Below, piece by piece: positions 1 to 64,000 of a stretch of DNA of 64,000 nt. The DNA is taken from contig NZ_CP104900.1 of the NCBI RefSeq assembly GCF_025449215.1, forward strand, positions 1,302,001-1,366,000, in the 5' to 3' direction. The notes beneath the pieces were generated by a model. That model was given only the letters and a program-made list of their open reading frames with translations. It had not been told where the DNA came from and did not search any database. Source of the DNA: Shewanella seohaensis. GTDB lineage: Bacteria; Pseudomonadota; Gammaproteobacteria; Enterobacterales; Shewanellaceae. Made by a program: the position numbers and the translations under genes. Numbering within the stretch: position 1 is the first letter of the stretch; every line of letters starts with the position of its first letter.

Positions 1-1668
1 GAGGCCAACCAGATCTTCGAGTTTAACCGCGAGCTGCTGCAATCAGGGGTCGAAAACATCGAGCAGGGGATCAGCGTGGTCGATGCCGATATGCGCCTAG
101 TTGCATGGAACAAACGCTATATCGAATTGCTTGATTATCCTAAAGATTACGTTAAAGCTGGTATACCGATAGAGACGCTGCTGAGGTTTAATATCGAGCG
201 TGGCATTATTGTGGGTGATGAGGCCCATGAGCTGGTGGAAAAACGCCTCGCCCATATGCGTAGCGGCAGCCCACACCATTTTCAACGCACTATGCTCGAT
301 GGCAAGGTGCTGGAGATCCGTGGTCAAGCCATGCCGGGTGGCGGCTTTGTCAGTACCTTTACCGACATTACCGCCCATATTCAGGCCGAAAAAGCCCTGC
401 AACTGGCTAACGAAACTCTCGAAAAACGGGTCGAAAGTCGCACAAGGGAACTCGCGAAAGCTAAGGCCGAAGCCGAGGCGGCCAATAGCAGTAAAACGCG
501 TTTTTTAGCGGCGGCGAGCCATGATTTAATGCAGCCCTTTAACGCGCTCACCCTGTTTACCGAGATGCTTAAACAGCGGGTGACGTCGACCGAACTCAAG
601 GATCTCGCCACCCATATTGAAGCCTCCTTAAATGTGGTGGAGAGTCTGCTATCCGATCTGGTGGAAATCTCCCGCCTCGATGGCGGCAGCCTTAAAACCG
701 AACAGAGCCAGTTTGCACTCGACGATGTACTCTCGACCTTAGTGAATGAGTTTAAAGTGCTTTCTGCCGAGCAGGGCATCGATTTTTCCTATCAGTTTTC
801 CTCTTGCCTAGTGCAGAGCGACCAACGTTTGCTGCGACGGATTATTCAAAACTTCCTCTCCAATGCGTTCCATTATTCCCCAGCTGGCGCGGTGAATCGG
901 CAAACGCCGCTGTCGCTCAATGCCAGCGCGGCTTTGCCTAAGCTATCACAAGCCGATTTTGTGCCTAAGGTGCTGCTGGGTGTGAGGCGGCTCGAACATA
1001 GCCTGCTTATCCAAGTGTGGGACAATGGCCCTGGCATTCCTCAAGATAAACAGCAGGCGATTTTCGGCGAGTTTGAGCGCCTCGAACAAACGCGGGAGAT
1101 CCCGGGGCTTGGGCTGGGACTGGCGATTTGCGATCGCATCGCTAAGTTACTCGGGCTTAAGATTGCCTTGCACTCCGAGGTGGGTAAGGGCACCTGTTTT
1201 AGTGTTGAAGTGCCGCGCGTATTCGCACAGGCTAAACCCAGTAATCCCAGTAATGTGGTTAAGCTACGCAGCGAAGAGGAAGGCGCAAACGATAGCTTTA
1301 ATATCAGCGTGTTAGTCATAGATAACGATGAGTTAATGCTAAAGGCCATCTCCTCATTGTTGTTAGGCTGGGGTTGCCATGTACTCACTGCACGGGATAA
1401 AGCAAGTGCCGAGCAGCAACTTGCGCAGCAGGTGTTGCCGAAGCTTATCATTGCCGATTACCACTTGGATGATGACCAAAACGGTGTCGATCTGGTGCAA
1501 AGCTTACTCACCCATCCTGTGTTTAGCAGCCAGCGTCCGACCTGCATTATCTGCTCGGCAGATCCGTCTGAATCCGTGCGACAACACACCAGCAGTGCAC
1601 AGTTCAGTTTTGTGCGTAAACCCGTTAAAGCCACCGCCTTAAAACGATTGATTAAGCAATTGTCTTAA
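1..1668 (+). CDS. CrbS/MxtR-like hybrid sensor histidine kinase (5' end outside window)
   Basis: The frame is open from base 1, so the N-terminus lies to the left. Visible in order: a PAS-type segment (IEQGISVVDADMRLVAWN), a coiled-coil linker, a HisKA domain with the H-box AAASHDLMQPF (His codon at 520-522), an HATPase with N box (QNFLSNAFHYS), G1 (DNGPGIP) and G2 (GLGLGLAI), and a C-terminal receiver with acceptor Asp at 1456-1458 (IADYHLD) and the conserved Lys in RKPVK. The PAS and H-box sequences resemble the cytoplasmic half of CrbS/MxtR kinases, which carry an N-terminal sodium/solute symporter domain and control acetate use (acs) with a LuxR-type partner. That partner type is encoded convergently next door. 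The symporter half is not visible, so an ErcS/NahK-type soluble kinase is possible. Confidence 0.85.
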   Translation, partial: EANQIFEFNRELLQSGVENIEQGISVVDADMRLVAWNKRYIELLDYPKDYVKAGIPIETLLRFNIERGIIVGDEAHELVEKRLAHMRSGSPHHFQRTMLDGKVLEIRGQAMPGGGFVSTFTDITAHIQAEKALQLANETLEKRVESRTRELAKAKAEAEAANSSKTRFLAAASHDLMQPFNALTLFTEMLKQRVTSTELKDLATHIEASLNVVESLLSDLVEISRLDGGSLKTEQSQFALDDVLSTLVNEFKVLSAEQGIDFSYQFSSCLVQSDQRLLRRIIQNFLSNAFHYSPAGAVNRQTPLSLNASAALPKLSQADFVPKVLLGVRRLEHSLLIQVWDNGPGIPQDKQQAIFGEFERLEQTREIPGLGLGLAICDRIAKLLGLKIALHSEVGKGTCFSVEVPRVFAQAKPSNPSNVVKLRSEEEGANDSFNISVLVIDNDELMLKAISSLLLGWGCHVLTARDKASAEQQLAQQVLPKLIIADYHLDDDQNGVDLVQSLLTHPVFSSQRPTCIICSADPSESVRQHTSSAQFSFVRKPVKATALKRLIKQLS

Positions 1669-1705
1669 CTCTGCACTATCGTGGTTCTGGTTTAATAAAT
1701 ACGGA

Positions 1706-1738
1706 TAAAAAACAGTGGCTTAGTGCCACTGTTTCTTT
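1706..1738. terminator. Bidirectional intrinsic terminator between convergent kinase and regulator genes
   Basis: A 10-bp stem (AAACAGTGGC / GCCACTGTTT) with a short loop is followed by T-rich sequence on the plus strand and preceded by an A-run that gives a T tail on the minus strand. It lies between the stops of two convergent genes. Confidence 0.75.
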
Positions 1739-1765
1739 AGGTTTGAATTCTGGAGCCTAGGTTAG

Positions 1766-2437
1766 TTAGGCGCTGATCGGCGGTTTATCGTTGCTGGTTA
1801 TCATCAACTGTTGGAAGACTAAGCCTGCCTGAGTGCGGTTGTAGACTTCGAGTTTGACCAGTATCGCCGACACGTGTTTCTTTACCGTGGTCTCTTTAAT
1901 ATCAAGATCATATGCGATCTGCTTGTTTAAGCGTCCATTGGCAATGCTGGCCAGCACTGTGTACTGCTGTGGGGTTAATTGCGCCAGTTGCTTCGCTAAA
2001 CGTTGATGCTCGGCAGCGGTTTGCTGATCGACATTGATATCCGTGTGTTCCGGTAGCCAGACTTCCCCTTCGAGCACAGTAGCAATCGCGGTGGAGATCT
2101 GGGTTAAGCTGGCGGATTTGGGGATAAACGCACTGGCGCCAAAGTTAATGGCCTTACGGATAATCTCGGGCTGATCATCGGAGGACACCATGATCACCGC
2201 GATATCGGGAAAATGATTCTGTAGTAGAGTTAAGCCAGTAAAGCCCTCATTGCCGGGCATATGTAAATCGAGAAAGATCAGTTCAATATCAGGATTATTC
2301 TCAACGAGCGTAATTAATTCTTGAAAGTTTTCCGCTTCCAATACTTCCGCTGTATTCACATTCTTGAGAACAGCTTGTGTTAAGGCTGTACGAAATAATG
2401 GATGATCATCAGCAATGGCGACTTTTATCTGAGACAT
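1766..2437 (-). CDS. LuxR/NarL-family response regulator (CrbR/ErdR-like)
   Basis: A 223-residue protein. The N-terminal receiver has an acidic pocket (ADDH near residue 10), phospho-acceptor Asp57 (IFLDLHMPG) and conserved Lys107 (FIPKSAS). The C-terminal LuxR-type helix-turn-helix covers roughly residues 150-210 (LTPQQYTVLASIANGRLNKQIAYDLDIKETTVKKHVSAIL, read as the usual GerE domain). The start ATG has AAGGGAA upstream. It is convergent with the hybrid kinase, and this pairing suggests a cognate system. Known CrbR/ErdR regulators activate acs and acetate metabolism; the assignment here is by resemblance and context only. Confidence 0.9.
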   Translation of the reverse strand: MSQIKVAIADDHPLFRTALTQAVLKNVNTAEVLEAENFQELITLVENNPDIELIFLDLHMPGNEGFTGLTLLQNHFPDIAVIMVSSDDQPEIIRKAINFGASAFIPKSASLTQISTAIATVLEGEVWLPEHTDINVDQQTAAEHQRLAKQLAQLTPQQYTVLASIANGRLNKQIAYDLDIKETTVKKHVSAILVKLEVYNRTQAGLVFQQLMITSNDKPPISA

Positions 2438-2513
2438 AATCCGTTCCCTTTATTTTTTAACCCAGTTTAATCCTATTGGAAATTAATGCTAGATAATATT
2501 TAAAGCCGTTAAA

Positions 2514-2546
2514 TTAATAACCGACTCATGGGAGTCGGTTATTATT
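2514..2546 (-). terminator. Terminator of the TonB receptor gene
   Basis: A perfect 11-bp stem (AATAACCGACT / AGTCGGTTATT) with a 6-nt loop lies just past the receptor stop on the minus strand, followed by T/A-rich sequence. Confidence 0.7.
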
Positions 2547-2567
2547 ATGCGTCAATAACATTATATT

Positions 2568-4843
2568 CTAGAAATTATAGCCAACAGTGAGAGAGATAGT
2601 CTCTGGATCGCCATAATAACCAATTAATGTATTGTCACCGCCTAAACCTGGAATATATCCGCCATTACCATCTGGGGTGACGAAGGCGTAGTTACCGACC
2701 AGATATTCTTCGTTAGTGACGTTTTTCCAATGCAGACCCGCTTGCCAGTGACCGTCGTTGCTGTACCAGTTCAAGCCGAGGTTTAACAGGCCATAGCCGT
2801 CTTGGCTCAACAGGTTATTTACTACGGCTAAGTCGTAGTCGCTGCGATAGTAGTAGTTACCATTGGCCACAAAGCTGCCGATATCCGTGTCGATATTGTA
2901 GCTAAATCCAACGTTTGCCGTGGTATCAGGGGTGTTGGTGATAGTGTAAGTGTCGCTGATATCGATGCGGTTTCCATCGCTATCGTAGGAGATCACTTCC
3001 TCGAAGCTTGCATCGATTAAGCCCAGAGTCGCGAACAGATTCAATGACTCAGTCGCAGCGTATTCCACTTCGAGTTCTAGACCCGTGGCGGTCGATTTAC
3101 CAATGTTGCCTAGACGTTGGTTAAGATCGGACGCGTTTTCACCGGGTAATACGGTCACGAACTGTCTGTCTTTATGGTCTAAGTAGAAGGCGGTTGCGTT
3201 AACTCGCAGCCTGTCAAACCATTCACTCTTCATACCCAATTCATAGGAATCAACGACTTCTGGGTCTACTGCGGGTTCTGGACCTGTTGCCCTTGGGTTA
3301 AAGGTGCCCGACTTGAAGCCCTGTGAATAGCTGGTAAAGAGCATCATATCGTCGCTGAGTTGGTACTCTAAACCTAAGCGTGGATTGAGTTTCGACCAGG
3401 TTTCTTCATCATCTAACACCTTAGGAATACTGGCGTTGATGGCATCTTCATCGCGAACATATCCTGGGATCCAGCCAGTTTCGGGATAAAGCGTCGTAAA
3501 CATGATGCCGTTATAGACAGTGGCATCCTTCGTTTCGCGGGTATAACGCAAACCGGCGGTCATCGACAATTTATCTGTGATGTCGTAAGAGCCCTGAGCG
3601 TAGGCGGCATAGCTTTCACTGTTGTTGCAACCACGAACTTCACGAGTGAGACCACCGTAAGCTTTGTAATATTCATACAGGATGGAATCGAACATCCCGC
3701 AGGAATCGCCTTTAAAGTAATAAAGGCCTGAGACGAGTTTCAAATTATCGCCGTCGTAGTTAGCTTGGAATTCCTGACTAAATTGCTCGTCATCGTAGAT
3801 GGCTGGAACGTCCAAAATACGCAGACTGGTGTTGTCAAAGTCGATGTTGGTAGGCGAATAGCTCTCGCGGGATGAGGTCACGGATTTCAGTGTCCAATCA
3901 TCGTTCAGGCCGTATTCAATGGTCAGCCCCCAACCTTCGGTTTCTACTTTGTTCCAGGTTGGCATACTGGTGTAAGAGTCGTATTTGCTGTCTGGTACTG
4001 GGGCATCGGTCAGGACACTGGGGAGCATACGGTAGCCCCCTTTGAATTCGACTCATCTGTGGTTTTGTCGTAGTTGAGGCGCATAAAAAGATCGTCGGTT
4101 GGCGTGTATTCTAAGCTCACACGGCCCGCCATAACATCTTTGTTATAGTTTTCAGTATCTTGATCTGGTAATGCTGAGGTGATGAAGTCACCATAACCAT
4201 CGCGATTTAAGCTTGCGAAGGCGCCACCAATATACAGCTTGTTATCAATTAAAGGTAATTGACCTGCTATCTTGTAGTCTTGCTGGTTGTAGCTGCCGAT
4301 GGTGGCATTGAGGTTTAACTCAGCGTCACCGCTCATCTTTTTGGTCACGTATTTGACTGCGCCGCCGATGGTATTTTTACCATAGAGGGTGCCCTGTGGG
4401 CCACGCAGTACTTCGATACGTTGCACATCGAGGATATCGAGCACCGCGCCCTGTGGGCGGGCGATATACACATCATCGATATAGATACCGACGCCGGGCT
4501 CATAGCCCCAGAGCGGATCTTCTTGACCGACACCGCGAATAAAGGCCGTGAGGGTAGAGTTAGTGCCACGACTGGATTGCAGCGTGGTGTTGGGTGAAAA
4601 TTGCTGGATTTCAGTCATCACGCTGATGCCATTTTCCGCTAAATCGTCAGCACTGACCGAGGTCACTGCAACTGGTACGTTTTGCAGGCTCTCAATGGAC
4701 TTACGAGCGGTGACTTCAATGCGTTCTAAGGTGGCTTGCTTCTCCCCGGTGCTATTTTCATCCTCGGCAACAGCATATTGTGCTGCCAATGCAGATGAGA
4801 TAGCTAAAGCAATGCAACTCATTTTGATAGTATTCTGTTTCAT
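2568..4843 (-). pseudogene. TonB-dependent outer-membrane receptor, frameshifted
   Basis: Two overlapping reading frames together give one receptor of about 760 residues. The N-terminal part has a signal peptide (cut after AAQYAVA), a plug domain (ERIEVTARK... RIEVLRGPQGTLYGKNTIGGAV) and the first strands. The C-terminal part is the beta-barrel with a TonB_dep_Rec signature and a terminal Phe (LTVGYNF). The frames meet at a C5 run on the plus strand (4036-4040). One extra base there restores continuous coding (NSKGGYRMLPS). The start ATG at 4843 follows a region rich in CTATAGTA-type palindromes. A secreted esterase gene lies directly upstream on the same strand, hinting at a shared substrate. 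The ligand is unknown. The break may be a base-calling error, phase variation at a G tract, or real decay. Confidence 0.88.
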
Positions 4844-4886
4844 ACAGATTTCCCGTTGTAGTATTTATTTTTTAAAGGTTGGTACT

Positions 4887-4957
4887 TACTACTATTTTTC
4901 TGATTCACATTGACTCTATAGTAATTATTTAAAATTTAAATCGGTACTATAGTAGTA
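4887..4957. promoter_or_regulatory. Candidate operator/promoter region upstream of the TonB receptor
   Basis: An A/T-rich 71-bp stretch contains TACTACTAT at 4887-4895, a CTATAGTA motif at 4916-4923, and the perfect palindrome TACTATAGTA at 4945-4954 running into ATAGTAGTA (4949-4957), the inverse of the first motif. Repeated half-sites just ahead of a receptor start suggest regulator binding. The regulator is not identified. Confidence 0.4.
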
Positions 4958-5035
4958 TGTGTTTTTAACTTATTGTTTTTATTTTTATACCGACACGTTG
5001 AATATCGATACTCAGGGTTTATTTATTATTAAACC

Positions 5036-5961
5036 CTATATTCCCCAAAGATTGATTATTTCTGGCATGCTGCTGATAGGTGCTTTTAGTAAAAAGTCTC
5101 CCGTTTTTCCGCCGTTTTTAATATCAGGATTAACGGCAATGCCATGGCCCATATTATTTATTTCAACTAACGAAATAAGGTTATTGCCACTCGTATCGGA
5201 CCAAGTGCTAACACTATAGTCGGCATATTGTTCGACTCTTGGTGTTTTATTCGCTTGGGTCAGTGCGACCCACTGGGCCGAGAGTTGTTTGGCATTTTCA
5301 GGATTCACCACCACATCATTTTGCCCGGTCCACACGGTTAAGGCGGGCCAGTGTTGTTGGTTCGGATGCACCTGTTTGGCAAAACTCACCAGTTCTTCAA
5401 CAGACTCTGCTGGGCCCTTTTTCATGCATGAAATGGCTTTGGTCAGGTTGTCGGCGCAGGGGTAAGGCAGGCCTGCGATCACCGCGCCTGCGGTGAATAA
5501 ATCGGGATAGTTAACCAGTGCGGCGCTGGCCATAGCGCCACCGGCGGACAGGCCAATCACATAGACGCGCTTCGCGCCGGATTGGGATTGGGCTTTGGCT
5601 ATCATGTTTTTCAGCGATAGCATCTCGCCGCTATCCACCTGAGTATCCTGCGCTGAAAACCAGTTATAACAACGCTTTACATTGTTCTCAAAACTCTGTT
5701 GTGGTACCAGTAAGCTAAACTTTTTCTCTTGGGCGAGGGCGGTTAAACCGCTATTGTTGGCCAGTTCCACGCCATCCTGCACACAGCCGTGCAGTAGCAC
5801 TACTAGCGCATCTTGGCTTGGGCCTTCGGGCGATAAATAGGAGGCGGTTAACTCACCGGGATTGGCGCCAAATTCGCTAAATGCCTGATACTCACTCTGG
5901 GCATAGGCGGGGAGAATAACAGTGCGCTGAGGCAAGTGGCAATGAGTGTCAATTTGCGCAT
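5036..5961 (-). pseudogene. Secreted PHB-depolymerase-like esterase (LpqC family), frameshifted
   Basis: The main frame encodes an alpha/beta-hydrolase with an oxyanion-type LHGC motif, the nucleophile elbow GLSAGGA (Ser), a WTGQNDVVVNP acid loop and a terminal NNMGHG catalytic His. These are the marks of the poly(3-hydroxybutyrate) depolymerase/LpqC esterase family. The signal peptide lies in another frame: ATG at 5961 gives MRKLTLIATCLSALLFSP, then the frame slips at the G4 run 5909-5912. One more base there joins it to PAYAQSEYQ, giving a normal signal cleavage after AYA. Full length would be about 308 residues. It precedes the TonB receptor on the same strand with a gap of about 190 bp. 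The frameshift probably reflects a homopolymer miscall. Confidence 0.82.
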
Positions 5962-6105
5962 AGGAGTGCTTCCAAGTTCATGATAGTGAGAACTTGCTGA
6001 ATTTTGCGGCGCCTGACAATGGCACTTTAGTTCCAGAGCCTGATGCTGCCCTGCGCTGGTTGGTGCGCTGTTGCGAATGCCAATAAGGTTGGAGCAATAA
6101 CCCAT

Positions 6106-6131
6106 CGCAAACGAATCAGGACTCGTTTGCG
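6106..6131. repeat. Inverted repeat in the esterase-macA intergenic region
   Basis: Nine-bp perfect arms CGCAAACGA / TCGTTTGCG are separated by 8 bp between the divergently transcribed esterase and macA genes. It could be an operator or a structured 5' leader. No regulator gene adjoins it. Confidence 0.45.
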
Positions 6132-6294
6132 GGAATTGTTACGGCCGTGATCTCTGTTTCAAACTTCTACACAGATATTTGCAAATCTTTACCCGATATC
6201 GACATTTCCTTCGTCTACTGCGCCGAGCTAACTCTATATACTGACTGCACTATTTTTCCTCCCGCAAGATGTACGCTTGCGCCCATTGGCATTG

Positions 6295-7524
6295 ATGGAC
6301 ACCCAGATTCAGATGAAAAAATCCTCAAAGCGTAAACTAATATTGTTCTTAAGTGGCTTAGTCCTCCTCGGGGGCGGCGCTTATTTTCTGCTGCATAAAC
6401 CCGAGGCGGCCCCAAGCTATGTGACTGAACCCGTTAAGCGCGGCGACATTGAAAACTCGGTGCTCGCTAATGGCATGTTGCAGGCCTCCAAGTTGGTGAG
6501 TGTGGGCGCGCAAGTCTCGGGGCAAATTCAGAGTCTGCCTGTGGATCTTGGGCAAGAGGTGAAAAAGGGCGACCTTATCGCGCAAATCGACAGCCTTGCC
6601 CAGCAAAACAACCTGCAAAATGCGCTGGCCTCCCTTAAAAGTATCAATGCCCAGTACCGCGCTAAACAGGCGCAAATTCGTCAGGCAAAACTCGAATATA
6701 CCCGTCAGCAGGAAATGCTCGCCGATAAAGCCAGCTCCCGCGCAGACTTTGAAGCCGCCGAAGCCACGCTGACGGTTTATCAAGCCGAGCTTGAGCAGTT
6801 ACAGGCGCAAAAACAACAGGCTGAGATTAATGTCGACAGTGCCAGAATTGATTTAGGTTATACCAAGATCACCGCGCCGATGGATGGCACAGTCGTTTAC
6901 TCTGCGGTTGAAGTGGGCCAAACCGTTAACGCCAATCAAACTACGCCAACCATAGTCGAGATGGCGCAGCTCGATACCATGACGGTCAAGGCGCAGATCT
7001 CCGAGGCGGATATCGTCAATGTGCATCCGGGGCAGGCGGTGTACTTTACGATTCTCGGTCGTCCCAACCATCCTTATCGCGGCACCCTAAGGGCGATTGA
7101 ACCCGGTCCCACTTCCATGGATGGTGACGATAGCAATATGAGTTCCAGCGATTCAGACGCCATCTACTACCACGGCTTATTCGATGTCGAAAACCCCGAC
7201 CGTACCCTGCGTATTGGCATGACGGCGCAGATCTCGATTGTGCTCGCCAAAGCCGATGATGCGCAGTTAGTGCCATCGCAGGTGCTGCGAGCTAAACCGC
7301 GGGATAAAGCGGCATCGGCAAGCGATCGCAAATCCCGTGGGCCGCAGTATCAAGTGCCAGTGCTGGTAAATAACCAAGTGCAATATGTGGACGTGACTGT
7401 TGGTATTAATAACAAAATCAATGCCGAAATCCTGTCTGGCCTGAACGAAGGCGACCAAGTGGTGCTCGGAATGCCCGCCGACGGTTCGACCATGAAGTTC
7501 CGTGGCCCACCAATGAGGTTTTAA
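6295..7524 (+). CDS. macA: MacA-like periplasmic adaptor subunit of a tripartite efflux pump
   Basis: About 409 residues. The N-terminus has a short basic stretch and one membrane anchor ([20 protein letters not shown]). It is followed by a biotinyl-lipoyl-like half motif ([29 protein letters not shown]), a long alpha-hairpin coiled coil (about residues 100-180), the second lipoyl half ([12 protein letters not shown]), a beta-barrel domain and a membrane-proximal domain. This is the HlyD/MacA layout, linking MacB in the inner membrane to an outer-membrane channel. ATG at 6295 was chosen; ATG at 6313 (MKKSSKR) is an alternative, since neither has a strong ribosome-binding site. macB follows after 2 bp, so the two are co-transcribed. 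Confidence 0.92.
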
Positions 7525-7526
7525 GC

Positions 7527-9497
7527 GTGAGTAAGCCATTACTGGAAGTCTCAGCTTGTTACCGCAGTTTTCAGGCGGGTGAGCAACAACTGACTGTACT
7601 CAAAGATATTAATCTTTCCATCGCCCGTGGTGAGATGGTGGCGATTGTCGGCGCCTCGGGTTCGGGTAAGTCGACCCTGATGAATATCTTGGGCTGTTTA
7701 GATAAACCCTCAAAGGGCTCGTACTTTATCGATGGCCAAGATACCTCGCAGATGGATGTGGATGAACTGGCAAAGCTGAGGCGCGAGCATTTTGGCTTTA
7801 TTTTCCAGCGATATCATTTGCTTGGCGATCTCAATGCCGTGGGTAACGTCGAAGTGCCCGCCGTGTATGCGGGTAAAGATCGCTTAGAGCGTCGGGAGCG
7901 GGCGGAAAGCTTGTTATCGCGCTTGGGTTTAGGTGAGCGCCTAGACCATAAGCCGAATCAGCTCAGTGGCGGCCAGCAGCAAAGGGTGAGTGTGGCGCGG
8001 GCGCTGATGAATGGTGGCGATGTGATCCTCGCCGACGAACCGACGGGCGCTTTAGATAGTCACAGCGGCGAAGAAATGATGCGGCTGTTACAGGAGCTGC
8101 ACCGCGAGGGCCAGACCATCATTATCGTGACCCACGATATGCATGTGGCCCAGCATGCCGACCGTATTATCGAGATTAAGGACGGGGTGATTATCAGCGA
8201 TGAGCCTAATCCCGCCTCAAATATTGCGCCTGTGCCTAAGACCGAAGCGATCCCCGCCAAGACTAAGGCGCGCGCCCGCGTGGCGGCATGGGACAGATAT
8301 GCCGAAGCCCTGAAAATGGCGCTGCTGGCGATGTCGACCCATAGATTGCGCACCTTTTTAACTATGCTCGGGATTATTATCGGTATCGCCTCCGTGGTGT
8401 CTGTGGTGGCGCTGGGTGAAGGCTCGCAGCGGGAAATCTTAAAGAGCATTAGTTCGATGGGCACCAATACCATAGACATTCGCCCCGGCTCAGGCTTTGG
8501 TGATAGGCGCTCGGCAAGGGTGCGAACTTTGACCGCAAGCGATGCTAATGCACTGAAAAACTTGCCCTATGTCGATAGCGTCACCCCGAGCATTGGCTCG
8601 AGTGCGACTGTGCGTTATGGCAATAAGGCGGTCACGGCGACTGTGAATGGCGTGGGGCCAGAGTTCTTCCGCGTTCGAGGCTATGAGCTTGCCCAAGGAC
8701 AGTTTTGGGACGATGACAGTGTTAATGCGTTAGCCCAAGATGCGGTGATCGACGAGAACACCCGTAAACAGCTGTTCCCTAACAGTAGTGGCGCTATGAA
8801 TTCTGCCATTGGGGAAGTGATCTTCCTCGGGGATTTGCCAGTGCGGATTATCGGTGTGACTCAGCCTAAGGAAAGCGCCTTTGGTAACAGCGATGCCCTC
8901 AATGTGTGGGTGCCATACACGACGGTTTCTGGCCGTATGGTAGGCAAAAAATACTTAGATGGCATTACCGTGCGGCTAGATGAGTCGGTGCCGAGTAATG
9001 CGGCGGAGCAGGGCATTATTAGTCTGCTGAAGATGCGCCACGGCACGCAGGATTTCTTCACCATTAACACGGATACCATTCGCCAGAATATCGAGAAAAC
9101 CACCGCGACCATGACGCTATTAATCTCGGCGATTGCGGTGATTTCTCTCGTCGTGGGTGGCATTGGGGTGATGAATATCATGCTAGTGTCGGTGACCGAG
9201 CGCACCCGCGAGATTGGTGTTCGCATGGCGGTTGGGGCGCGCCAGAGTGATATTCTGCGGCAGTTTTTAATTGAGGCCGTGTTGGTTTGCCTGTGTGGCG
9301 GCGCGCTTGGGGTGGCCTTGGCCTATCTGATTGGCGTGGTGTTTGCCCAAGCGGGAGGCAGTTTCCAGATGATTTATTCGACGACTTCTATTGTTGCCGC
9401 CTTCGCCTGCTCTACCTTAATAGGGGTGTTGTTTGGCTTCCTGCCCGCTCGTAATGCGGCGCGTTTAGACCCTGTTGATGCCCTAGCGAGAGAGTAA
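7527..9497 (+). CDS. macB: MacB-like macrolide/peptide ABC transporter, fused ATPase-permease
   Basis: 656 residues with a GTG start, close to the 648 residues of E. coli MacB. The N-terminal ATPase has Walker [10 protein letters not shown] at residues 42-50, the ABC signature [15 protein letters not shown] and Walker [12 protein letters not shown]. The C-terminal half has one membrane helix near residue 280 ([20 protein letters not shown]), a large periplasmic MacB_PCD domain, and three terminal helices of the FtsX type ([30 protein letters not shown]). MacB is a mechanotransmission ATPase that drives efflux of periplasmic substrates through MacA and an outer-membrane channel. All three components are adjacent here. 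Substrates cannot be read from sequence. Confidence 0.95.
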
Positions 9498-9501
9498 CTG
9501 A

Positions 9502-10935
9502 ATGAATAATCGAGTTTTAACGCATCAAAACGAATTAAGCTGCCGTGTCGGTTCAACGCTCAAACTCAGCGTGATTGCCATCAGCATTGCGCTGCTCTCG
9601 GGTTGTGGCGCGCTGATGCGCTCCGACTTTGAGCCGCCCGCTTTACAGGTGCCAGAGCAGTGGCAGCATACCCAATTGAATGGTCAAGTCAGCCTAGACC
9701 CTTGGTGGCAGAAGTTTAATCAACCCGAATTGGATCAGCTGATTAGCCAAGTGCTCAGCAGCAATAATGACCTGACGCTCGCCACCTTAACCTTGCAAAA
9801 GGCGCGTTTACAGGCGGGGTTAGCGCGGGATGATCTGTATCCACAGCTCAGCTCCAATAATACGGCGTCTGTGAATAAACCGCTGGATGGCGGCAGTTCG
9901 AGCAAGGCATTTCAGGCGAACCTGTCGGTAAGCTATGAGGTGGATTTGTGGGGTAGAGTGTCGGCCAATATCGACCAAGCTCAATGGACGGCGCTGGCAA
10001 GTCTCGAAGATCGGGAGAGCACGGCGCAGAGTCTCGTTGCGACGACGGCGTCGCTCTATTGGCAGATTGGCTATCTGCATCAACGGATTGAACTGAGCAA
10101 TAAGAGTATTGAACACAGTCGGCAAACGCTGGCGTTAACCCAGCGCCAATTTGCCTCGGGCGCCGTGACTGAGCTGAATGTGCTCGAATCCCAACGCAGT
10201 TTAGCGGGGCAAGAGGCCTCCCACAGCCAACTGCTGCAACAGTTGGTTGAGGCCGAAAATGCTCTGGCGATCTTACTCAATCGCGCACCGGGGCAAGTGG
10301 CGGTTGAGATCAAGCAATTGCCGGACAGTGCGGTACCTGAGGTTGGCGTCGGCATTCCCGCCGACTTGGTTGGCCGTCGTCCCGATGTGAAGGCGGCCCT
10401 GTATCAATTGCGCTCGGCGCTGGCCAGTAAGGATGCGACCTATGCCAGTTACTTCCCAAGCTTGAGTTTGACTGGCAGCGTAGGGGAGTCGACCTCAGAG
10501 CTAAAAGAGTTATTGCGCAATCCCGTGGGGAGTTTAGGCGCGGGCTTAGTGTTGCCTTTTTTGCAATGGAATCAAATGCAAATCAACAATGATATTGCCG
10601 ATATCGACTATCAATCGGCCATAGTGAGCTATCGTAAAACCCTTTACAGCGCCTTCGAGGATGTGGATAACGCCATCTCGGCCAAGCAGCAATACGCTTA
10701 CCAAGGTGAGAAGCTTGAGCAGCAATTTAGCGCCGCCGCCCAGGCCGAAGCCATTTATGAGAGCCAATATCGCCATGGTGCTATCGGCATTCAAAATTGG
10801 ATAGATGCGCAGGAGAATCGCCGCAGCGCCGAAGCCGCATTGCTGGAGAATCGCTATAACCAATTAACGGCTCAAGCGACGCTCTACCAAGCCTTGGGTG
10901 GGAGCGATATCGCGCCGCCGTTAGCGGATAACTAA
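9502..10935 (+). CDS. NodT/CusC-type outer-membrane efflux lipoprotein (TolC superfamily)
   Basis: 477 residues. A signal peptide with lipobox LLSGC puts the lipidated Cys at residue 35. Two outer-membrane efflux protein repeats follow, with the typical LDPWWQKFNQPELDQLI start, the YEVDLWGR motif, the hinge GRRPDVKAALYQLRSA and the closing helix QYRHGAIGIQNWIDAQENRR. It begins 4 bp after macB and ends just before a terminator, so it is the third gene of a complete pump operon. NodT-type channels usually pair with RND pumps; here one is dedicated to a MacAB pair. Confidence 0.92.
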   Translation: MNNRVLTHQNELSCRVGSTLKLSVIAISIALLSGCGALMRSDFEPPALQVPEQWQHTQLNGQVSLDPWWQKFNQPELDQLISQVLSSNNDLTLATLTLQKARLQAGLARDDLYPQLSSNNTASVNKPLDGGSSSKAFQANLSVSYEVDLWGRVSANIDQAQWTALASLEDRESTAQSLVATTASLYWQIGYLHQRIELSNKSIEHSRQTLALTQRQFASGAVTELNVLESQRSLAGQEASHSQLLQQLVEAENALAILLNRAPGQVAVEIKQLPDSAVPEVGVGIPADLVGRRPDVKAALYQLRSALASKDATYASYFPSLSLTGSVGESTSELKELLRNPVGSLGAGLVLPFLQWNQMQINNDIADIDYQSAIVSYRKTLYSAFEDVDNAISAKQQYAYQGEKLEQQFSAAAQAEAIYESQYRHGAIGIQNWIDAQENRRSAEAALLENRYNQLTAQATLYQALGGSDIAPPLADN

Positions 10936-10954
10936 TTGAATCATTAATAAATAA

Positions 10955-10990
10955 AAAACCGCGATGCCTAAGGCTATCGCGGTTTTATTA
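10955..10990. terminator. Terminator between the efflux operon and the convergent protease gene
   Basis: A stem of AAAACCGCGAT pairing with ATCGCGGTTTT, extended by a CCT/AGG inner stem, followed by ATTATT on the plus strand. The A-run before it serves the minus strand. Confidence 0.75.
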
Positions 10991-11018
10991 TCTCGCTTTT
11001 ATCTTAATGCGAGTCAGA

Positions 11019-12143
11019 TTAGCTGCGCAGAATATGCAGTGGCAGGCTTAACATATCATCGCCCGTGCCCGCTAAGTGCCAGATAATGCCCACCAAGGCG
11101 GCAACGGTGACCAGATACCAAATGGTCGAGAAAATCTGCCCATATCTGTCTAGCGGCAATAGGTGGCTTTGATGGCGGGTACGCCACTCGAACACTATCT
11201 CTAAGCTACCGATAAGCAATAGGAAACCGAGCAGGGCAAGGCCTAAGGTATAGCTGATATACACCCCAAAGGCGGCGCCAATCACACAGGCGATTAAGCC
11301 CATGATGCTGTTCATCGAGAAGCTAATGCTCTTTAAAATATGGCCGCCATCGAGGGGTAAAATCGGCAATAAATTAAACAGGTTAAGTAGCGCGTTAAAG
11401 GCCGCAAGCCCCGCAAAGAAGACATTGTCCGTCATGTGGTAAGCGATAAGCGAGCCTATCGACATCAACAGGCCGAAGGTTGGCCCCATAATCGAGATGA
11501 CCACATCCTGCCAGCGGGTGTTAATCTTTTCATCGCTCAGCGCGAGTCCGCCCATAAAGGGGATGAGATAAATCCCTTTGGTTTTCATCCCAAAATACTT
11601 CATCGCGCGGATATGGCCGTATTCGTGGAAGACCAAACAGGCGATAAGCGCCAAGGCAAATTGGAAGGAAAACAGCCAAGAATAGGCCGCTACACTCGCC
11701 CCTGCGAGCACCACTTTAATCACTTTGGCACTCTTGAGCAGCTTAAAGCCGAGGGAGGCTAAGCCGACAAAACTGATTTTTTGTGGATTAGTCACGGGGA
11801 CTTCTGGGGTTTGACGCTCGATATCTTTCTCCGTGCGAGTGCCTTGGGCAATCACTTCCTCATCGACCAGCAGGCGGTAATCGAATCGAAACGGCTGCCA
11901 AACCACATCGGTCTCGAGGCGTACTTGGATTTTGTGTTCTAAAACCTGTGTTTCGCCGGTATCGCTGGCCAATTGGCTCTGGTGCTGGGTGAGTTCAAAT
12001 TCATGGACTTTGAGGCCGCCATTTTCGACCGATGCGGCTTTTTGTGAGACTAAGGTATTGTCCCAAAAGAGTTGTTGCCAACCTGCGAGTGAGCCTTCCA
12101 AACGCAGCGATTTGCCTAAGCAGTCAATCTTAAGTAGTTCCAA
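11019..12143 (-). CDS. Site-2-protease-like M50 family membrane zinc metalloprotease
   Basis: 374 residues. The N-terminal ~120 residues are soluble and beta-rich. The rest is a polytopic membrane domain with the zinc motif HEYGH at residues 173-177 and the second M50 motif LDGGH at 264-268 (NLFNLLPILPLDGGHIL). M50 proteases cleave membrane-embedded segments, for example of anti-sigma factors, though some in this subgroup have no known substrate. No sigma/anti-sigma pair is adjacent. It is convergent with the efflux operon and shares its terminator region. Confidence 0.85.
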   Translation of the reverse strand: MELLKIDCLGKSLRLEGSLAGWQQLFWDNTLVSQKAASVENGGLKVHEFELTQHQSQLASDTGETQVLEHKIQVRLETDVVWQPFRFDYRLLVDEEVIAQGTRTEKDIERQTPEVPVTNPQKISFVGLASLGFKLLKSAKVIKVVLAGASVAAYSWLFSFQFALALIACLVFHEYGHIRAMKYFGMKTKGIYLIPFMGGLALSDEKINTRWQDVVISIMGPTFGLLMSIGSLIAYHMTDNVFFAGLAAFNALLNLFNLLPILPLDGGHILKSISFSMNSIMGLIACVIGAAFGVYISYTLGLALLGFLLLIGSLEIVFEWRTRHQSHLLPLDRYGQIFSTIWYLVTVAALVGIIWHLAGTGDDMLSLPLHILRS

Positions 12144-12332
12144 TTTAGGGTCCGTTTGTATGTGTATCCGAATGATGCCCAGCGATAATTTGGCATATAA
12201 ATATCAATCGCTTTGGGCAAAACGGCCTGAGCCGTGTGTGACAAATTATGCCTGTGAAATGTGACTGAGGATATTAGCTTTTAGGATCATCTTAATTTTT
12301 ATTGTGATCGCTCGCGATTTCTTTGAGCTGGG

Positions 12333-12716
12333 TTAGTCATCTAAGCTGCGAACGATTTCCATCCCTTGGGCCAAGGTGGTGAAGGCTAACTTAGCTACGC
12401 AGCACTGGCCTATGGCATTGGCGTGCTTTTGTACCCATTTGATAAAGTCAGTAAGTGGCAATTTTTGCTCTTGTTTGAGGAGTTTAGGCAGCTCGCCTAT
12501 GGGATCTTCATGAATGGTGCTTGGAGTTGCGCGGATCAAATATTGGTTACCGAGACTGTCGAGTAACAGATCCGTGTCGACAAATTGATGCTGATATAGG
12601 CAGGCAAGTTCTAACCAATCCCGTTGATGGGCGAGGTAGAGTAGTTCGTCATTTTGAGTGAGTTTGACTACCGCAGGCCATTCAATGTCTGCCATTTTCA
12701 CTTGAGTCATGCGCAA
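12333..12716 (-). CDS. Conserved hypothetical protein, possibly DUF4144-like
   Basis: 127 residues, soluble, no signal peptide or membrane segment. It looks like a small mixed alpha/beta domain (VKLTQNDELLYLAHQRDWLELACLYQ region read as a beta-hairpin plus helix), with two adjacent Cys near the C-terminus (GQCCVAK). It resembles short Shewanella proteins annotated as DUF4144, but that match is from memory and weak. It stands alone between the protease and FapA genes. MADIEW downstream would be an alternative start. Function unknown. Confidence 0.7.
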   Translation of the reverse strand: MRMTQVKMADIEWPAVVKLTQNDELLYLAHQRDWLELACLYQHQFVDTDLLLDSLGNQYLIRATPSTIHEDPIGELPKLLKQEQKLPLTDFIKWVQKHANAIGQCCVAKLAFTTLAQGMEIVRSLDD

Positions 12717-12895
12717 TCCCGTAGGCTTGTTATGTGCTTAGCCTTTTAGCCGACAGAGTCTGCGCTAAAGGGCTGTATTGAGGTCAGTATGCCACCGACC
12801 TAGGCGAAGATGAAAGGCGTTGGGGGATTTTCTCTGGCAAGTCTGCGTAAATGGGGGCACACGGCGAGCAGCAAAGCATTCAGGCAAAGCATTCA

Positions 12896-12932
12896 CGCTA
12901 AGAGTTCACTCAATGGAATGAACCCTTAGCGG
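12896..12932. repeat. Hairpin downstream of the FapA gene
   Basis: Thirteen-bp arms CGCTAAGAGTTCA / TGAACCCTTAGCG with one mismatch and an 11-nt loop. It lies just past the minus-strand FapA stop. There is no T tail, so it may be a 3' stabilising structure rather than a true terminator. Confidence 0.45.
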
Positions 12933-12948
12933 GGGGATGATTGCCCCG

Positions 12949-14640
12949 TTAATGGCTTGCCGCTTGCGCCTTAGGTTTAGCGTTGTAATCGAAGTTAATC
13001 TCTTGATTAAGATTGGTGATTGAGCAAGTGCCATGTTCGCGGGTGGTTCTGTGATTGGCTTGACCAATATGGAACTCGGCATTGAGGAATACGTGCTTAA
13101 TCACATCGATACGATACTTGTCGTAGTAGGTTTCGACTTCTTGCTTGAGGCTATCGAACTCTAATTCTTCGCGGGAACGTTCACCTAAGATGCGATTCTT
13201 CTCATCGAGCATCATCTTGATCTGTTCGATCATGATAGGGTCGCTCTGCCATTCGGATTTCGGCGGCAGTTTTTTCAGGCGAGCCTCGATATCCAGCGTC
13301 GCTACCACCATTGCATGCACGCTCTCCTCCAGCTGCTTGAGATTCTGCTTGAGTTCGCCCTGTTCCATGGCGCAGTACACTTCGGTTTTGGTGCCTGCTG
13401 TTGCGCCAATCACGACGGCGGTGAGGCCTTTTTCGGCATGCACGACACCACCCACTAAGTCACCACGGCGGCCGCTCTGATCGCTTACTGTGAGCGTGCC
13501 TGCGGTTTTGGTATTACTGTGGAGTAATTGCTTAGTGATCAGAATATTACCCTTTGCTGTTAACTGGGAATATTGCACGAACTGGGCGCTGATCTGCCCC
13601 TGAGCCGTGATATTGGTGGAGAACTCATTCACTCTGACTTGGCGACCAATCACGCCCTTGCTCACCGTAATATCGCCATCGGCCTCGAGAGTTGCCGAAT
13701 CGACAAAGCCCATCACGGTAATATCGCCTGAACTTTTAACCATCATGCCTTCGTGTACATCGCCCGTGATTAAAATACTGCCTTTAAAGTTGATATGGCC
13801 GGTACTGATATCCACATCTTTAAGCTGCAACACATCGTCGACATTCATGCCCGTGCGGGTTTCAACGGGTTGGCCTGCCACTGTAGCGATGAGTTTATTG
13901 GGGTCTTTCGGGTGGAAGTCGGTACCAGTACCGGGTTGTAATACCAGATCTTTCCCCGGTTTTTGCTTAAGGACTTCGCCTTTAATGTTGTAGCCGGGAG
14001 ACCCTTCGGTCGCGGGATGCTTAATCATTAGCAGATCGTTGGGCTTAACCATGATCATCGCCCCGAGATTACGCATATCCACAGTGCCGTCTTCCCGCTC
14101 CTGCGGCTGCAATAGGCGTTCACGGGCGAGGGAAACCTTACGCTCCAGCACCGCATTTTGACCATTGATCGCGGCCTTACCTTGAGCGATATCACTCTGG
14201 CAGCTTTCACCCGGTTTTAACTTGGTCATTTTTTGCAGCAAGGTTTGGATCTTAAGCTTGCTTAAGCCCATGCAAACATTGTCTTTTTTAAGCTGCGTGA
14301 GGATTTCGGGTAAATCGACGGCTTTACCTCCCCAAGGGGCGGTTAAGATCATGGTGGCTTGCATTTTATCTTGGCTGAGCTCAATTTTTACGCTGCCATC
14401 GCGGCGCTCTGCCAATACGGCAAATAGCTCGTATTTACCATCTTCTTGATGGCATAGGGAATTGGTTTGCGCGATAACTTTATCTATCGCAGGCTCGAGG
14501 GGGAATAGGGCGGCGAACTCTGGCACGGACAATAAACGCATCACATCATCACGGGTAATGGGACCGTGTTCATTCGGAATTAAGCGTAATTCCGCCTTGG
14601 TTTTATCGCTGCTTAGCTCAAGAAGTTCAGGGGCCAACAT
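12949..14640 (-). CDS. FapA family protein (DUF342)
   Basis: 563 residues from ATG at 14640, chosen because AGGAAG sits 6 nt upstream; the frame extends further upstream but without ribosome-binding signal. The protein has an N-terminal globular part, a central right-handed beta-helix of glycine-rich repeats (DITVMGFVDSATLEADGDI; GNILITKQLL) and a C-terminal coiled coil near residues 430-510 (LKQNLKQLEESVHAMVVATL). This matches the FapA/DUF342 family, named for an unrelated Vibrio flagellar-pole role in some members; the precise function is not established for most. It appears monocistronic. Confidence 0.8.
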   Translation of the reverse strand: MLAPELLELSSDKTKAELRLIPNEHGPITRDDVMRLLSVPEFAALFPLEPAIDKVIAQTNSLCHQEDGKYELFAVLAERRDGSVKIELSQDKMQATMILTAPWGGKAVDLPEILTQLKKDNVCMGLSKLKIQTLLQKMTKLKPGESCQSDIAQGKAAINGQNAVLERKVSLARERLLQPQEREDGTVDMRNLGAMIMVKPNDLLMIKHPATEGSPGYNIKGEVLKQKPGKDLVLQPGTGTDFHPKDPNKLIATVAGQPVETRTGMNVDDVLQLKDVDISTGHINFKGSILITGDVHEGMMVKSSGDITVMGFVDSATLEADGDITVSKGVIGRQVRVNEFSTNITAQGQISAQFVQYSQLTAKGNILITKQLLHSNTKTAGTLTVSDQSGRRGDLVGGVVHAEKGLTAVVIGATAGTKTEVYCAMEQGELKQNLKQLEESVHAMVVATLDIEARLKKLPPKSEWQSDPIMIEQIKMMLDEKNRILGERSREELEFDSLKQEVETYYDKYRIDVIKHVFLNAEFHIGQANHRTTREHGTCSITNLNQEINFDYNAKPKAQAASH

Positions 14641-15248
14641 AGAGCACTTCCTATCCATTTGTTTTATTTTTGTTTTAGTAGCTAACCTGAGTATAACAGT
14701 AGAAACTTTGCTCAAAGAAGCCTTTTCGGCACGAAAAGATGTAAATGTTGGCGTTTTGTTGCTTATAGTCTATGTGTTGATTTTTAAATAGATTTTTATC
14801 TGAGCTATAGGCGGTAACTTAGTGTTATCTTTGGTTTTTTGCCTGTGTGCCAGCATGAGCCTAAAACTGCGCAATGTTTGCATGTAACAAAAAATTAAAC
14901 TTTACAACGCTGCCCCGTATGTTAGGGACAACACCACAGGGGTAAAACCCTCGATAATTTAGCGCTTACTGCATTTGATAGCGTTCACAAAACCATAAAA
15001 ATCTTACCTAGATAGCCGCTAGTGCTCGGCTTGGGAGCGCGACTTTATTGTGGTGTTCTTAAGGGGAAGGTTTCTATCCAGATGGGGCGGCGCGTTAAAA
15101 TCTTCGAGTAATCTAACTTAGAAGTAAAGTGGGCTAGGTGCTTTGCTTCCATTCGTGGGGTTAGGCATAAATCGCAGGGTCAGGATTCAACATTCTATGG
15201 TTTAACATTTGATTACCCCTTTCTATTCTTGTGTTACCCCCCCATGAG
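14641..15248. other. Long intergenic region between FapA gene and cassette array
   Basis: About 600 bp without a supportable gene. It must hold the FapA promoter and the distal end of the cassette block. A GTTAGGC / ATCTAAC pair flanking a 9-bp imperfect hairpin (15111-15166) looks like a degenerate attC, and a C-rich/G-rich hairpin sits at 15233-15270 over the end of the next gene. Nothing else is evident. Confidence 0.5.
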
Positions 15249-15620
15249 TCAGTTCAAATAGGGGGCTTTATTGCTTGGCCATGTCGGCTTTTCTATGGGA
15301 GATTCAAAAGTGGTCAGCCAAACTTCAAGCTCACCGGAGCCTGATAAACACCCCATGTAGGAGAAACACATGCCGCTATCTATCATGTTATTGGCAAATT
15401 GAATTGCCTCTTCAAGCGAGCCTTCTTCCTTGTTATGGCTGAAGGTTTCGTCGTCCCACACCCAGTTGATAGGTGCTCCATCTTCATCACAAGCAAGGTA
15501 TCTTACGTTCTCATAACCTTCGCTAGCTGCTGTTAATGAATCCAGAAAGGATTCTCTGATTTCTGAGAATCTATTTTTAAATTCTTCAATGCCGATATTT
15601 TTACTCATAATGTGCTTCAT
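15249..15620 (-). CDS. Hypothetical cassette-borne protein
   Basis: 123 residues from ATG at 15620 (MKHIMSKNIG); ATG at 15608 is an alternative. The frame runs further upstream but that part overlaps the attC-like site and is probably not translated. The protein is acidic and soluble (DEDGAPINWVWDDETFSH), with no recognised domain. Its start lies 13 bp after the attC-like site at 15633-15700, the usual arrangement for a gene cassette whose ORF begins just after the core site. No function is proposed. Confidence 0.65.
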   Translation of the reverse strand: MKHIMSKNIGIEEFKNRFSEIRESFLDSLTAASEGYENVRYLACDEDGAPINWVWDDETFSHNKEEGSLEEAIQFANNMIDSGMCFSYMGCLSGSGELEVWLTTFESPIEKPTWPSNKAPYLN

Positions 15621-15632
15621 ACTTGCTCTAGA

Positions 15633-15700
15633 GGTTAACGCCGCAAACACCTGTGGCAGAAGCGAAGCTTTTGACAACCGAGTGCTTTCCTTGTTAGGGC
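15633..15700 (-). repeat. attC-like integron recombination site (between cassettes)
   Basis: Read on the minus strand it runs from CCCTAAC to GTTAACC. The outer arms pair imperfectly (TAACAAGGAAAGCAC against TAACGCCGCAAACAC, the latter as the complement of the other end), with an inner AGCTTCGCT-type hairpin. It lies directly after the stop codon of one ORF and just before the next start. Core sites deviate from GTTRRRY at one position. Confidence 0.55.
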
Positions 15701-16675
15701 TTAATATTCGTTAAAATCAGGCTCATATGTATAAGATGCTTCAACCTCATCTTTTGCTTGCTGCAACTCGTCCTCGGTATATAAGCCAAAGTATTCAGCA
15801 GGGGTATATATCGTCTTTGCTAAAAAAGTATCTCCAAGTCCGCATGCCGATAGCTTGGAATAACCAGAAATCTTAAGACCGCATGCAATGCATTCGAAAC
15901 TAGATGGCAACATAGACTGTCTTTGTACTACTTCATCATCCCCATCATGAATTTCAGTTGATACAGCGCCTACAGGTGAGCCATGTATTAACGCAACAGA
16001 ATTACATGACGGGCATTCAACTCTGTGACCAGATTGTCTTGTTGCCCAAGCTGTTGCCTGAAGTACCAAGGCTTGTTTCTCGTCATCTGATTTATTTGAC
16101 CAAACCTTAGAGTAGGCTGATATATCTTGCTTAACACTTTTTGATGCGTCGTCAGTTAGTGACTTAATTAACGATTTTGCATTGTTAGCATCAGATACGA
16201 AATCCTCCAACGCTTTCCCCATTGACTTAAGCAATATATCGCAAGACTGGTAAAAGCGAGGAAGCCAACGCGACGTTCCATTTTGACCAAAGATAACCTC
16301 TCCTGAATGCAGTTCAGCATTCCGATCATCAGTATGCTTAGAACAAAAGCCAGCCATTTCTTCAGTAAACTCTGGCAGTAATTCTGTTAACCTAGCTAAA
16401 ACTTCTTTAGTTGAGATCGATATTGGATTAAACATTTTTGCTGTTGGTGCATTACCTAAAGCAAAATTAATGTTTCGCCAGTTCTTCGAATCTGCAAGCA
16501 GTACTGGCGATATATTTGATAACGCTGCTCTCGCTAATAATTCAAGACTTAATGAGGACCACAAACCATATTGCCAATCGTCTGCGATGCTTGCTTCCAT
16601 TTGTTGTAGATAAGTTAATGATTTGGCAAAAAGTGATTCAGAACTCCAAGGATTAACTATTGTTTTATTTGTCAT
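15701..16675 (-). CDS. HEPN-like protein with C-terminal zinc ribbon (cassette-borne, undescribed)
   Basis: 324 residues, soluble. The N-terminal half is all-helical (SLSLELLARAAL) and carries DDRNAELHSG, an Rx4H motif at Arg118-His123 as in HEPN domains, many of which are RNases of toxin, abortive-infection or CRISPR systems. The C-terminal part has a two-knuckle zinc ribbon with Cys221, Cys224, Cys262 and Cys265 (CPSC ... CIAC). Proteins of the DUF4145/HEPN type look similar. The start lies 10 bp after a dioxygenase gene in the same cassette, and the stop codon abuts an attC-like site. A defence or RNA-cleaving role is inference from motif and context; a surface or regulatory HEPN without catalysis is equally possible. 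Confidence 0.65.
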   Translation of the reverse strand: MTNKTIVNPWSSESLFAKSLTYLQQMEASIADDWQYGLWSSLSLELLARAALSNISPVLLADSKNWRNINFALGNAPTAKMFNPISISTKEVLARLTELLPEFTEEMAGFCSKHTDDRNAELHSGEVIFGQNGTSRWLPRFYQSCDILLKSMGKALEDFVSDANNAKSLIKSLTDDASKSVKQDISAYSKVWSNKSDDEKQALVLQATAWATRQSGHRVECPSCNSVALIHGSPVGAVSTEIHDGDDEVVQRQSMLPSSFECIACGLKISGYSKLSACGLGDTFLAKTIYTPAEYFGLYTEDELQQAKDEVEASYTYEPDFNEY

Positions 16676-16685
16676 GTGTATAACT

Positions 16686-17342
16686 CTAATTAAAATAAAT
16701 CCGTTCTATTTTTCGTTCAGTGAAATTGGATGGAATATTCGATCGACCATGAAGAATTGCGTGATTATTAAGGATTAGAGTATCACCAAAATTTACCAAG
16801 TACACATCTATCGCTAGCTCCCAAACTTCTCTAGTCAACATCAATTTACGTATTACTCTAGCATTTTCATTAATTGGCTCTAAAAAATAAGAGTCCCAAC
16901 GAATAAAACATTCCCCATTAACGTTGAACAGCAGCGGAAATAAACAACCATTTCTACCTCTCGACTTGACAACAGACCTACGTATTCCGTGTTGTTCCAA
17001 GATATCCTTAATAATGTTAAGAGGAAGAATTTTAGTTGCCACTCTCTCATCTCCCTTAATACACCTTAACATTAGATAATTAGGAGGCTGACTCCAGTGA
17101 GCAAGGTCTGTGTGTAACGGAAAAGCATCTAAACCAAACTCACCACTATATTGATTCTTTAATGCATTATCCTTATCTTTTGGACTTATTAGTTGAGCGT
17201 CTGAAATCATCGAATGATTTAAGTAATCTGAAATCTTAACAATGCTACCAAGATTACCTGCCAGCTCATTAATTGTTTGATTTACATTCCATTTTGGAAT
17301 AAATACAAATCCTTTTCTTGATAACTCTTTTTTAACGTCCAT
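16686..17342 (-). CDS. TauD/TfdA-like Fe(II)/2-oxoglutarate dioxygenase (cassette-borne)
   Basis: 218 residues from ATG at 17342, preceded by AGGTG. The frame extends slightly upstream through GTG and TTG codons. The Fe-binding HxD is His77-Asp79 (FPLHTDLAHW), the distal His is most likely His198 (NNHAILHGRS) and the 2-oxoglutarate Arg is near residue 214 (ERKIERIYF). These are the marks of the clavaminate synthase-like/TauD superfamily. It is shorter than TauD (about 280 residues). Its start follows an attC site by about 25 bp and the next gene follows after 10 bp, so the two form a two-gene cassette. The substrate is unknown. Confidence 0.75.
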   Translation of the reverse strand: MDVKKELSRKGFVFIPKWNVNQTINELAGNLGSIVKISDYLNHSMISDAQLISPKDKDNALKNQYSGEFGLDAFPLHTDLAHWSQPPNYLMLRCIKGDERVATKILPLNIIKDILEQHGIRRSVVKSRGRNGCLFPLLFNVNGECFIRWDSYFLEPINENARVIRKLMLTREVWELAIDVYLVNFGDTLILNNHAILHGRSNIPSNFTERKIERIYFN

Positions 17343-17364
17343 ATACACCTGAGCCAATTGGGAT

Positions 17365-17439
17365 CCCTAACGCCGCCCACAGCGGCGAGCGTAGCGAGTC
17401 TGGCAGCCGAAGGCTGCAAACTGCTGGGCTTTGTTATGT
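17365..17439 (-). repeat. attC integron recombination site
   Basis: A 75-bp imperfect palindrome. On the minus strand it runs ACATAAC ... GTTAGGG. Outer arms TAACAAAGCCCAGCAG and CTGTGGGCGGCGTTA pair with the unpaired bases typical of attC, and the centre holds GCAGCC TTCG GGCTGC-like hairpins. It lies between the stop of one small ORF and the start of the next on the same strand. This is the best-formed attC in the window. Confidence 0.75.
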
Positions 17440-17458
17440 GGCGACTTGCAAGCCGATG

Positions 17459-17692
17459 TTATTCTTGAAATTCCCACGGGATTTCCTTTTTGAATAATGC
17501 GATTGCTTGCTCTACAAGCTCAAGATCGAGTTCCTTTTTGTAAAGGGTAACTTCTCTGGTCTTTTTGGTGTCATCTCGAAAGACCTCCAGAAGCATCTCG
17601 TTGCCAGAATAAATCTCTATTCCGAACCCATCCCTATCAGCACCAACATCACTCGCTACTATGTACTTTTCGATCTTGGAATATTCATCCAT
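17459..17692 (-). CDS. Hypothetical small cassette-borne protein
   Basis: 77 residues from ATG at 17692 (MDEYSKIEKY), with GAGAAACGAG upstream. An in-frame ATG at 17716 lies inside a GTTATGT core-like motif and is less likely. The protein is acidic with a predicted beta-sheet plus C-terminal helix (LELVEQAIALFKKEIPWEF), reminiscent of small immunity-type folds but without a named match. It is followed directly by the attC at 17365-17439, so it is the first recognisable cassette of the block. Confidence 0.6.
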   Translation of the reverse strand: MDEYSKIEKYIVASDVGADRDGFGIEIYSGNEMLLEVFRDDTKKTREVTLYKKELDLELVEQAIALFKKEIPWEFQE

Positions 17693-17838
17693 GCTCGTTT
17701 CTCTGCGATCCCACATAACATTTTATTCATGCGCATGCGCGTTTACCTCGTTGGATCAGTGAAAACGCGTACAGTTAACTATCTGTATGCAAAGAACTTA
17801 TCAGCTTTCTGCCGCTTTTCATATAAGTAATCCATCTG

Positions 17839-17862
17839 GAAAAACGCGCATGTGCGTTTTTC
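17839..17862. terminator. Terminator-like hairpin upstream of the cassette block
   Basis: A 9-bp stem GAAAAACGC / GCGTTTTTC with a 6-nt loop gives a T-run on either strand. It could isolate the cassette block from the diguanylate cyclase gene. Confidence 0.55.
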
Positions 17863-18110
17863 AAACCTATTAACTAAATGTCGGTCTCTATAGTTAGTTG
17901 ATTTTATAGAATTTTATTTTTTGCAGTAGGAGTTAATGCGCACTGATATTGTCTTCAAATTATTCAAAAATACCTCAATTTAAATATGACTATACCCATA
18001 CATTGTTAGTCGATTTATAGCAGGGCCAAACGTAGGCAAATAGGTGAGAATTTTTATGGAACAGGAACTGGAGTTTTCGATTGAGCTAACGAGCCGAAAC
18101 ATGAAATATA

Positions 18111-18139
18111 GCCGCGTTTTATATCCATATAAACGCGGC
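18111..18139. terminator. Hairpin downstream of the diguanylate cyclase gene
   Basis: Thirteen-bp arms GCCGCGTTTTATAT / ATATAAACGCGGC (one bulged base) with a 2-nt loop, about 45 bp past the minus-strand stop. The following minus-strand sequence is TATATTTC, a weak T tail. Confidence 0.45.
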
Positions 18140-18182
18140 ATTCTAATCAATAAGCTTTTACCTTCTGCTTTAACTGCGTTGA

Positions 18183-19870
18183 TTAAGTGCAAACCTTATT
18201 TCTGCCAGTGGTTTTGGCTAGGTAAAGGGCGCTATCGGCGCGTCTGACGACGTCATAGGCGCTTTGGTCTGTTTGTTCGACGCAGGATACGCCAATACTG
18301 GCTGTGACATGTTTAACCATGGTCAGTTCGGTCATCTCGATTGTGGCTCTGATTTTTTCGGCCATCACTAGGGCGTCTGCACTTTCTGTGCCTGTCAGTA
18401 TGATTAAAAACTCTTCACCACCGTAGCGCGCGACTAAGTCGGCTTTACGTACCGATTGCGCTAATAACTTAGCGACTTCGACTAACACAATATCGCCCGT
18501 CTCATGCCCATAGGTATCGTTAATCTTTTTGAAATGGTCGATATCCACCATCAGGATCGAATAAGCCAATCCAAAGCGTTTAAGTCTCGTAAATTCGCTG
18601 TCGATATGTTCGGCGGCCGAACGACGATTGTGAAGATCCGTCAAGGGATCTCGTCGGCTTAATCGTTCAAGCTCTTGATTGGCCGATTCGAGTTCTTTGG
18701 TGCGCTCTAAGACTTTATTTTCTAAGGTCTGATTCATTTCCATTAAGCTCTTCTCATGGCTCAATAGCGAGAAGGTCATCTTTTGAATGGCATCAATTAA
18801 GAATGAGATTTCAATCAAACCATTCGATTTGGGGAATTTGACTTGCTCTTTGCCCGCTTGGATCTCTCTGGTGACGGTAATTAATCGCTCGAGCGGTAAG
18901 CTCATTGAAATCGACATGCGGTAGACAAACCACAGGCACAGCAAGACCGCAATGACGCTCACCCAGAGAAGTTGGCGTTGTAGTTCGGTGGTCTCTTGCA
19001 GGGCAATATTTTTCGGGATGCGAACGACAATGCGCCAACCTAACGGATCCATTAAGGTAGATTTTAGGGGGTGACGCCCGTCAGATACTCGTGACCATCT
19101 GGCCATAGGATCAATTGGCTGCTGTTATCTTTGGGGAGCAAATCCTGAGGAATGGACTGATTGGCCGATACTTGCGGATATAAAATCCCATTGTCACGAC
19201 TTAGGATCTGCACATCTATTCCTGTTTGCTGCTCGCTCCTTGCTAGCGCCGATTCAATAACACTGTTAACCCATTTCCAGTTTGAATGGGTGGCAACAAC
19301 GCCAAGCAAGTTGTTATCGGTATCAAACACTGGTGCGGCAAAATCAATTAAACGCAGCGGGTCATTTTTATCGATGTTTAATACCTTGGCGAGCAATACG
19401 GCGTCGTGAACATCGCCAATAAACACACCCGTCTTACCGCTAATAAACCATGGGCGTTTGGAAACGTCGTGGCCTTCGAGTGTGCCGTCGGCAGCGTATT
19501 GGACGATGCCGTTTATATCGGCAAAGCCGAGCCAAGAGTAGTATTCGTAGGATGCTTTGATGTGGTCTAAGTTTTGGCGGATCCGTGGGTAATCGGCACG
19601 CGTGCCTGAAAATAGCGTGCGTTTGCTTAACAGTGAAATCTCACGGGCGCGCTCATCAATATTATTCGAGATACTTGTTTCGATTGAACTGCCAATCATG
19701 GTTAATTGATTGGCATAAGCATTGAGTAGTTTATCTGAGGTGATGGAGGATAAATAACTGGTAAAACCGAGGCAGAAAATAAGGCTGATCCCACCGAAAA
19801 AGAAGGTGAGTCGGTATCGTAGTGAGTTAAACCAGCTAAATCTGCTCAAACCTTTTAACCTCATATTCAT
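18183..19870 (-). pseudogene. Membrane diguanylate cyclase (Cache-HAMP-GGDEF), frameshifted
   Basis: Two overlapping frames form one protein of about 562 residues. The first has an N-terminal membrane helix (LTFFFGGISLIFCLGFTSYL) and a periplasmic Cache-type sensor domain. The second continues the sensor (DPLGWRIVVRIPK), then a second membrane helix, a HAMP-like linker, a coiled coil and GGDEF. The active site is RYGGEEF with an RKAD inhibitory I-site five residues ahead, so synthesis of c-di-GMP with product inhibition is expected. The frames meet at a G5 run (19067-19071). One more base gives GVTPLKSTLMDPLGW, restoring continuity. A homopolymer miscall is likely. Confidence 0.88.
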
Positions 19871-20042
19871 ACAGATATTCGCGCTTCATCATATAGATGC
19901 CGATCCAAAAATCCAAATAATATGATTGTGTTAGAGGCGTGCGCGCAAGGGCAAACCAAGAGGGTGTTAAACCTAGCCGCGGAGGCAATGGGCACTGAAT
20001 TTAAGTAAGGGCGCCCCACTCACAAGCGAGCGGGGCGAAAGA

Positions 20043-21104
20043 TTAGGCCTGTTGGAAGGAATAGAGTTTGTACTTGTTATTCTCTGCTGGCACGGTTAAT
20101 TGGCCGAACTCGGCGGCGATGGTGTCCGAATAGGGTAGGTGGCGGTTCGCGACGATTTGCCAAATCCCTTTAGATTGTAATTGCTTGGCGCTATCGGCTA
20201 CAAAACTTTGGGCAATGCTGGTCGTGCTGGCAAGGCCATCGTGGAACGGGGGATTGGAGATAATACCGTCGAATTTTCCACTGGTTTGCGCTAATCCATC
20301 GGAGGGATAGATCTTGGCCGTCATGCCGTTTGCCGCCAGCGTAAGTTCGCAGGAGGCCAGCGCCATGGCATTGATATCAATACATTCTAGCGACAATGTT
20401 GGTTGTGCCTTTAACAGCGCAGCGGCAATGACGCCAGCGCCGCAGCCAAAATCCAGTACTCGCCCAGAGAGCGTTGGCAGATGCGACAGCAATAGCTCTG
20501 TGCCTTGGTCTAAATGCTTCTCGCTGAACACACCGACTAAGTTGCAGATAGTGATATTGCCCTGCGGGGTGGCGAGTTGATACTGGCTAGTCCAATCGCT
20601 GAGTTTAATCGCGGGCGCAGTATCGATTAGGCTGCTGCCAAAGAGTAGGCAATGGCGCGCGTTATCGAGTTTGACGCCGGTGGCAAAGTATTTCGGCAAC
20701 AGTTTGACTAAGGATTTAACCCCGCCTTTGTTCTCACCCACGACTAGGAGTTGACCATCTGCCACTAAATGCTGAGCGGCCAGATTAAACAAGTAGGGCG
20801 CTAACGGCTTAGCCTTAGGAAAGTACACAATCACAGTGTCGTACTTATCCTGGTGGGGCAGTTGATGGCCAAAATAGCAGCGCAGTTTGGCATTAGCCTG
20901 CGGCGCTAAATGCAGGTAATGGTGATAATCCAAGGCGAGGGCATCGACGGACTGGGCGACATCGAGCAGTGCTTTGGGCAGTGAGTCTGCCTCATGGTTT
21001 AGCACTAAGACTTTATGTTGGCTCAGGGTTTCCTGATTGCGGATAATGACTTGCGATGGATTCGTTAACACTGCATGGCTACCGTAAAAAATAAGTGCGG
21101 GCAT
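20043..21104 (-). CDS. rsmC: 16S rRNA m2G1207 methyltransferase RsmC
   Basis: 353 residues, matching E. coli RsmC (about 343). The N-terminal half is the degenerate, non-catalytic methyltransferase domain. The C-terminal half has the SAM-binding motif [16 protein letters not shown] and the catalytic NPPFHDG motif of N2-guanine methyltransferases. It modifies G1207 of 16S rRNA in 30S subunits. The start ATG is preceded by AGGGG. It stands alone with its own upstream region. Confidence 0.94.
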
Positions 21105-21204
21105 TATACCCCTTATTCGGCTACGAGCCAGCCTGCATGCCGCCGACTGAAGTGATGCCGTAAAACAGCCCTCACTCGAAACTGTGCGGAATGAAAGCTA
21201 ATAA

Positions 21205-21238
21205 AAAAGGCAACTGTGTTAGCACGGTTGCCTTTTAT
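21205..21238 (-). terminator. Terminator of the alkaline phosphatase gene
   Basis: A 10-bp stem (AAAAGGCAAC / GTTGCCTTTT) with a CTGTG/CACGG-type inner stem, followed on the minus strand by a T-run. It lies past the phosphatase stop. Confidence 0.75.
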
Positions 21239-21290
21239 CTGTTAGCCAGCGCGATATTTGCTTGGGCGATTATTTGCTAATCGCTGCAAA

Positions 21291-22685
21291 TTAGCCCTGA
21301 GACTGCACTGGTGCTAGTTCTGGTGCTGGAGCTGGAGTCGATACCTGTGCGGTGGCTTTTGGCTTTTTAGGCTTAGGTAACAGGCTAAAAATCTTATTGG
21401 CGATATCTGTGTTGTCTTGATGACCGTTAAACAACTCAGAGGCTGGGCCTGCGGCAAAGACTTGCACGTCGGTCCCCGTGTGGCCGCCGGTAGTCCAACC
21501 CGTATCGGTACGTTTATCAATCACATGGCGAATCGCAACGGCCATGGTTTCTAAGCCCTGCATTCTGGCAACATTTAACTTAGTCACTTCTTCTTCGGTC
21601 AATTCAAAGCCTAAACCACGGGATAGGTCGGCTTGCCAAGTGTCACCACCAAGAGCGGCTTGGGCTAAGGTATCTGAGCTTGCCGAGATATTACGTAGGA
21701 TCTCTGGATTCCAGTTGTAGTTACCATCGGCGCCAATCGATAACCCGCCAGTATTATGGTCGGCGGTGATCACCATTAAGGTATCGGGATTTTGGCGTAC
21801 GAATTGTTCGACGACTTCAATCGCATTGGCAAATTCATCCATTTCGCCCATGGCGGCGGCGATATCATTGTTGTGTCCCGCCCAGTCGATAAGGCTACCT
21901 TCGACCAGCAGCACAAAACCTTGCTCATTTTGCGACAGTAAACTGAGGGCTTTTTGAGTCAAGGTGCTGAGTTTTTTAGCATCTTTTTCATCAATAGCCC
22001 AAGGCAGTTGCACCTCGGCAAACAGACCCAAGACTTTAGGCTGGGTAATGCTGGCCAGATCGTCAAAGCGGGTAATATGTTGATAACCCTTGGCGGTGAA
22101 CTGGGCTAACAGCTCTGGAGGAAAGTACTTTTGCCCGCCACCTAAAAACACATCGGCGTTGGTTTCGAGATAACTTAATGCCAGTGCGTCGTAGTTTTTA
22201 CGGCTCTCGTTATGGGATAAAAAGGCCGCTGGCGTGGCATGGTTGATTTGCGACGTGACCGCCACACCCGTGCTCAAGCCTAAGGTTTTGGCTTTTTCAA
22301 AAATGGTAGGCAGTGGTTGTTTTTGGGTATCGACCGAAATGGCGCCGTTATAGGATTTGACTCCTGTCGCGAGGGCAGTCGCGGCGGCGGCCGAGTCGGT
22401 GACATAACCACTGACGCTGGCGGGATAAGTGCTCGCCATGCCAACCAATAAACGGTCGAAGACGGTTTGTTCGACTTCTTCGGTATCTGGATTGTCCTTG
22501 TAATAACGATAGGCACTGGTATAGGAAGGCCCCATGCCGTCGCCAATCATGATCACAATATTTTTCGGGCGTGAGGGGGCTTTTACTGGGCCAGTCTCAT
22601 TCGCTCCTGCTTCGACTGCCAGTGCGGAGGTGGAGAGCCATAAACTCATACCAAGCAATAACAGTGGCGCTTTGGTGAAACTCAT
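21291..22685 (-). CDS. Periplasmic alkaline phosphatase (PhoA superfamily)
   Basis: 464 residues. A signal peptide (cut near STSALAVEA) is followed by metal-binding MIGDGMG (Asp49), the nucleophile motif VTDSAAAATALATG (Ser98), VEGSLIDWAGHNND, TADHNTGG and TGGHTGTD, all metal or phosphate ligands of the alkaline phosphatase superfamily. It hydrolyses phosphate monoesters in the periplasm. The C-terminus adds a Pro/Ala-rich tail (about 35 residues, KPKKPKATAQVSTPAPAPEL) beyond the catalytic fold, which is unusual. No Pho box was clearly seen. It is monocistronic with its own terminator. Confidence 0.92.
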   Translation of the reverse strand: MSFTKAPLLLLGMSLWLSTSALAVEAGANETGPVKAPSRPKNIVIMIGDGMGPSYTSAYRYYKDNPDTEEVEQTVFDRLLVGMASTYPASVSGYVTDSAAAATALATGVKSYNGAISVDTQKQPLPTIFEKAKTLGLSTGVAVTSQINHATPAAFLSHNESRKNYDALALSYLETNADVFLGGGQKYFPPELLAQFTAKGYQHITRFDDLASITQPKVLGLFAEVQLPWAIDEKDAKKLSTLTQKALSLLSQNEQGFVLLVEGSLIDWAGHNNDIAAAMGEMDEFANAIEVVEQFVRQNPDTLMVITADHNTGGLSIGADGNYNWNPEILRNISASSDTLAQAALGGDTWQADLSRGLGFELTEEEVTKLNVARMQGLETMAVAIRHVIDKRTDTGWTTGGHTGTDVQVFAAGPASELFNGHQDNTDIANKIFSLLPKPKKPKATAQVSTPAPAPELAPVQSQG

Positions 22686-22758
22686 ATCAGATCCCTAGAA
22701 GTCGTAGGCGCTCTGTGGGCGCCTTCAATGAATAATATTATCTTGTAGGTGTACAAGC

Positions 22759-23706
22759 TTACTGGGCAAGACGGGCTTCGATGGCATCGAACAGCATGCC
22801 AGTAATGTCCACATCGAATGCCGCTTGGATTTCACGGATACAGGTTGGGCTAGTGACGTTAATCTCGGTCAGCTTGTCACCAATCACATCCAGACCCACA
22901 AATATCAGGCCGCGTTTTTTCAGCTCTGGGCCAATGGCGCGGGCGATTTTCCAATCTGAGTCCGATAACGGCTGGGCAACACCGCTGCCGCCTGCGGCCA
23001 AGTTACCGCGGGTTTCGCCTTTTTTCGGAATACGCGCTAAGGCGTAGGGCACGGGCTCACCGTCCACCACCAGAATGCGCTTGTCGCCCTTAGTGATTTC
23101 AGGAATAAAGGCCTGCGCCATGGCGTATTGGTTGCCATATTGGGTCAAGGTTTCGATGATCACCCCAAGGTTAGGATCGTCCTGCTTAACGCGGAAAATC
23201 GAGGTGCCGCCCATGCCGTCTAATGGCTTGAGGATAATGTCGCCCTTGGCTTGATGGAACGCGCGGATGCGATTAGCATCGCGGGTCACTATGGTCTCTG
23301 GCGTAAATTCGCTAAACCATGCGGTGAATAGCTTCTCGTTGGCATCGCGCAAGCTTTGCGGTTTATTCACAATCAGCACGCCTTGCTCTTCGGCGCGCTC
23401 TAGCATGTAAGTGGCGTAGATAAATTCGGTATCGAACGGTGGGTCTTTACGCATTAACACCACGTTCAACTCGCTCAGCGGCGTATCTTGGGCGTCGCCC
23501 AGTTCGAACCATTTATTGGCATCGTTGATAACCTTTAATGGACGCATATTGCCCATGGCAACACCGTTGACCATAGCGAGGTCGGCCATTTCCATATAAA
23601 ACAGTTGGTAACCCCTTTCCTGCGCCGCCATTAGCATGGCAAAACTGGAGTCTTTCTTAATGTTGATCTCACTGATGGGGTCCATCACTATGCCGAGTTT
23701 TATCAT
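22759..23706 (-). CDS. gshB: Glutathione synthetase
   Basis: 315 residues, the usual GshB length. It shows the ATP-grasp fold with MDPISEINIKKDSSFAML at the N-terminus, the MRKDPPFD motif, ILKPLDGMGGTSIFR nucleotide loop and the metal-binding end (EINVTSPTCIREI). It joins gamma-glutamylcysteine and glycine to make glutathione in the cytoplasm. rsmE lies about 110 bp upstream on the same strand, the common gammaproteobacterial rsmE-gshB order. The start ATG has AGGAAC upstream. Confidence 0.96.
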   Translation of the reverse strand: MIKLGIVMDPISEINIKKDSSFAMLMAAQERGYQLFYMEMADLAMVNGVAMGNMRPLKVINDANKWFELGDAQDTPLSELNVVLMRKDPPFDTEFIYATYMLERAEEQGVLIVNKPQSLRDANEKLFTAWFSEFTPETIVTRDANRIRAFHQAKGDIILKPLDGMGGTSIFRVKQDDPNLGVIIETLTQYGNQYAMAQAFIPEITKGDKRILVVDGEPVPYALARIPKKGETRGNLAAGGSGVAQPLSDSDWKIARAIGPELKKRGLIFVGLDVIGDKLTEINVTSPTCIREIQAAFDVDITGMLFDAIEARLAQ

Positions 23707-23814
23707 TAATCTGTTCCTTATTGATTGCCGTCGCAGGCAAAAAGCATTTATGGATTAGCCAGTAATCGATTCGCCAGCCAGTGTGTTACCCGCTGGCGTT
23801 TAACCATTTTAGAT

Positions 23815-24546
23815 TTAACCTAAGTCACCGAATCTAAGTTGCAGCGCGGTAATCGCCGTGAGCGAGGCGGTTTCGGTGCGCAGCACTCGGGGGCCGAGTA
23901 ACACATCGGTAAACTGGTAGGTTTCCGTCATGGCGATTTCTTCCGCCGATAATCCCCCTTCGGGGCCGATCAGCAGGCGTACACGGGTATGGGATAAGTC
24001 TAAGCCATTGATACCGTGCGGCGCCCTTGGGTGCAAGTTGAGTTTGAGTGCGCTGGTCGGTTCGCTGCACCATTCCTGTAATTCCATGGCGGGGCGAACG
24101 ATGGGCACTTGGCTACGGCCAGATTGCTCACAGGCGCTGATCACAATCTTTTGCCACTGCTGGATTTTCTTTTCGAGACGCTCACCCGTGAGCTTGACGC
24201 CGCAGCGGTCAGAAAACAGTGGTGTAATGGTATTCACCCCTAGCTCAACGGATTTTTGAATGGTGAACTCCATCCGATCGCCACGGGAAATCACTTGGCC
24301 TAAATGCAGGTTGAGGGGCGATTCCGATGGATTAGCCTCACTGGAGAGCACTTTTACCGTGACCGATTTTTTTCCCGCATCGACAATTTCGGCAAGATAA
24401 TCATTACCATCGCCATTAAACAGGCTAATGTGTTCGCCACTGCCCATACGCAACACTTTGCCAATATGGGCTGCGCCATCCTCATCTAAATTCAGCTGTT
24501 GATTTACGGCTAATGGTTGAGGTTGATAAATTCTTGGAACTCTCAT
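23815..24546 (-). CDS. rsmE: 16S rRNA m3U1498 methyltransferase RsmE
   Basis: 243 residues. It has an N-terminal PUA-like domain ([12 protein letters not shown]) and a C-terminal SPOUT knot with [14 protein letters not shown] and [17 protein letters not shown], the SAM-binding trefoil-knot motifs of RsmE. It methylates N3 of U1498 in 16S rRNA. It starts 8 bp after endA, so endA-rsmE-gshB probably share a transcript. The start has AAGGTCG upstream. Confidence 0.95.
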
Positions 24547-24554
24547 TGTCGACC

Positions 24555-25328
24555 TTATTCGGCTAATTGTTGGCGCAGTGGCGGCGCATTGCAGGCATTC
24601 TGCACAAAGGGATTATGATTACCTTGGATCTGCGCTATGGCGTTATCGCGTTTGCATTCAATAGTATCAACTGGATAGCTTTTATCCCATGCTTTGAACA
24701 ATTTTAATTGTTGCGAGGCGATTTTAAGGCCGTAGGTTTGCTGCATATACAGGTAAGTACGGGCAATCTTGCCACGCGCATTGACGGGCGGCTGTGCTTG
24801 GCGATTCTTAAAGTCGATGACCATAGTGCATTGACCATATTGGTCGGCCTTACCGTTCCATTGGCTAAAACGGAAGTTGCTGCGATCGCCGTTCACTTCA
24901 CCAATCGCGGGCACCAGATTGTGCATGTCCGCTTCCATTTTATTGAATTCTTGGCTGTTATCGGCGCAGTTTTTACGGCCACCCTTTTGCCAGCATTGTA
25001 ATTGGTGACCAAATTCCCATGCTGGGACTATATGTTCCCACTCGATGCGGTTGGCGCGGGTCTCTTGTTTACGCACTTGATAGCCGCAACTGTTGAGATC
25101 TGGCTTCCAGGATTTGCCCTTTATTTGGATATCACAGCCACAATAAAAACTGACCGCGGGCAAGGTGCCCTGACGACTGCCTTGATATAAAGATTGGGAC
25201 AAGACCTTGGCTTGACTAAAACTATTGGGGTGTGAAGGAGAGGCGTGGACTGAGGCCGAAACCGCCAGCCAACTGAATAGGCACAGCAAGGCTTGCCGAG
25301 ACCTTAAGGCTATCTTGGAGTTGTTCAA
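24555..25328 (-). CDS. endA: Periplasmic/secreted endonuclease I
   Basis: 257 residues with a TTG start (GGGAT upstream; no better start in range). A signal peptide ([11 protein letters not shown]) is followed by the EndA/Vvn nuclease domain: conserved Cys pairs ([14 protein letters not shown]), the beta-beta-alpha-metal active site [14 protein letters not shown] (His as general base) and the metal ligands in [18 protein letters not shown]. It cleaves DNA non-specifically outside the cytoplasm. It heads the endA-rsmE-gshB run. Confidence 0.94.
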
Positions 25329-25457
25329 TATTTATCCCAAAAAGTAATCTGTACTACGCGAGCCTGTGGCTCGTCTCTTATGCCTGAATGGTAAGGGAAA
25401 TACCGCGCCTTATGCAAATCGCTCGTACTTTTGGCGGAGGATTTGGTGTATGGTGGA

Positions 25458-26063
25458 TTATTCGGCGGCTTCGATAAAGGTGAGGTGGGTATGGCAGCGT
25501 TTGCATAAATAACGGGTTTCACCACGCAGCACTTTATTATGGCGACGGATGCTCAGCCTAACCGGACCGCAGGCGCAGTGGTACTCAAAGTCTTTCCCTT
25601 TAACCGACTGAGTATCGAAACTGTGGGTGGTATTGGGGCTCACCTTAAACAGCTTGAGCATGATGGATTGCCACTCGCGGCCATGGGGCTTGGTTTTGCC
25701 AAAGAGTTGGAAACAGAGCAAATGGCTTATTTCGTGGGGCACCACGTCGGCTAAAAAGGCTTCGCTGTTTTCCCTGAGTAATACGGGATTAAAGCGCAGG
25801 CGATTCTGTTGCAAATGGGCCGTGCCCGCACTCCGTCCCCGCAGGGTAAATTGAGTTAGCGGCCGCGCAAATGGGCGCTTAAAGTAGATTTCCGCCTGCT
25901 GGTAACAGTCTTCGATGCGTACCAAGATTTGTTGCTGCAGGGGTGTCAGCGGTTTGGGCTGGCGTTGTGGCGTGGTCGAGTTAGCCGCCGTTGCTGAGGT
26001 GATACTTGCGGATGAGGTGGCTTTACGGCGCAGGCTATTGAGTAGGGATCTCGGGTTAAACAT
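25458..26063 (-). CDS. sprT: SprT family zinc metalloprotease
   Basis: 201 residues; E. coli SprT is about 165. The extra length is a low-complexity Ser/Ala/Thr-rich N-terminus (residues 12-38). The zinc motif HEISH is at residues 110-114, and the C-terminus has a zinc-ribbon-like CACG ... CKRCH. This is the SprT-like domain shared with Spartan proteases. The bacterial role is poorly defined. Gene order next to endA is common in gammaproteobacteria. Confidence 0.9.
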   Translation of the reverse strand: MFNPRSLLNSLRRKATSSASITSATAANSTTPQRQPKPLTPLQQQILVRIEDCYQQAEIYFKRPFARPLTQFTLRGRSAGTAHLQQNRLRFNPVLLRENSEAFLADVVPHEISHLLCFQLFGKTKPHGREWQSIMLKLFKVSPNTTHSFDTQSVKGKDFEYHCACGPVRLSIRRHNKVLRGETRYLCKRCHTHLTFIEAAE

Positions 26064-26243
26064 AGACTTAGGCGTTAACTCTTATTTTGCAAAGCATCAA
26101 TTAAACAACTCATCTAGCTATCGCACGACATCTATTACGATTTGCTGAGTTCAAAGCTCACATGCTCAGAGCCCTCATTCAAGGCGACTTGCAAGCGTTC
26201 GCATCATAACGAACGCTTGCTGACAATGCCAGTAATGCGACTG

Positions 26244-27401
26244 TTACAGGCTAGCGGCGGCCTGCATCACCATAGTACGCACTTGCTCGACGATGGCTTG
26301 TTCGGTGGCATTGTCGTAGCCCTTCACCCTTGGAGTGTGGATATGGCCGACCTTGGCTGGGCTGTTGAACTTTTGCTGTAACACAATGGCGCGATAAGAA
26401 ATCTCGTTTGAGAGATAGCCACCGCCAGAACCTTCGACCGAGGTTTCATTTTGCAGCTCGCTTAGGGAGCTGGCATTAAATTCGCCGCGAGCTAGTGTGG
26501 TCACTGTATGGTTGTCGTTGACTTTCCATTGGCCGTCTTTGACCTGCATGGCGGCGACGGGCAGTGAAAACTCAACAAACTCAGGGCCGATAAAGTCTTT
26601 ACCATTGAGTTTGGGGGCGACAGGCGCGGTTTTGCTTCCGCCTGTGTACAGATTTTGGTTATCCGGCGCGGCGGCGCTACGGTTACGGCCGGGGAAGCGT
26701 TCAATATCAAAGTCACTGCGGCCCATGCTGACGGTAAAGACAAACTGGGTTTTAGGATCGCGGTAAATGGGGCTGAGTAAGGATTCGATAATGCCTTGGT
26801 CAAAATCCTCGAAGCGCACTGGGATCATTGCGGTTTCGATTTGGGCTTTCTTGCCGTTGATATCAAACCTAAAGCCATCGAGGGCGAGGGCGACCAAGCC
26901 TGAAGGATTGCTCTGGCTGATGTCTTTATCGAGGAAGAAAGGGTCGAATCCTGTCAGGAAGATTTTTATCTGCACATCGTCGCCGTATTGGATATCGCTA
27001 AAACCGCGTGATGCCTTTTCGACGGCGCTGGCTAAAATGTTCTGTTGCCAATCGGCCATTTTGAAATTGGCGCTATTGCTCTTGATGCTATTTAACATTG
27101 AGAGCCGAGCCCAGTAGAGGGATCTGTCGTCAAAGTGCCCTGACTGCACATCACGCACCGCCTGTTGCCACAGCCTATGCCCTTGGCGGGCTGCAAGTTG
27201 GGTTGCATCGCGTTCATTCTTCTGTGCGGAAAGCTGAGTCGCCAAGCCTTCGTCCAAGGCTTGATAGCGGTTGACCACTTCTGCCATGGTTTTTTCTGCA
27301 GTGGGAACGCGGGAAACTTCCACATCTCCAAGGAGTTGTACGGCAGATGCGGTTTGCGCCACTGTGCTGGCGAGGATAAAAACGAGGCTGGGCTTTAACA
27401 T
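26244..27401 (-). CDS. Secreted C15-like (pyroglutamyl-peptidase-related) protein
   Basis: 385 residues with a signal peptide (VFILASTVAQTASA). The core has KIFLTGFDPFFLDKDISQSNPSG, matching the GFdPF...NPS start of C15 pyroglutamyl peptidases, followed by VFTVSMGRSDFDIERF. The usual GxxxCNxxxY catalytic Cys motif was not found; the corresponding segment is SNEISYRAIVL, so Cys appears replaced by Asn-Glu. Activity is therefore doubtful. In Shewanella this 'c15' gene is the known upstream neighbour of OXA-48-like beta-lactamase genes, and it is divergent from bla here too. Confidence 0.8.
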   Translation of the reverse strand: MLKPSLVFILASTVAQTASAVQLLGDVEVSRVPTAEKTMAEVVNRYQALDEGLATQLSAQKNERDATQLAARQGHRLWQQAVRDVQSGHFDDRSLYWARLSMLNSIKSNSANFKMADWQQNILASAVEKASRGFSDIQYGDDVQIKIFLTGFDPFFLDKDISQSNPSGLVALALDGFRFDINGKKAQIETAMIPVRFEDFDQGIIESLLSPIYRDPKTQFVFTVSMGRSDFDIERFPGRNRSAAAPDNQNLYTGGSKTAPVAPKLNGKDFIGPEFVEFSLPVAAMQVKDGQWKVNDNHTVTTLARGEFNASSLSELQNETSVEGSGGGYLSNEISYRAIVLQQKFNSPAKVGHIHTPRVKGYDNATEQAIVEQVRTMVMQAAASL

Positions 27402-27497
27402 TGGCGTTTCCTTTTTATTTTAATCACTTATTTTGCTGGAAAAGGGCGATGTTCCTAAGGCGTTTGGGTTTGCTTCATCCTAGAGAGGAGGTAACTT

Positions 27498-27581
27498 ATG
27501 CCAAAAAGTCACAATGATTGTTTTGAGTATAAGAGTTTACCTAGAGTGATTCGAGGATCTTATTCCTGTTTTGCATATTGA
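27498..27581 (+). CDS. Possible 27-residue leader peptide upstream of the beta-lactamase
   Basis: A short ORF starts with ATG at 27498 directly after an unusually strong ribosome-binding site (GAGAGGAGGTAACTT). It encodes MPKSHNDCFEYKSLPRVIRG and seven more residues, ending 170 bp before blaOXA in the same direction. No function is known. The strong initiation signal is the only evidence. Confidence 0.35.
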   Translation: MPKSHNDCFEYKSLPRVIRGSYSCFAY

Positions 27582-27750
27582 GGTCGGTGCGCGGGCGCTA
27601 ATCAGTGTTGAGTAGTTAGAAACGCGGGGATAAGTGCCTGCCTTATTTTTGCCACAATTGGTCAGCAGTTTGCTAGGGAAAGCCCGCCAAGACGGTGCTA
27701 CTCTTAGCGCCTAATTTTTATGGATTTATTGCATTAGGCAAGGGGACATT

Positions 27751-28548
27751 ATGCGTGCGTTAGCCTTATCGGCTGTGTTGATGGTGACAACGATGATTGG
27801 CATGCCTGCGGTGGCGAAGGAGTGGCAAGAGAACAAGAGCTGGAATGCTCACTTTAGCGAACATAAAACCCAAGGCGTGGTTGTGCTTTGGAACGAGAAT
27901 ACACAGCAGGGTTTTACTAACGATCTTAAACGGGCAAACCAAGCATTTTTACCTGCATCGACCTTTAAGATCCCAAACAGTTTAATTGCCTTGGACTTAG
28001 GTGTGGTTAAGGATGAGCATCAAGTCTTTAAATGGGATGGACAGACGCGAGATGTCGCCGCATGGAATCGCGACCATGATTTAATCACCGCGATGAAGTA
28101 CTCGGTTGTGCCTGTTTATCAAGAATTTGCCCGCCAAATTGGTGAGGCACGTATGAGTAAAATGCTGCACGCCTTCGATTATGGCAATGAGGATATCTCG
28201 GGCAATTTAGACAGTTTTTGGCTCGATGGTGGTATTCGCATTTCGGCTACCCAGCAAATCGCTTTTTTACGCAAGCTCTACCACAACAAGTTGCACGTTT
28301 CTGAGCGTAGTCAGCGCATCGTCAAACAAGCCATGCTGACCGAGGCAAATGCCGATTATATTATCCGAGCGAAAACTGGCTATTCGGTCAGAATTGAACC
28401 GAAAATCGGTTGGTGGGTTGGCTGGGTCGAACTGGATGACAATGTGTGGTTCTTCGCGACCAATATGGATATGCCTTCCGCTGAGGGCTTAGGGTTGCGT
28501 CAAAGCATTACGAAAGCTGTGCTGAAACAGGAAAAAATTATTCCTTAG
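27751..28548 (+). CDS. blaOXA: OXA-48-family class D beta-lactamase (chromosomal)
   Basis: 265 residues, the same length as OXA-48. Signal peptide (MIGMPAVA), active-site Ser70-Thr-Phe-Lys73, Ser118-Val-Val, Tyr144-Gly-Asn, Trp157, Lys208-Thr-Gly, and the beta5-beta6 loop YSVRIEPKIGW with Arg214 present. Numbering coincides with OXA-48. Compared with OXA-48 from memory, differences include Val213 (Thr in OXA-48), Leu153 and scattered N- and C-terminal changes. OXA-48-type enzymes hydrolyse penicillins and weakly carbapenems. Shewanella species are the recognised source of this family, and this copy sits in the native c15-bla-lysR-acc context, interrupted downstream by an IS. The exact allele needs a database match. 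Confidence 0.96.
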   Translation: MRALALSAVLMVTTMIGMPAVAKEWQENKSWNAHFSEHKTQGVVVLWNENTQQGFTNDLKRANQAFLPASTFKIPNSLIALDLGVVKDEHQVFKWDGQTRDVAAWNRDHDLITAMKYSVVPVYQEFARQIGEARMSKMLHAFDYGNEDISGNLDSFWLDGGIRISATQQIAFLRKLYHNKLHVSERSQRIVKQAMLTEANADYIIRAKTGYSVRIEPKIGWWVGWVELDDNVWFFATNMDMPSAEGLGLRQSITKAVLKQEKIIP

Positions 28549-28728
28549 AAGTGGTTAGCGGCGCATTTGTGTTAAATACCAGTCAAATAAGCTGTAAAGA
28601 TATATGGACAAAATGCTTAAAATCGATGCGCTTACAGCTAATTACTCATATTTAATTAGGTTAGGCCCAATCTACAGATGTTAAGCATTAACAGTCAGTC
28701 TGAGCATTAGCACCTCATTCCTAAACGC

Positions 28729-28759
28729 AAAAAGCCTAGTGAATTCGCTAGGCTTTTTT
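28729..28759 (+). terminator. Terminator between blaOXA and the IS element
   Basis: An 11-bp stem AAAAAGCCTAG / CTAGGCTTTTT with an 8-nt loop, ending in T6. It lies 9 bp before the left end of the IS. Confidence 0.8.
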
Positions 28760-28808
28760 GTTATCTCTGTCTCGTCCTGAAATACGTTGACATAAAGAGG
28801 ATTTCTTT

Positions 28809-29204
28809 ATGACAACATCAATTAACTCAAGCCGTAAGCGCACACAACGAGATTACACCTTAGCCTTTAAATTAGGCGTTGTAGAGCGTGTTGAAAAAGG
28901 CGAAATGACGTACAAACAAGCCCAAGCCCATTTTGGTATTCAAGGCCGTTCAACGGTACTCGTTTGGCTTAGAAAACATGGTAGACTCGATTGGTCGAAA
29001 CCTTTTCAGCATCCCCTTATGCCTAAGTCAAAAGAAACCCCTGCCGAAACGATCAAGCGCCTTGAACGTGAGTTAGCAGAAGAGAAACTGCGTAACCAAA
29101 TCCTCAATGGCATGGTTGATATCATGGACAATGAATATGGAGCAGGCCTCAGAAAAAAGTACTTATCCGGTACATCTGGCAAGCAAAAGGCAACGGAGAA
29201 ATAA
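28809..29204 (+). CDS. IS3-family transposase OrfA
   Basis: 131 residues. It has an N-terminal helix-turn-helix of the HTH_Tnp_1 type (RDYTLAFKLGVVERVEKGEMTYKQAQAHFGIQGRSTVLVWLR region) and a C-terminal leucine-zipper-like coiled coil (ETIKRLERELAEEKLRNQIL). OrfA binds the IS ends and regulates transposition. A slippery A-AAA-AAG heptamer lies in frame at 29153-29159, allowing a -1 shift into orfB to make the OrfAB transposase. Confidence 0.92.
   Translation: MTTSINSSRKRTQRDYTLAFKLGVVERVEKGEMTYKQAQAHFGIQGRSTVLVWLRKHGRLDWSKPFQHPLMPKSKETPAETIKRLERELAEEKLRNQILNGMVDIMDNEYGAGLRKKYLSGTSGKQKATEK
29153..29159 (+). promoter_or_regulatory. Programmed -1 frameshift site (A-AAA-AAG) of the IS
   Basis: The heptamer is in the zero frame of orfA (codons AGA AAA AAG). 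A -1 slip reads on as KKVLIRYIWQAKGN and joins the orfB frame without a stop, which matches known IS3-family and dnaX signals. Confidence 0.8.
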
Positions 29205-29233
29205 ACCTCGCTGCCGCATGTCGTGCTGCGGGT

Positions 29234-30037
29234 ATGTCGAGGCAAGGTATTTATCAGGCAGTTGCTCGAATGGAAAGTCGTAGAGCTGAGCTATCGGTCA
29301 TCCAAGACTGGGTCCAGTACTGGCGTAAATATATGCCAAGGTTAGGGGCCCGTAAGCTCTACACGTTGATAAAATCCAGGCTGGTTGAGCACGATATTAA
29401 ACTCGGGCGAGATGGGTTCTTTACCTATTTGAGAAGTGAAGGTTTACTGCTTAAACCAAAGAAAAGCTACACAAAAACCACGTTCAGCAAACACTGGATG
29501 AAGAAGCATCCTAATCTGCTGAAAGAGGAAGGACTGCATGATGCAGGGCATGTACTGGTCAGTGATATCACCTATCTTGAGTCAGACCAAGGTGTGCACT
29601 ACCTGTCACTGGTCACCGATGCGAGTTCGCGTAAGATAGTCGGTCATCACGTGAGTAAAGACATGAAAGCCGAGAGTGTGGTGAAAGCGTTAAAAATGGC
29701 CATCAAAGATAAACGCTATATCGGCAACGCGGTGCATCACTCAGACAGAGGTTTACAGTACTGCTCAGCTGTTTATCAGAATGCGCTTCAGGCGAGCCAA
29801 ATCCAGCCGTCAATGACGGATGGTTATGATTGCTACCAAAATGCATTAGCAGAAAGAGTGAATGGCATACTGAAGCAGGAGTTTTTACTGCACCGATGTA
29901 GGACATTTGCGGAGCTGAAAATACTTGTTAGAGAATCGATAGCAATATACAACGATATGAGACCGCATCTGAGTTTGAATATGGCAACCCCTAATCAGGT
30001 GCACAATAGAAAAGGCCAGCTACTGGAGCTGGCCTAA
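29234..30037 (+). CDS. IS3-family transposase OrfB (DDE integrase domain)
   Basis: 267 residues from ATG at 29234; the frame opens upstream to the slippery site, so the active product is probably the OrfAB fusion. An HTH_21 segment (KYMPRLGARKLYTLIKSRL) precedes the rve catalytic core with Asp in VSDITYLES, Asp in HHSDRGLQY and Glu in ALAERVNGILKQEF (DDE triad), plus the usual C-terminal YNDMRPHLSLNMATP. It catalyses copy-out/paste-in transposition. All catalytic residues are present. Confidence 0.93.
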   Translation: MSRQGIYQAVARMESRRAELSVIQDWVQYWRKYMPRLGARKLYTLIKSRLVEHDIKLGRDGFFTYLRSEGLLLKPKKSYTKTTFSKHWMKKHPNLLKEEGLHDAGHVLVSDITYLESDQGVHYLSLVTDASSRKIVGHHVSKDMKAESVVKALKMAIKDKRYIGNAVHHSDRGLQYCSAVYQNALQASQIQPSMTDGYDCYQNALAERVNGILKQEFLLHRCRTFAELKILVRESIAIYNDMRPHLSLNMATPNQVHNRKGQLLELA

Positions 30038-30147
30038 AAACTGTCAACCTATCTTAGGACGAGACACTCAATTGGGTCACTCAACGTAGGGATGTGAATC
30101 AAGGAGAGGCGATGTAGGTAAAGGAGAGTGCCGCTGCGATAAAGTGC

Positions 30148-31059
30148 TTAGCCCATCAAGGATTGCAGGCTTTCTTGGCTGCTAAAGCGTTTGACGAAAA
30201 AGTCCAAGAAGGCACTGATATTAGTGGCTAATTGGCGACGACTGGAATATACCCCATAGACCTTAAAGGGTTCGATTGGCCATTCTTGTAGTATGGGAAC
30301 CAGTTGACCATTCGCTAATTCCGTCTTGCAGGCGGAGTTGGACAGCATGGCAATCCCAAAGTCATCGAGGGCTAACTGCTTGACCATAATAGGGCTATTA
30401 ACCCTAACCTTACGTTGAAAATTCACCATGGTCTTACGCGCGCCTTTACCCAGTGGCCAAATAGGCGCTGAGCGTGATGTCCCGAGTAAGATGCCACTGT
30501 GCTCACTTAATTCCTTGGGGGTTGCAGGTGTGCCTCGGGCTTTTAAATAGGCCGGGCTTGCCACGAGAATGGGTTGGCGCTCGAACAGTAATCTTGCAAC
30601 AAGATCAGAGGATTGCAGTGGCCCATATTTGATAGCTATGTCATATCCTTCACCCACTAAACCGATATCGTTGTCGGTAAACTGGACATCTAATTCCACA
30701 TTGGGATATAAACGCATGAATCCGCTACAGAGGTTAGCGATTAATTCTTGGCTAAAAGAGACTGGAATAGCTATCCGTAATGATCCTGACACATCATCAT
30801 GGGTACTCTCGATAACAGCCTTGGCCGCTTCCACCTCATTGCGAATGGAATCACAGTGTTGATAAAAGAGGGCCCCGACTTGAGTAAGGCTTAAGTTGCG
30901 GGTGTCGCGTTGTAATAATCGCACGCCAAGTTCTTCTTCGAGCTGCGCGATTTTGCGACTTATGGTGGATTTTGGGTGGCCGGTTTCACGTGCAGCTTGG
31001 GAGAATCCCTTCGCTCTAACTACGGCTGCAAATAGCATCATACCGTTTAAATCTGGCAT
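30148..31059 (-). CDS. LysR-family transcriptional regulator next to blaOXA
   Basis: 303 residues. It has an N-terminal winged HTH (GFSQAARETGHPKSTISRKIAQLEEELGVRLLQRDTR) and a C-terminal LysR substrate domain (SGSLRIAIPVSFSQELIANL). This is the lysR that normally follows OXA-48-like genes in Shewanella and is found truncated in Tn1999-type plasmid elements; here it is full length. It is convergent with bla and the IS, and divergent from the acetyl-CoA carboxylase gene. Control of that gene would fit its position but is not shown. Confidence 0.92.
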   Translation of the reverse strand: MPDLNGMMLFAAVVRAKGFSQAARETGHPKSTISRKIAQLEEELGVRLLQRDTRNLSLTQVGALFYQHCDSIRNEVEAAKAVIESTHDDVSGSLRIAIPVSFSQELIANLCSGFMRLYPNVELDVQFTDNDIGLVGEGYDIAIKYGPLQSSDLVARLLFERQPILVASPAYLKARGTPATPKELSEHSGILLGTSRSAPIWPLGKGARKTMVNFQRKVRVNSPIMVKQLALDDFGIAMLSNSACKTELANGQLVPILQEWPIEPFKVYGVYSSRRQLATNISAFLDFFVKRFSSQESLQSLMG

Positions 31060-31181
31060 GTTTTTCCCACTGTCTCATATTTGGAACATAGCGTCTTATG
31101 CAGTTTAATGGCATTTGGCGGGATAACAAAGTTATATTTATTGGCTAAAAATTTTCAGAGGCTAAAGCAGAGGATCTTTTG

Positions 31182-34100
31182 ATGACCAGCAATAATCAGC
31201 CCACACACATGACTCAAGCCCAAACGCCCGATCCGCTTTTTTTACAAGCCGAGCATTTGGCAAAAGATTTTTCTCTGTTTCCTAAACACAGTAAACAGAG
31301 CTTATCAGATGAAATTAAAGGTCTTTTAAACGATGACGCCATTCAGGCAAATTTAAAAGACTTGGCATCTTTAGATGTCGATGGTTACGTCGCAAAAGTG
31401 ATCCAGCCGACCCAAGATAAAGGTCGTCCTGGTGCAAAACGTATCATTGCTGACCTAAAAGGTCGCTTGATTACCGAAACTCACTTGGGTTCTTTCTACA
31501 GCGCTGAGGTCGAGCTGAATTTCGGTTCACGCACTCGTCGTATCGGTTTTATTGCCCAAGAGCGTACCACGGCTAACGGCGCGTGGATGCCTGAACATCA
31601 CTATGCGGCCTGTAAAGCGATTCGTCATTTCGCCGAATTGTCTATGCCTATCGTTTACCTCATCGACACCCCTGGGGCCGATGCGGGCGAAGTGGCTAAC
31701 AGCCAAAACCAAGCACATTCTATTTCTAAGGCGATTGCTGAGAGTGCCAACGTTGACGTGCCAACAGTCGGTATCGTTATCGGTGCGGGTTACTCGGGCG
31801 GTGCAATTCCATTAGCGGCGGCCAACATCCTGTTATCGCTGCGCGATGGTATTTTCAACACGATTCAGCCGCAAGGTCTGCAGAGTATTGCGCGTAAGTA
31901 CAACCTGTCATGGCAGGAATGTGCTAAGTCTGTGGGCGTGTCTCCAGAAGAGCTTTACACCGCGGGTTGTATCGATGGCATCATCGATTTCTCTCCAGGT
32001 GACCGTGACGAGCGTCAGCACAACTTACGCCGCGCTATTATCAGCAGTATCGAAGCTGTTGAACGTGCAGCCATCAACTTTGTGCGTGAATCTAAAGATT
32101 TACGTGAGCACTATGACCGCAGTTTAGCGCGCTTCCTCAGCCCATCTAAAAATCTGATGGCGTTAGAGTTAAACGCGGAATTGGCCGTGGCAACTAGCCC
32201 AACCAACCATCACAACCTGTTTGGTAGTGCTTACCGTTACCTGCGTTATTTAACGCTGCGTAGCCGCATTCATTCAATCTCTCAGGAGCAATACGGACGT
32301 CTGTCACGTGTTAGCGTGCCTGAAGGTGACTTGTTAGCTCGTATCCAACAAGAGCAAGACCGTGTATTCCAAGCTTGGTTATCAAGCCCTGATAAGCTGG
32401 TTTACGATGAAGATCTAAACAAGCTGTGGGCGAACTTTATTGCTAAGCGCGATGAAGTGTCTACCGAGCGTAACATGCTGACTCGTTTGATTTTGGGTGA
32501 ACCAAAAGAGAACTACAAGAAAGCACGTAAGGCGCTGCTATTTAACATCGGTTGGTCTTTATATCACCGTTGGAAGAGCAACGCGGCAAACAACTTCAAG
32601 GGCTTAATCCAGCACCTTGAAAATCTGCCAAAGTCAGTGACTCAAGCCAAGTGGCCTGAACTGAATCAACTGACTGTGCTCGATGTGGTTGTGAACGACG
32701 AACTGCGTGAAGACTTCATTTGGCAATGTCATAACATCCTGATCTTTAACTCACTGTACGACAACGTTGTGGGCAGCTTAGCGTCTATCGCGAAAGAAGC
32801 CATGATGGCGAAGAGCTTGTCGCGTAACTCAGTGAACAACCTGCTGCACAAGTCAATTGACCATGCGCTGTCGACTCAGGATACCGCTAACGACAAGGCG
32901 AAATTCTACAAGTGGCTTAAGTACTTTATGGGCCAATCTAACCGTGCCGATCTCTTGGTGCGTGTAGAGCAGTGGAAGAGTGTGGGCTTCCCACAACTTA
33001 ACGACAGTTTATTCGTTATCCTGACTTACTTCTTCGAGCGTTTACTGCCTGAATACTTCGACAGTGAAAGCGATAACAGCAAGTACACTGGCGCGATTAA
33101 CCCTGTGCGTATCGGTCGTCGTAAGGACTTCTGGAACCGCTTGACCATGGGTTATCAGGACTTACTGATCCAAAAAGTATTACGTGACGAAAAACGTACC
33201 GGCAAGATGACGTGGGAAAATGTGATTAAGCAATTCTTCACTCATTTTGAAGAGATCAATGGCGACAAAATGTCGGCCAACTTGCTTAACTTCCCTGGTT
33301 TCCGCCTCTCAATCGAAGATGCGTTAGACAAAGGCATTCGTCCTTGCGGTCTGATCACAGGTATTGCTGACTTTAAAGAAAAAGGTCAAAAAGTCCGTGT
33401 GGGTGTGGCTGTGTCTAACACTGCATTCCAAGCGGGTGCCTTCGATATGGCGAGTGCTGAGAAATTCTCTGCCCTGCTGATCGAGTGTGCTAAGCGTAAG
33501 CTACCAGTTGTTTGCTTTATCAGCTCAGGCGGTATGCAGACTAAAGAAGGTGCTGCAGCACTGTTCTCAATGGCTGTTGTGAACGACCGTATCACCCGTT
33601 TCATCCGTGATAACGAATTGCCAGTACTGATGTTCGGTTTTGGTGACTGTACCGGTGGTGCGCAGGCGAGTTTCGTGACTCACCCATTAGTGCAAACCTA
33701 TTACCTGTCTGGTACTAACATGCCATTCGCGGGTCAAATGGTGGTTCCAGCTTACTTGCCTTCGACTTCGACGCTGTCTAACTACTTGTCGAAAGTACCA
33801 GGTGCAATGGCGGGCCTAGTCCACAACCCATTCAGCGAAACCTTAGATAATCAATTGGCGAGCATCGATCCGCTGATGCCAATGCCAACGGCGAAGATCA
33901 ATGACGTGATCATCAACGCCCTATCAACACTGGTTGTTGAAGCGCCTGTTGAAGAAGAAGTGATTGTTCAAAACGATCCGCGTAAGTTAATGAAACCAAT
34001 TAACAAAGTATTGGTTCATGCCCGTGGTTGTACCGCTGTTAAGTTGATCCGTAAGGCTCACGATAACGATATCAACGTGGTATTAGTGGCGTCAGATCCT

Positions 34101-35735
34101 GACATGACCGCCGTACCTGCGGATATGCTGAAAGACTCAGACAAGTTAGTCTGCTTAGGTGGTAACACCTCAGACGAGAGTTACCTCAACGCCTACTCAG
34201 TGCTCAAAGTTGCCGAATATGAGCAGGTCGACGCGCTGCACCCAGGTATCGGCTTCCTGTCGGAAAGCCCGCAGTTTGCGGCCTTGTGTGTGAATAACGG
34301 CGTTAACTTCGTTGGTCCTAGCGTACATTCAATGACCACCATGGGTAACAAGTCGAATGCGATTAAGACGTCGCAAAGCCAAAACGTGCCTGTGGTACCA
34401 GGTTCACACGGTATTCTGACTAACGCCGAGCAGGCGGTGAATGTTGCCAACGAAATCGGCTACCCAGTGCTGCTTAAAGCGGTACAAGGTGGCGGCGGTA
34501 AGGGGATCCAGGTCGTTCAACGTCCAGAAGATATGATTGGTTTGTTCCAGAAGACCTCTACCGAAGCGGCTGCGGCCTTTGGTAACGGTGACCTCTACCT
34601 AGAGAAGTATGTGACCTCACTGCGTCATATCGAAGTCCAGTTGCTGCGTGACAAGTTTGGTAATACTAAGGTACTGGGTCTGCGTGACTGTTCGGTACAG
34701 CGTAACAACCAGAAGGTGATCGAAGAGTCTGGCTCAACCATGCTGCCTGAAGAGCTGAAAAAACAAGTGATGGAATACACCCGCGCTTTAGGTGATGCGA
34801 CAGACTACATGGGTGCAGGTACCGTAGAGTTCATCTACAACCTGGATGCCAACGAAGTCTACTTCATGGAGATGAACACACGTCTGCAGGTAGAGCATCC
34901 AGTAACTGAAGCGACTTCTGGTATCGATATCGTGAGCGCGCAGTTTGATATCGCTGCGGGCCGTTCAATCGAGAACCTCGAGCCGAAAGAAATCGGTTAT
35001 GCGATGGAAGTACGTGTGACTGCCGAAAAAGCAGCACTCGACAGCCATGGTGTACTGCAACTGATCCCAAATCCTGGCAAGATCACCGAATGTGTATTCC
35101 CAGATCATCCAGATGTGGAAATCATCTCGATTGCCGCTGCGGGTAAAGAAGTATCACCATACTACGATAGCTTAATCGCTCAGGTGATTATGCGCGGTGA
35201 AAACCGTGAAGACGTTATCGCGAAACTGCACGCTTACTTAGATAGCGTAGTACTCAAAGGTATCGCGACTAACATTCCATTGCTGAAACTGATCCTAAGC
35301 GATGGCACCTTCAAAGAAGGCGTATACGACACTAACTACCTGCCACGTTTCATGGCTGAGCTCGACATTCCTGCGCTGATCGCTGAAATGGAAGCCGCTG
35401 CCGAAACCGTAGGTGTAGACACTGAGTCACTGCGTGTCGGTGAAAGTAACGAACTGAAAGTATTAGCCCAAGGCGCAGGTATCTTCTATACCTCTCCTGC
35501 TCCAGGCGAACCTGACTTCGTGAAAGAAGGCGATATTGTTACTGCAGACCAGACGCTTGCGTTAACTGAAGCGATGAAGATGTTCTCTCAGGTCAACTTA
35601 GCCGGCTTTAACCGTCAAGGCGCTGTGTTGTACCCAGAAGATAAGAAGTACCGCATCGAGCGTATTCTGAACAGCAATGGTCAGCAAGTATCGCAAGGTG
35701 ACTTACTCTTCGTTGTGTCGCCAGTTGAAGATTAA
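31182..35735 (+). CDS. Giant fused acetyl-/propionyl-CoA-type carboxylase (CT-BC-BCCP)
   Basis: 1517 residues from ATG at 31182 (AGAGGA upstream; a TTG in front is in frame but less likely). In order: a carboxyltransferase half like AccA (GADAGEVANSQNQAHSISKAI; GAGYSGGAIPLAAANILLS), a helical linker of about 350 residues, a second carboxyltransferase half (PCGLITGIADFKEKG; ISSGGMQTKEGAAALFSMA), biotin carboxylase from about residue 930 (VLVHARGCTAVKLIRKAHDN; QGGGGKGIQV; FMEMNTRLQVEHPVTE) and a terminal biotinyl domain with LTEAMKMFS (biotin Lys near 1466). A whole carboxylase is thus on one chain, in addition to the separate acc genes expected elsewhere. Substrate acyl-CoA is uncertain. Confidence 0.9.
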   Translation: MTSNNQPTHMTQAQTPDPLFLQAEHLAKDFSLFPKHSKQSLSDEIKGLLNDDAIQANLKDLASLDVDGYVAKVIQPTQDKGRPGAKRIIADLKGRLITETHLGSFYSAEVELNFGSRTRRIGFIAQERTTANGAWMPEHHYAACKAIRHFAELSMPIVYLIDTPGADAGEVANSQNQAHSISKAIAESANVDVPTVGIVIGAGYSGGAIPLAAANILLSLRDGIFNTIQPQGLQSIARKYNLSWQECAKSVGVSPEELYTAGCIDGIIDFSPGDRDERQHNLRRAIISSIEAVERAAINFVRESKDLREHYDRSLARFLSPSKNLMALELNAELAVATSPTNHHNLFGSAYRYLRYLTLRSRIHSISQEQYGRLSRVSVPEGDLLARIQQEQDRVFQAWLSSPDKLVYDEDLNKLWANFIAKRDEVSTERNMLTRLILGEPKENYKKARKALLFNIGWSLYHRWKSNAANNFKGLIQHLENLPKSVTQAKWPELNQLTVLDVVVNDELREDFIWQCHNILIFNSLYDNVVGSLASIAKEAMMAKSLSRNSVNNLLHKSIDHALSTQDTANDKAKFYKWLKYFMGQSNRADLLVRVEQWKSVGFPQLNDSLFVILTYFFERLLPEYFDSESDNSKYTGAINPVRIGRRKDFWNRLTMGYQDLLIQKVLRDEKRTGKMTWENVIKQFFTHFEEINGDKMSANLLNFPGFRLSIEDALDKGIRPCGLITGIADFKEKGQKVRVGVAVSNTAFQAGAFDMASAEKFSALLIECAKRKLPVVCFISSGGMQTKEGAAALFSMAVVNDRITRFIRDNELPVLMFGFGDCTGGAQASFVTHPLVQTYYLSGTNMPFAGQMVVPAYLPSTSTLSNYLSKVPGAMAGLVHNPFSETLDNQLASIDPLMPMPTAKINDVIINALSTLVVEAPVEEEVIVQNDPRKLMKPINKVLVHARGCTAVKLIRKAHDNDINVVLVASDPDMTAVPADMLKDSDKLVCLGGNTSDESYLNAYSVLKVAEYEQVDALHPGIGFLSESPQFAALCVNNGVNFVGPSVHSMTTMGNKSNAIKTSQSQNVPVVPGSHGILTNAEQAVNVANEIGYPVLLKAVQGGGGKGIQVVQRPEDMIGLFQKTSTEAAAAFGNGDLYLEKYVTSLRHIEVQLLRDKFGNTKVLGLRDCSVQRNNQKVIEESGSTMLPEELKKQVMEYTRALGDATDYMGAGTVEFIYNLDANEVYFMEMNTRLQVEHPVTEATSGIDIVSAQFDIAAGRSIENLEPKEIGYAMEVRVTAEKAALDSHGVLQLIPNPGKITECVFPDHPDVEIISIAAAGKEVSPYYDSLIAQVIMRGENREDVIAKLHAYLDSVVLKGIATNIPLLKLILSDGTFKEGVYDTNYLPRFMAELDIPALIAEMEAAAETVGVDTESLRVGESNELKVLAQGAGIFYTSPAPGEPDFVKEGDIVTADQTLALTEAMKMFSQVNLAGFNRQGAVLYPEDKKYRIERILNSNGQQVSQGDLLFVVSPVED

Positions 35736-35760
35736 TCTTGCTTAAGCGATGACAGAATCG

Positions 35761-35792
35761 AAATACCCGCCAATCGGCGGGTATTTTTTTAT
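35761..35792 (+). terminator. Terminator of the carboxylase gene
   Basis: A stem AATACCCGCC / GGCGGGTATT with a 4-nt loop, followed by T7, 25 bp past the stop. Confidence 0.85.
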
Positions 35793-35927
35793 CTAAGTAA
35801 CAGTCGCTGGATACATCCCAGCGTATATTTCCATAATCAATTTAGGGTTTATTGGTATTATCTTAATATCGCGTATACACTTTTTTTACCTTGTAAGACG
35901 AATTGCTGAGTGTATTAGAGAAGCGAC

Positions 35928-37379
35928 ATGGGTTGCAGATTCTGGGTTTTACTCCTTTGTTTATGCTCACCTTTATGTGTCAATGCCGAGCGCTTGGCCT
36001 CATACCTTAATGCTGCAGACGATGAATTTGCCAATGCCACCCAGTTGGTGCGTTACTGTGTTGACCCCGATTGGTTACCCTATGAAGCGATTCGTGACGG
36101 TCAACATGTGGGGATTTCGTCGGATTATATTCGTTATATCGAAGCCCATTCGTCATTAAAGTTTAGTCTTGTGCCCACCACCTCTTGGACACAAACCTTA
36201 GATTTCCTACAAACGGGGCGCTGTGATTTAACCCCACTACTCAATAAGACGGCGACTCGGGAGCAGTTTTTACATTTCAGCCATGTGTATTTTCGCTCCC
36301 CCAATGTATTAGTGTCTCTCAAGGACGAACCCTTTTTGCAAGGGTTTGAAAACATCGGTCCGCGCACCTTGGCGGTGCCTGATGGCTATCGTCTCGCCGA
36401 ATATATTCAGCATTACTATCCCAAGGTTCACACCATTAAAGTGGCGAGCGAGCCAGCGGGGCTTGAAGCCGTGCTCGAGAAAAAGGTCGACCTCTTTGTG
36501 GGGTCGATGTTTTCCGTTAATGCCTATATTCAGCAGACAGGATTCAATCACCTTAAAATTGCCGGTTGGGGTGGCCCAGAGGATGAACTGCGGGTGGGGG
36601 TGAGGGCTGGACATGAGGCGCTGCTGCCGTTAATCAATCAAGTGCTAGACAATGTGGATGAGCTGGAGCGGATCAGGATTTACCAGAAATGGAACAACAT
36701 CACCATTATCGATGAAACCAACTACTTACTTATCTATCAAGTGATTGCGGCGACACTGTTAGTCGTGTGCCTACTGGTAACGCGCACTTATATGATCAGT
36801 CGTTACAATCGCCGACTAACCGATAAAAACCAGCAGCTTGAGGAATTGCGTTTGCAGTTAGAGCAAAGCAATACCGAACTTGAGTTTTTATCCACCCATG
36901 ATCCGCTTACTAAACTCTACAATCGGCACTACTTTAATCGACAATTTGTCCATGAACACCGCGCCGCCGCTTCCACGCAAGGGGCCATTTGCTTGGTGAT
37001 GTTAGATATCGATTTCTTTAAAGAGATCAATGACACCTTAGGCCATTCCGTTGGGGATACTATTTTGATGGAGTTGTCCTCGGTATTGCAGCACTGTGTG
37101 CGTGAAAGTGATGTGGTTGCACGCTGGGGCGGGGAAGAGTTTGTGATCCTCTGCCATAACACTTCACTCGAGGCCGTGAAGTCTCTGTGTCAGCGGATCA
37201 CAACCGCCATCAGTGAGTACCATTTTAGTGGTGATGTTCAGCTCACCTGTAGTTTCGGGATTGCCAAACTCGCCGCCAATGAGCCGATGCAATCGTGTTT
37301 TGAGCGGGCTGATAAGGCGCTATATCAGGCAAAAGCGCTGGGGCGGGACCAGATTTGTGTCGATGATACTCATCTGTAG
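35928..37379 (+). CDS. Diguanylate cyclase with periplasmic solute-binding sensor domain
   Basis: 483 residues. A signal peptide (LLLCLCSPLCVNA) leads into a SBP_bac_3-type domain (YCVDPDWLPYEAI; GRCDLTPLLNKTATREQFLHFS), one membrane helix near residue 275 (YQVIAATLLVVCLLVTRTYM), a coiled coil and a C-terminal GGDEF domain. The active site ARWGGEEF and the RESD inhibitory site are intact. It probably senses an amino-acid-like ligand in the periplasm and makes c-di-GMP inside. It stands alone, with its own upstream region after the carboxylase terminator. Confidence 0.92.
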   Translation: MGCRFWVLLLCLCSPLCVNAERLASYLNAADDEFANATQLVRYCVDPDWLPYEAIRDGQHVGISSDYIRYIEAHSSLKFSLVPTTSWTQTLDFLQTGRCDLTPLLNKTATREQFLHFSHVYFRSPNVLVSLKDEPFLQGFENIGPRTLAVPDGYRLAEYIQHYYPKVHTIKVASEPAGLEAVLEKKVDLFVGSMFSVNAYIQQTGFNHLKIAGWGGPEDELRVGVRAGHEALLPLINQVLDNVDELERIRIYQKWNNITIIDETNYLLIYQVIAATLLVVCLLVTRTYMISRYNRRLTDKNQQLEELRLQLEQSNTELEFLSTHDPLTKLYNRHYFNRQFVHEHRAAASTQGAICLVMLDIDFFKEINDTLGHSVGDTILMELSSVLQHCVRESDVVARWGGEEFVILCHNTSLEAVKSLCQRITTAISEYHFSGDVQLTCSFGIAKLAANEPMQSCFERADKALYQAKALGRDQICVDDTHL

Positions 37380-37868
37380 CTGCCTTGCTTGGTAAGATTT
37401 AAGTCCATTCCTAAGCTCGTAGCGGTTTTTATTCAGAAATCCGCCATTTATCCTAGAAAACCTTCCCAGTTCGCACGATTTTTACTGAGTTGCACAGTCA
37501 GTGAATCAACTCATGGTTATTGATTGACTGGCTCCAGGCTATTTGTTGACAGGCTTAGAGCGGGTTTATGGCTGTTTGTTAACAGCTAAAGCATGGAAAA
37601 ACATCAGTCTCGATGAAAATCGGCTTATTTTTAGGTTTTTTACTAATTGATTGAATATTGAGCTAAATTTTTTATTTAATTGTTTTCACATATTTTTCTT
37701 ATTTTTTTTTAATTTTTTCCGCGACTTTATCGTGAAAAATTGCAAGAGCCATTTGCGCATAGCGGGGTTCCAATTTACAATATGCGCCTAAAATAATCTG
37801 ATGTGCGGTGTGTCGGTGGTTTGTCGCATACTCCGTCTACTTCTTAAACTAATCATTAAAGTTGAATC
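37380..37868. promoter_or_regulatory. Long AT-rich leader region upstream of EF-G2
   Basis: About 490 bp without a gene. It holds an imperfect inverted repeat CAGTCAGTGAATCAA ... TTGATTGACTG (37496-37530), a GCTGTT-TGTT-AACAGC hairpin (37571-37586) and a T-rich tract (37680-37720). The length and structure suggest regulated expression of the translation factor gene downstream, but no specific site was identified. Confidence 0.4.
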
Positions 37869-39963
37869 ATGACCGAATTATCCAAAGTACAGAAACATTG
37901 GTATCTTCGCTCACGTTGATGCGGGTAAGACCACGACCACCGAGCGTATCCTAAAGCTAACCGGCAAGATTCATAAGCTGGGTGAAGTTCATGATGGTGA
38001 ATCTACAACCGACTTCATGGAACAGGAAGCTGAGCGTGGTATTACCATTCAGTCTGCTGCTGTAAGTTGCTTCTGGAACGATCACCGTTTCAACGTCATC
38101 GACACCCCTGGCCACGTTGACTTCACAGTTGAAGTTTATCGTTCTCTAAAAGTACTAGACGGTGGTATCGGTGTATTCTGTGGTTCTGGTGGTGTTGAGC
38201 CACAATCAGAAACCAACTGGCGTTATGCAAACGAATCTGAAGTTGCGCGTATCATCTTCGTAAACAAGCTGGACCGTATGGGTGCAGACTTCTTGCGCGT
38301 TGTTAAGCAAACTAAAGACGTTTTAGCGGCTAACCCACTCGTTATGGTACTGCCTATCGGTATCGAAGATGAGTTCACTGGTGTTGTTGACCTGTTAACT
38401 CGTAAAGCTTACGTGTGGGATGATTCTGGTCTTCCAGAAAACTTCACTGTAACTGACGTTCCAGCAGACATGGTTGACCTTGTTGAAGAATACCGTGAAA
38501 TGCTGATCGAGTCTGCCGTTGAGCAAGATGACGACCTGATGGAAGCTTACATGGAAGGCGAAGAGCCATCTATGGAAGACCTGAAGCGTTGTATCCGTAA
38601 GGGTACTCGTACCATGGCATTCTTCCCAACATACTGTGGTTCTGCGTTTAAGAACAAAGGTATGCAACTGGTTCTAGACGCAGTTGTTGATTACCTACCT
38701 TCTCCACAAGAAGTTGATCCACAGCCTCTGACCGACGAAGAAGGTAACGAAACTGGCGAACACGCTATCGTTTCAGCTGACGAGCCACTAAAAGCATTAG
38801 CGTTCAAGATCATGGATGACCGTTTCGGTGCCCTGACCTTCGTACGTATCTATGCTGGTCGCATCAACAAAGGCGATACCATTCTTAACAGTGCAACTGG
38901 TAAGACTGAACGTATCGGCCGTATGTGTGAAATGTATGCAAACGATCGTAACGAACTTGAATCAGCTCAAGCTGGTGACATCATCGCTATCGTAGGTATG
39001 AAGAACGTGCAAACTGGTCACACTCTGTGTGATGTTAAGCACCCTTGTACTCTTGAAGCCATGGTATTCCCAGAGCCAGTTATCTCTATCGCTGTTGCGC
39101 CAAAAGATAAAGGCGGCAGCGAGAAAATGGGTATCGCTATCGGTAAGATGATCGCAGAAGATCCATCATTCCGCGTTGAAACTGACGAAGATTCAGGCGA
39201 AACCATCCTTAAGGGTATGGGTGAACTTCACCTAGACATTAAGGTAGACATCCTGAAGCGTACTTATGGCGTTGACCTAATCGTTGGTGAGCCTCAAGTA
39301 GCATACCGTGAAACTATCACTCAAATGGTTGAAGACCAATACACGCACAAGAAGCAGTCAGGTGGTTCTGGTCAGTTCGGTAAGATCGACTACACCATCC
39401 GTCCTGGTGAGCAAAACTCTGGCTTCACGTTCAAGTCATCTGTTGTTGGTGGTAACGTACCTAAAGAATTCTGGCCTGCTGTTGAAAAAGGTTTCGAGAG
39501 CATGATGAACACTGGTACTATCGCTGGCTTCCCAGTACTAGACGTTGAGTTCGAACTGACTGACGGTGCTTTCCACGCAGTTGACTCGTCAGCTATCGCG
39601 TTCGAAATCGCTGCTAAAGCGGCATTCCGTCAATCTATTGCTAAAGCTAAACCGCAACTGCTTGAGCCTATCATGAAAGTTGACGTATTCAGCCCAGAAG
39701 ACAACGTAGGTGACGTAATTGGTGACTTAAACCGTCGTCGCGGCATGATCAAAGACCAAGTTGCTGGTGTGACTGGTGTTCGTATCAAGGCTGACGTACC
39801 GTTATCAGAAATGTTCGGTTACATCGGTTCTCTACGTACAATGACCTCTGGTCGTGGTCAGTTCTCTATGGAGTTCTCACACTACAGCCCATGTCCAAAC
39901 AGTGTTTCGGACAAAGTTGTTGAGCAAGTTAAAGAGCGTAAAGCTGCTGAAGCTAAGAAGTAA
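37869..39963 (+). pseudogene. fusB: Second elongation factor G (EF-G2), frameshifted at codon 7
   Basis: ATG at 37869 gives MTELSK, then one extra base (G at about 37887) breaks the frame. Without it the protein reads on as [20 protein letters not shown], giving a normal EF-G2 of about 697 residues. The downstream frame has the G1 P-loop [22 protein letters not shown] and NKLD, then domains II-V up to [18 protein letters not shown]. The first in-frame ATG after the break (38017) would lose the P-loop, so the gene is dead if the extra base is real. EF-G2 copies often act in ribosome recycling or under stress. Codon use is strongly biased toward favoured codons, as for a highly expressed gene. 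Confidence 0.88.
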
Positions 39964-39984
39964 TTCTTAACTTCCTCTAAATAG

Positions 39985-40023
39985 AAACCGCTGCTAAGCC
40001 AAGGCTTACAGCGGTTTTTTTAT
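39985..40023 (+). terminator. Terminator of EF-G2 gene
   Basis: A stem AAACCGCTG / CAGCGGTTT with an extra CTAAGCC/GGCTTA inner stem, ending in a T7 run, about 20 bp past the stop. Confidence 0.85.
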
Positions 40024-40099
40024 GGGTGAAATTTAAGGTAAAACAGTATGAGTGGTGCAGCCTAAGGCTTAGTCCAAGCCCAAGCCTTGGAGGAGCTGT

Positions 40100-40987
40100 T
40101 TAACGCAGTGCTTTCTGTTTACTCAGCTCCAGTAACGCATTGGCCGCAGGGGTTAAAGGTAGATTTTGCCGCCAAATGAGGGCTAAATCCCAGGTCATAG
40201 CCGGTTGCATAGGTCTAAATACTAGCTTGCTGGTGCTGAGTTTTTGGCAAATAGGTTCGGGTAAAATCGCTAGGCCCATATCGGCCTCGACCATGGCGGC
40301 GAGAAAATCCCATTGGCCGCTTCGAAACGCGATATTGAGTTGCACTCCCGCCTTACGACTCAGGCGATTTATTAGCTTCGCCAACGAAAAATCTTCGTTA
40401 TAGAGAATAAAGGGATAGGGCTCAAAATCCTGCCAGCTGAGGTGAGATTGACTGGCGAGCGGATGCCCATCGGGCAAACAAGCGAGCAGGGGATACTTGG
40501 TGAGCGGTTGATTCACCAGCTCTGTCTCATGGGTGGTTGGCAGCGCAGTAAAGGCGATGTCTAAGCTGTTATTCAGCAGCGCCTGTTCACAACCAAACCC
40601 GCCGTATTCATACATTTGCAGCTCAACGCCGGGATAACGTTTTCGGTAACTGGTCAGTAGTCCGATAATTAAACTGCTCATCATAGGGCAGACGCCTAAT
40701 CTTAATCGTCCCGTTTTTAGTCCGCTTAAGTTACTCATATCCTCCTGCAATCTATGCCATTGTCCGAGTATTTCCCGCGCGCTGTGTTCAAACAGCTGCC
40801 CTGCTTGGGTCAGCTCGACCTTTTGATTGTTACGGATAAGCAGCGTCTCGCCTAAACTCTCTTCGAGCCTTTGGATGATCTTGCTGAGCGTAGGCTGGGT
40901 GATAAAGCATTTTTCCGCGGCACGGGTGAAGTTTTCCGTTTCGACTAAGGTCAGAAAACATTGCAAGGTCTTGATTGGGATATTCAT
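40100..40987 (-). CDS. LysR-family transcriptional regulator
   Basis: 295 residues. The N-terminal winged HTH (NFTRAAEKCFITQPTLSKIIQRLEESLGETLLIRNNQ region) and the LysR substrate-binding domain are complete (RLRLGVCPMMSSLIIGLL). CysB/CbbR-type sequence; ligand unknown. It is convergent with EF-G2 and divergent from a 50-residue ORF. No clear target operon adjoins it; the nap operon 500 bp away is transcribed toward it. Confidence 0.92.
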   Translation of the reverse strand: MNIPIKTLQCFLTLVETENFTRAAEKCFITQPTLSKIIQRLEESLGETLLIRNNQKVELTQAGQLFEHSAREILGQWHRLQEDMSNLSGLKTGRLRLGVCPMMSSLIIGLLTSYRKRYPGVELQMYEYGGFGCEQALLNNSLDIAFTALPTTHETELVNQPLTKYPLLACLPDGHPLASQSHLSWQDFEPYPFILYNEDFSLAKLINRLSRKAGVQLNIAFRSGQWDFLAAMVEADMGLAILPEPICQKLSTSKLVFRPMQPAMTWDLALIWRQNLPLTPAANALLELSKQKALR

Positions 40988-41081
40988 GCTTAAATGGAAT
41001 CCATGGTATGGCGTTAATTCATTTTACTGATGATGGCCTAAGTATTACTTTGAGCTCGTTAACAGAACAGGGGAATAACCA

Positions 41082-41234
41082 ATGAAATCCACATCAAGTT
41101 TATGGGTCGGTGCTTTGTGGCAGGCAGCTATGCCTGAAGCAAAGAATGTGCAAACAGCTAAAGCGGTGCAAACTAGATTAACGGCTCCAGCGGGTGATTT
41201 GCATAAAGCAAAACAACAAGTAAACCCAGCCTAG
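41082..41234 (+). CDS. Small 50-residue hypothetical protein
   Basis: ATG at 41082 has a strong AGGGGA ribosome-binding site 8 nt upstream, and the stop codon lies inside a terminator stem, so this is a compact transcription unit. The protein begins MKSTSSLWVGALWQA and ends QQVNPA; it is basic, with no signal peptide or clear membrane helix. It is divergent from the LysR gene. Too short to assign; position and signals are the evidence that it is real. Confidence 0.55.
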   Translation: MKSTSSLWVGALWQAAMPEAKNVQTAKAVQTRLTAPAGDLHKAKQQVNPA

Positions 41235-41248
41235 GCTGGGTTTTTACT
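41223..41248 (+). terminator. Terminator of the 50-residue ORF
   Basis: A stem AACCCAGCC / GGCTGGGTT with a short TA-centred loop, then TTTTACTTTTT. It overlaps the end of the small ORF. Confidence 0.8.
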
Positions 41249-41434
41249 TTTTAATCGTTTCGTGTTCTCATCCCACCCGTTTTCTTTCCCTGCTCTCCTA
41301 TCTCATTGCATGCTTGTTTAACGCTCTGTATTTCATTCTCTGCGTTTTAATCTTCAGTCTTAGCTGCGCTCCTAACACAGTACTTTGAACACTATGCGGG
41401 CAAAGCTTAGCGCTGAGATTTTATTGCGGAAAAT

Positions 41435-41464
41435 AAAAAGCCACTGGGTTAGCAGTGGCTTTTG
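41435..41464 (-). terminator. Terminator of the nap operon
   Basis: A stem AAAAGCCACTG / CAGTGGCTTTT with an 8-nt loop, followed on the minus strand by TTATTTTCC. It lies 20 bp past the napB stop. Confidence 0.8.
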
Positions 41465-41483
41465 TGGGCAGGGAAGTGCTGTG

Positions 41484-41915
41484 TTATTGATTTGAGAACT
41501 TGTTCTCGACTAAAGGCGCCTTGTTTTCTGCCTGTGCAACGTGGCACTGGGTGCAGAAATAGTTATGGCCATTGAGCGTGCCTTTATCGTCGATTACGTG
41601 GGACTTCGCCACTGGCGTGGCCTTCATCCGTGGGGCTTTATCCCAGCTGTGACAAGTTAAACAGCCATTTTTATCCATAGTGATTTTGTAATCATCCTTA
41701 TGGGGAATGAGTGGCGGTTGGTCGGTAAAGCTGCGATCTAACGCCTTGCCACGGCTTGGGTAGACGGGCATGGCATCGGCTGGGCGAATATCCGTTACCG
41801 CGCTATCGCCGGCGAGGGATTTGATGTTTACGGGTGTGGCTTGAGAGTCTGCCTGTTGGCCTGAGCAGCCGCCGATGGCTAATACAATCGCAGCTAAGGT
41901 GAGTATTTTTTTCAT
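41484..41915 (-). CDS. napB: NapB, diheme c-type cytochrome subunit of periplasmic nitrate reductase
   Basis: 143 residues. The signal region (LAAIVLAIGGCSGQ) also resembles a lipobox. Two heme-binding CxxCH motifs (CLTCH and CTQCH) and distal His residues match NapB, which passes electrons to NapA. Its ATG overlaps the napH stop (ATGA), so translation is coupled. It is the last gene of a napDAGHB operon and is followed by a terminator. Confidence 0.95.
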   Translation of the reverse strand: MKKILTLAAIVLAIGGCSGQQADSQATPVNIKSLAGDSAVTDIRPADAMPVYPSRGKALDRSFTDQPPLIPHKDDYKITMDKNGCLTCHSWDKAPRMKATPVAKSHVIDDKGTLNGHNYFCTQCHVAQAENKAPLVENKFSNQ

Positions 41916-42895
41916 TGGTCATTCTCCGCCTTGGGGGCAATGTGTTGACGAATTGGTGAAGTGGTTGATGGCGACTGACAATCGGTCGAATCGCCTTTAC
42001 TAAGTTGAGCCTGAGTGGCCGTAAAGCGTGTTTGATAGCGAAATACGCGTTGTGCGCAGACGTCGATACAGCGGCCGCATTGGGTGCAGTCTGGGCTAGT
42101 GATCACCGGGTTTTGCCCTTTTAACGCTGGCTTTAATACTTGGCGTTCAGGGCAAACGGCAAAGCAATCCATGCAGTTATCACAGGCACTGGCTTTGCTG
42201 GCAACGATTTTGATGGGGCTCCATTTGCCGATTAAGCCAAACAGGGCGCCTGTTGGACAAAGGTGGCCACACCAAGCGCGTTCGGCGATAAACAGATCCA
42301 GCAGAAATATCGCCGCTAAGATCCATAAACCACTGAGACTGCCAAATAGCACGTCGCGATAGACTAAGGGTACTGGGTTAACCCATTCCCAAATCAAGTT
42401 GCCTGTGAGCAGTGGCAATAACAGCACGAGTGCCAGCAGGTAATAACGTAAATTGCGTGGTAACTCGCTGCTGCGAGGAAGGTTTAGTTTACGTCTGAGC
42501 CAGCTTGCAGCATCGGTAACCAGATTGACTGGACACACCCAACTGCAAAACACCCGGCCACCGGCGAGGGCATAAAACAGTATGATCAAAGCTGCGCCTA
42601 CCAGTAGACTAAGCTCGGGAATATGCCCGCTAATGAGCATTTGTAAGCTCACGAGTGGATCGGCCAAGGGAATGGTATCGAGCAGTAAACTGGCCGATAA
42701 ATTACCCTTAAATAGCCAAATTCCCAGTAATGGCCCAAGTGCAAATAAGCCTAATAAGCCGAATTGCACCGCGCGGCGTAGTAGCAAATATTTGTGTGCG
42801 CCAAACCAACCGAGTTCTGCAATGGCTGCGGCATGCTCGCCTTGCATGCGGGCTTTTGAGTTCATGGTCTGGTTATTCATAGACTTGTTACTCAT
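41912..42895 (-). CDS. napH: NapH, membrane ferredoxin-type quinol dehydrogenase subunit
   Basis: 327 residues. It has four membrane segments with the two CxxxCP motifs of the NapH family ([20 protein letters not shown]) and a C-terminal double [4Fe-4S] ferredoxin region ([23 protein letters not shown]). NapGH forms a quinol-oxidising module feeding NapAB. The start overlaps the napG stop (ATGA). A C-terminal Ser/Thr/Gln-rich tail follows the clusters. Confidence 0.94.
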
Positions 42896-43625
42896 AGCGT
42901 TAGCCCCTTATTCAACATCTCTAAGGTGGTTTCCTCGGTGTTGATATAAGTGTCATGCGCCGCCGCTTTACCGAGCGCCAGAGCGGTCGGTAACACCTTA
43001 ATCGCGGCCGTGTCGAGCACGCAGGCATGCTCGCATTTACCGCAACCCGTGCAGGTATCGCTGTTGACTGTGGGTAAAAACATGGCGTGGTGATCGCTAT
43101 GTTGATTGCGTTGGCGTTCTAAGGTGATGGCATTGTCGATTAACGGACAAACCCGATAACAGACGTCACAACGTAATCCCTTAAAGTTAAGGCAGTTTTT
43201 CTCATCTATCAGTACCGCAACACCCATCTTAGCATCGCTAATTTGCTCAAGTTGAGGATCAAGCGCGCCCGAAGGGCAGGCTTTAATGCAGGGAATATCC
43301 TCACACATTTCGCAGGGAATGCGTCTTGCGGTAAAGAATGGCGTGCCAGTGGCGGCGCCATCAAACCAACGTGCCAGCGATAGGGTGTCGTAGGGGCAGG
43401 CCTCGACACACAAACCGCAACGCACACAGGCGGAGAGAAAATCGCTTTCTTCAAGGGCGCCCGGCGGTCTGCAAGCTTGGGGGCGAGTTGGCCTTGGCTT
43501 TTTGCCGTGGCCGTCAAGCCTAATCCCACGAGCCCCATCAAGCAGCCAGCCTTAGCCGTCGTTGCCAAAAACTGGCGACGGTTGACTTGCTTGACTGTGA
43601 ATGGACTCTTCACTTGCTGACTCAC
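42892..43625 (-). pseudogene. napG: NapG, periplasmic ferredoxin-type subunit, frameshifted
   Basis: The first frame begins with GTG at 43625 (AGGAG upstream) and a twin-arginine signal ([13 protein letters not shown]). The second frame carries four [4Fe-4S] motifs ([46 protein letters not shown]). They join at a G5 run (43479-43483). One more base gives [20 protein letters not shown], matching the RPPGA segment of known NapG. The corrected protein is about 244 residues. NapG receives electrons via NapH. In the operon it lies between napA and napH. The break is probably a homopolymer miscall, since loss would uncouple an otherwise intact operon. Confidence 0.9.
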
Positions 43626-43677
43626 CTTAGTACTCCTTAATCGCTTTCAAATACGCTTATTGCTATCAAATGAGGGC

Positions 43678-46161
43678 TTAGGCTTTCATCACTTTTACCG
43701 GACACTTCTTAAAGTCTGTCTCTTTCGAGAGAGGATCGGTCGCATCCAGAATCAACTTGTTGACTAACTGGCGCGCATCGAAGAATGGCATAAATACCAC
43801 GCCTCGTGGCGGTTTGTTCCGGCCTTTGGTTTCAACACGTGTCTTGACTTCACCGCGAGGCGATGCGACTAGCACTTCATCACCACGTTGTAGACCACGG
43901 GCCTTGGCGTCTTCCGGATGCATGAAGATCTGTGCATCTGGGTAGGCGCGGTATAGCTCGGGAACGCGGGCGGTCATAGACCCTGTATGCCAATGTTCGA
44001 GTACACGGCCCGTCGACATCCAGAGATCGTATTCTTCGTTCGGCTCTTCGGCGGCAGGCTCGTAGGGTAGGGCGAAGATCACCGCCTTACCGTCTGGCTT
44101 ACCGTAGAAGTTAAAGCCTTCACCGGCTTTGACATAAGGGTCGCTACCTTCGACGAAGCGGCGTAGCGTCTCTTTGCCCTCAACCACAGGCCAGCGCAGG
44201 CCGCGGGTCTCGTGGTAACGGTCGAAGTCGGCTAAGTCGTGGGCATGGCCGCGACCGAAGGCGGCATACTCTTCGAAGATACCCTTTTGCAGGTAGAAGC
44301 CGAAGTGCGCGCTTTCATCGTTTAAGTCGCTCTTGCAGTCTGAGGTGGGGAACTTGTTGATCACCCCGTTGGCAAACAGCACATCATAGAGCGTCTTGTC
44401 GGCGTATTCAGGCTGTTTGGCGACAAGCTCTGCTGGCCAAACTTCTGATACCTTGAAGCGCTTAGAGAACTCAACTAGCTGCCAAAGGTCAGACTTGGCG
44501 CCTTCTGGTGCCTTGACCTGCTGGTGCCACATATGGGTGCGGCGCTCGGCGTTACCATAGGCACCTTCTTTCTCGACCCACATGGCGGTCGGCAGAATCA
44601 GGTCGGCAGCCATGGCGGTGACCGTTGGGTATGGATCTGACACCACGATGAAGTTTTCTGGGTTACGGAAACCTGGGTAGATCTCATCGTTGATGTTAGG
44701 GCCAGCCTGCATGTTGTTGGTACACATGGTCCAGTAACAGTTGAGCTTGCCATCTTTGAGCATGCGGCTCTGCAGTACGGCGTGGAAACCAGGCTTAGGC
44801 GGAATTGTGCCTTCTGGTACTTGCCACACTTTTTCTGTCACGGCTCGGTGCTTATCGTTGGCCACAACCATGTCGGCAGGTAAGCGGTGCGCGAAGGTAC
44901 CCACTTCACGGGCGGTACCACAGGCTGACGGTTGACCCGTTAGCGAGAATGGGCTGTTACCTGGGGTAGAGATCTTACCGGTCAGCAGGTGGAGGTTGTA
45001 GAGCATGTTGTTGGCCCAAACACCACGTACGTGCTGGTTGATACCCATGGTCCACAGACTCATGACCTTCACCTTAGGATCGGCGTAGGCCTTGGCCAGG
45101 GTCTCGAGTTTTTCTGGCTCGACGCCACTCATCTTCGCCGCATATTCCAGGGTATAGGTGCTGACGAACTTAGCGTACTCTTCGAAGCTGATAGGGCTAG
45201 ACTTGCCATTGCCTGGGTTTTTGGCTTTCTTCTCTAACGGATGATCAGGACGCAGGCCATAACCGATATCATCCACACCAAGGGCAAACTTAGTATGTTT
45301 AGTCACAAAGTCGGTATTCACGGCTTTGTGTTGGATGATGTAGTTGGCGATGAAGTTAAGGATCACTAAGTCAGACTGAGGGCGGAACACCATAGGGTTG
45401 TCCGCTAAGTCGAAACTGCGGTTCTCGAAGGTCGACAACACATGCACGCGGCAGTCTTTGTGGCTTAAACGACGATCCGATAAACGTGCCCAAAGGATTG
45501 GGTGCATCTCGGCCATGTTGGCGCCCCAGAGCACAAACTGATCGGCGGCTTCTAAGTCATCGTAACAGCCCATAGGCTCGTCGATACCGAAGGTACGCAT
45601 AAAGCCACCTACGGCCGAAGCCATACAGTGACGGGCGTTTGGATCTATGTTGTTGGTGAGGAAGCCGGCCTTATGTAGTTTAGAGGCGGCGTAACCTTCC
45701 CAAACGGTCCACTGGCCTGAGCCGAACATGCCGACTGAGGTTGGCCCCTTAGTGGCGATGCTGTTTTTCCACTTAGCGGCCATAGTATCGAAGGCGACAT
45801 CCCAGCTAACTGGGGTAAACTCGCCTTCTTTGTGGTATTTGCCGTCTTTCATCCGCAGCAGCGGCGTGGTTAATCTGTCCTTGCCGTACATGATTTTCGA
45901 CAGGAAGTAACCCTTAATACAGTTCAAACCACGGTTAACTGGGCTTTCGGGATCGCCCTTAGTCGCGACGACTTTACCGGCTTTGGTGCCGACCAATACG
46001 CTACAGCCCACGCCGCAAAAACGGCAGGGGGCTTTATCCCACTTGATGCTATCTGATTCGGCGGCTTCAACGATCTTCACTGGCAGAGTGACACCAACGG
46101 CCGTGGTCGCAGCGGCAACCGCTGCGTTGGCTTTTAGAAACTCGCGACGGCTAATGCTCAT
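43678..46161 (-). CDS. napA: NapA, periplasmic nitrate reductase catalytic subunit
   Basis: 827 residues, the normal NapA length. A twin-arginine signal ([20 protein letters not shown]) is followed by the [4Fe-4S] motif CRFCGVGC, and the molybdopterin domains with the Mo-Cys in [14 protein letters not shown]. It reduces nitrate to nitrite in the periplasm with Mo-bis-MGD. Its ATG overlaps the napD stop (ATGA). Electrons come through NapB, with CymA or NapGH as quinol oxidase, since napC is absent from the operon. Confidence 0.97.
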
Positions 46162-46427
46162 GGTGTTTCCTCACTCTTTTCTTCTAATGGTTCAACTTGG
46201 TGGTAAATCAAACTGGCGGATAACACGCCGGACAGGGCGTTGATGGCTTCAACATTGTCGAGAATGGCTTTTTGGCTATTGCCTTCGAGGGTAATAACGA
46301 ACTTGCCCTCGGGGGAAATGGCGTGGATATCGCAGCCCTTTAATGCGGCAATATCGGCCTCAACCTGTTGTAAGGCATAAGGGGCGGCATGTACCACAAG
46401 ACTGGTGACATGGTATTCCTGACTCAT
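46158..46427 (-). CDS. napD: NapD, chaperone for NapA maturation
   Basis: 89 residues from ATG at 46427 (AAAGGTACCG upstream); the frame extends further upstream without a good signal. The ferredoxin-like fold of NapD is indicated by [20 protein letters not shown] and the [11 protein letters not shown] core. NapD binds the NapA twin-arginine signal peptide and guards cofactor loading. First gene of the operon; stop overlaps napA start. Confidence 0.93.
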
Positions 46428-46529
46428 AGCGGTACCTTTATCTTGAGATTCATTCAGTTGTTTTCGATAAACATCGCGACAACTCAATGTGGATAACTGT
46501 GAGTCTAGACCTGATAAAAAATGTGGGTA

Positions 46530-46545
46530 TACCTCGCAAGAGGTA
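46530..46545 (-). promoter_or_regulatory. NarP-type 7-2-7 site upstream of napD
   Basis: TACCTCG-CA-AGAGGTA matches the 7-2-7 inverted heptamer consensus TACYYMT-N2-AKRRGTA at 13 of 14 positions. It is 103 bp upstream of the napD start. NarP binds such sites in response to nitrate/nitrite. Confidence 0.6.
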
Positions 46546-46558
46546 TTGGCGGGGATAG

Positions 46559-46572
46559 TCGATCGGGATCAA
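46559..46572 (-). promoter_or_regulatory. EtrA/Fnr-type site upstream of napD
   Basis: TCGAT-CGGG-ATCAA matches the Fnr consensus TTGAT-N4-ATCAA at nine of ten positions, 132 bp upstream of napD and 13 bp beyond the NarP-like site. This is the expected pair for anaerobic, nitrate-responsive nap expression. Confidence 0.5.
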
Positions 46573-46668
46573 AGTTTTGCGCGTGATCTAACTCTCAGTT
46601 TGAAATTTATACAATCCCTATCCCTTTGGAGAGGGAGTCTGCGAGTAAGTTAAACGTGGGCATTAGCT

Positions 46669-48294
46669 CTATAAATATTGCCATTGCTTGAGCAGGATGA
46701 CTGCGGGATTAGCATTACCTTCGCCTAAGTCGGCAGCGCCTAAGGCATTGTCATAATGGATTTTTCCATTTCCGGTCGCTGTGATGGATTTGCCCCTCAC
46801 CGAGCCGAAAATCTCTGGGCCGCCGGGGAGATTAACCTTAGATTTGGGGGCGTAGAGCGCGGCATAAATCGGCACATTACCGCTGACGGTGACATCCTTA
46901 TCCGAGCCAGAAAAAATAGACAGTGGCGGCTTGTTGCTGTCGGTCAGGGTTTGTCCCTTAATGTTGTTACCGTTGTTTGTCCCCGCCGTAAAGGCGACTT
47001 CACCGCCCACAAACAGTGTAAGGCTAGAGCCCGGGGCAATATTTAGCTGATTCGAGCCACTCATTTTAAAGTCACCATTGACTATCAGGGTGACATCGCC
47101 GCCACTGATATTGAGCACGCCATCGGCGCTCATGACTAAGCTGTCGAGGTTAAATACCGGGGTGTCACTGCCGAAGATGTTTTCTGACGTGGGAGTAAGG
47201 CTCGGGAAATAATCGCCTTTCCAGCCGAGTTCGGTCTTACTCGACCCCGATGGCGTGATAGTGACATTGGCGTTGGAGTCAATCCTGCGCGCGCCGTTAT
47301 TTGGCATCTTAAAGCCGCCCATCACAGCGCCAATATCCAATGGATCGCAGGATTTTGTCGGCACGGGCGGCACATTAGGGCGCGCGTTGACTAGGTTGCC
47401 AATCTGGCTGTCTTGATGAAAGTTGCCGTCGCCACCATATTGCAGTGTGCCATTCACTTGGGCTTTGGGCGCCGTGGCGGCATTATTATTGGCTTTGACC
47501 GAACCTTCCACCGTGCCGCTATTGGCCAAGTTAAAGTTATTGCCCGCCGCGACATTCCCGCCTATGGTCCCTGTGCCTAGGGTGACATCATTATTGGCTT
47601 GAATGCTGCCGTGGATATCCGACGAGCCAGTGAGGGTGACGCTGCCCGTGGCGCTAACATCGCCGTAAATTGGTGCGTTGCCCGTGAGCGTAATATTGGC
47701 ATTGGGCTCAATGGTCGTGACATTGCCTTTGCCATGTTGATTAAGCTCACTGCCACCTTGGCCATTACTGATGCTATCGCCATAGGCGCCTTTACGGGAA
47801 TCGTAGCCATCGATGCTACTGCTGCCAGTTAAATTCAAGCTTTCGCAGGACACAATCGCATCATTGAAAGTCGTATTTCCGTGACTGCCCTGCAGTGTGA
47901 ACTGGGCGTTGAGTTTGGCCTCACCCTCTAAATGATTGCCACGACTGTCGAGGCTAAGATCGGCCCCGGCGATTTGGCCGTTTTCGAGGGCATAGCTGCT
48001 GCCTTCGAGACTGCCATCGGCTTCGGCGGGGAGTTGTTCATAAAGGGTTTGCAGGCCTTGATTGGGCGCACGCTGCAGCTGAGTCTTGAGTTGGTTGTAA
48101 CTCTCGTGCATTCCCTGTTCGGCTAACAACTGTGCATTGACCTGTTTTTGAAAGTTACCGCTCAGTCGCTCTTGCACTAGATTATCCCTGAGCGACGTGA
48201 CCACCAGCAAACTCGCTAACAAACTGAAGACTAAGACGATAAGCAGTACCGCGCCATGTTCCTTATTGCCTAGAGCAGGTCTTAGATTATCCAT
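46669..48294 (-). CDS. PilX-like pseudopilus-associated protein with surface repeat domain
   Basis: 541 residues. The N-terminus has the PilX-type membrane segment (GAVLLIVLVFSLLASLLVVTSLRDNLVQERL). The long remainder is built of short polar repeats (GDVSATGSVTLTGSSDIHGSIQANNDVTLGTG; GGNVAAGNNF) like bactofilin/polymer-forming or beta-helix surface proteins. Most PilX proteins are 150-200 residues, so this is a fusion of a PilX-like anchor to a beta-helical exterior. It is the last gene of the minor pilin cluster; no pilY1 follows. The start has GGAAG upstream. Confidence 0.72.
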   Translation of the reverse strand: MDNLRPALGNKEHGAVLLIVLVFSLLASLLVVTSLRDNLVQERLSGNFQKQVNAQLLAEQGMHESYNQLKTQLQRAPNQGLQTLYEQLPAEADGSLEGSSYALENGQIAGADLSLDSRGNHLEGEAKLNAQFTLQGSHGNTTFNDAIVSCESLNLTGSSSIDGYDSRKGAYGDSISNGQGGSELNQHGKGNVTTIEPNANITLTGNAPIYGDVSATGSVTLTGSSDIHGSIQANNDVTLGTGTIGGNVAAGNNFNLANSGTVEGSVKANNNAATAPKAQVNGTLQYGGDGNFHQDSQIGNLVNARPNVPPVPTKSCDPLDIGAVMGGFKMPNNGARRIDSNANVTITPSGSSKTELGWKGDYFPSLTPTSENIFGSDTPVFNLDSLVMSADGVLNISGGDVTLIVNGDFKMSGSNQLNIAPGSSLTLFVGGEVAFTAGTNNGNNIKGQTLTDSNKPPLSIFSGSDKDVTVSGNVPIYAALYAPKSKVNLPGGPEIFGSVRGKSITATGNGKIHYDNALGAADLGEGNANPAVILLKQWQYL

Positions 48295-48309
48295 TATGGC
48301 TTCCTTGCT

Positions 48310-48852
48310 TTATGGGTTCTGTTGGCTGTTGAGGGCTTGTTGCCATAGAGGTTTACGCAGGGCGATATCGAGCTGGATCCCTTGGTCATATTGCGCGGGG
48401 AGTTTTTCGGGCTTGAGTACTACAGTCACCAGTTCTCCATTCAGTGCAAAACGGGTCGATTCTAGCCCTGTGAGTAACACCTGAGCGCCATCGCCGTCGT
48501 CGCAGCTCAGATTGGGGGCGTCAAAACGGTAGGTTTCGTTGTAATCGCTGGTTTTGCTGGTTCCTAGGCAAGTTAAACTCGGTTGGGCTGGGGATGCTGC
48601 AACTGCCAGCACTAACTCATTCGCGCTGAGGGATACGATATTTGATGCACGTTTGACGCTCTTGCTGAGGCTAAGGGTGGCGTATCTCAGCGCATCGGCA
48701 GCGTTTTCGAGGCGTTTACTTTCTTCAACCGTGGCCTTGAGCGGGGCGAAAAAGTTGACCACGGCCAGCATAATAATCAGCCCAAGCACCATAGCGATCA
48801 TCAGCTCAGATAAGCTAAAGCCCGCTTGCTGTTTTTTCGCGCTTAAGGACAT
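48310..48852 (-). CDS. PilW-like minor pseudopilin
   Basis: 180 residues from ATG at 48852; ATG at 48867 is in frame but overlaps the previous gene. The type IV prepilin signal is AGFSLSELMIAMVLGLIIMLAVVNFF, with cleavage after Gly and an N-terminal Phe, and the conserved Glu at position 5. A soluble head with one or two Cys follows. PilW helps start pilus assembly with PilV, PilX and FimT. It lies third-to-last in the cluster. Confidence 0.82.
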   Translation of the reverse strand: MSLSAKKQQAGFSLSELMIAMVLGLIIMLAVVNFFAPLKATVEESKRLENAADALRYATLSLSKSVKRASNIVSLSANELVLAVAASPAQPSLTCLGTSKTSDYNETYRFDAPNLSCDDGDGAQVLLTGLESTRFALNGELVTVVLKPEKLPAQYDQGIQLDIALRKPLWQQALNSQQNP

Positions 48853-48854
48853 AG

Positions 48855-49262
48855 CTACACCTGACATAAGTGCGGAAAGCTGGCGTTGAGGCTCACACTG
48901 TTATTGTCCTCAATGCGGCCGTCCTGCCAAGTCACAGTGATGGGCATAGTGTCTTGATAAGTGTTCGGTAGTACTAAGGTGTAACCGCTGGGCATATCTT
49001 GGCTGAGGCTGGCCCTAAAATTGACATCCTCAAAGCGTGCGGGTTGGCGCTGAATATCGCAGATCTTCGGCCAGATCCTTTCAATGGCATTCTGCGCTTG
49101 AATGGTGGCGACCGTATACTGGAAGCTATTGGTCGCATGCTGCAATGAAGATAGCTGAGCTTTGCCGAGCGCCAGTAGCGAAGTGACCGAAACCACTAAT
49201 GAAATCAGCACTTCGGTCATGGTAAAGCCTTGTTGTTTATCACTCAGTGTGACTATGCGCAT
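48855..49262 (-). CDS. PilV-like minor pseudopilin
   Basis: 135 residues from ATG at 49262 (GGAGG ribosome-binding site overlapping the preceding gene's end); a longer frame upstream is within that gene. The prepilin signal is QQGFTMTEVLISLVVSVTSLLALGK, cleaved after Gly with Phe at +1 and Glu at +5. Short soluble C-terminal domain. It overlaps the FimT-like gene by 10 bp, showing tight translational coupling. Confidence 0.85.
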   Translation of the reverse strand: MRIVTLSDKQQGFTMTEVLISLVVSVTSLLALGKAQLSSLQHATNSFQYTVATIQAQNAIERIWPKICDIQRQPARFEDVNFRASLSQDMPSGYTLVLPNTYQDTMPITVTWQDGRIEDNNSVSLNASFPHLCQV

Positions 49263-49687
49263 GCCGCCTCCTGTAAATAACTTTGCCCGCTTGGCAATAT
49301 GCATAGATTGAGCGTTTCGCCTTGGGTGTTTTCGAGGCTCATCTGGGTTTTAGTGGTGTTGCCTGTTGCATTGATATTGAGGGTGTTAAAGCCATCGATG
49401 CTGACGCCGCGGTTAGATGGGCTAAAGACCTTAAGTTGTTCCTGATTGCTGATAACCAGCCAGCGTCCATCTTCTGTCGCTTCCAGTGTCACGGGCTGAT
49501 TGCGCTTGATGGCTTCGCCACGGGCGAATTTATAACTGGAGATCAGTTCATTCGCCGTGCTGGTGAGGCTTTCTCTGGCGATCAAATCCCGATAGGAAGG
49601 AAGGGCGATGCTTGCCAAGATGCCTATGATGGCAATAGCGACCAGTAATTCGACTAAGGTGAACCCTGCTTTAGTCTGACTTGCCAT
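49253..49687 (-). CDS. FimT/GspH-like pseudopilin
   Basis: 144 residues from ATG at 49687 (MASQTKAGFTLVELL); the longer frame upstream lies inside pilE. The signal KAGFTLVELLVAIAIIGILASIALPSYRDL is a perfect type IV prepilin N-terminus, and the GspH/FimT domain follows (ELISSYKFARGEAIKRNQPVTL). FimT-type proteins initiate pili and some bind DNA during uptake. The start nearly abuts the pilE stop. Confidence 0.85.
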   Translation of the reverse strand: MASQTKAGFTLVELLVAIAIIGILASIALPSYRDLIARESLTSTANELISSYKFARGEAIKRNQPVTLEATEDGRWLVISNQEQLKVFSPSNRGVSIDGFNTLNINATGNTTKTQMSLENTQGETLNLCILPSGQSYLQEAACA

Positions 49688-49688
49688 C

Positions 49689-50060
49689 TTAGTGGGTCCA
49701 GCAATGGGTTGCGGGGGCGCGTACACCTTTATGGTCGAGGCTTAAGGTGCCGCAGGAGTCCGATTGACGACTGGTGGGGACGGCCTTGAGGCTAAAACCT
49801 AATTTATCCGCCGTAGGCGTGTAGCTGAAACTGTAATAGGTACTATTGGTTAAACTCTGCGAAGCGGGATACAGGCCGTTGCGGGAATAATGGCGCTCTA
49901 GCGCTTGGGCGCTACTGACGAGATATTGCTGCGCATCGAAGCGTCGGCCTTGTTTTAAGTACTCATTAAACGAAGGAATCGCAATGGCGGCAAGAATGCC
50001 AATAATGGCGACGGCGATCATCAGTTCAATCAGGGTAAACCCTTTACGTAAAGCGCTCAT
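49689..50060 (-). CDS. pilE: PilE-like type IV minor pilin
   Basis: 123 residues. Short leader then [26 protein letters not shown], the prepilin cleavage motif with Glu5. The head has a Cys pair ([13 protein letters not shown] and ATHCWTH at the C-terminus), as expected for the PilE disulfide loop. SD GGAGGGG. First gene of a pilE-fimT-pilV-pilW-pilX-like operon that resembles the minor-pilin cluster of other gammaproteobacteria, except that no pilY1 is present. Confidence 0.87.
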
Positions 50061-50292
50061 CCACCCCTCCCTGTGTTATTGAACTGAATAGAATCGTCCG
50101 TGATTACGATGGCTATCTTGTTGTTTTGATTGTTTTGACAACGTTGTCATAATAATTTATTGGGATTTGCATCGAAATGCAATCACTGAGTGAAAATTCA
50201 ACAGCATTTGCAATCGATAGTATGAGGATAATGCGTGTTAAGTCGCTGTTTTTGATATGGAGATCACATTAGAACTAAGTCTGTTGTGGAGA

Positions 50293-51543
50293 TTAATAGC
50301 CCGTCAGCTCCATATAACCCGTGCCGCTATGGCTGCCTTTAAGCTCAATCGGGCCTTCCCAATAGGAGGTGGATAACGCCATGGCACTATTGGGATTTAA
50401 GGGAGAAATGCGGATGTCGATTTGCTCGCTTGGGATTTGCACTTGCCAGCGGATCGGGTATTTACCCGTGCTGGTGGTTTGCCACTCGAGTGGCGTCATT
50501 TTTATCCCATCGGGGGTGTCGCGGGAATTGATGTTGCGTCCGGTGCCATCGGCAAACATTCGTCTGGCGCTGTAAAAGGCCGATTGCGCTTTATCGGAGA
50601 ATTGTTCCCTGAGCTGAAATAACATCAGCGCCGAACCATCATCTAACCTAAGAGCAAACCAATCCCAGCCCTGCTGGCTCTTATTTAAAAACTGCGAGCT
50701 CCATTCTCTATCTAGCCAGCCTTGGCCTGTGACTTTCTCGACGCGGTTTTCCACTTGGCCATTGATCTTGATATGGCGGGTGATTTCGCCATGAATTGTG
50801 ATAAAGGGTTGGCTGTAGTAGTAAGAGGCGACTTTGCCGTCGCGACTCTTAATGCTGTAACCCTTATCCCCTTGATATTGCAGTGGCGCTTGGCTGTTAA
50901 GCTCGAGTTGATAACTAAAGTCGTCGGTTGCAACGCTCAAGGTTGCAGGGAATAACTCATTCGATTGACTGCGCCATTGCCAGTTATCGAGGCGAATTTG
51001 GTAGGGATCAGCGCTCACATCCGCCAGTGACGGATGCGCCCGCGACCATTTTTCATGGGCGAGGTGATAAGTACTGGAGGTGAGTGCGCTGTGGGCAAAA
51101 TAAAGCTGCTCCGTCGCCCAAGTGGACTTAGGCGTCGCTCCCTCGTTTTGCGGTCCAGTGTGCTTAGGTTTTAGTGCTACCCTAAATTGCGTCCATTGGG
51201 CGCCAAGTTGCTCCCCATTCTCAGTGGTTAAATTGGCGGTGAGATACCACCATTCTTGACGAAAATCCTGATGGGCGAGGTGATCTTGAGGAAATTGAAA
51301 GTGGTTTCCTGGCGTCACCTTGGCAAAGCTTTGGCTATCAGCGCTTGCTTGCCCCAGTATAGTCCCCATGGATTGAGGCTCGGTCGTTGAAGGCGCGTTA
51401 TCGCAGCCGCTTATTGTCGCAAGCAGTAAGCCACCTATGACACTCTTCAAAATAAAGCCTGAGCTTGTGCCGATCTTAAATCGCGTGGCAGACGCTAATG
51501 GATTAAGGTGCCAAGCCTTGGTTTGAGGTACGCATGCGCTCAT
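50293..51543 (-). CDS. AttH/CrtC-like lipoprotein of an ABC export system
   Basis: 416 residues from ATG at 51543, whose ATGA overlaps the permease stop. A longer N-terminal frame exists but would lie within the permease gene. A lipobox LLATISGC marks a lipoprotein. The body has the AttH/CrtC lipocalin-like domain (HLAHQDFRQEWWYLTANLTTENGEQLGAQWTQFRVAL; GQGWLDREWSSQFLNKSQQGWDWFALRL). In AttEFGH systems this part accompanies the ABC transporter; its ligand is not known, possibly a lipid. Last gene of the operon. Confidence 0.85.
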   Translation of the reverse strand: MSACVPQTKAWHLNPLASATRFKIGTSSGFILKSVIGGLLLATISGCDNAPSTTEPQSMGTILGQASADSQSFAKVTPGNHFQFPQDHLAHQDFRQEWWYLTANLTTENGEQLGAQWTQFRVALKPKHTGPQNEGATPKSTWATEQLYFAHSALTSSTYHLAHEKWSRAHPSLADVSADPYQIRLDNWQWRSQSNELFPATLSVATDDFSYQLELNSQAPLQYQGDKGYSIKSRDGKVASYYYSQPFITIHGEITRHIKINGQVENRVEKVTGQGWLDREWSSQFLNKSQQGWDWFALRLDDGSALMLFQLREQFSDKAQSAFYSARRMFADGTGRNINSRDTPDGIKMTPLEWQTTSTGKYPIRWQVQIPSEQIDIRISPLNPNSAMALSTSYWEGPIELKGSHSGTGYMELTGY

Positions 51544-54203
51544 AGGGTTTCCTGCTGCAAACTGGCAATTAAGGGCCTGCGGGTTTGCCAGTAAAGCGGT
51601 AAGAGTACGGCTAAGGTGCAGGTCACTAAGGCAATGAGGATGGCTTTTCCATAGGCATACCAATCCCAGATCATCTTGATTGTCCAGCCGAAGGCCTGCA
51701 GGGTGATTTTATCAATCAATAAATAGCCGAGCAGCGCGCCTGTGGGCATGGCCATCAGGCAAGTGATGACCACGACCAGCAGCATTTGGCTGAACACCAT
51801 AGTCCGCAATTTGTTACGACTCACCCCGAGGGAATACAGCCTCGCCAATGGCGCTTGCCGAGATTGAGTTAACATCAAGCAGGCGCTAAATAGCCCTATG
51901 GCCGCCACCAGCAAAGTTAAGCTATTGAGCACCAAGGTGATTGAGAATGTACGTTTAAACATGGCAATGGCCTGAGCCTTGATCTTGGCTTGGCTGTAAA
52001 TTTGCGCCTGCGCTAAACCCAATGTGACGGCCAATTGCCCTTGCAGGTCATCTAGCTCAGCCTCGCTGAGTTTGCGCTGAGTCGCTGTGATTTGCTCTTC
52101 TGGCTCGACAGAGTGAAAACTGGCCGCAAGGCTAATGGGTAACACGGGTAGCTGCGCCCGTTGCCATAGCTCATGGCTGATGATGAGCTCATTACGGGTA
52201 TTGCCATGGTCGTAATAAATCCCCGCGATCACCACGGGATTATTGGCAGTTTTGTCCAGTACGTTTAACGCCAAACTATCGCCGAGTTGCAGCTGATACT
52301 TAATGGCCATGGGTTCGCTGACTAACACGTAGCGCCCTTCAAAGTAGGTTTGCCAGAGATCCGGCAAGCTTTCTTTGAGTGTGCTGGTGTGTTGAATCGA
52401 TGCATCATCTCGGCTAATCAGGTTGACGGGAATCGTTTGTGCCGCCCCTTGGAGTGATACTTCGGCCTCCACTTGCCATTGCTGATATAGGCCACTCAGG
52501 CGAGGATCTTGGCTTAATTTATCGCGCACTTCGGCCATATGGTTGGCGCTGAGGCGCAGGTATAAATCGGCATGCAAGCGGGTTTCTAACCAGCTTCTTA
52601 AGGTTTGCTCGAAGCTACCGACCAAGGTGTTCATCGACACATTGGCGCTCAGTGCCAGCAGTATCGCCATCATGGCGAGGGACAGTGGCGCGATAAGCTC
52701 GCGGGTTTCGGCGAGGAGATATTGCTTAAGTCCGGGGCGAGTCAATGGCAGCAGCAAGCTAACGCCCCAATGCAATACTTGTGGTAATAACAATGGAATC
52801 GCAACGGCAACCATGCCCAACAATACCAAACTGGTGTTATAGCTTTGGCTGAAGGGCATGAGTATTGCGGCGAGCGTGAGCAGGCTGCAGGCTAAGATAA
52901 ACTGCCTGCCATGGGTTTTGTTGTGGGCCTGCGTTTGTTGATAACGATTAGCGCCTTGGGCAAGGGATTGGCGGGTTAAGTCAAAATACAAGGGTAAACA
53001 GGCGGCTAGGGCGGCGACTAAGGTGAGGGTTATCGCTTCGGCCAACCAACGCCATTGCCAAATTCCTGGCAACAAGTGGGCGCCGTAGAGCTGCTCTAAG
53101 GTCATCGCGACCATAGGTTGCAACCAATGACTCAGCTGTAATCCTAAGATAAATCCCATTAGCGAGCCTAGCACCACCAACAGCAGCAACTCGCCAAGTA
53201 GGGCAAGCATGACTTCGCGCCGCGCTAAGCCCTGTTGCAGCAATTGGATTAATAGACGTTGGCGTTTCATCAGGCTATAACGCACACCGTTATAGGCAAT
53301 AAACAGCCCGACCACAAAGGCTAACATGCTCATCGCATTGAGGTTTAAATGAAAACTGCGGGTAAGCGCCATCAAGGCTTGGCCTTGATCCTGTTGACTG
53401 TAACTGGCGCGAAGCGGCGTAATACCTAGGGTTTTGAGCCGCTGCTTTAAGGTGGGGAGCTTATCCCTGTCACTGAATAGGGCGATATAGCTGAGTTTAC
53501 CTTGCATCCCGAGTAAGCTTTGGGCGAGGGAAATATCGGTCAGAATCGCACTGCCCAGCCCCCAGCTATCATCGATACTAATGACCTTAAGCTTGTCTGG
53601 TGCAAAAGACGCGGGCGCGAGGTCGAGTTGGCCATTGGGCGCGATTTTATTGGCAAGGCTCTGGCTCATTACTACTATCGGCTCACCACTCATTAACTCG
53701 GCGAGCGGCAGCGCTCCCATTGACATCCTTAGATTGGTTGCTTGCTTTGTGCTGGCGTTGTGCTTTTGCCCTTCTTTTGAGCTTAGGCTCGCCGTCAGCG
53801 CGGCGACGATATCGCTGCCTTCAATTTGCCAGAACTGACCGTTCAGGCCCGCCACTCTGCCACTGACAACCGCAAGGCTTTGGCTTATGTCCGCTTGGCG
53901 CAGGCTGAAATACACGGATTCGTCGAGGGTTTCTTGGCCAATGGGCGCGCTTAAGAGCACATCGGCTCGCTGGCTCAAGAGTTCCGTGGCCTCACTGTAG
54001 CTGCGAATAGCATTATCATTGGTGGCTTTAACCCCGATAAGCAAAGTCACTGCGAGGGCAAGGCCAATCAAAATGGCGCCCGCTTGCAGCGGCGCGTGGC
54101 GATAATGGGCGAGAAAGACCTTTAATACCCAATAGATCCGCAGCCATGGGCGGTTTCTGGTTTGGCTGTGATTTGCCTTAGGAGTTAATGCAGGGCTCAT
54201 CAT
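51540..54203 (-). CDS. FtsX-like ABC permease (AttFG-like, fused)
   Basis: 887 residues with about ten membrane helices in two FtsX-type halves, as in LolCE/AttFG-type permeases: an N-terminal helix (AGAILIGLALAVTLLIGVK), a large periplasmic domain, a block of three helices near residues 270-400, then a second periplasmic domain and final helices (NSLTLLVAAIGLFSACLML; LLVVVITCLMAMPTGALLGYL). Two permeases (AttF and AttG) in one chain. It begins 4 bp after the ATPase gene and its stop overlaps the lipoprotein start. Confidence 0.87.
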   Translation of the reverse strand: MMSPALTPKANHSQTRNRPWLRIYWVLKVFLAHYRHAPLQAGAILIGLALAVTLLIGVKATNDNAIRSYSEATELLSQRADVLLSAPIGQETLDESVYFSLRQADISQSLAVVSGRVAGLNGQFWQIEGSDIVAALTASLSSKEGQKHNASTKQATNLRMSMGALPLAELMSGEPIVVMSQSLANKIAPNGQLDLAPASFAPDKLKVISIDDSWGLGSAILTDISLAQSLLGMQGKLSYIALFSDRDKLPTLKQRLKTLGITPLRASYSQQDQGQALMALTRSFHLNLNAMSMLAFVVGLFIAYNGVRYSLMKRQRLLIQLLQQGLARREVMLALLGELLLLVVLGSLMGFILGLQLSHWLQPMVAMTLEQLYGAHLLPGIWQWRWLAEAITLTLVAALAACLPLYFDLTRQSLAQGANRYQQTQAHNKTHGRQFILACSLLTLAAILMPFSQSYNTSLVLLGMVAVAIPLLLPQVLHWGVSLLLPLTRPGLKQYLLAETRELIAPLSLAMMAILLALSANVSMNTLVGSFEQTLRSWLETRLHADLYLRLSANHMAEVRDKLSQDPRLSGLYQQWQVEAEVSLQGAAQTIPVNLISRDDASIQHTSTLKESLPDLWQTYFEGRYVLVSEPMAIKYQLQLGDSLALNVLDKTANNPVVIAGIYYDHGNTRNELIISHELWQRAQLPVLPISLAASFHSVEPEEQITATQRKLSEAELDDLQGQLAVTLGLAQAQIYSQAKIKAQAIAMFKRTFSITLVLNSLTLLVAAIGLFSACLMLTQSRQAPLARLYSLGVSRNKLRTMVFSQMLLVVVITCLMAMPTGALLGYLLIDKITLQAFGWTIKMIWDWYAYGKAILIALVTCTLAVLLPLYWQTRRPLIASLQQETL

Positions 54204-54207
54204 CTAG

Positions 54208-54879
54208 TTAACCGGAGATTGATACAGCGGCGTGGGAAAGATGCCAGCGTTTGTGCATAAAGGCGGCGCATTCTTCACTGTGGGTGACCATAAGTATGCT
54301 GGTTTGGCTTTCTTTGGCCAGTTCGCACAGCAGCGACATCACCTGTTTGCCCGATTCATCATCGAGGTTGCCCGTGGGTTCGTCGGCCAGCAGTAAACTC
54401 GGGTTGTGGGCTAAGGCTCTGGCGATAGCGACCCTTTGCTGTTGCCCGCCTGAAAGCGCTTCGACTTGCCGATTGAGCAATGAAGCCAGCCCCAATTTGT
54501 CGATGAGATAATCGCACCAAGGATTCCAACTGGCGCCATTGAGATTGAGTGAAAAACCTATGTTGTTTCTCACATTGAGCGGCGTCAGCAGATTAAATTG
54601 TTGAAACACGACGCCCAAATGGTTACGCCTGAACTCGCTCCAGTGTTTGTCTTGCCAATCTTGGGTGGATTGATGATTCAGCACTATCTGGCCGCTGTCT
54701 GGCGTTTCAAAGCCTGCGATCAAATTTAGCAGTGTGCTTTTACCGCTGCCGCTGGGGCCCGTGAGTGCGATGGTCTCACCGCGATGCAAGGTTAAATCGA
54801 CGGCTTGTAATACGGTATGGCGCTGCTCTCCGTCGCGAAAACTTTTACTCACTTGGATAAGTTTGGCTACTTCTGACAT
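54208..54879 (-). CDS. LolD-like ABC transporter ATPase (AttE-like)
   Basis: 223 residues. Walker A GPSGSGKST, Q-loop VVFQQFNLL, signature [16 protein letters not shown], Walker B LLLADEPTGNLDD and the switch His in VTHSEECA. This is the LolD/FtsE subgroup that works with FtsX-type permeases. It heads the three-gene operon with the permease and the lipoprotein. Confidence 0.92.
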   Translation of the reverse strand: MSEVAKLIQVSKSFRDGEQRHTVLQAVDLTLHRGETIALTGPSGSGKSTLLNLIAGFETPDSGQIVLNHQSTQDWQDKHWSEFRRNHLGVVFQQFNLLTPLNVRNNIGFSLNLNGASWNPWCDYLIDKLGLASLLNRQVEALSGGQQQRVAIARALAHNPSLLLADEPTGNLDDESGKQVMSLLCELAKESQTSILMVTHSEECAAFMHKRWHLSHAAVSISG

Positions 54880-55093
54880 TTATCCTTCCACTCTGGCAAC
54901 ATTTAGCCCGACTAAAGATAAAACATTTTATCTTCTGATAGATACTGCTATTTGGTCCTTAAGGTTCACTTTGCATGGATTCAGACTTAGGTTTTATGCT
55001 GTTTAAATTTTCTGCAATTGTGGTTTTAGAACCCCATTCTGTGAGCAAATGGGCTTGAGCTATTTTTGTGTTTGTTGCATGCTGTGCGCCCTG

Positions 55094-55121
55094 TTAAATC
55101 GATAGCGGACTATCGATTTAA
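55094..55121. repeat. Perfect 12-bp hairpin just before the glycine riboswitch
   Basis: TTAAATCGATAG-CGGA-CTATCGATTTAA, a perfect 12-bp stem with a 4-nt loop, about 15 bp before the first conserved riboswitch segment. It lacks a T tail. It could be an operator or a 5' protective or structural stem. Confidence 0.6.
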
Positions 55122-55135
55122 CAATCCGTTCGGAT

Positions 55136-55375
55136 GAAGGTAGCAGGAGAGTGGGGAGCTAACCCCACACCGACGAGGCAACTTTGTTTTGGGATCTTTC
55201 CCGATACAAAGCACTCTTTCAGGTGCCATGAGCAAGGCGTGGACTGTTACTGGACGAGCCTCTGGAGAGACTACCGATTGCGTTAAGTCGCGATAATAGG
55301 TGGCGCCGAAGGCGAAAGTAGGTGCGTCGATGGATGCATTCTGCGAAACGCTCAGGCAAAAGGACAGAGGAGAGG
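55136..55375 (+). promoter_or_regulatory. Tandem glycine riboswitch controlling the AGCS symporter
   Basis: Two aptamer-like segments. Aptamer 1 (55141-55250) has AGGAGAGTG, CCGACGAGGCAA and CTCTTTCAGGTGCC then GGACTG. Aptamer 2 (55258-55372) has CTGGAGAGAC, GCGCCGAAGGCGAAAG and GAAACGCTCAGGCAAAAGGA, followed by CAGAG. These match the conserved glycine riboswitch cores. It lies in the leader of a gene for an alanine/glycine symporter, where binding of glycine would control expression. A clear downstream terminator or anti-terminator was not resolved. Confidence 0.85.
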
Positions 55376-55528
55376 ATGACTGCACGGTCCCTGTCGTTTG
55401 TCTTTTGGACTCTTTCCCTGCCTTTATTGGCTGGGTGATAGTCTTTCTTTAGGCTGGCAGCGGTGTGTCACAGCCATTTCTTTTCCTCCTCCTTTATTAA
55501 TTTAGTTGTTTAATAATTGAGGAATATC

Positions 55529-56886
55529 ATGAGTTTTCAAGCTTTACTCAGCAGCCTGAACGGTATCGTTTGGGGACCCGTTACCCTGTGTTTACTCGTG
55601 GGTACGGGCATTTATCTCACCTTGCGTTTGCGGCTTATCCAAGTGTTTCGTCTGCCAATGGCACTCGGCCTATTGTTTAAACCTGCCAAAGGGCATGGGG
55701 ATTTATCTTCCTTCGCCGCTTTGTGCACGGCACTCTCCGCCACCATCGGTACGGGCAACATTGTCGGGGTGGCAACCGCGATTAAGATGGGCGGCCCAGG
55801 GGCATTATTTTGGATGTGGCTGGCGGCCTTCTTTGGCATGGCGACCAAATATGCCGAATGTATGTTGGCGGTAAAATACCGCACTACCGATGCGCGCGGA
55901 CAAATTGCGGGCGGCCCTATGTATTACATCGAGCGGGGTTTGGGCATGCATTGGATGGCAAAATTGTTTGCCCTGTTTGGTGTAGGAGTGGCGTTTTTCG
56001 GGATTGGTACTTTCGCCCAAGTGAATGCGATTAGCGATGCCTTGACCATTGCCTTTGAGGTGCCCACTTGGGCCACGGCATCGGTGCTCACCTTGTTAGT
56101 TGCGGCGGTGACCTTAGGTGGGGTGAAGCGTATTTCCAACGTGGCGCAAAAGTTAGTGCCAGCGATGTCGATTGGTTATGTGCTGGCTTGTGTATGGATT
56201 TTAGTGAGTTTTGCCGAATCGATTTTACCCGCCTTGCAATTAGTGGTGGAGTCGGCCTTTACGCCTGTCTCGGCGGCGGGGGATTCTTAGGTGCGACCGT
56301 GGCGCAGGCTATTCAAATGGGGATTGCCCGCGGGGTGTTTTCTAACGAATCTGGCCTCGGAAGCGCGCCAATTGCTGCCGCGGCAGCGAAAACCAATGAG
56401 CCGGTCGAGCAGGGCTTAGTCAGCATGACGGGCACCTTTTTCGATACCATCATCATTTGCACTATGACAGGGCTGGTACTGATTATTACCGGGGTCTGGA
56501 GCGGTGATACTGCAGGTGCTGCCATGACGAGCGCGGCCTTCAGCCTAGGCGGCTCGGCGGTCGTTGGTCAGTATTTAGTGACCATCGCCTTAGTCTGCTT
56601 TGCGTTTACCACAATTTTAGGCTGGCACTATTATGGCGAGCGCTGCTGGTATTACTTAGTGGGCGAACGTGGGCTGCGAGCTTACCAAGTGCTATTTTTA
56701 GGTTTGATTGCCGTGGGGGCTTTTATCAAGCTGGATGTGATCTGGTTATTGGCCGATACGGTAAACGGTTTAATGGCGATACCTAACTTGATTGCGATTA
56801 TTGGGTTAAGGCACGTCATTATTGCTGAAACCCAAAGCTATTTTGTTCGGACATTCTCAAACCGTACATTAGACCCAATTTATTAA
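55529..56886 (+). pseudogene. Sodium:alanine/glycine symporter (AGCS family), frameshifted
   Basis: From ATG at 55529 (GAGGA upstream) the protein reads as an AGCS carrier: LSATIGTGNIVGVATAIKMGGPGALFWMW, GGPMYYIERGLG, then a frameshift at the G5 run 56278-56282, and a second frame that continues with GFLGATVAQAIQMGIARGVFSNESGLGSAPI. One more G gives AAGGFLGATV, the canonical AGCS segment. The corrected length is about 452 residues, typical of the family. It imports alanine or glycine with sodium. The glycine riboswitch ahead supports a glycine or related substrate. Confidence 0.9.
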
Positions 56887-56933
56887 TGTTGTGAAAACAA
56901 CATATTACTTCACATTATTTTAACTTTGAGATT

Positions 56934-57012
56934 GTCGCCGCAAAGTTCTTCGTTTACTTTAATAGATGCTGTTCGAAAAAATAGCACATTGAGACGAGAA
57001 CTTTGAGGCGAC
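56934..57012 (+). promoter_or_regulatory. Long inverted repeat whose 3' arm covers the sensor kinase ribosome-binding site
   Basis: Sixteen-bp arms GTCGCCGCAAAGTTCT (56934-56949) and AGAACTTTGAGGCGAC (56997-57012) match with one mismatch, spaced by 47 bp. The second arm ends 3 bp before the ATG at 57016 and contains the GAGG ribosome-binding sequence. In the mRNA the arms would form a stem that sequesters that site. Confidence 0.55.
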
Positions 57013-57015
57013 GCC

Positions 57016-60000
57016 ATGGACAGAAGTAAACTCCGCACCTTTCGCAGCAAGATCCTATCCCATATCGCGCTGCCACTGATCTTAATCATGGCCGGCGTGT
57101 ATGGCATTAATTCTTGGTTTAATTACCTGTCTGCCGAGCGCAAGCTATACGACTCCTTAGCGCAGGAGTCGAATCATTCCGCCTATCGTTTACAGTTGCT
57201 GCTTGAGCATGCCCAGGCCAATACACAAGGTGTTGCGGATTTTATTGGTTTCATCTCCAATAAGGAGGGCATCAATAATAGTGAGAAAATCAAACGAGTG
57301 CTCACTAATCGCCTCGAACGTAACCCCGATTTCTACGGCTCCGCCGTCGCCTTTAAACCTTATACCTTCCCCGATAAAAAACTCTTTTCCCCCTATGTTT
57401 ACCGCGATGGTGACAGTTTCCATTATTTAGATATTGGCGCCGAAGGTTATGACTACACCGACGGCTCTTGGGATTGGTGGTCTAAGGCCATTAATCAACC
57501 GGGGGCTATTGGTCTAAAGCCTACTTTGACGAAGGTGCGGGTAACACCCTGATGGTGACCTATTCCGTGCCTTTTGGTCCTGAAAACGATTACTTTGGGG
57601 TGGCGACGGTCGACTTAGCCCTCGATAAATTGCCCGAGCAATTGGGAGTTCAGCCTAGTGAATTAGTGGTACTCGATGATCAAGGGCGGCTTATCTTCCA
57701 CAACGATAAAGAGAAAGTGCTCGCCGTCACCTCAGCCGAATGGCTCGATAGAAACACCCGTCGCAATAGTGACTTTTGGGCGTTATTGGATAAGGGGTGA
57801 ATGGGCAAGCCCGGTTTGTGGATGACAAGAACATAGTCTACCTCGCCAGTGTGGCTTCGGTCGCTAAGCTTAAATGGCGCGTCATTGTCATGGTCCCCGA
57901 ACATCAGTTGTTTACGATGCTATTAGATGATGTGGCTGCGGTGGTGCTTAACCTCAGCTTGCTCACGCTGTTATTGATATTGACCTGTTATATCGCCGCT
58001 AAACGTTTGACTCGGCCGCTTGAGGCGTTGGAATCGGGCATTTTGGCCTTCGGTCAGGGTAAGGCCCAACAGTTAGCGATCCCCAAAGGCGCTGTGAGTG
58101 AAATAGTCACCTTAAGCAGCACCTTTAACCAGATGGCAGAACTCCTCGCCGAGCGTGAACAGGCGATTTTAGACTCCCGTGGTAACCGCTTCGCTCGGCT
58201 GATTGATGGCATGAGTGATAAGTCCTTCTACTGTTCGCTCGACCCTTCAGGGCAACTGGCACAGGTGAGTGAGGGCGTCACTAAGGTCTTAGGTATGTCG
58301 CCCGAGCTGCTCAAGCGTAAGTACCAACGACTCTTTACCGCCAATCCCTTGAATGAAAAGAATTGGGAATACACAGACTTGGCCCTGAAGGGGCAAAACG
58401 TTCCCTCTCACCAAGTGGAATTGCAGGATGCCAATGGCCATCCACGTATGCTCGATCTCTTTATGCAACCCTTGGTTTCGGAAACGGGCGAGTTGATGTC
58501 GGTGGAGATGTTATTTACCGATGTGACGGAGCAATTCTCCGCCGCCGCTTGGTCTAATGCTGTGCTCGAAGCGGCGCCTGAGGCCATGTTAATCGTGGAT
58601 CAAATGGGAGTTATTGTCTTCAGTAACACTCGTTGTCAGCTCCTCTTTGGTTACGATGCTAACAGCATGTTGGGGTTACAGGTTGAGTCGCTTTTACCCG
58701 AAACCATGCGCAGCAACCATGCCCGCGACCGCCTGCAATTTTTACGCGAAGGCCGCGATCGCCCTATGGCCAATGCGCGCCATGTACGGGCTCTCAAAGC
58801 CGATGGCGGGGAGTTTGTCGCTGAAATCGCCTTAAGTATTTTGCCTGCCGATCATGAAGGTCGCCGTCAAGTGGCTGCATCGATTCGGGATATGACCCAG
58901 AAGTTAGCGGTAGAGCAAAAAATCCGTGATAGCGAATTAAGGTTCCGCGGCTTGGTGACCAATATTCCCGGCGCCGTCTACCGCACTCGCATCGGTGAAG
59001 TGTGGGTGATGGAATATGTCAGTGAAAATATTGCCGATATTACAGGTTATGCCGCAAGCCAGTTTATTGAGAGCCGCCAACGAACCTTCGCCTCGCTGAT
59101 CTTGGAAGAAGACCGTGAGCTCTGCCATCAGCATATCGATAGGGCGCTGGCGCAGCAGGAAACCTTTGAGGTGGAATACCGCATCCGCCACCGCGATGGC
59201 AGCGTGCGCTGGGTACATGAAAAGGGTAAGGCAAGTTACACCGATGAGGGCTTCCCACTGTGGTTCGACGGCAGTATCGATGATATTACCGAGAGTAAGC
59301 TGGCACTGGTTGAGCTTGAGAGTTCGCGTCAGCAGCTAACGAACATCACCGAATCCATCCCTTGTACCGTGTATCAATTACGTTGGGTTTCCCCGCGGAT
59401 CGCACTTTTACCTTCCTCTCCGGCGCAGCGTTCCATATGTTAGGGCTGCACCGGGAAGATTTACTGAACGACTTTAATATTATCGCCGAGCGGATTTTTG
59501 AAGAAGAACGCCCCGAAGTTGTGCGTGCCTTAGCGGGCAAGAGTGAGGACAAATTGCAATGGGTACGCGAGTTCCGTTATCGCCACCCTAATGGCAGCGT
59601 TCGTTGGATGGAGGCCGGGGCGAGCGGCCATATCAGCGACGACGGCGCCATTATCTGGAATGGCTATGTGATGGATATTACTGAACGCAAAGCCATGGAA
59701 GAAGAGTTAGCGGTCAGCGAAGCGCACTTTAAGGCGCTATTCGATGGTTCAACCATAGGTATTGTGAACGTCGATGCCAAAGGGGTGATCCTCGACTGTA
59801 ATGACCAGTATTGTGAAGACATGGGCCAGTCCCGTGAAGCCCTCTGTGGCATGTCGATTTTCGAGGTCTTGAGTCTGCAGGACAAAGAAGCGGCTAAGGC
59901 GCAATTTAAGGAGTTAGCCGAAGGGCGAGTCGACCACTATCGTGGTGAGCGCAGCTTTATTCGCCCCAATGGCGATCCGCTGTGGATGACGGTCAATGTG

Positions 60001-62316
60001 TCGGCACTGTTCAATAGCCAGAAACAGTTCGAATCGGCCGTGGTCAGTATGGTCGATATGACCGAGTTAAAACTCTTATCTAACGAGCTGTTAGTTGCTA
60101 AAGAGGAGGCCGATGCGGCGAGTAAAGCTAAGGGTGACTTCTTGGCCAACATGTCCCACGAAATCCGTACCCCCATGAATGCGATTATCGGTATGTCGCA
60201 GCTTTGTTTGCAGACAGATCTCGATAAGAAGCAGAAAAATTATGTGGAGAAAATTGAGCGCGCCTCAAAATCCTTGCTCTCCATCATTAACGACATCCTC
60301 GACTTCTCCAAAATTGAAGCCGGTAAGTTAGATATCGAATCGGTTCCCTTCCAGCTCGATACCATGCTGGAAGATCTCAGCGATATGTTCTCCGAGAAGG
60401 CGGCCCATAAACAGCTTGAACTGCTGTTTGCGGTAGCGCCGAATGTGCCTAGGCACTTATTTGGTGATTCGCTGCGCCTAGGACAAGTGCTGATCAACTT
60501 GATGAACAACGCGATTAAGTTTACCGAGCGGGGCGAAGTGTTGTTATCGCTTAACTTGGTTGAGCAGCAAAATGATGATGTGGTGCTGCGCTTTAGTGTG
60601 CGCGACAGCGGTATCGGCTTAACCGCTGAGCAGCAGGCCAAGCTGTTTAAATCCTTCAGTCAGGCCGACACCTCGACAACCCGTAAATATGGCGGCACAG
60701 GCTTAGGGCTGGCGATTTGTAAGCAGTTAGTCGAGCTGATGGGTGGCACCATTGGGGTTGAGAGTCAATTCGGCCACGGTAGTACCTTCTACTTTACCGT
60801 TAAGTTGCAGATTTCTAGCGGTCAAAAGCTGACGGTCGCCCAAGAGCTAGAAGGCATGCCGATTCTGGTTGCCGACGATAATGCCACCGCCCGTGACATT
60901 ATGCGTACCACCTTAGAAAGCATGGGCTTTAGGGTGGATACGGTGCGCTCCGGTGAAGAAGCGGTGACACGTTGTATCCAGCAGGAATATGCCGTCGCCT
61001 TGATTGACTGGAAGATGCCGAATCTCGATGGGCTCGAAACGGCTAAGCAAATCAAACAACAGGCGAAGAAGGCGCCGCGGATCTTGATGGTGTCGGCCCA
61101 TGCGACCCAAGAGTTCTTAAGCCAAATCGAAGCGCTGGGCTTGGCGGGCTATATCAGTAAACCCATCAGCGCCTCGCGGTTACTCGATGGCATTATGAAT
61201 TCCCTTGGCCGAGCTGGCGTCCTGCCTGTCAGACGTAACAGTGAGAGCATAGATCCTAAACTCCTGCTGCCGCTTAAGGGCAAACGTATCCTCTTGGTGG
61301 AGGATAACGAGATGAACCTTGAGGTGGCCACCGAGTTTTTAGAACAGGTGGGGATTATCTTATCCATCGCGACTAACGGTCAGATAGCGCTCGATAAGCT
61401 GGCGCAGCAGAGTTTCGATTTGGTATTGATGGATTGCCAGATGCCAGTGATGGACGGTTATCAGGCCACTCAGGCGATTAGAAAACGGCCAGAACTTGCC
61501 GAGTTGCCCGTGATTGCGATGACGGCTAATGCGATGGCGGGTGATAAGGAAATGTGTTTAAAAGCAGGGATGAATGACCATATCGCTAAGCCGATAGAGG
61601 TCAACTTGCTGTATCAAACCCTGCTTAAATACTTAAGTGGCGGTGTGCTACCGACCGAAGATGTTTCTCCTAATCAATTGGTTGAAATCCCCGTTAAACC
61701 TATCAATCTGGATTCAAAGTCCGTCGTAAAATGGCCTGAACATCCAGAATTAGATATCGATAGGGGGTTACAGTTAGTCCAAAACTCAACCCGCCTCTAT
61801 CAGCGGATATTTGATCGTTTTGTGACCAGTCAACGTAATGTGGTTGAGTTGATTAATAAAGCGCTCGCCAGCGACAAGCGTGACGATGCCGTGCGGATGG
61901 CGCATACCTTAAAGGGGCTAGCGGGGAACTTAAGCTCTAGTAAGCTGGTGGAATTGGCGCGTCAACTGGAGCTGCACCTCAGCGAAAAGACGGAATACCA
62001 GACGGAGTTGGACCAAATCCAAGTCTTAGTCGCGTCGATTTGTGAAGCCATTAAGCGGGTCAAACCTCAGTTTGAAGAGCCAACTCAATCGGCGACAGAG
62101 CACTTGTCCCAGGAGGCGCTGGTGAGTGCCTTAAACCAATTGCGTCAAAGCTTGGAGGATGCCGATTCCGATGCGGTGACACAAATTGATGCATTAAAAC
62201 CCCAAGTGAGTAGCAAGTTATGGCAGCAACTCAGCCCTGCGCTGACTATGATTAATCAGTATCAGTTCGATGAAGCGGTGGATTTGATTGATGAAGTGCT
62301 TGCGGAATTAGCATGA
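57016..62316 (+). pseudogene. Very large hybrid sensor histidine kinase (dCache-multi-PAS-HisKA-REC-REC-HPt), three frameshifts
   Basis: Four consecutive frames make one protein of about 1765 residues. Order: membrane helix, periplasmic Cache domain, membrane helix, HAMP-like region, four or five PAS/PAC domains ([30 protein letters not shown]), HisKA with [13 protein letters not shown], HATPase ([25 protein letters not shown]), receiver 1 ([11 protein letters not shown]), receiver 2 ([11 protein letters not shown]) and an HPt domain ([11 protein letters not shown]). Breaks lie at G5 57501-57505, G4 57794-57797 and C4 59391-59394; one added base at each restores the frame (PGGYWSKAYFDEG; LLDKGVNGQA; RWVSPADRTF). 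A phosphorelay ending on HPt is expected, with the HD-GYP protein downstream as the likely partner. Confidence 0.85.
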
Positions 62317-62369
62317 AGACCGGTCAATTGAAGAACGGTAGTTGACCATAAATAAAGCCACAGGATAAG

Positions 62370-63398
62370 GTGAAAGCGTTGATGGATAAGGCAACAATAT
62401 TGGTCGTCGATGATACCCCGGAAAATATCGATATTTTAGTGGGCATCCTCGGTGAGGATTATAAGGTCAAGGTGGCGATTGATGGACCAAGAGCGCTCGC
62501 CCTTGTTGCCAAAACCCTGCCAGATTTGATTTTACTCGACGTAATGATGCCCGGCATGAATGGCTATGAAGTGTGTAAGTTGCTTAAGCAGGAACCCCTA
62601 ACTTGCCATATTCCAGTGATTTTTGTGACCGCCTTGTCTGAGGTGGCCGACGAGACCCAAGGGTTTGAGTTAGGCGCCGTCGATTACATTACTAAGCCTG
62701 TGAGTGCCCCCGTGGTAAAAGCGCGGGTGCGAACCCATCTAGCGCTGTACGATCAAAAGCGCCTACTAGAGCAACAGGTTAAAGAGCGTACCCAAGAGTT
62801 AGAAGAAACCCGCTTCGAAATTATCCGCCGCTTAGGCCGCGCCGCCGAATACAAAGACAACGAGACAGGCCTGCATGTTGTGCGTATGAGCCACTATGCA
62901 CGGATGTTGGCCGTGAAACTAGGCTTGCCTAGCACCTTCTGCGAGCTGTTATATAACGCTGCGCCGATGCACGACATCGGGAAAATCGGCACTCCCGATG
63001 CGGTGCTGAAAAAGCCCGGTAAGCTTGATGCCGATGAGTGGGAAATCATGCAACAACATGCCGCCATTGGCGCTGAGATCATTGGCGAACATGGCGATCC
63101 ACTGCTGCAAATGGCGCGGCGCATCGCCTTAACTCACCACGAAAAGTGGGATGGTTCGGGTTATCCTAATGGTTTGTCTGGGGAAAATATTCCGATTGAA
63201 GGCCGAATTGTGGCGATAGCGGACGTCTTCGATGCCTTGACTTCGCGCCGTCCTTACAAGGAGCCGTGGACAATCGAAGCCACGGTCGAGTTGCTCGAAA
63301 GCCAAGCGGGAAAACACTTTGACCCTAAGCTGGTGGAGGAGTTTAAGCAAATTCTGCCGGAAGTCGTGGCTATTCGAGATACTTACATCGAGCATTAA
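62370..63398 (+). CDS. HD-GYP response regulator (putative c-di-GMP phosphodiesterase)
   Basis: 342 residues from GTG at 62370 (AGGA upstream); ATG at 62382 is an alternative. The receiver has acceptor Asp57 (LILLDVMMPGMNG) and the conserved Lys in YITKPVSAP. A coiled-coil linker leads to the HD-GYP domain with MHDIGKIG, HHEKWDGSGYP and IADVFDALTSRRPYK. Such proteins cleave c-di-GMP when phosphorylated. It follows the giant hybrid sensor by 53 bp, so they likely form one pathway. Confidence 0.93.
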   Translation: MKALMDKATILVVDDTPENIDILVGILGEDYKVKVAIDGPRALALVAKTLPDLILLDVMMPGMNGYEVCKLLKQEPLTCHIPVIFVTALSEVADETQGFELGAVDYITKPVSAPVVKARVRTHLALYDQKRLLEQQVKERTQELEETRFEIIRRLGRAAEYKDNETGLHVVRMSHYARMLAVKLGLPSTFCELLYNAAPMHDIGKIGTPDAVLKKPGKLDADEWEIMQQHAAIGAEIIGEHGDPLLQMARRIALTHHEKWDGSGYPNGLSGENIPIEGRIVAIADVFDALTSRRPYKEPWTIEATVELLESQAGKHFDPKLVEEFKQILPEVVAIRDTYIEH

Positions 63399-63401
63399 AC
63401 A

Positions 63402-63428
63402 AAAAAGGCGCCTAGGGCGCCTTTTTCA
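63402..63428. terminator. Bidirectional terminator between the HD-GYP gene and ygfZ
   Basis: An 11-bp perfect stem AAAAAGGCGCC / GGCGCCTTTTT with a 3-nt loop, giving T-runs on both strands. It separates convergent genes. Confidence 0.85.
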
Positions 63429-63457
63429 ATAGCAACTCTTTGTTAGCTCGCGGCCAA

Positions 63458-64000
63458 CTATTCCTCTTCGAGCGAGTAGGGCAGAGCTTGGATCCCTAAG
63501 CTGGATTGCTCGTCATCAGCGAAACGCAGCTTGGCATCATTTGCGGTATCGTTAGCGAGAACGGCGGTCAGTAACACTTGATTGCCACGCTGCACGAACT
63601 CAATAATTTGTCCGCCCTTGCGGTAGCCATCTTCTAATGCAATCTCGATAACGCTTTCTAAATTAATCGTTAATGCTGTGGTGCCCTGAAGAATATAGAG
63701 TGCGCGCTTGTTACCACCACGGTATTTAGTGCGGGCAACGGTTTCTTGGCCCATATAGCAGCCCTTGTTGAAGCTAATGCCATTAATGGCCTGCAGGTTA
63801 CACATCTGCGGCACATATTGGTTAGCATGGCTTGGGGCTAGATTAGGGTAGCCCGCTGCAATTTCTAAGGCTTGCCAAGCGCTGGCATCAAATACGGTGT
63901 GCTCGCCCACTAAGGCCGTTGCCGCTTCTGGCTGCAGCACCAGCATAAAACGGTCCGCATCCTTTAGAATGGCGCCATGTTCAACCAATGTGAGTTCTTC
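63458..64000 (-). CDS. ygfZ: YgfZ, folate-binding tRNA-modifying/Fe-S protein (5' end outside window)
   Basis: The frame is open to base 64000, so the N-terminus lies outside. The visible part has the family signature KGCYMGQETVARTKYRGGNKR (the KGCxxGQE motif), and a beta-barrel C-terminus. YgfZ uses folate and helps repair Fe-S clusters of MiaB and other enzymes. Convergent with the HD-GYP gene. Confidence 0.93.
   Translation of the reverse strand, partial: EELTLVEHGAILKDADRFMLVLQPEAATALVGEHTVFDASAWQALEIAAGYPNLAPSHANQYVPQMCNLQAINGISFNKGCYMGQETVARTKYRGGNKRALYILQGTTALTINLESVIEIALEDGYRKGGQIIEFVQRGNQVLLTAVLANDTANDAKLRFADDEQSSLGIQALPYSLEEE

What the first reader, a model, noticed from the sequence alone, without database searches (positions are those of the whole stretch)
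27751..28548. OXA-48-like beta-lactamase in the native progenitor locus
The gene keeps the native Shewanella order c15-bla-lysR-acc, the proposed source of plasmid OXA-48. The enzyme has all catalytic motifs and Arg214, but Val at position 213 in the beta5-beta6 loop, where OXA-48 has Thr, as well as other changes. That loop influences carbapenem hydrolysis.
Basis: partly seen in the sequence, partly recalled or inferred. Interest (0 to 1): 0.7.

Follow-up and report, generated by a model that had tools for sequence, protein, structure and literature searches.

The report
Terminator-seeking insertion element beside OXA-436-like gene
The resistance gene is an ordinary chromosomal Shewanella relative of the known enzyme OXA-436, but the jumping element that sits just after it belongs to a widespread group that lands a fixed distance past the stop signals of transcription, which looks like a way of choosing safe landing sites.

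Summary
The beta-lactamase is real: an intact OXA-48-family gene (27751-28548) with all motifs, Arg214 and Val213. It is not a new kind of enzyme. It differs from plasmid enzyme OXA-436 by 4 residues; Val213 is already published for OXA-436 with structure and kinetics, and is the usual residue (26 of 30 homologues aligned). The claimed gene order is interrupted: a 1,299-bp IS3-family element (28768-30066), absent from 12 related Shewanella loci and from pOXA436, lies between bla and lysR. That element is the interesting part. It sits 14 nt past the start of the T-run of the terminator behind bla. With a fixed detector, 41 of 46 Shewanella copies, then 31 of 31 further copies, have a terminator at the left end; 0 of 40 and 0 of 31 right ends do, nor 0 of 16 copies of three other IS3 elements. 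Kin in other genera (21 of 28 loci, 3 of these Shewanella), on plasmids (6 of 7, Flavobacterium and Burkholderia included) and in E. coli (4 of 9) show it less uniformly. Best reading: an IS3-family clade, ISSen1 included, that targets intrinsic terminators by a fixed ruler. Six text searches of the held papers found no description; ISfinder and most subscription journals were out of reach.

The parts
25458..26063 (-). SprT-family gene, outer gene of the native locus
   Evidence: 98.4% DNA identity to the gene annotated SprT family on pOXA436
26244..27401 (-). C15-peptidase-like gene (c15)
   Evidence: PF01470 33.7 bits over its cut-off 22.7
27751..28548 (+). OXA-48-family beta-lactamase of the OXA-436 lineage
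   Evidence: NF000387 591 bits over cut-off 580; motifs; 4 residues from OXA-436
28729..28759 (+). Intrinsic terminator behind bla: A-run, GC stem 28734-28753, T-run 28754-28759
   Evidence: Stretch 28726-28767 folds at -18.6 kcal/mol; the spacer hairpin is found in 12 of 13 related loci examined, not in L008
28765..28767 (.). Left copy of the 3-bp target duplication CTC
28768..30066 (+). IS3-family element, 1,299 bp; left end 14 nt from the T-run start
   Evidence: inverted repeats TGTCTCGTCC / GGACGAGACA, six copies in the genome
28809..29204 (+). orfA, helix-turn-helix protein; A6G slippery site at 29153
   Evidence: PF13518; slippery site
29234..30037 (+). orfB, DDE transposase; its frame is open from 29135, in -1 register to orfA
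   Evidence: NF033516 226 bits over cut-off 160; D111, D171, E207, spacing 35
30067..30069 (.). Right copy of the target duplication CTC
30148..31059 (-). LysR-type regulator gene, convergent to bla
   Evidence: PF03466 and PF00126
31179..35735 (+).

Best explanation
Two things lie here. (a) An ordinary chromosomal class D beta-lactamase of the OXA-436 lineage at its native Shewanella locus; from family membership it is expected to hydrolyse penicillins and, weakly, carbapenems (inferred, not tested). (b) An insertion of an IS3-family element into the bla-lysR spacer. The element belongs to a clade that takes intrinsic (Rho-independent) terminators as targets: the left end is placed 14-15 nt (in one set of relatives 16-18 nt) downstream of the base of the GC stem, past the T-run, in one orientation, usually with a 3-bp target duplication, leaving the terminator intact. 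Shown by sequence: the fixed distance, the orientation, that a T-run without hairpin does not account for the sites, and that the elements form one clade. Inferred: that the transposase itself does the recognising, and that the benefit is a safe site, harmless to the upstream gene and shielded from outside transcription. Not settled: whether the DNA, the RNA hairpin or the stalled polymerase is sensed; I favour DNA (about 0.6) over a transcription-coupled mode (about 0.25).
For: 41 of 46 Shewanella left flanks carry hairpin plus T-run within 20 nt of the end; right flanks 0 of 40; window background 708 of 127,880 positions. Further copies with the detector unchanged: left 31 of 31, right 0 of 31. 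Of these 77 sites 72 have the terminator at 12-18 nt: 53 at mean 14.3, SD 0.55, and 19 at mean 17.2, SD 0.52; one similar flank pair among the 77. T5 runs: hairpin before 59 of 61 used ones, 17 of 120 in the window. Other IS3 elements 0 of 16. OrfB tree: 33 labelled rows on one side of a branch, 100/100, from 6 control rows. Empty site with the same terminator in relatives. Lactamase.
Against: Not every copy fits: in the first set L099 and L101 have a T-run without a hairpin, L127, L130 and L133 have no detected terminator. Relatives: 21 of 28 by detector; E. coli 4 of 9 loci (8 sites), the other 5 loci including three annotated as frameshifted (L256, L257, L258), L259 likewise, and L261, which has a hairpin by eye only; Spirosoma L211 no; L264 no. 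Right flanks read in the same strand: 1 of 40. Controls come from three elements only, and two of the 16 control loci (L196, L197) share a left flank. The trait was read off resident copies, no transposition was observed.
Confidence: 0.8

Rival explanations
1. Survivorship: the element inserts almost anywhere, and only copies just past terminators persist because they break no gene.
For: The sites are largely outside genes, as a safe-site filter would give (inference from flanks).
Against: A filter would not give an SD of about 0.5 nt nor a single orientation with 0 of 71 right ends at terminators; other IS3 elements in related genomes, under the same filter, show 0 of 16.
Confidence: 0.04
2. 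The element recognises a short sequence (G/C followed by a T-run), and terminators are hit only because they contain it.
For: 74 of 77 sites have a T-run at 12-18 nt, two of them (L099, L101) without a detected hairpin.
Against: Only 17 of 120 T5 runs in the window follow a hairpin, against 59 of 61 at used sites, Fisher p 2e-29; L191 and L193 have a hairpin by eye but no T-run.
Confidence: 0.1
3. One reading: the point of interest is the lactamase, with Val213 a new change in a carbapenemase loop.
For: Val213 is present and lies in a loop that the OXA-436 authors link to the accommodation of different R1 groups (PMC8411929).
Against: Val213 is published for OXA-436 and is the majority state, 26 of 30; [quoted passage not shown]
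Confidence: 0.05

Closest known systems
OXA-436 (plasmid pOXA436, NZ_KY863418; PDB 7oda by inference)
   Same: Family, motifs, Val213, Ala104, Asp110; same captured gene order on the plasmid
   Different: Four residues (102, 226, 243, 252); plasmid segment lacks the insertion element
ISSen1 (IS3 family, Salmonella; name from the plasmid annotation)
   Same: OrfB 48% identical; its copy in L207 lies 14 nt past a terminator
   Different: Inverted repeat TGACCCGTCC instead of TGTCTCGTCC; no target preference named in what I could read
REP-targeting IS3 elements (IS1397, ISKpn1, ISPsy8)
   Same: IS3 family, palindromic extragenic targets, 3-bp duplication for ISPsy8 (PMC1525189, passages)
   Different: Target one repeat sequence and, for ISPsy8, insert at the axis of the hairpin; here the hairpins differ in sequence and the insertion is 14-18 nt beyond them
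IS1272 and TnSha1 (IS1182 family)
   Same: Target hairpins, some of them terminators confirmed by RNA sequencing (PMC4923244, PMC5678879, passages)
   Different: Other transposase family; the stem-loop is removed, no target duplication, both orientations; 3 of 7 TnSha1 sites were predicted terminator hairpins

Membership tests
OXA-48-like beta-lactamase | Score over the curated family cut-off | tested here: met
   591 bits, cut-off 580
OXA-48-like beta-lactamase | Class D catalytic motifs and Arg214 | tested here: met
OXA-48-like beta-lactamase | Carbapenem hydrolysis | not testable with these tools
   No assay; OXA-436, 4 residues away, is a carbapenemase (PMC8411929)
OXA-436 allele | Identical protein | tested here: not met
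   4 differences
Native order c15-bla-lysR-acc | bla and lysR adjacent | tested here: not met
   IS3 element between them; the order of the genes themselves is kept
IS3 family | DDE transposase with spacing 35, two ORFs in -1 register with a slippery site | tested here: met
IS3 family | Terminal inverted repeats and short target duplication | tested here: met
   3-bp duplication in 34 of 40 and 30 of 31 copies with both ends
REP-targeting IS3 elements (IS1397 type) | Insertion within a repeated palindromic sequence | tested here: not met
   72 of 77 sites lie 12-18 nt past the stem; upstream flanks unrelated except one pair
IS1272-type hairpin replacement | Stem-loop removed, no target duplication | tested here: not met
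   Hairpin intact at 72 of 77 sites; duplications present

The most novel reading that the evidence does not exclude
A clade of IS3-family elements, found in Gammaproteobacteria, Burkholderia and Flavobacterium, uses transcription termination itself as its landing signal: the transposition complex engages the terminating polymerase or the nascent RNA hairpin and inserts at a fixed distance ahead of it. That would be a transcription-coupled targeting mode, independent of target sequence, that I know of for no IS3 element.
Probability: 0.25. Interest if true: 0.85.

Novelty: new variant of a known kind. Interest (0 to 1): 0.6.

Why it matters
The lactamase adds one more sequence to a well-described lineage. 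The element matters more. Landing sites of bacterial insertion sequences are mostly described as short sequences, REP repeats or RNA-guided sites (general knowledge). A clade that lands a fixed 14-18 nt past intrinsic terminators, in one orientation, uses an abundant safe site that differs in sequence each time, and makes a clear question testable: does a transposase sense DNA structure or the act of termination? It also predicts where such elements should be found in other genomes.

Tried and rejected
Val213 as a novelty: rejected. The window genome as sole progenitor of pOXA436: not supported; identity over the plasmid segment is 96.8% for the window, 96.3% for G083, 96.2% for G113 and 96.0% for ANA-3, over slightly different aligned lengths. 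Exact allele number: no allele database. The element in plasmids by near DNA search: no match; by protein 41 records. Papers: six of the ten text searches asked for terminator-targeting insertion sequences; the near precedents came and from one recalled DOI. A first T-run test (34 of 46) was too crude, as it failed sites whose fitted stem ran past the T-run; it was replaced by the detector, used unchanged afterwards. Since the rule was written after I had seen the first 46 flanks, the 31 are the fairer test. Symmetry: among terminators with a short A-run 10 sites have the T side towards the element, 2 the reverse type, but the detector demands a T-run, so this is weak.

Rows dropped or misread: a 62-bp second left end in L109, nested in another copy, was dropped before the count. 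One search scored at most three candidates per genome; short left-end fragments listed were not fetched, apart from those in G124, G101 and G063. L178 was scored at a wrong place by the script and stays a miss, though its left end has a hairpin and T-run by eye. L172 (8 nt) and L229 (7 nt) count as hits with a hairpin placement nearer to the end than the one seen by eye. In some searches the left ends of plasmid and class loci were found by a motif, and L212 and L262 had a second candidate without terminator. Five G271 loci (L244-L248) gave no match and were dropped as controls. OXA tree: DNA was held for 30 of the 56 genomes with a match; L042 was left out for an internal stop, L024 as a duplicate of the window, pOXA436 was added, 30 proteins in all. 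OrfB tree: 33 of 34 chosen clade rows, 6 of 6 controls, 10 of 12 untested rows; L114, L158 and L164 were skipped; labels are by element, so L099 bears the terminator label though that copy has no hairpin, and L178 and L193 bear it by eye.

Full report
WHAT WAS CHECKED. The gene at 27751-28548 is intact, 265 aa, and passes the curated cut-off of the OXA-48 family (591 over 580 bits). STFK (70), SVV (118), YGN (144), KTG (208), Trp105, Val213 and Arg214 are in place. The window lies in a 4.75-Mb genome held as one contig. It is in the same genus as G112, which has the contig length of Shewanella sp. ANA-3.

THE ENZYME IS NOT NEW IN KIND. Of 72,556 plasmid records 1,375 match, one of them at 95-99%: OXA-436 on pOXA436, 4 residues different. 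Among PDB chains the mature protein is nearest to 7oda, with differences at 102, 226, 243 and 252; that 7oda is OXA-436 I infer from the same four differences, the listing says only Beta-lactamase. The OXA-436 paper names Val213 against Thr213 of OXA-48, reports a meropenem efficiency fivefold better, a melting point of 53.8 against 55.2 degrees, and no significant difference in minimal inhibitory concentrations (PMC8411929, passages). In E. coli genomes all 307 matching records are at 80-90% DNA identity.

POSITION 213. In 30 aligned proteins Val is found in 26 and Thr in 4: L026 (ANA-3), L028, L030 (by its coordinates the S. xiamenensis locus) and L032. They are not one group; supported branches force at least 2 changes. 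Val is thus the likely older state and the Thr of OXA-48 the derived one (inference). What sets this protein apart among the 30 is Val102, where the other 29 have Ile or Tyr.

THE LOCUS IS INTERRUPTED. sprT, c15, bla, lysR and the large ORF follow in the same order as in relatives and, as far as captured, in pOXA436. Between bla and lysR lies a 1,299-bp element with CTC on both sides. None of the 14 other loci compared has it: 12 distinct Shewanella loci and pOXA436. The genome holds six copies. Two of them, at 2.578 and 2.582 Mb in opposite orientation, have exchanged duplications (TAT and CGC), as an inversion between them would leave. The other five copies lie more than a megabase from bla, so nothing here suggests that the element moves bla.

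THE ELEMENT. OrfB scores 226 bits on the IS3-family model (cut-off 160); D111, D171 and E207 have the spacing 35, and A6G stands at 29153 in the overlap of the two frames.

WHERE IT LANDS. The left flanks of all six copies in this genome end in a GC hairpin, a T-run and a few bases. I then took 46 left ends from 19 Shewanella genomes (65-100% DNA identity): the detector finds a terminator within 20 nt at 41 of 46; at right flanks 0 of 40, and at right flanks read in the same strand 1 of 40; 708 of 127,880 positions of the window have one at 12-17 nt. Further copies from 6 of the 11 genomes re-searched were scored with the same detector: 31 of 31 left, 0 of 31 right. Together with the three G046 copies this covers every full-length copy listed. 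Three-base duplications: 34 of 40 and 30 of 31.

RULER. Of these 77 sites 72 have the terminator at 12-18 nt: 53 at 13-15 (mean 14.3, SD 0.55) and 19 at 16-18 (mean 17.2, SD 0.52), the latter mostly in relatives at 65-77% DNA identity. In the first group the distance varies less to the T-run start than to the loop centre (SD 1.06) or the 5' base (2.14); in the second group T-run start (0.52) and loop centre (0.50) do equally well. A T-run alone is not enough: a hairpin stands before 17 of 120 T5 runs in the window but before 59 of 61 at used sites. The misses are L099 and L101 (T-run, no detected hairpin) and L127, L130, L133. One pair of similar upstream flanks was found among the 77 (L063, L215).

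HOW WIDE. Relatives with OrfB 43-85% identical: 21 of 28 by detector, 3 of 3 of these from Shewanella G046, hence 18 of 25 from other genera; by eye L168, L178, L190, L191 and L193 among the 7 misses also show a hairpin, L180 and L186 do not clearly. Plasmid loci, 7 picked from 41 records: E. coli, Salmonella (ISSen1), Acinetobacter, Flavobacterium, Pseudoalteromonas and Burkholderia yes, Spirosoma no, its candidate end lying beside another IS3-family gene. E. coli genomes, 9 loci picked from 1,009 matching records: 4 by detector, among them the dacB-cgtA spacer and places beside tRNA-Pro and rtT. Class-wide search: 2 of 3. Three other IS3 elements, OrfB about 31-35% identical: 0 of 16 loci. 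In the OrfB tree the 33 labelled rows lie on one side of a branch with 100/100 support; the Spirosoma row sits next to them on a long branch.

MECHANISM. Committed reading: the transposase complex recognises the terminator, most simply as DNA (stem base and T-tract), and joins 14-18 bp downstream; about 0.6 for a DNA-read and 0.25 for a transcription-coupled mode. For the first: hairpins without T-run seem to be used at times (L191, L193). For the second: the side is tied to the T-run and the structure, not the sequence, is shared. These are inferences. The gain is plausible: no gene is broken and the terminator shields the element.

EFFECT HERE. bla keeps its terminator. lysR, convergent, is now cut off from that hairpin, which stands in the bla-lysR spacer of 12 of 13 related loci. 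Whether lysR or bla expression changes is unknown.

LITERATURE. Near precedents: REP-targeting IS3 elements (PMC1525189, passages) and hairpin-replacing IS1272 (PMC4923244, PMC5678879, passages). PMC11187229 and PMC9330008 (passages) gave nothing on terminators as targets of IS3 elements. Six text searches found no report of the fixed-distance pattern; this is no proof of novelty. On origin I read part 1 of section 12 of PMC12282331 (OXA-48-like genes in 216 of 638 Shewanella genomes, 18 variants), the outline of PMC13274421, and passages of PMC12442382, whose reference list gives a title naming OXA-535 as putative progenitor of OXA-436, and of PMC8875484.

Noticed in passing
L064 and L065 (own genome, 2.578-2.582 Mb): Two copies of the element in opposite orientation have exchanged 3-bp duplications (TAT and CGC), as an inversion of the 2.3 kb between them would leave.
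   Followed up: partly
window 28054-28056: Codon 102 of the lactamase gives Val; the other 29 aligned proteins have Ile or Tyr. Its effect is unknown.
   Followed up: partly
L023 (pOXA436) 12799-13076: The bla-lysR spacer of pOXA436 is nearest to that of S. decolorationis (93.9%) while its bla is nearest to G083 and the window, which hints at a mosaic donor.
   Followed up: partly
L109: In genome G025 a left end of one copy stands inside another copy after base 521, so the element also entered itself, at a place without terminator.
   Followed up: no
G113 contig 2, 18038-18820 and 31507-32094: Two further OXA-type matches (48% and 35%) on a second contig of a relative that also has the chromosomal gene.
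   Followed up: no
L026 (ANA-3), lactamase residue 213: ANA-3 has Thr213 although its nearest relatives have Val, a possible separate gain or recombination.
   Followed up: partly
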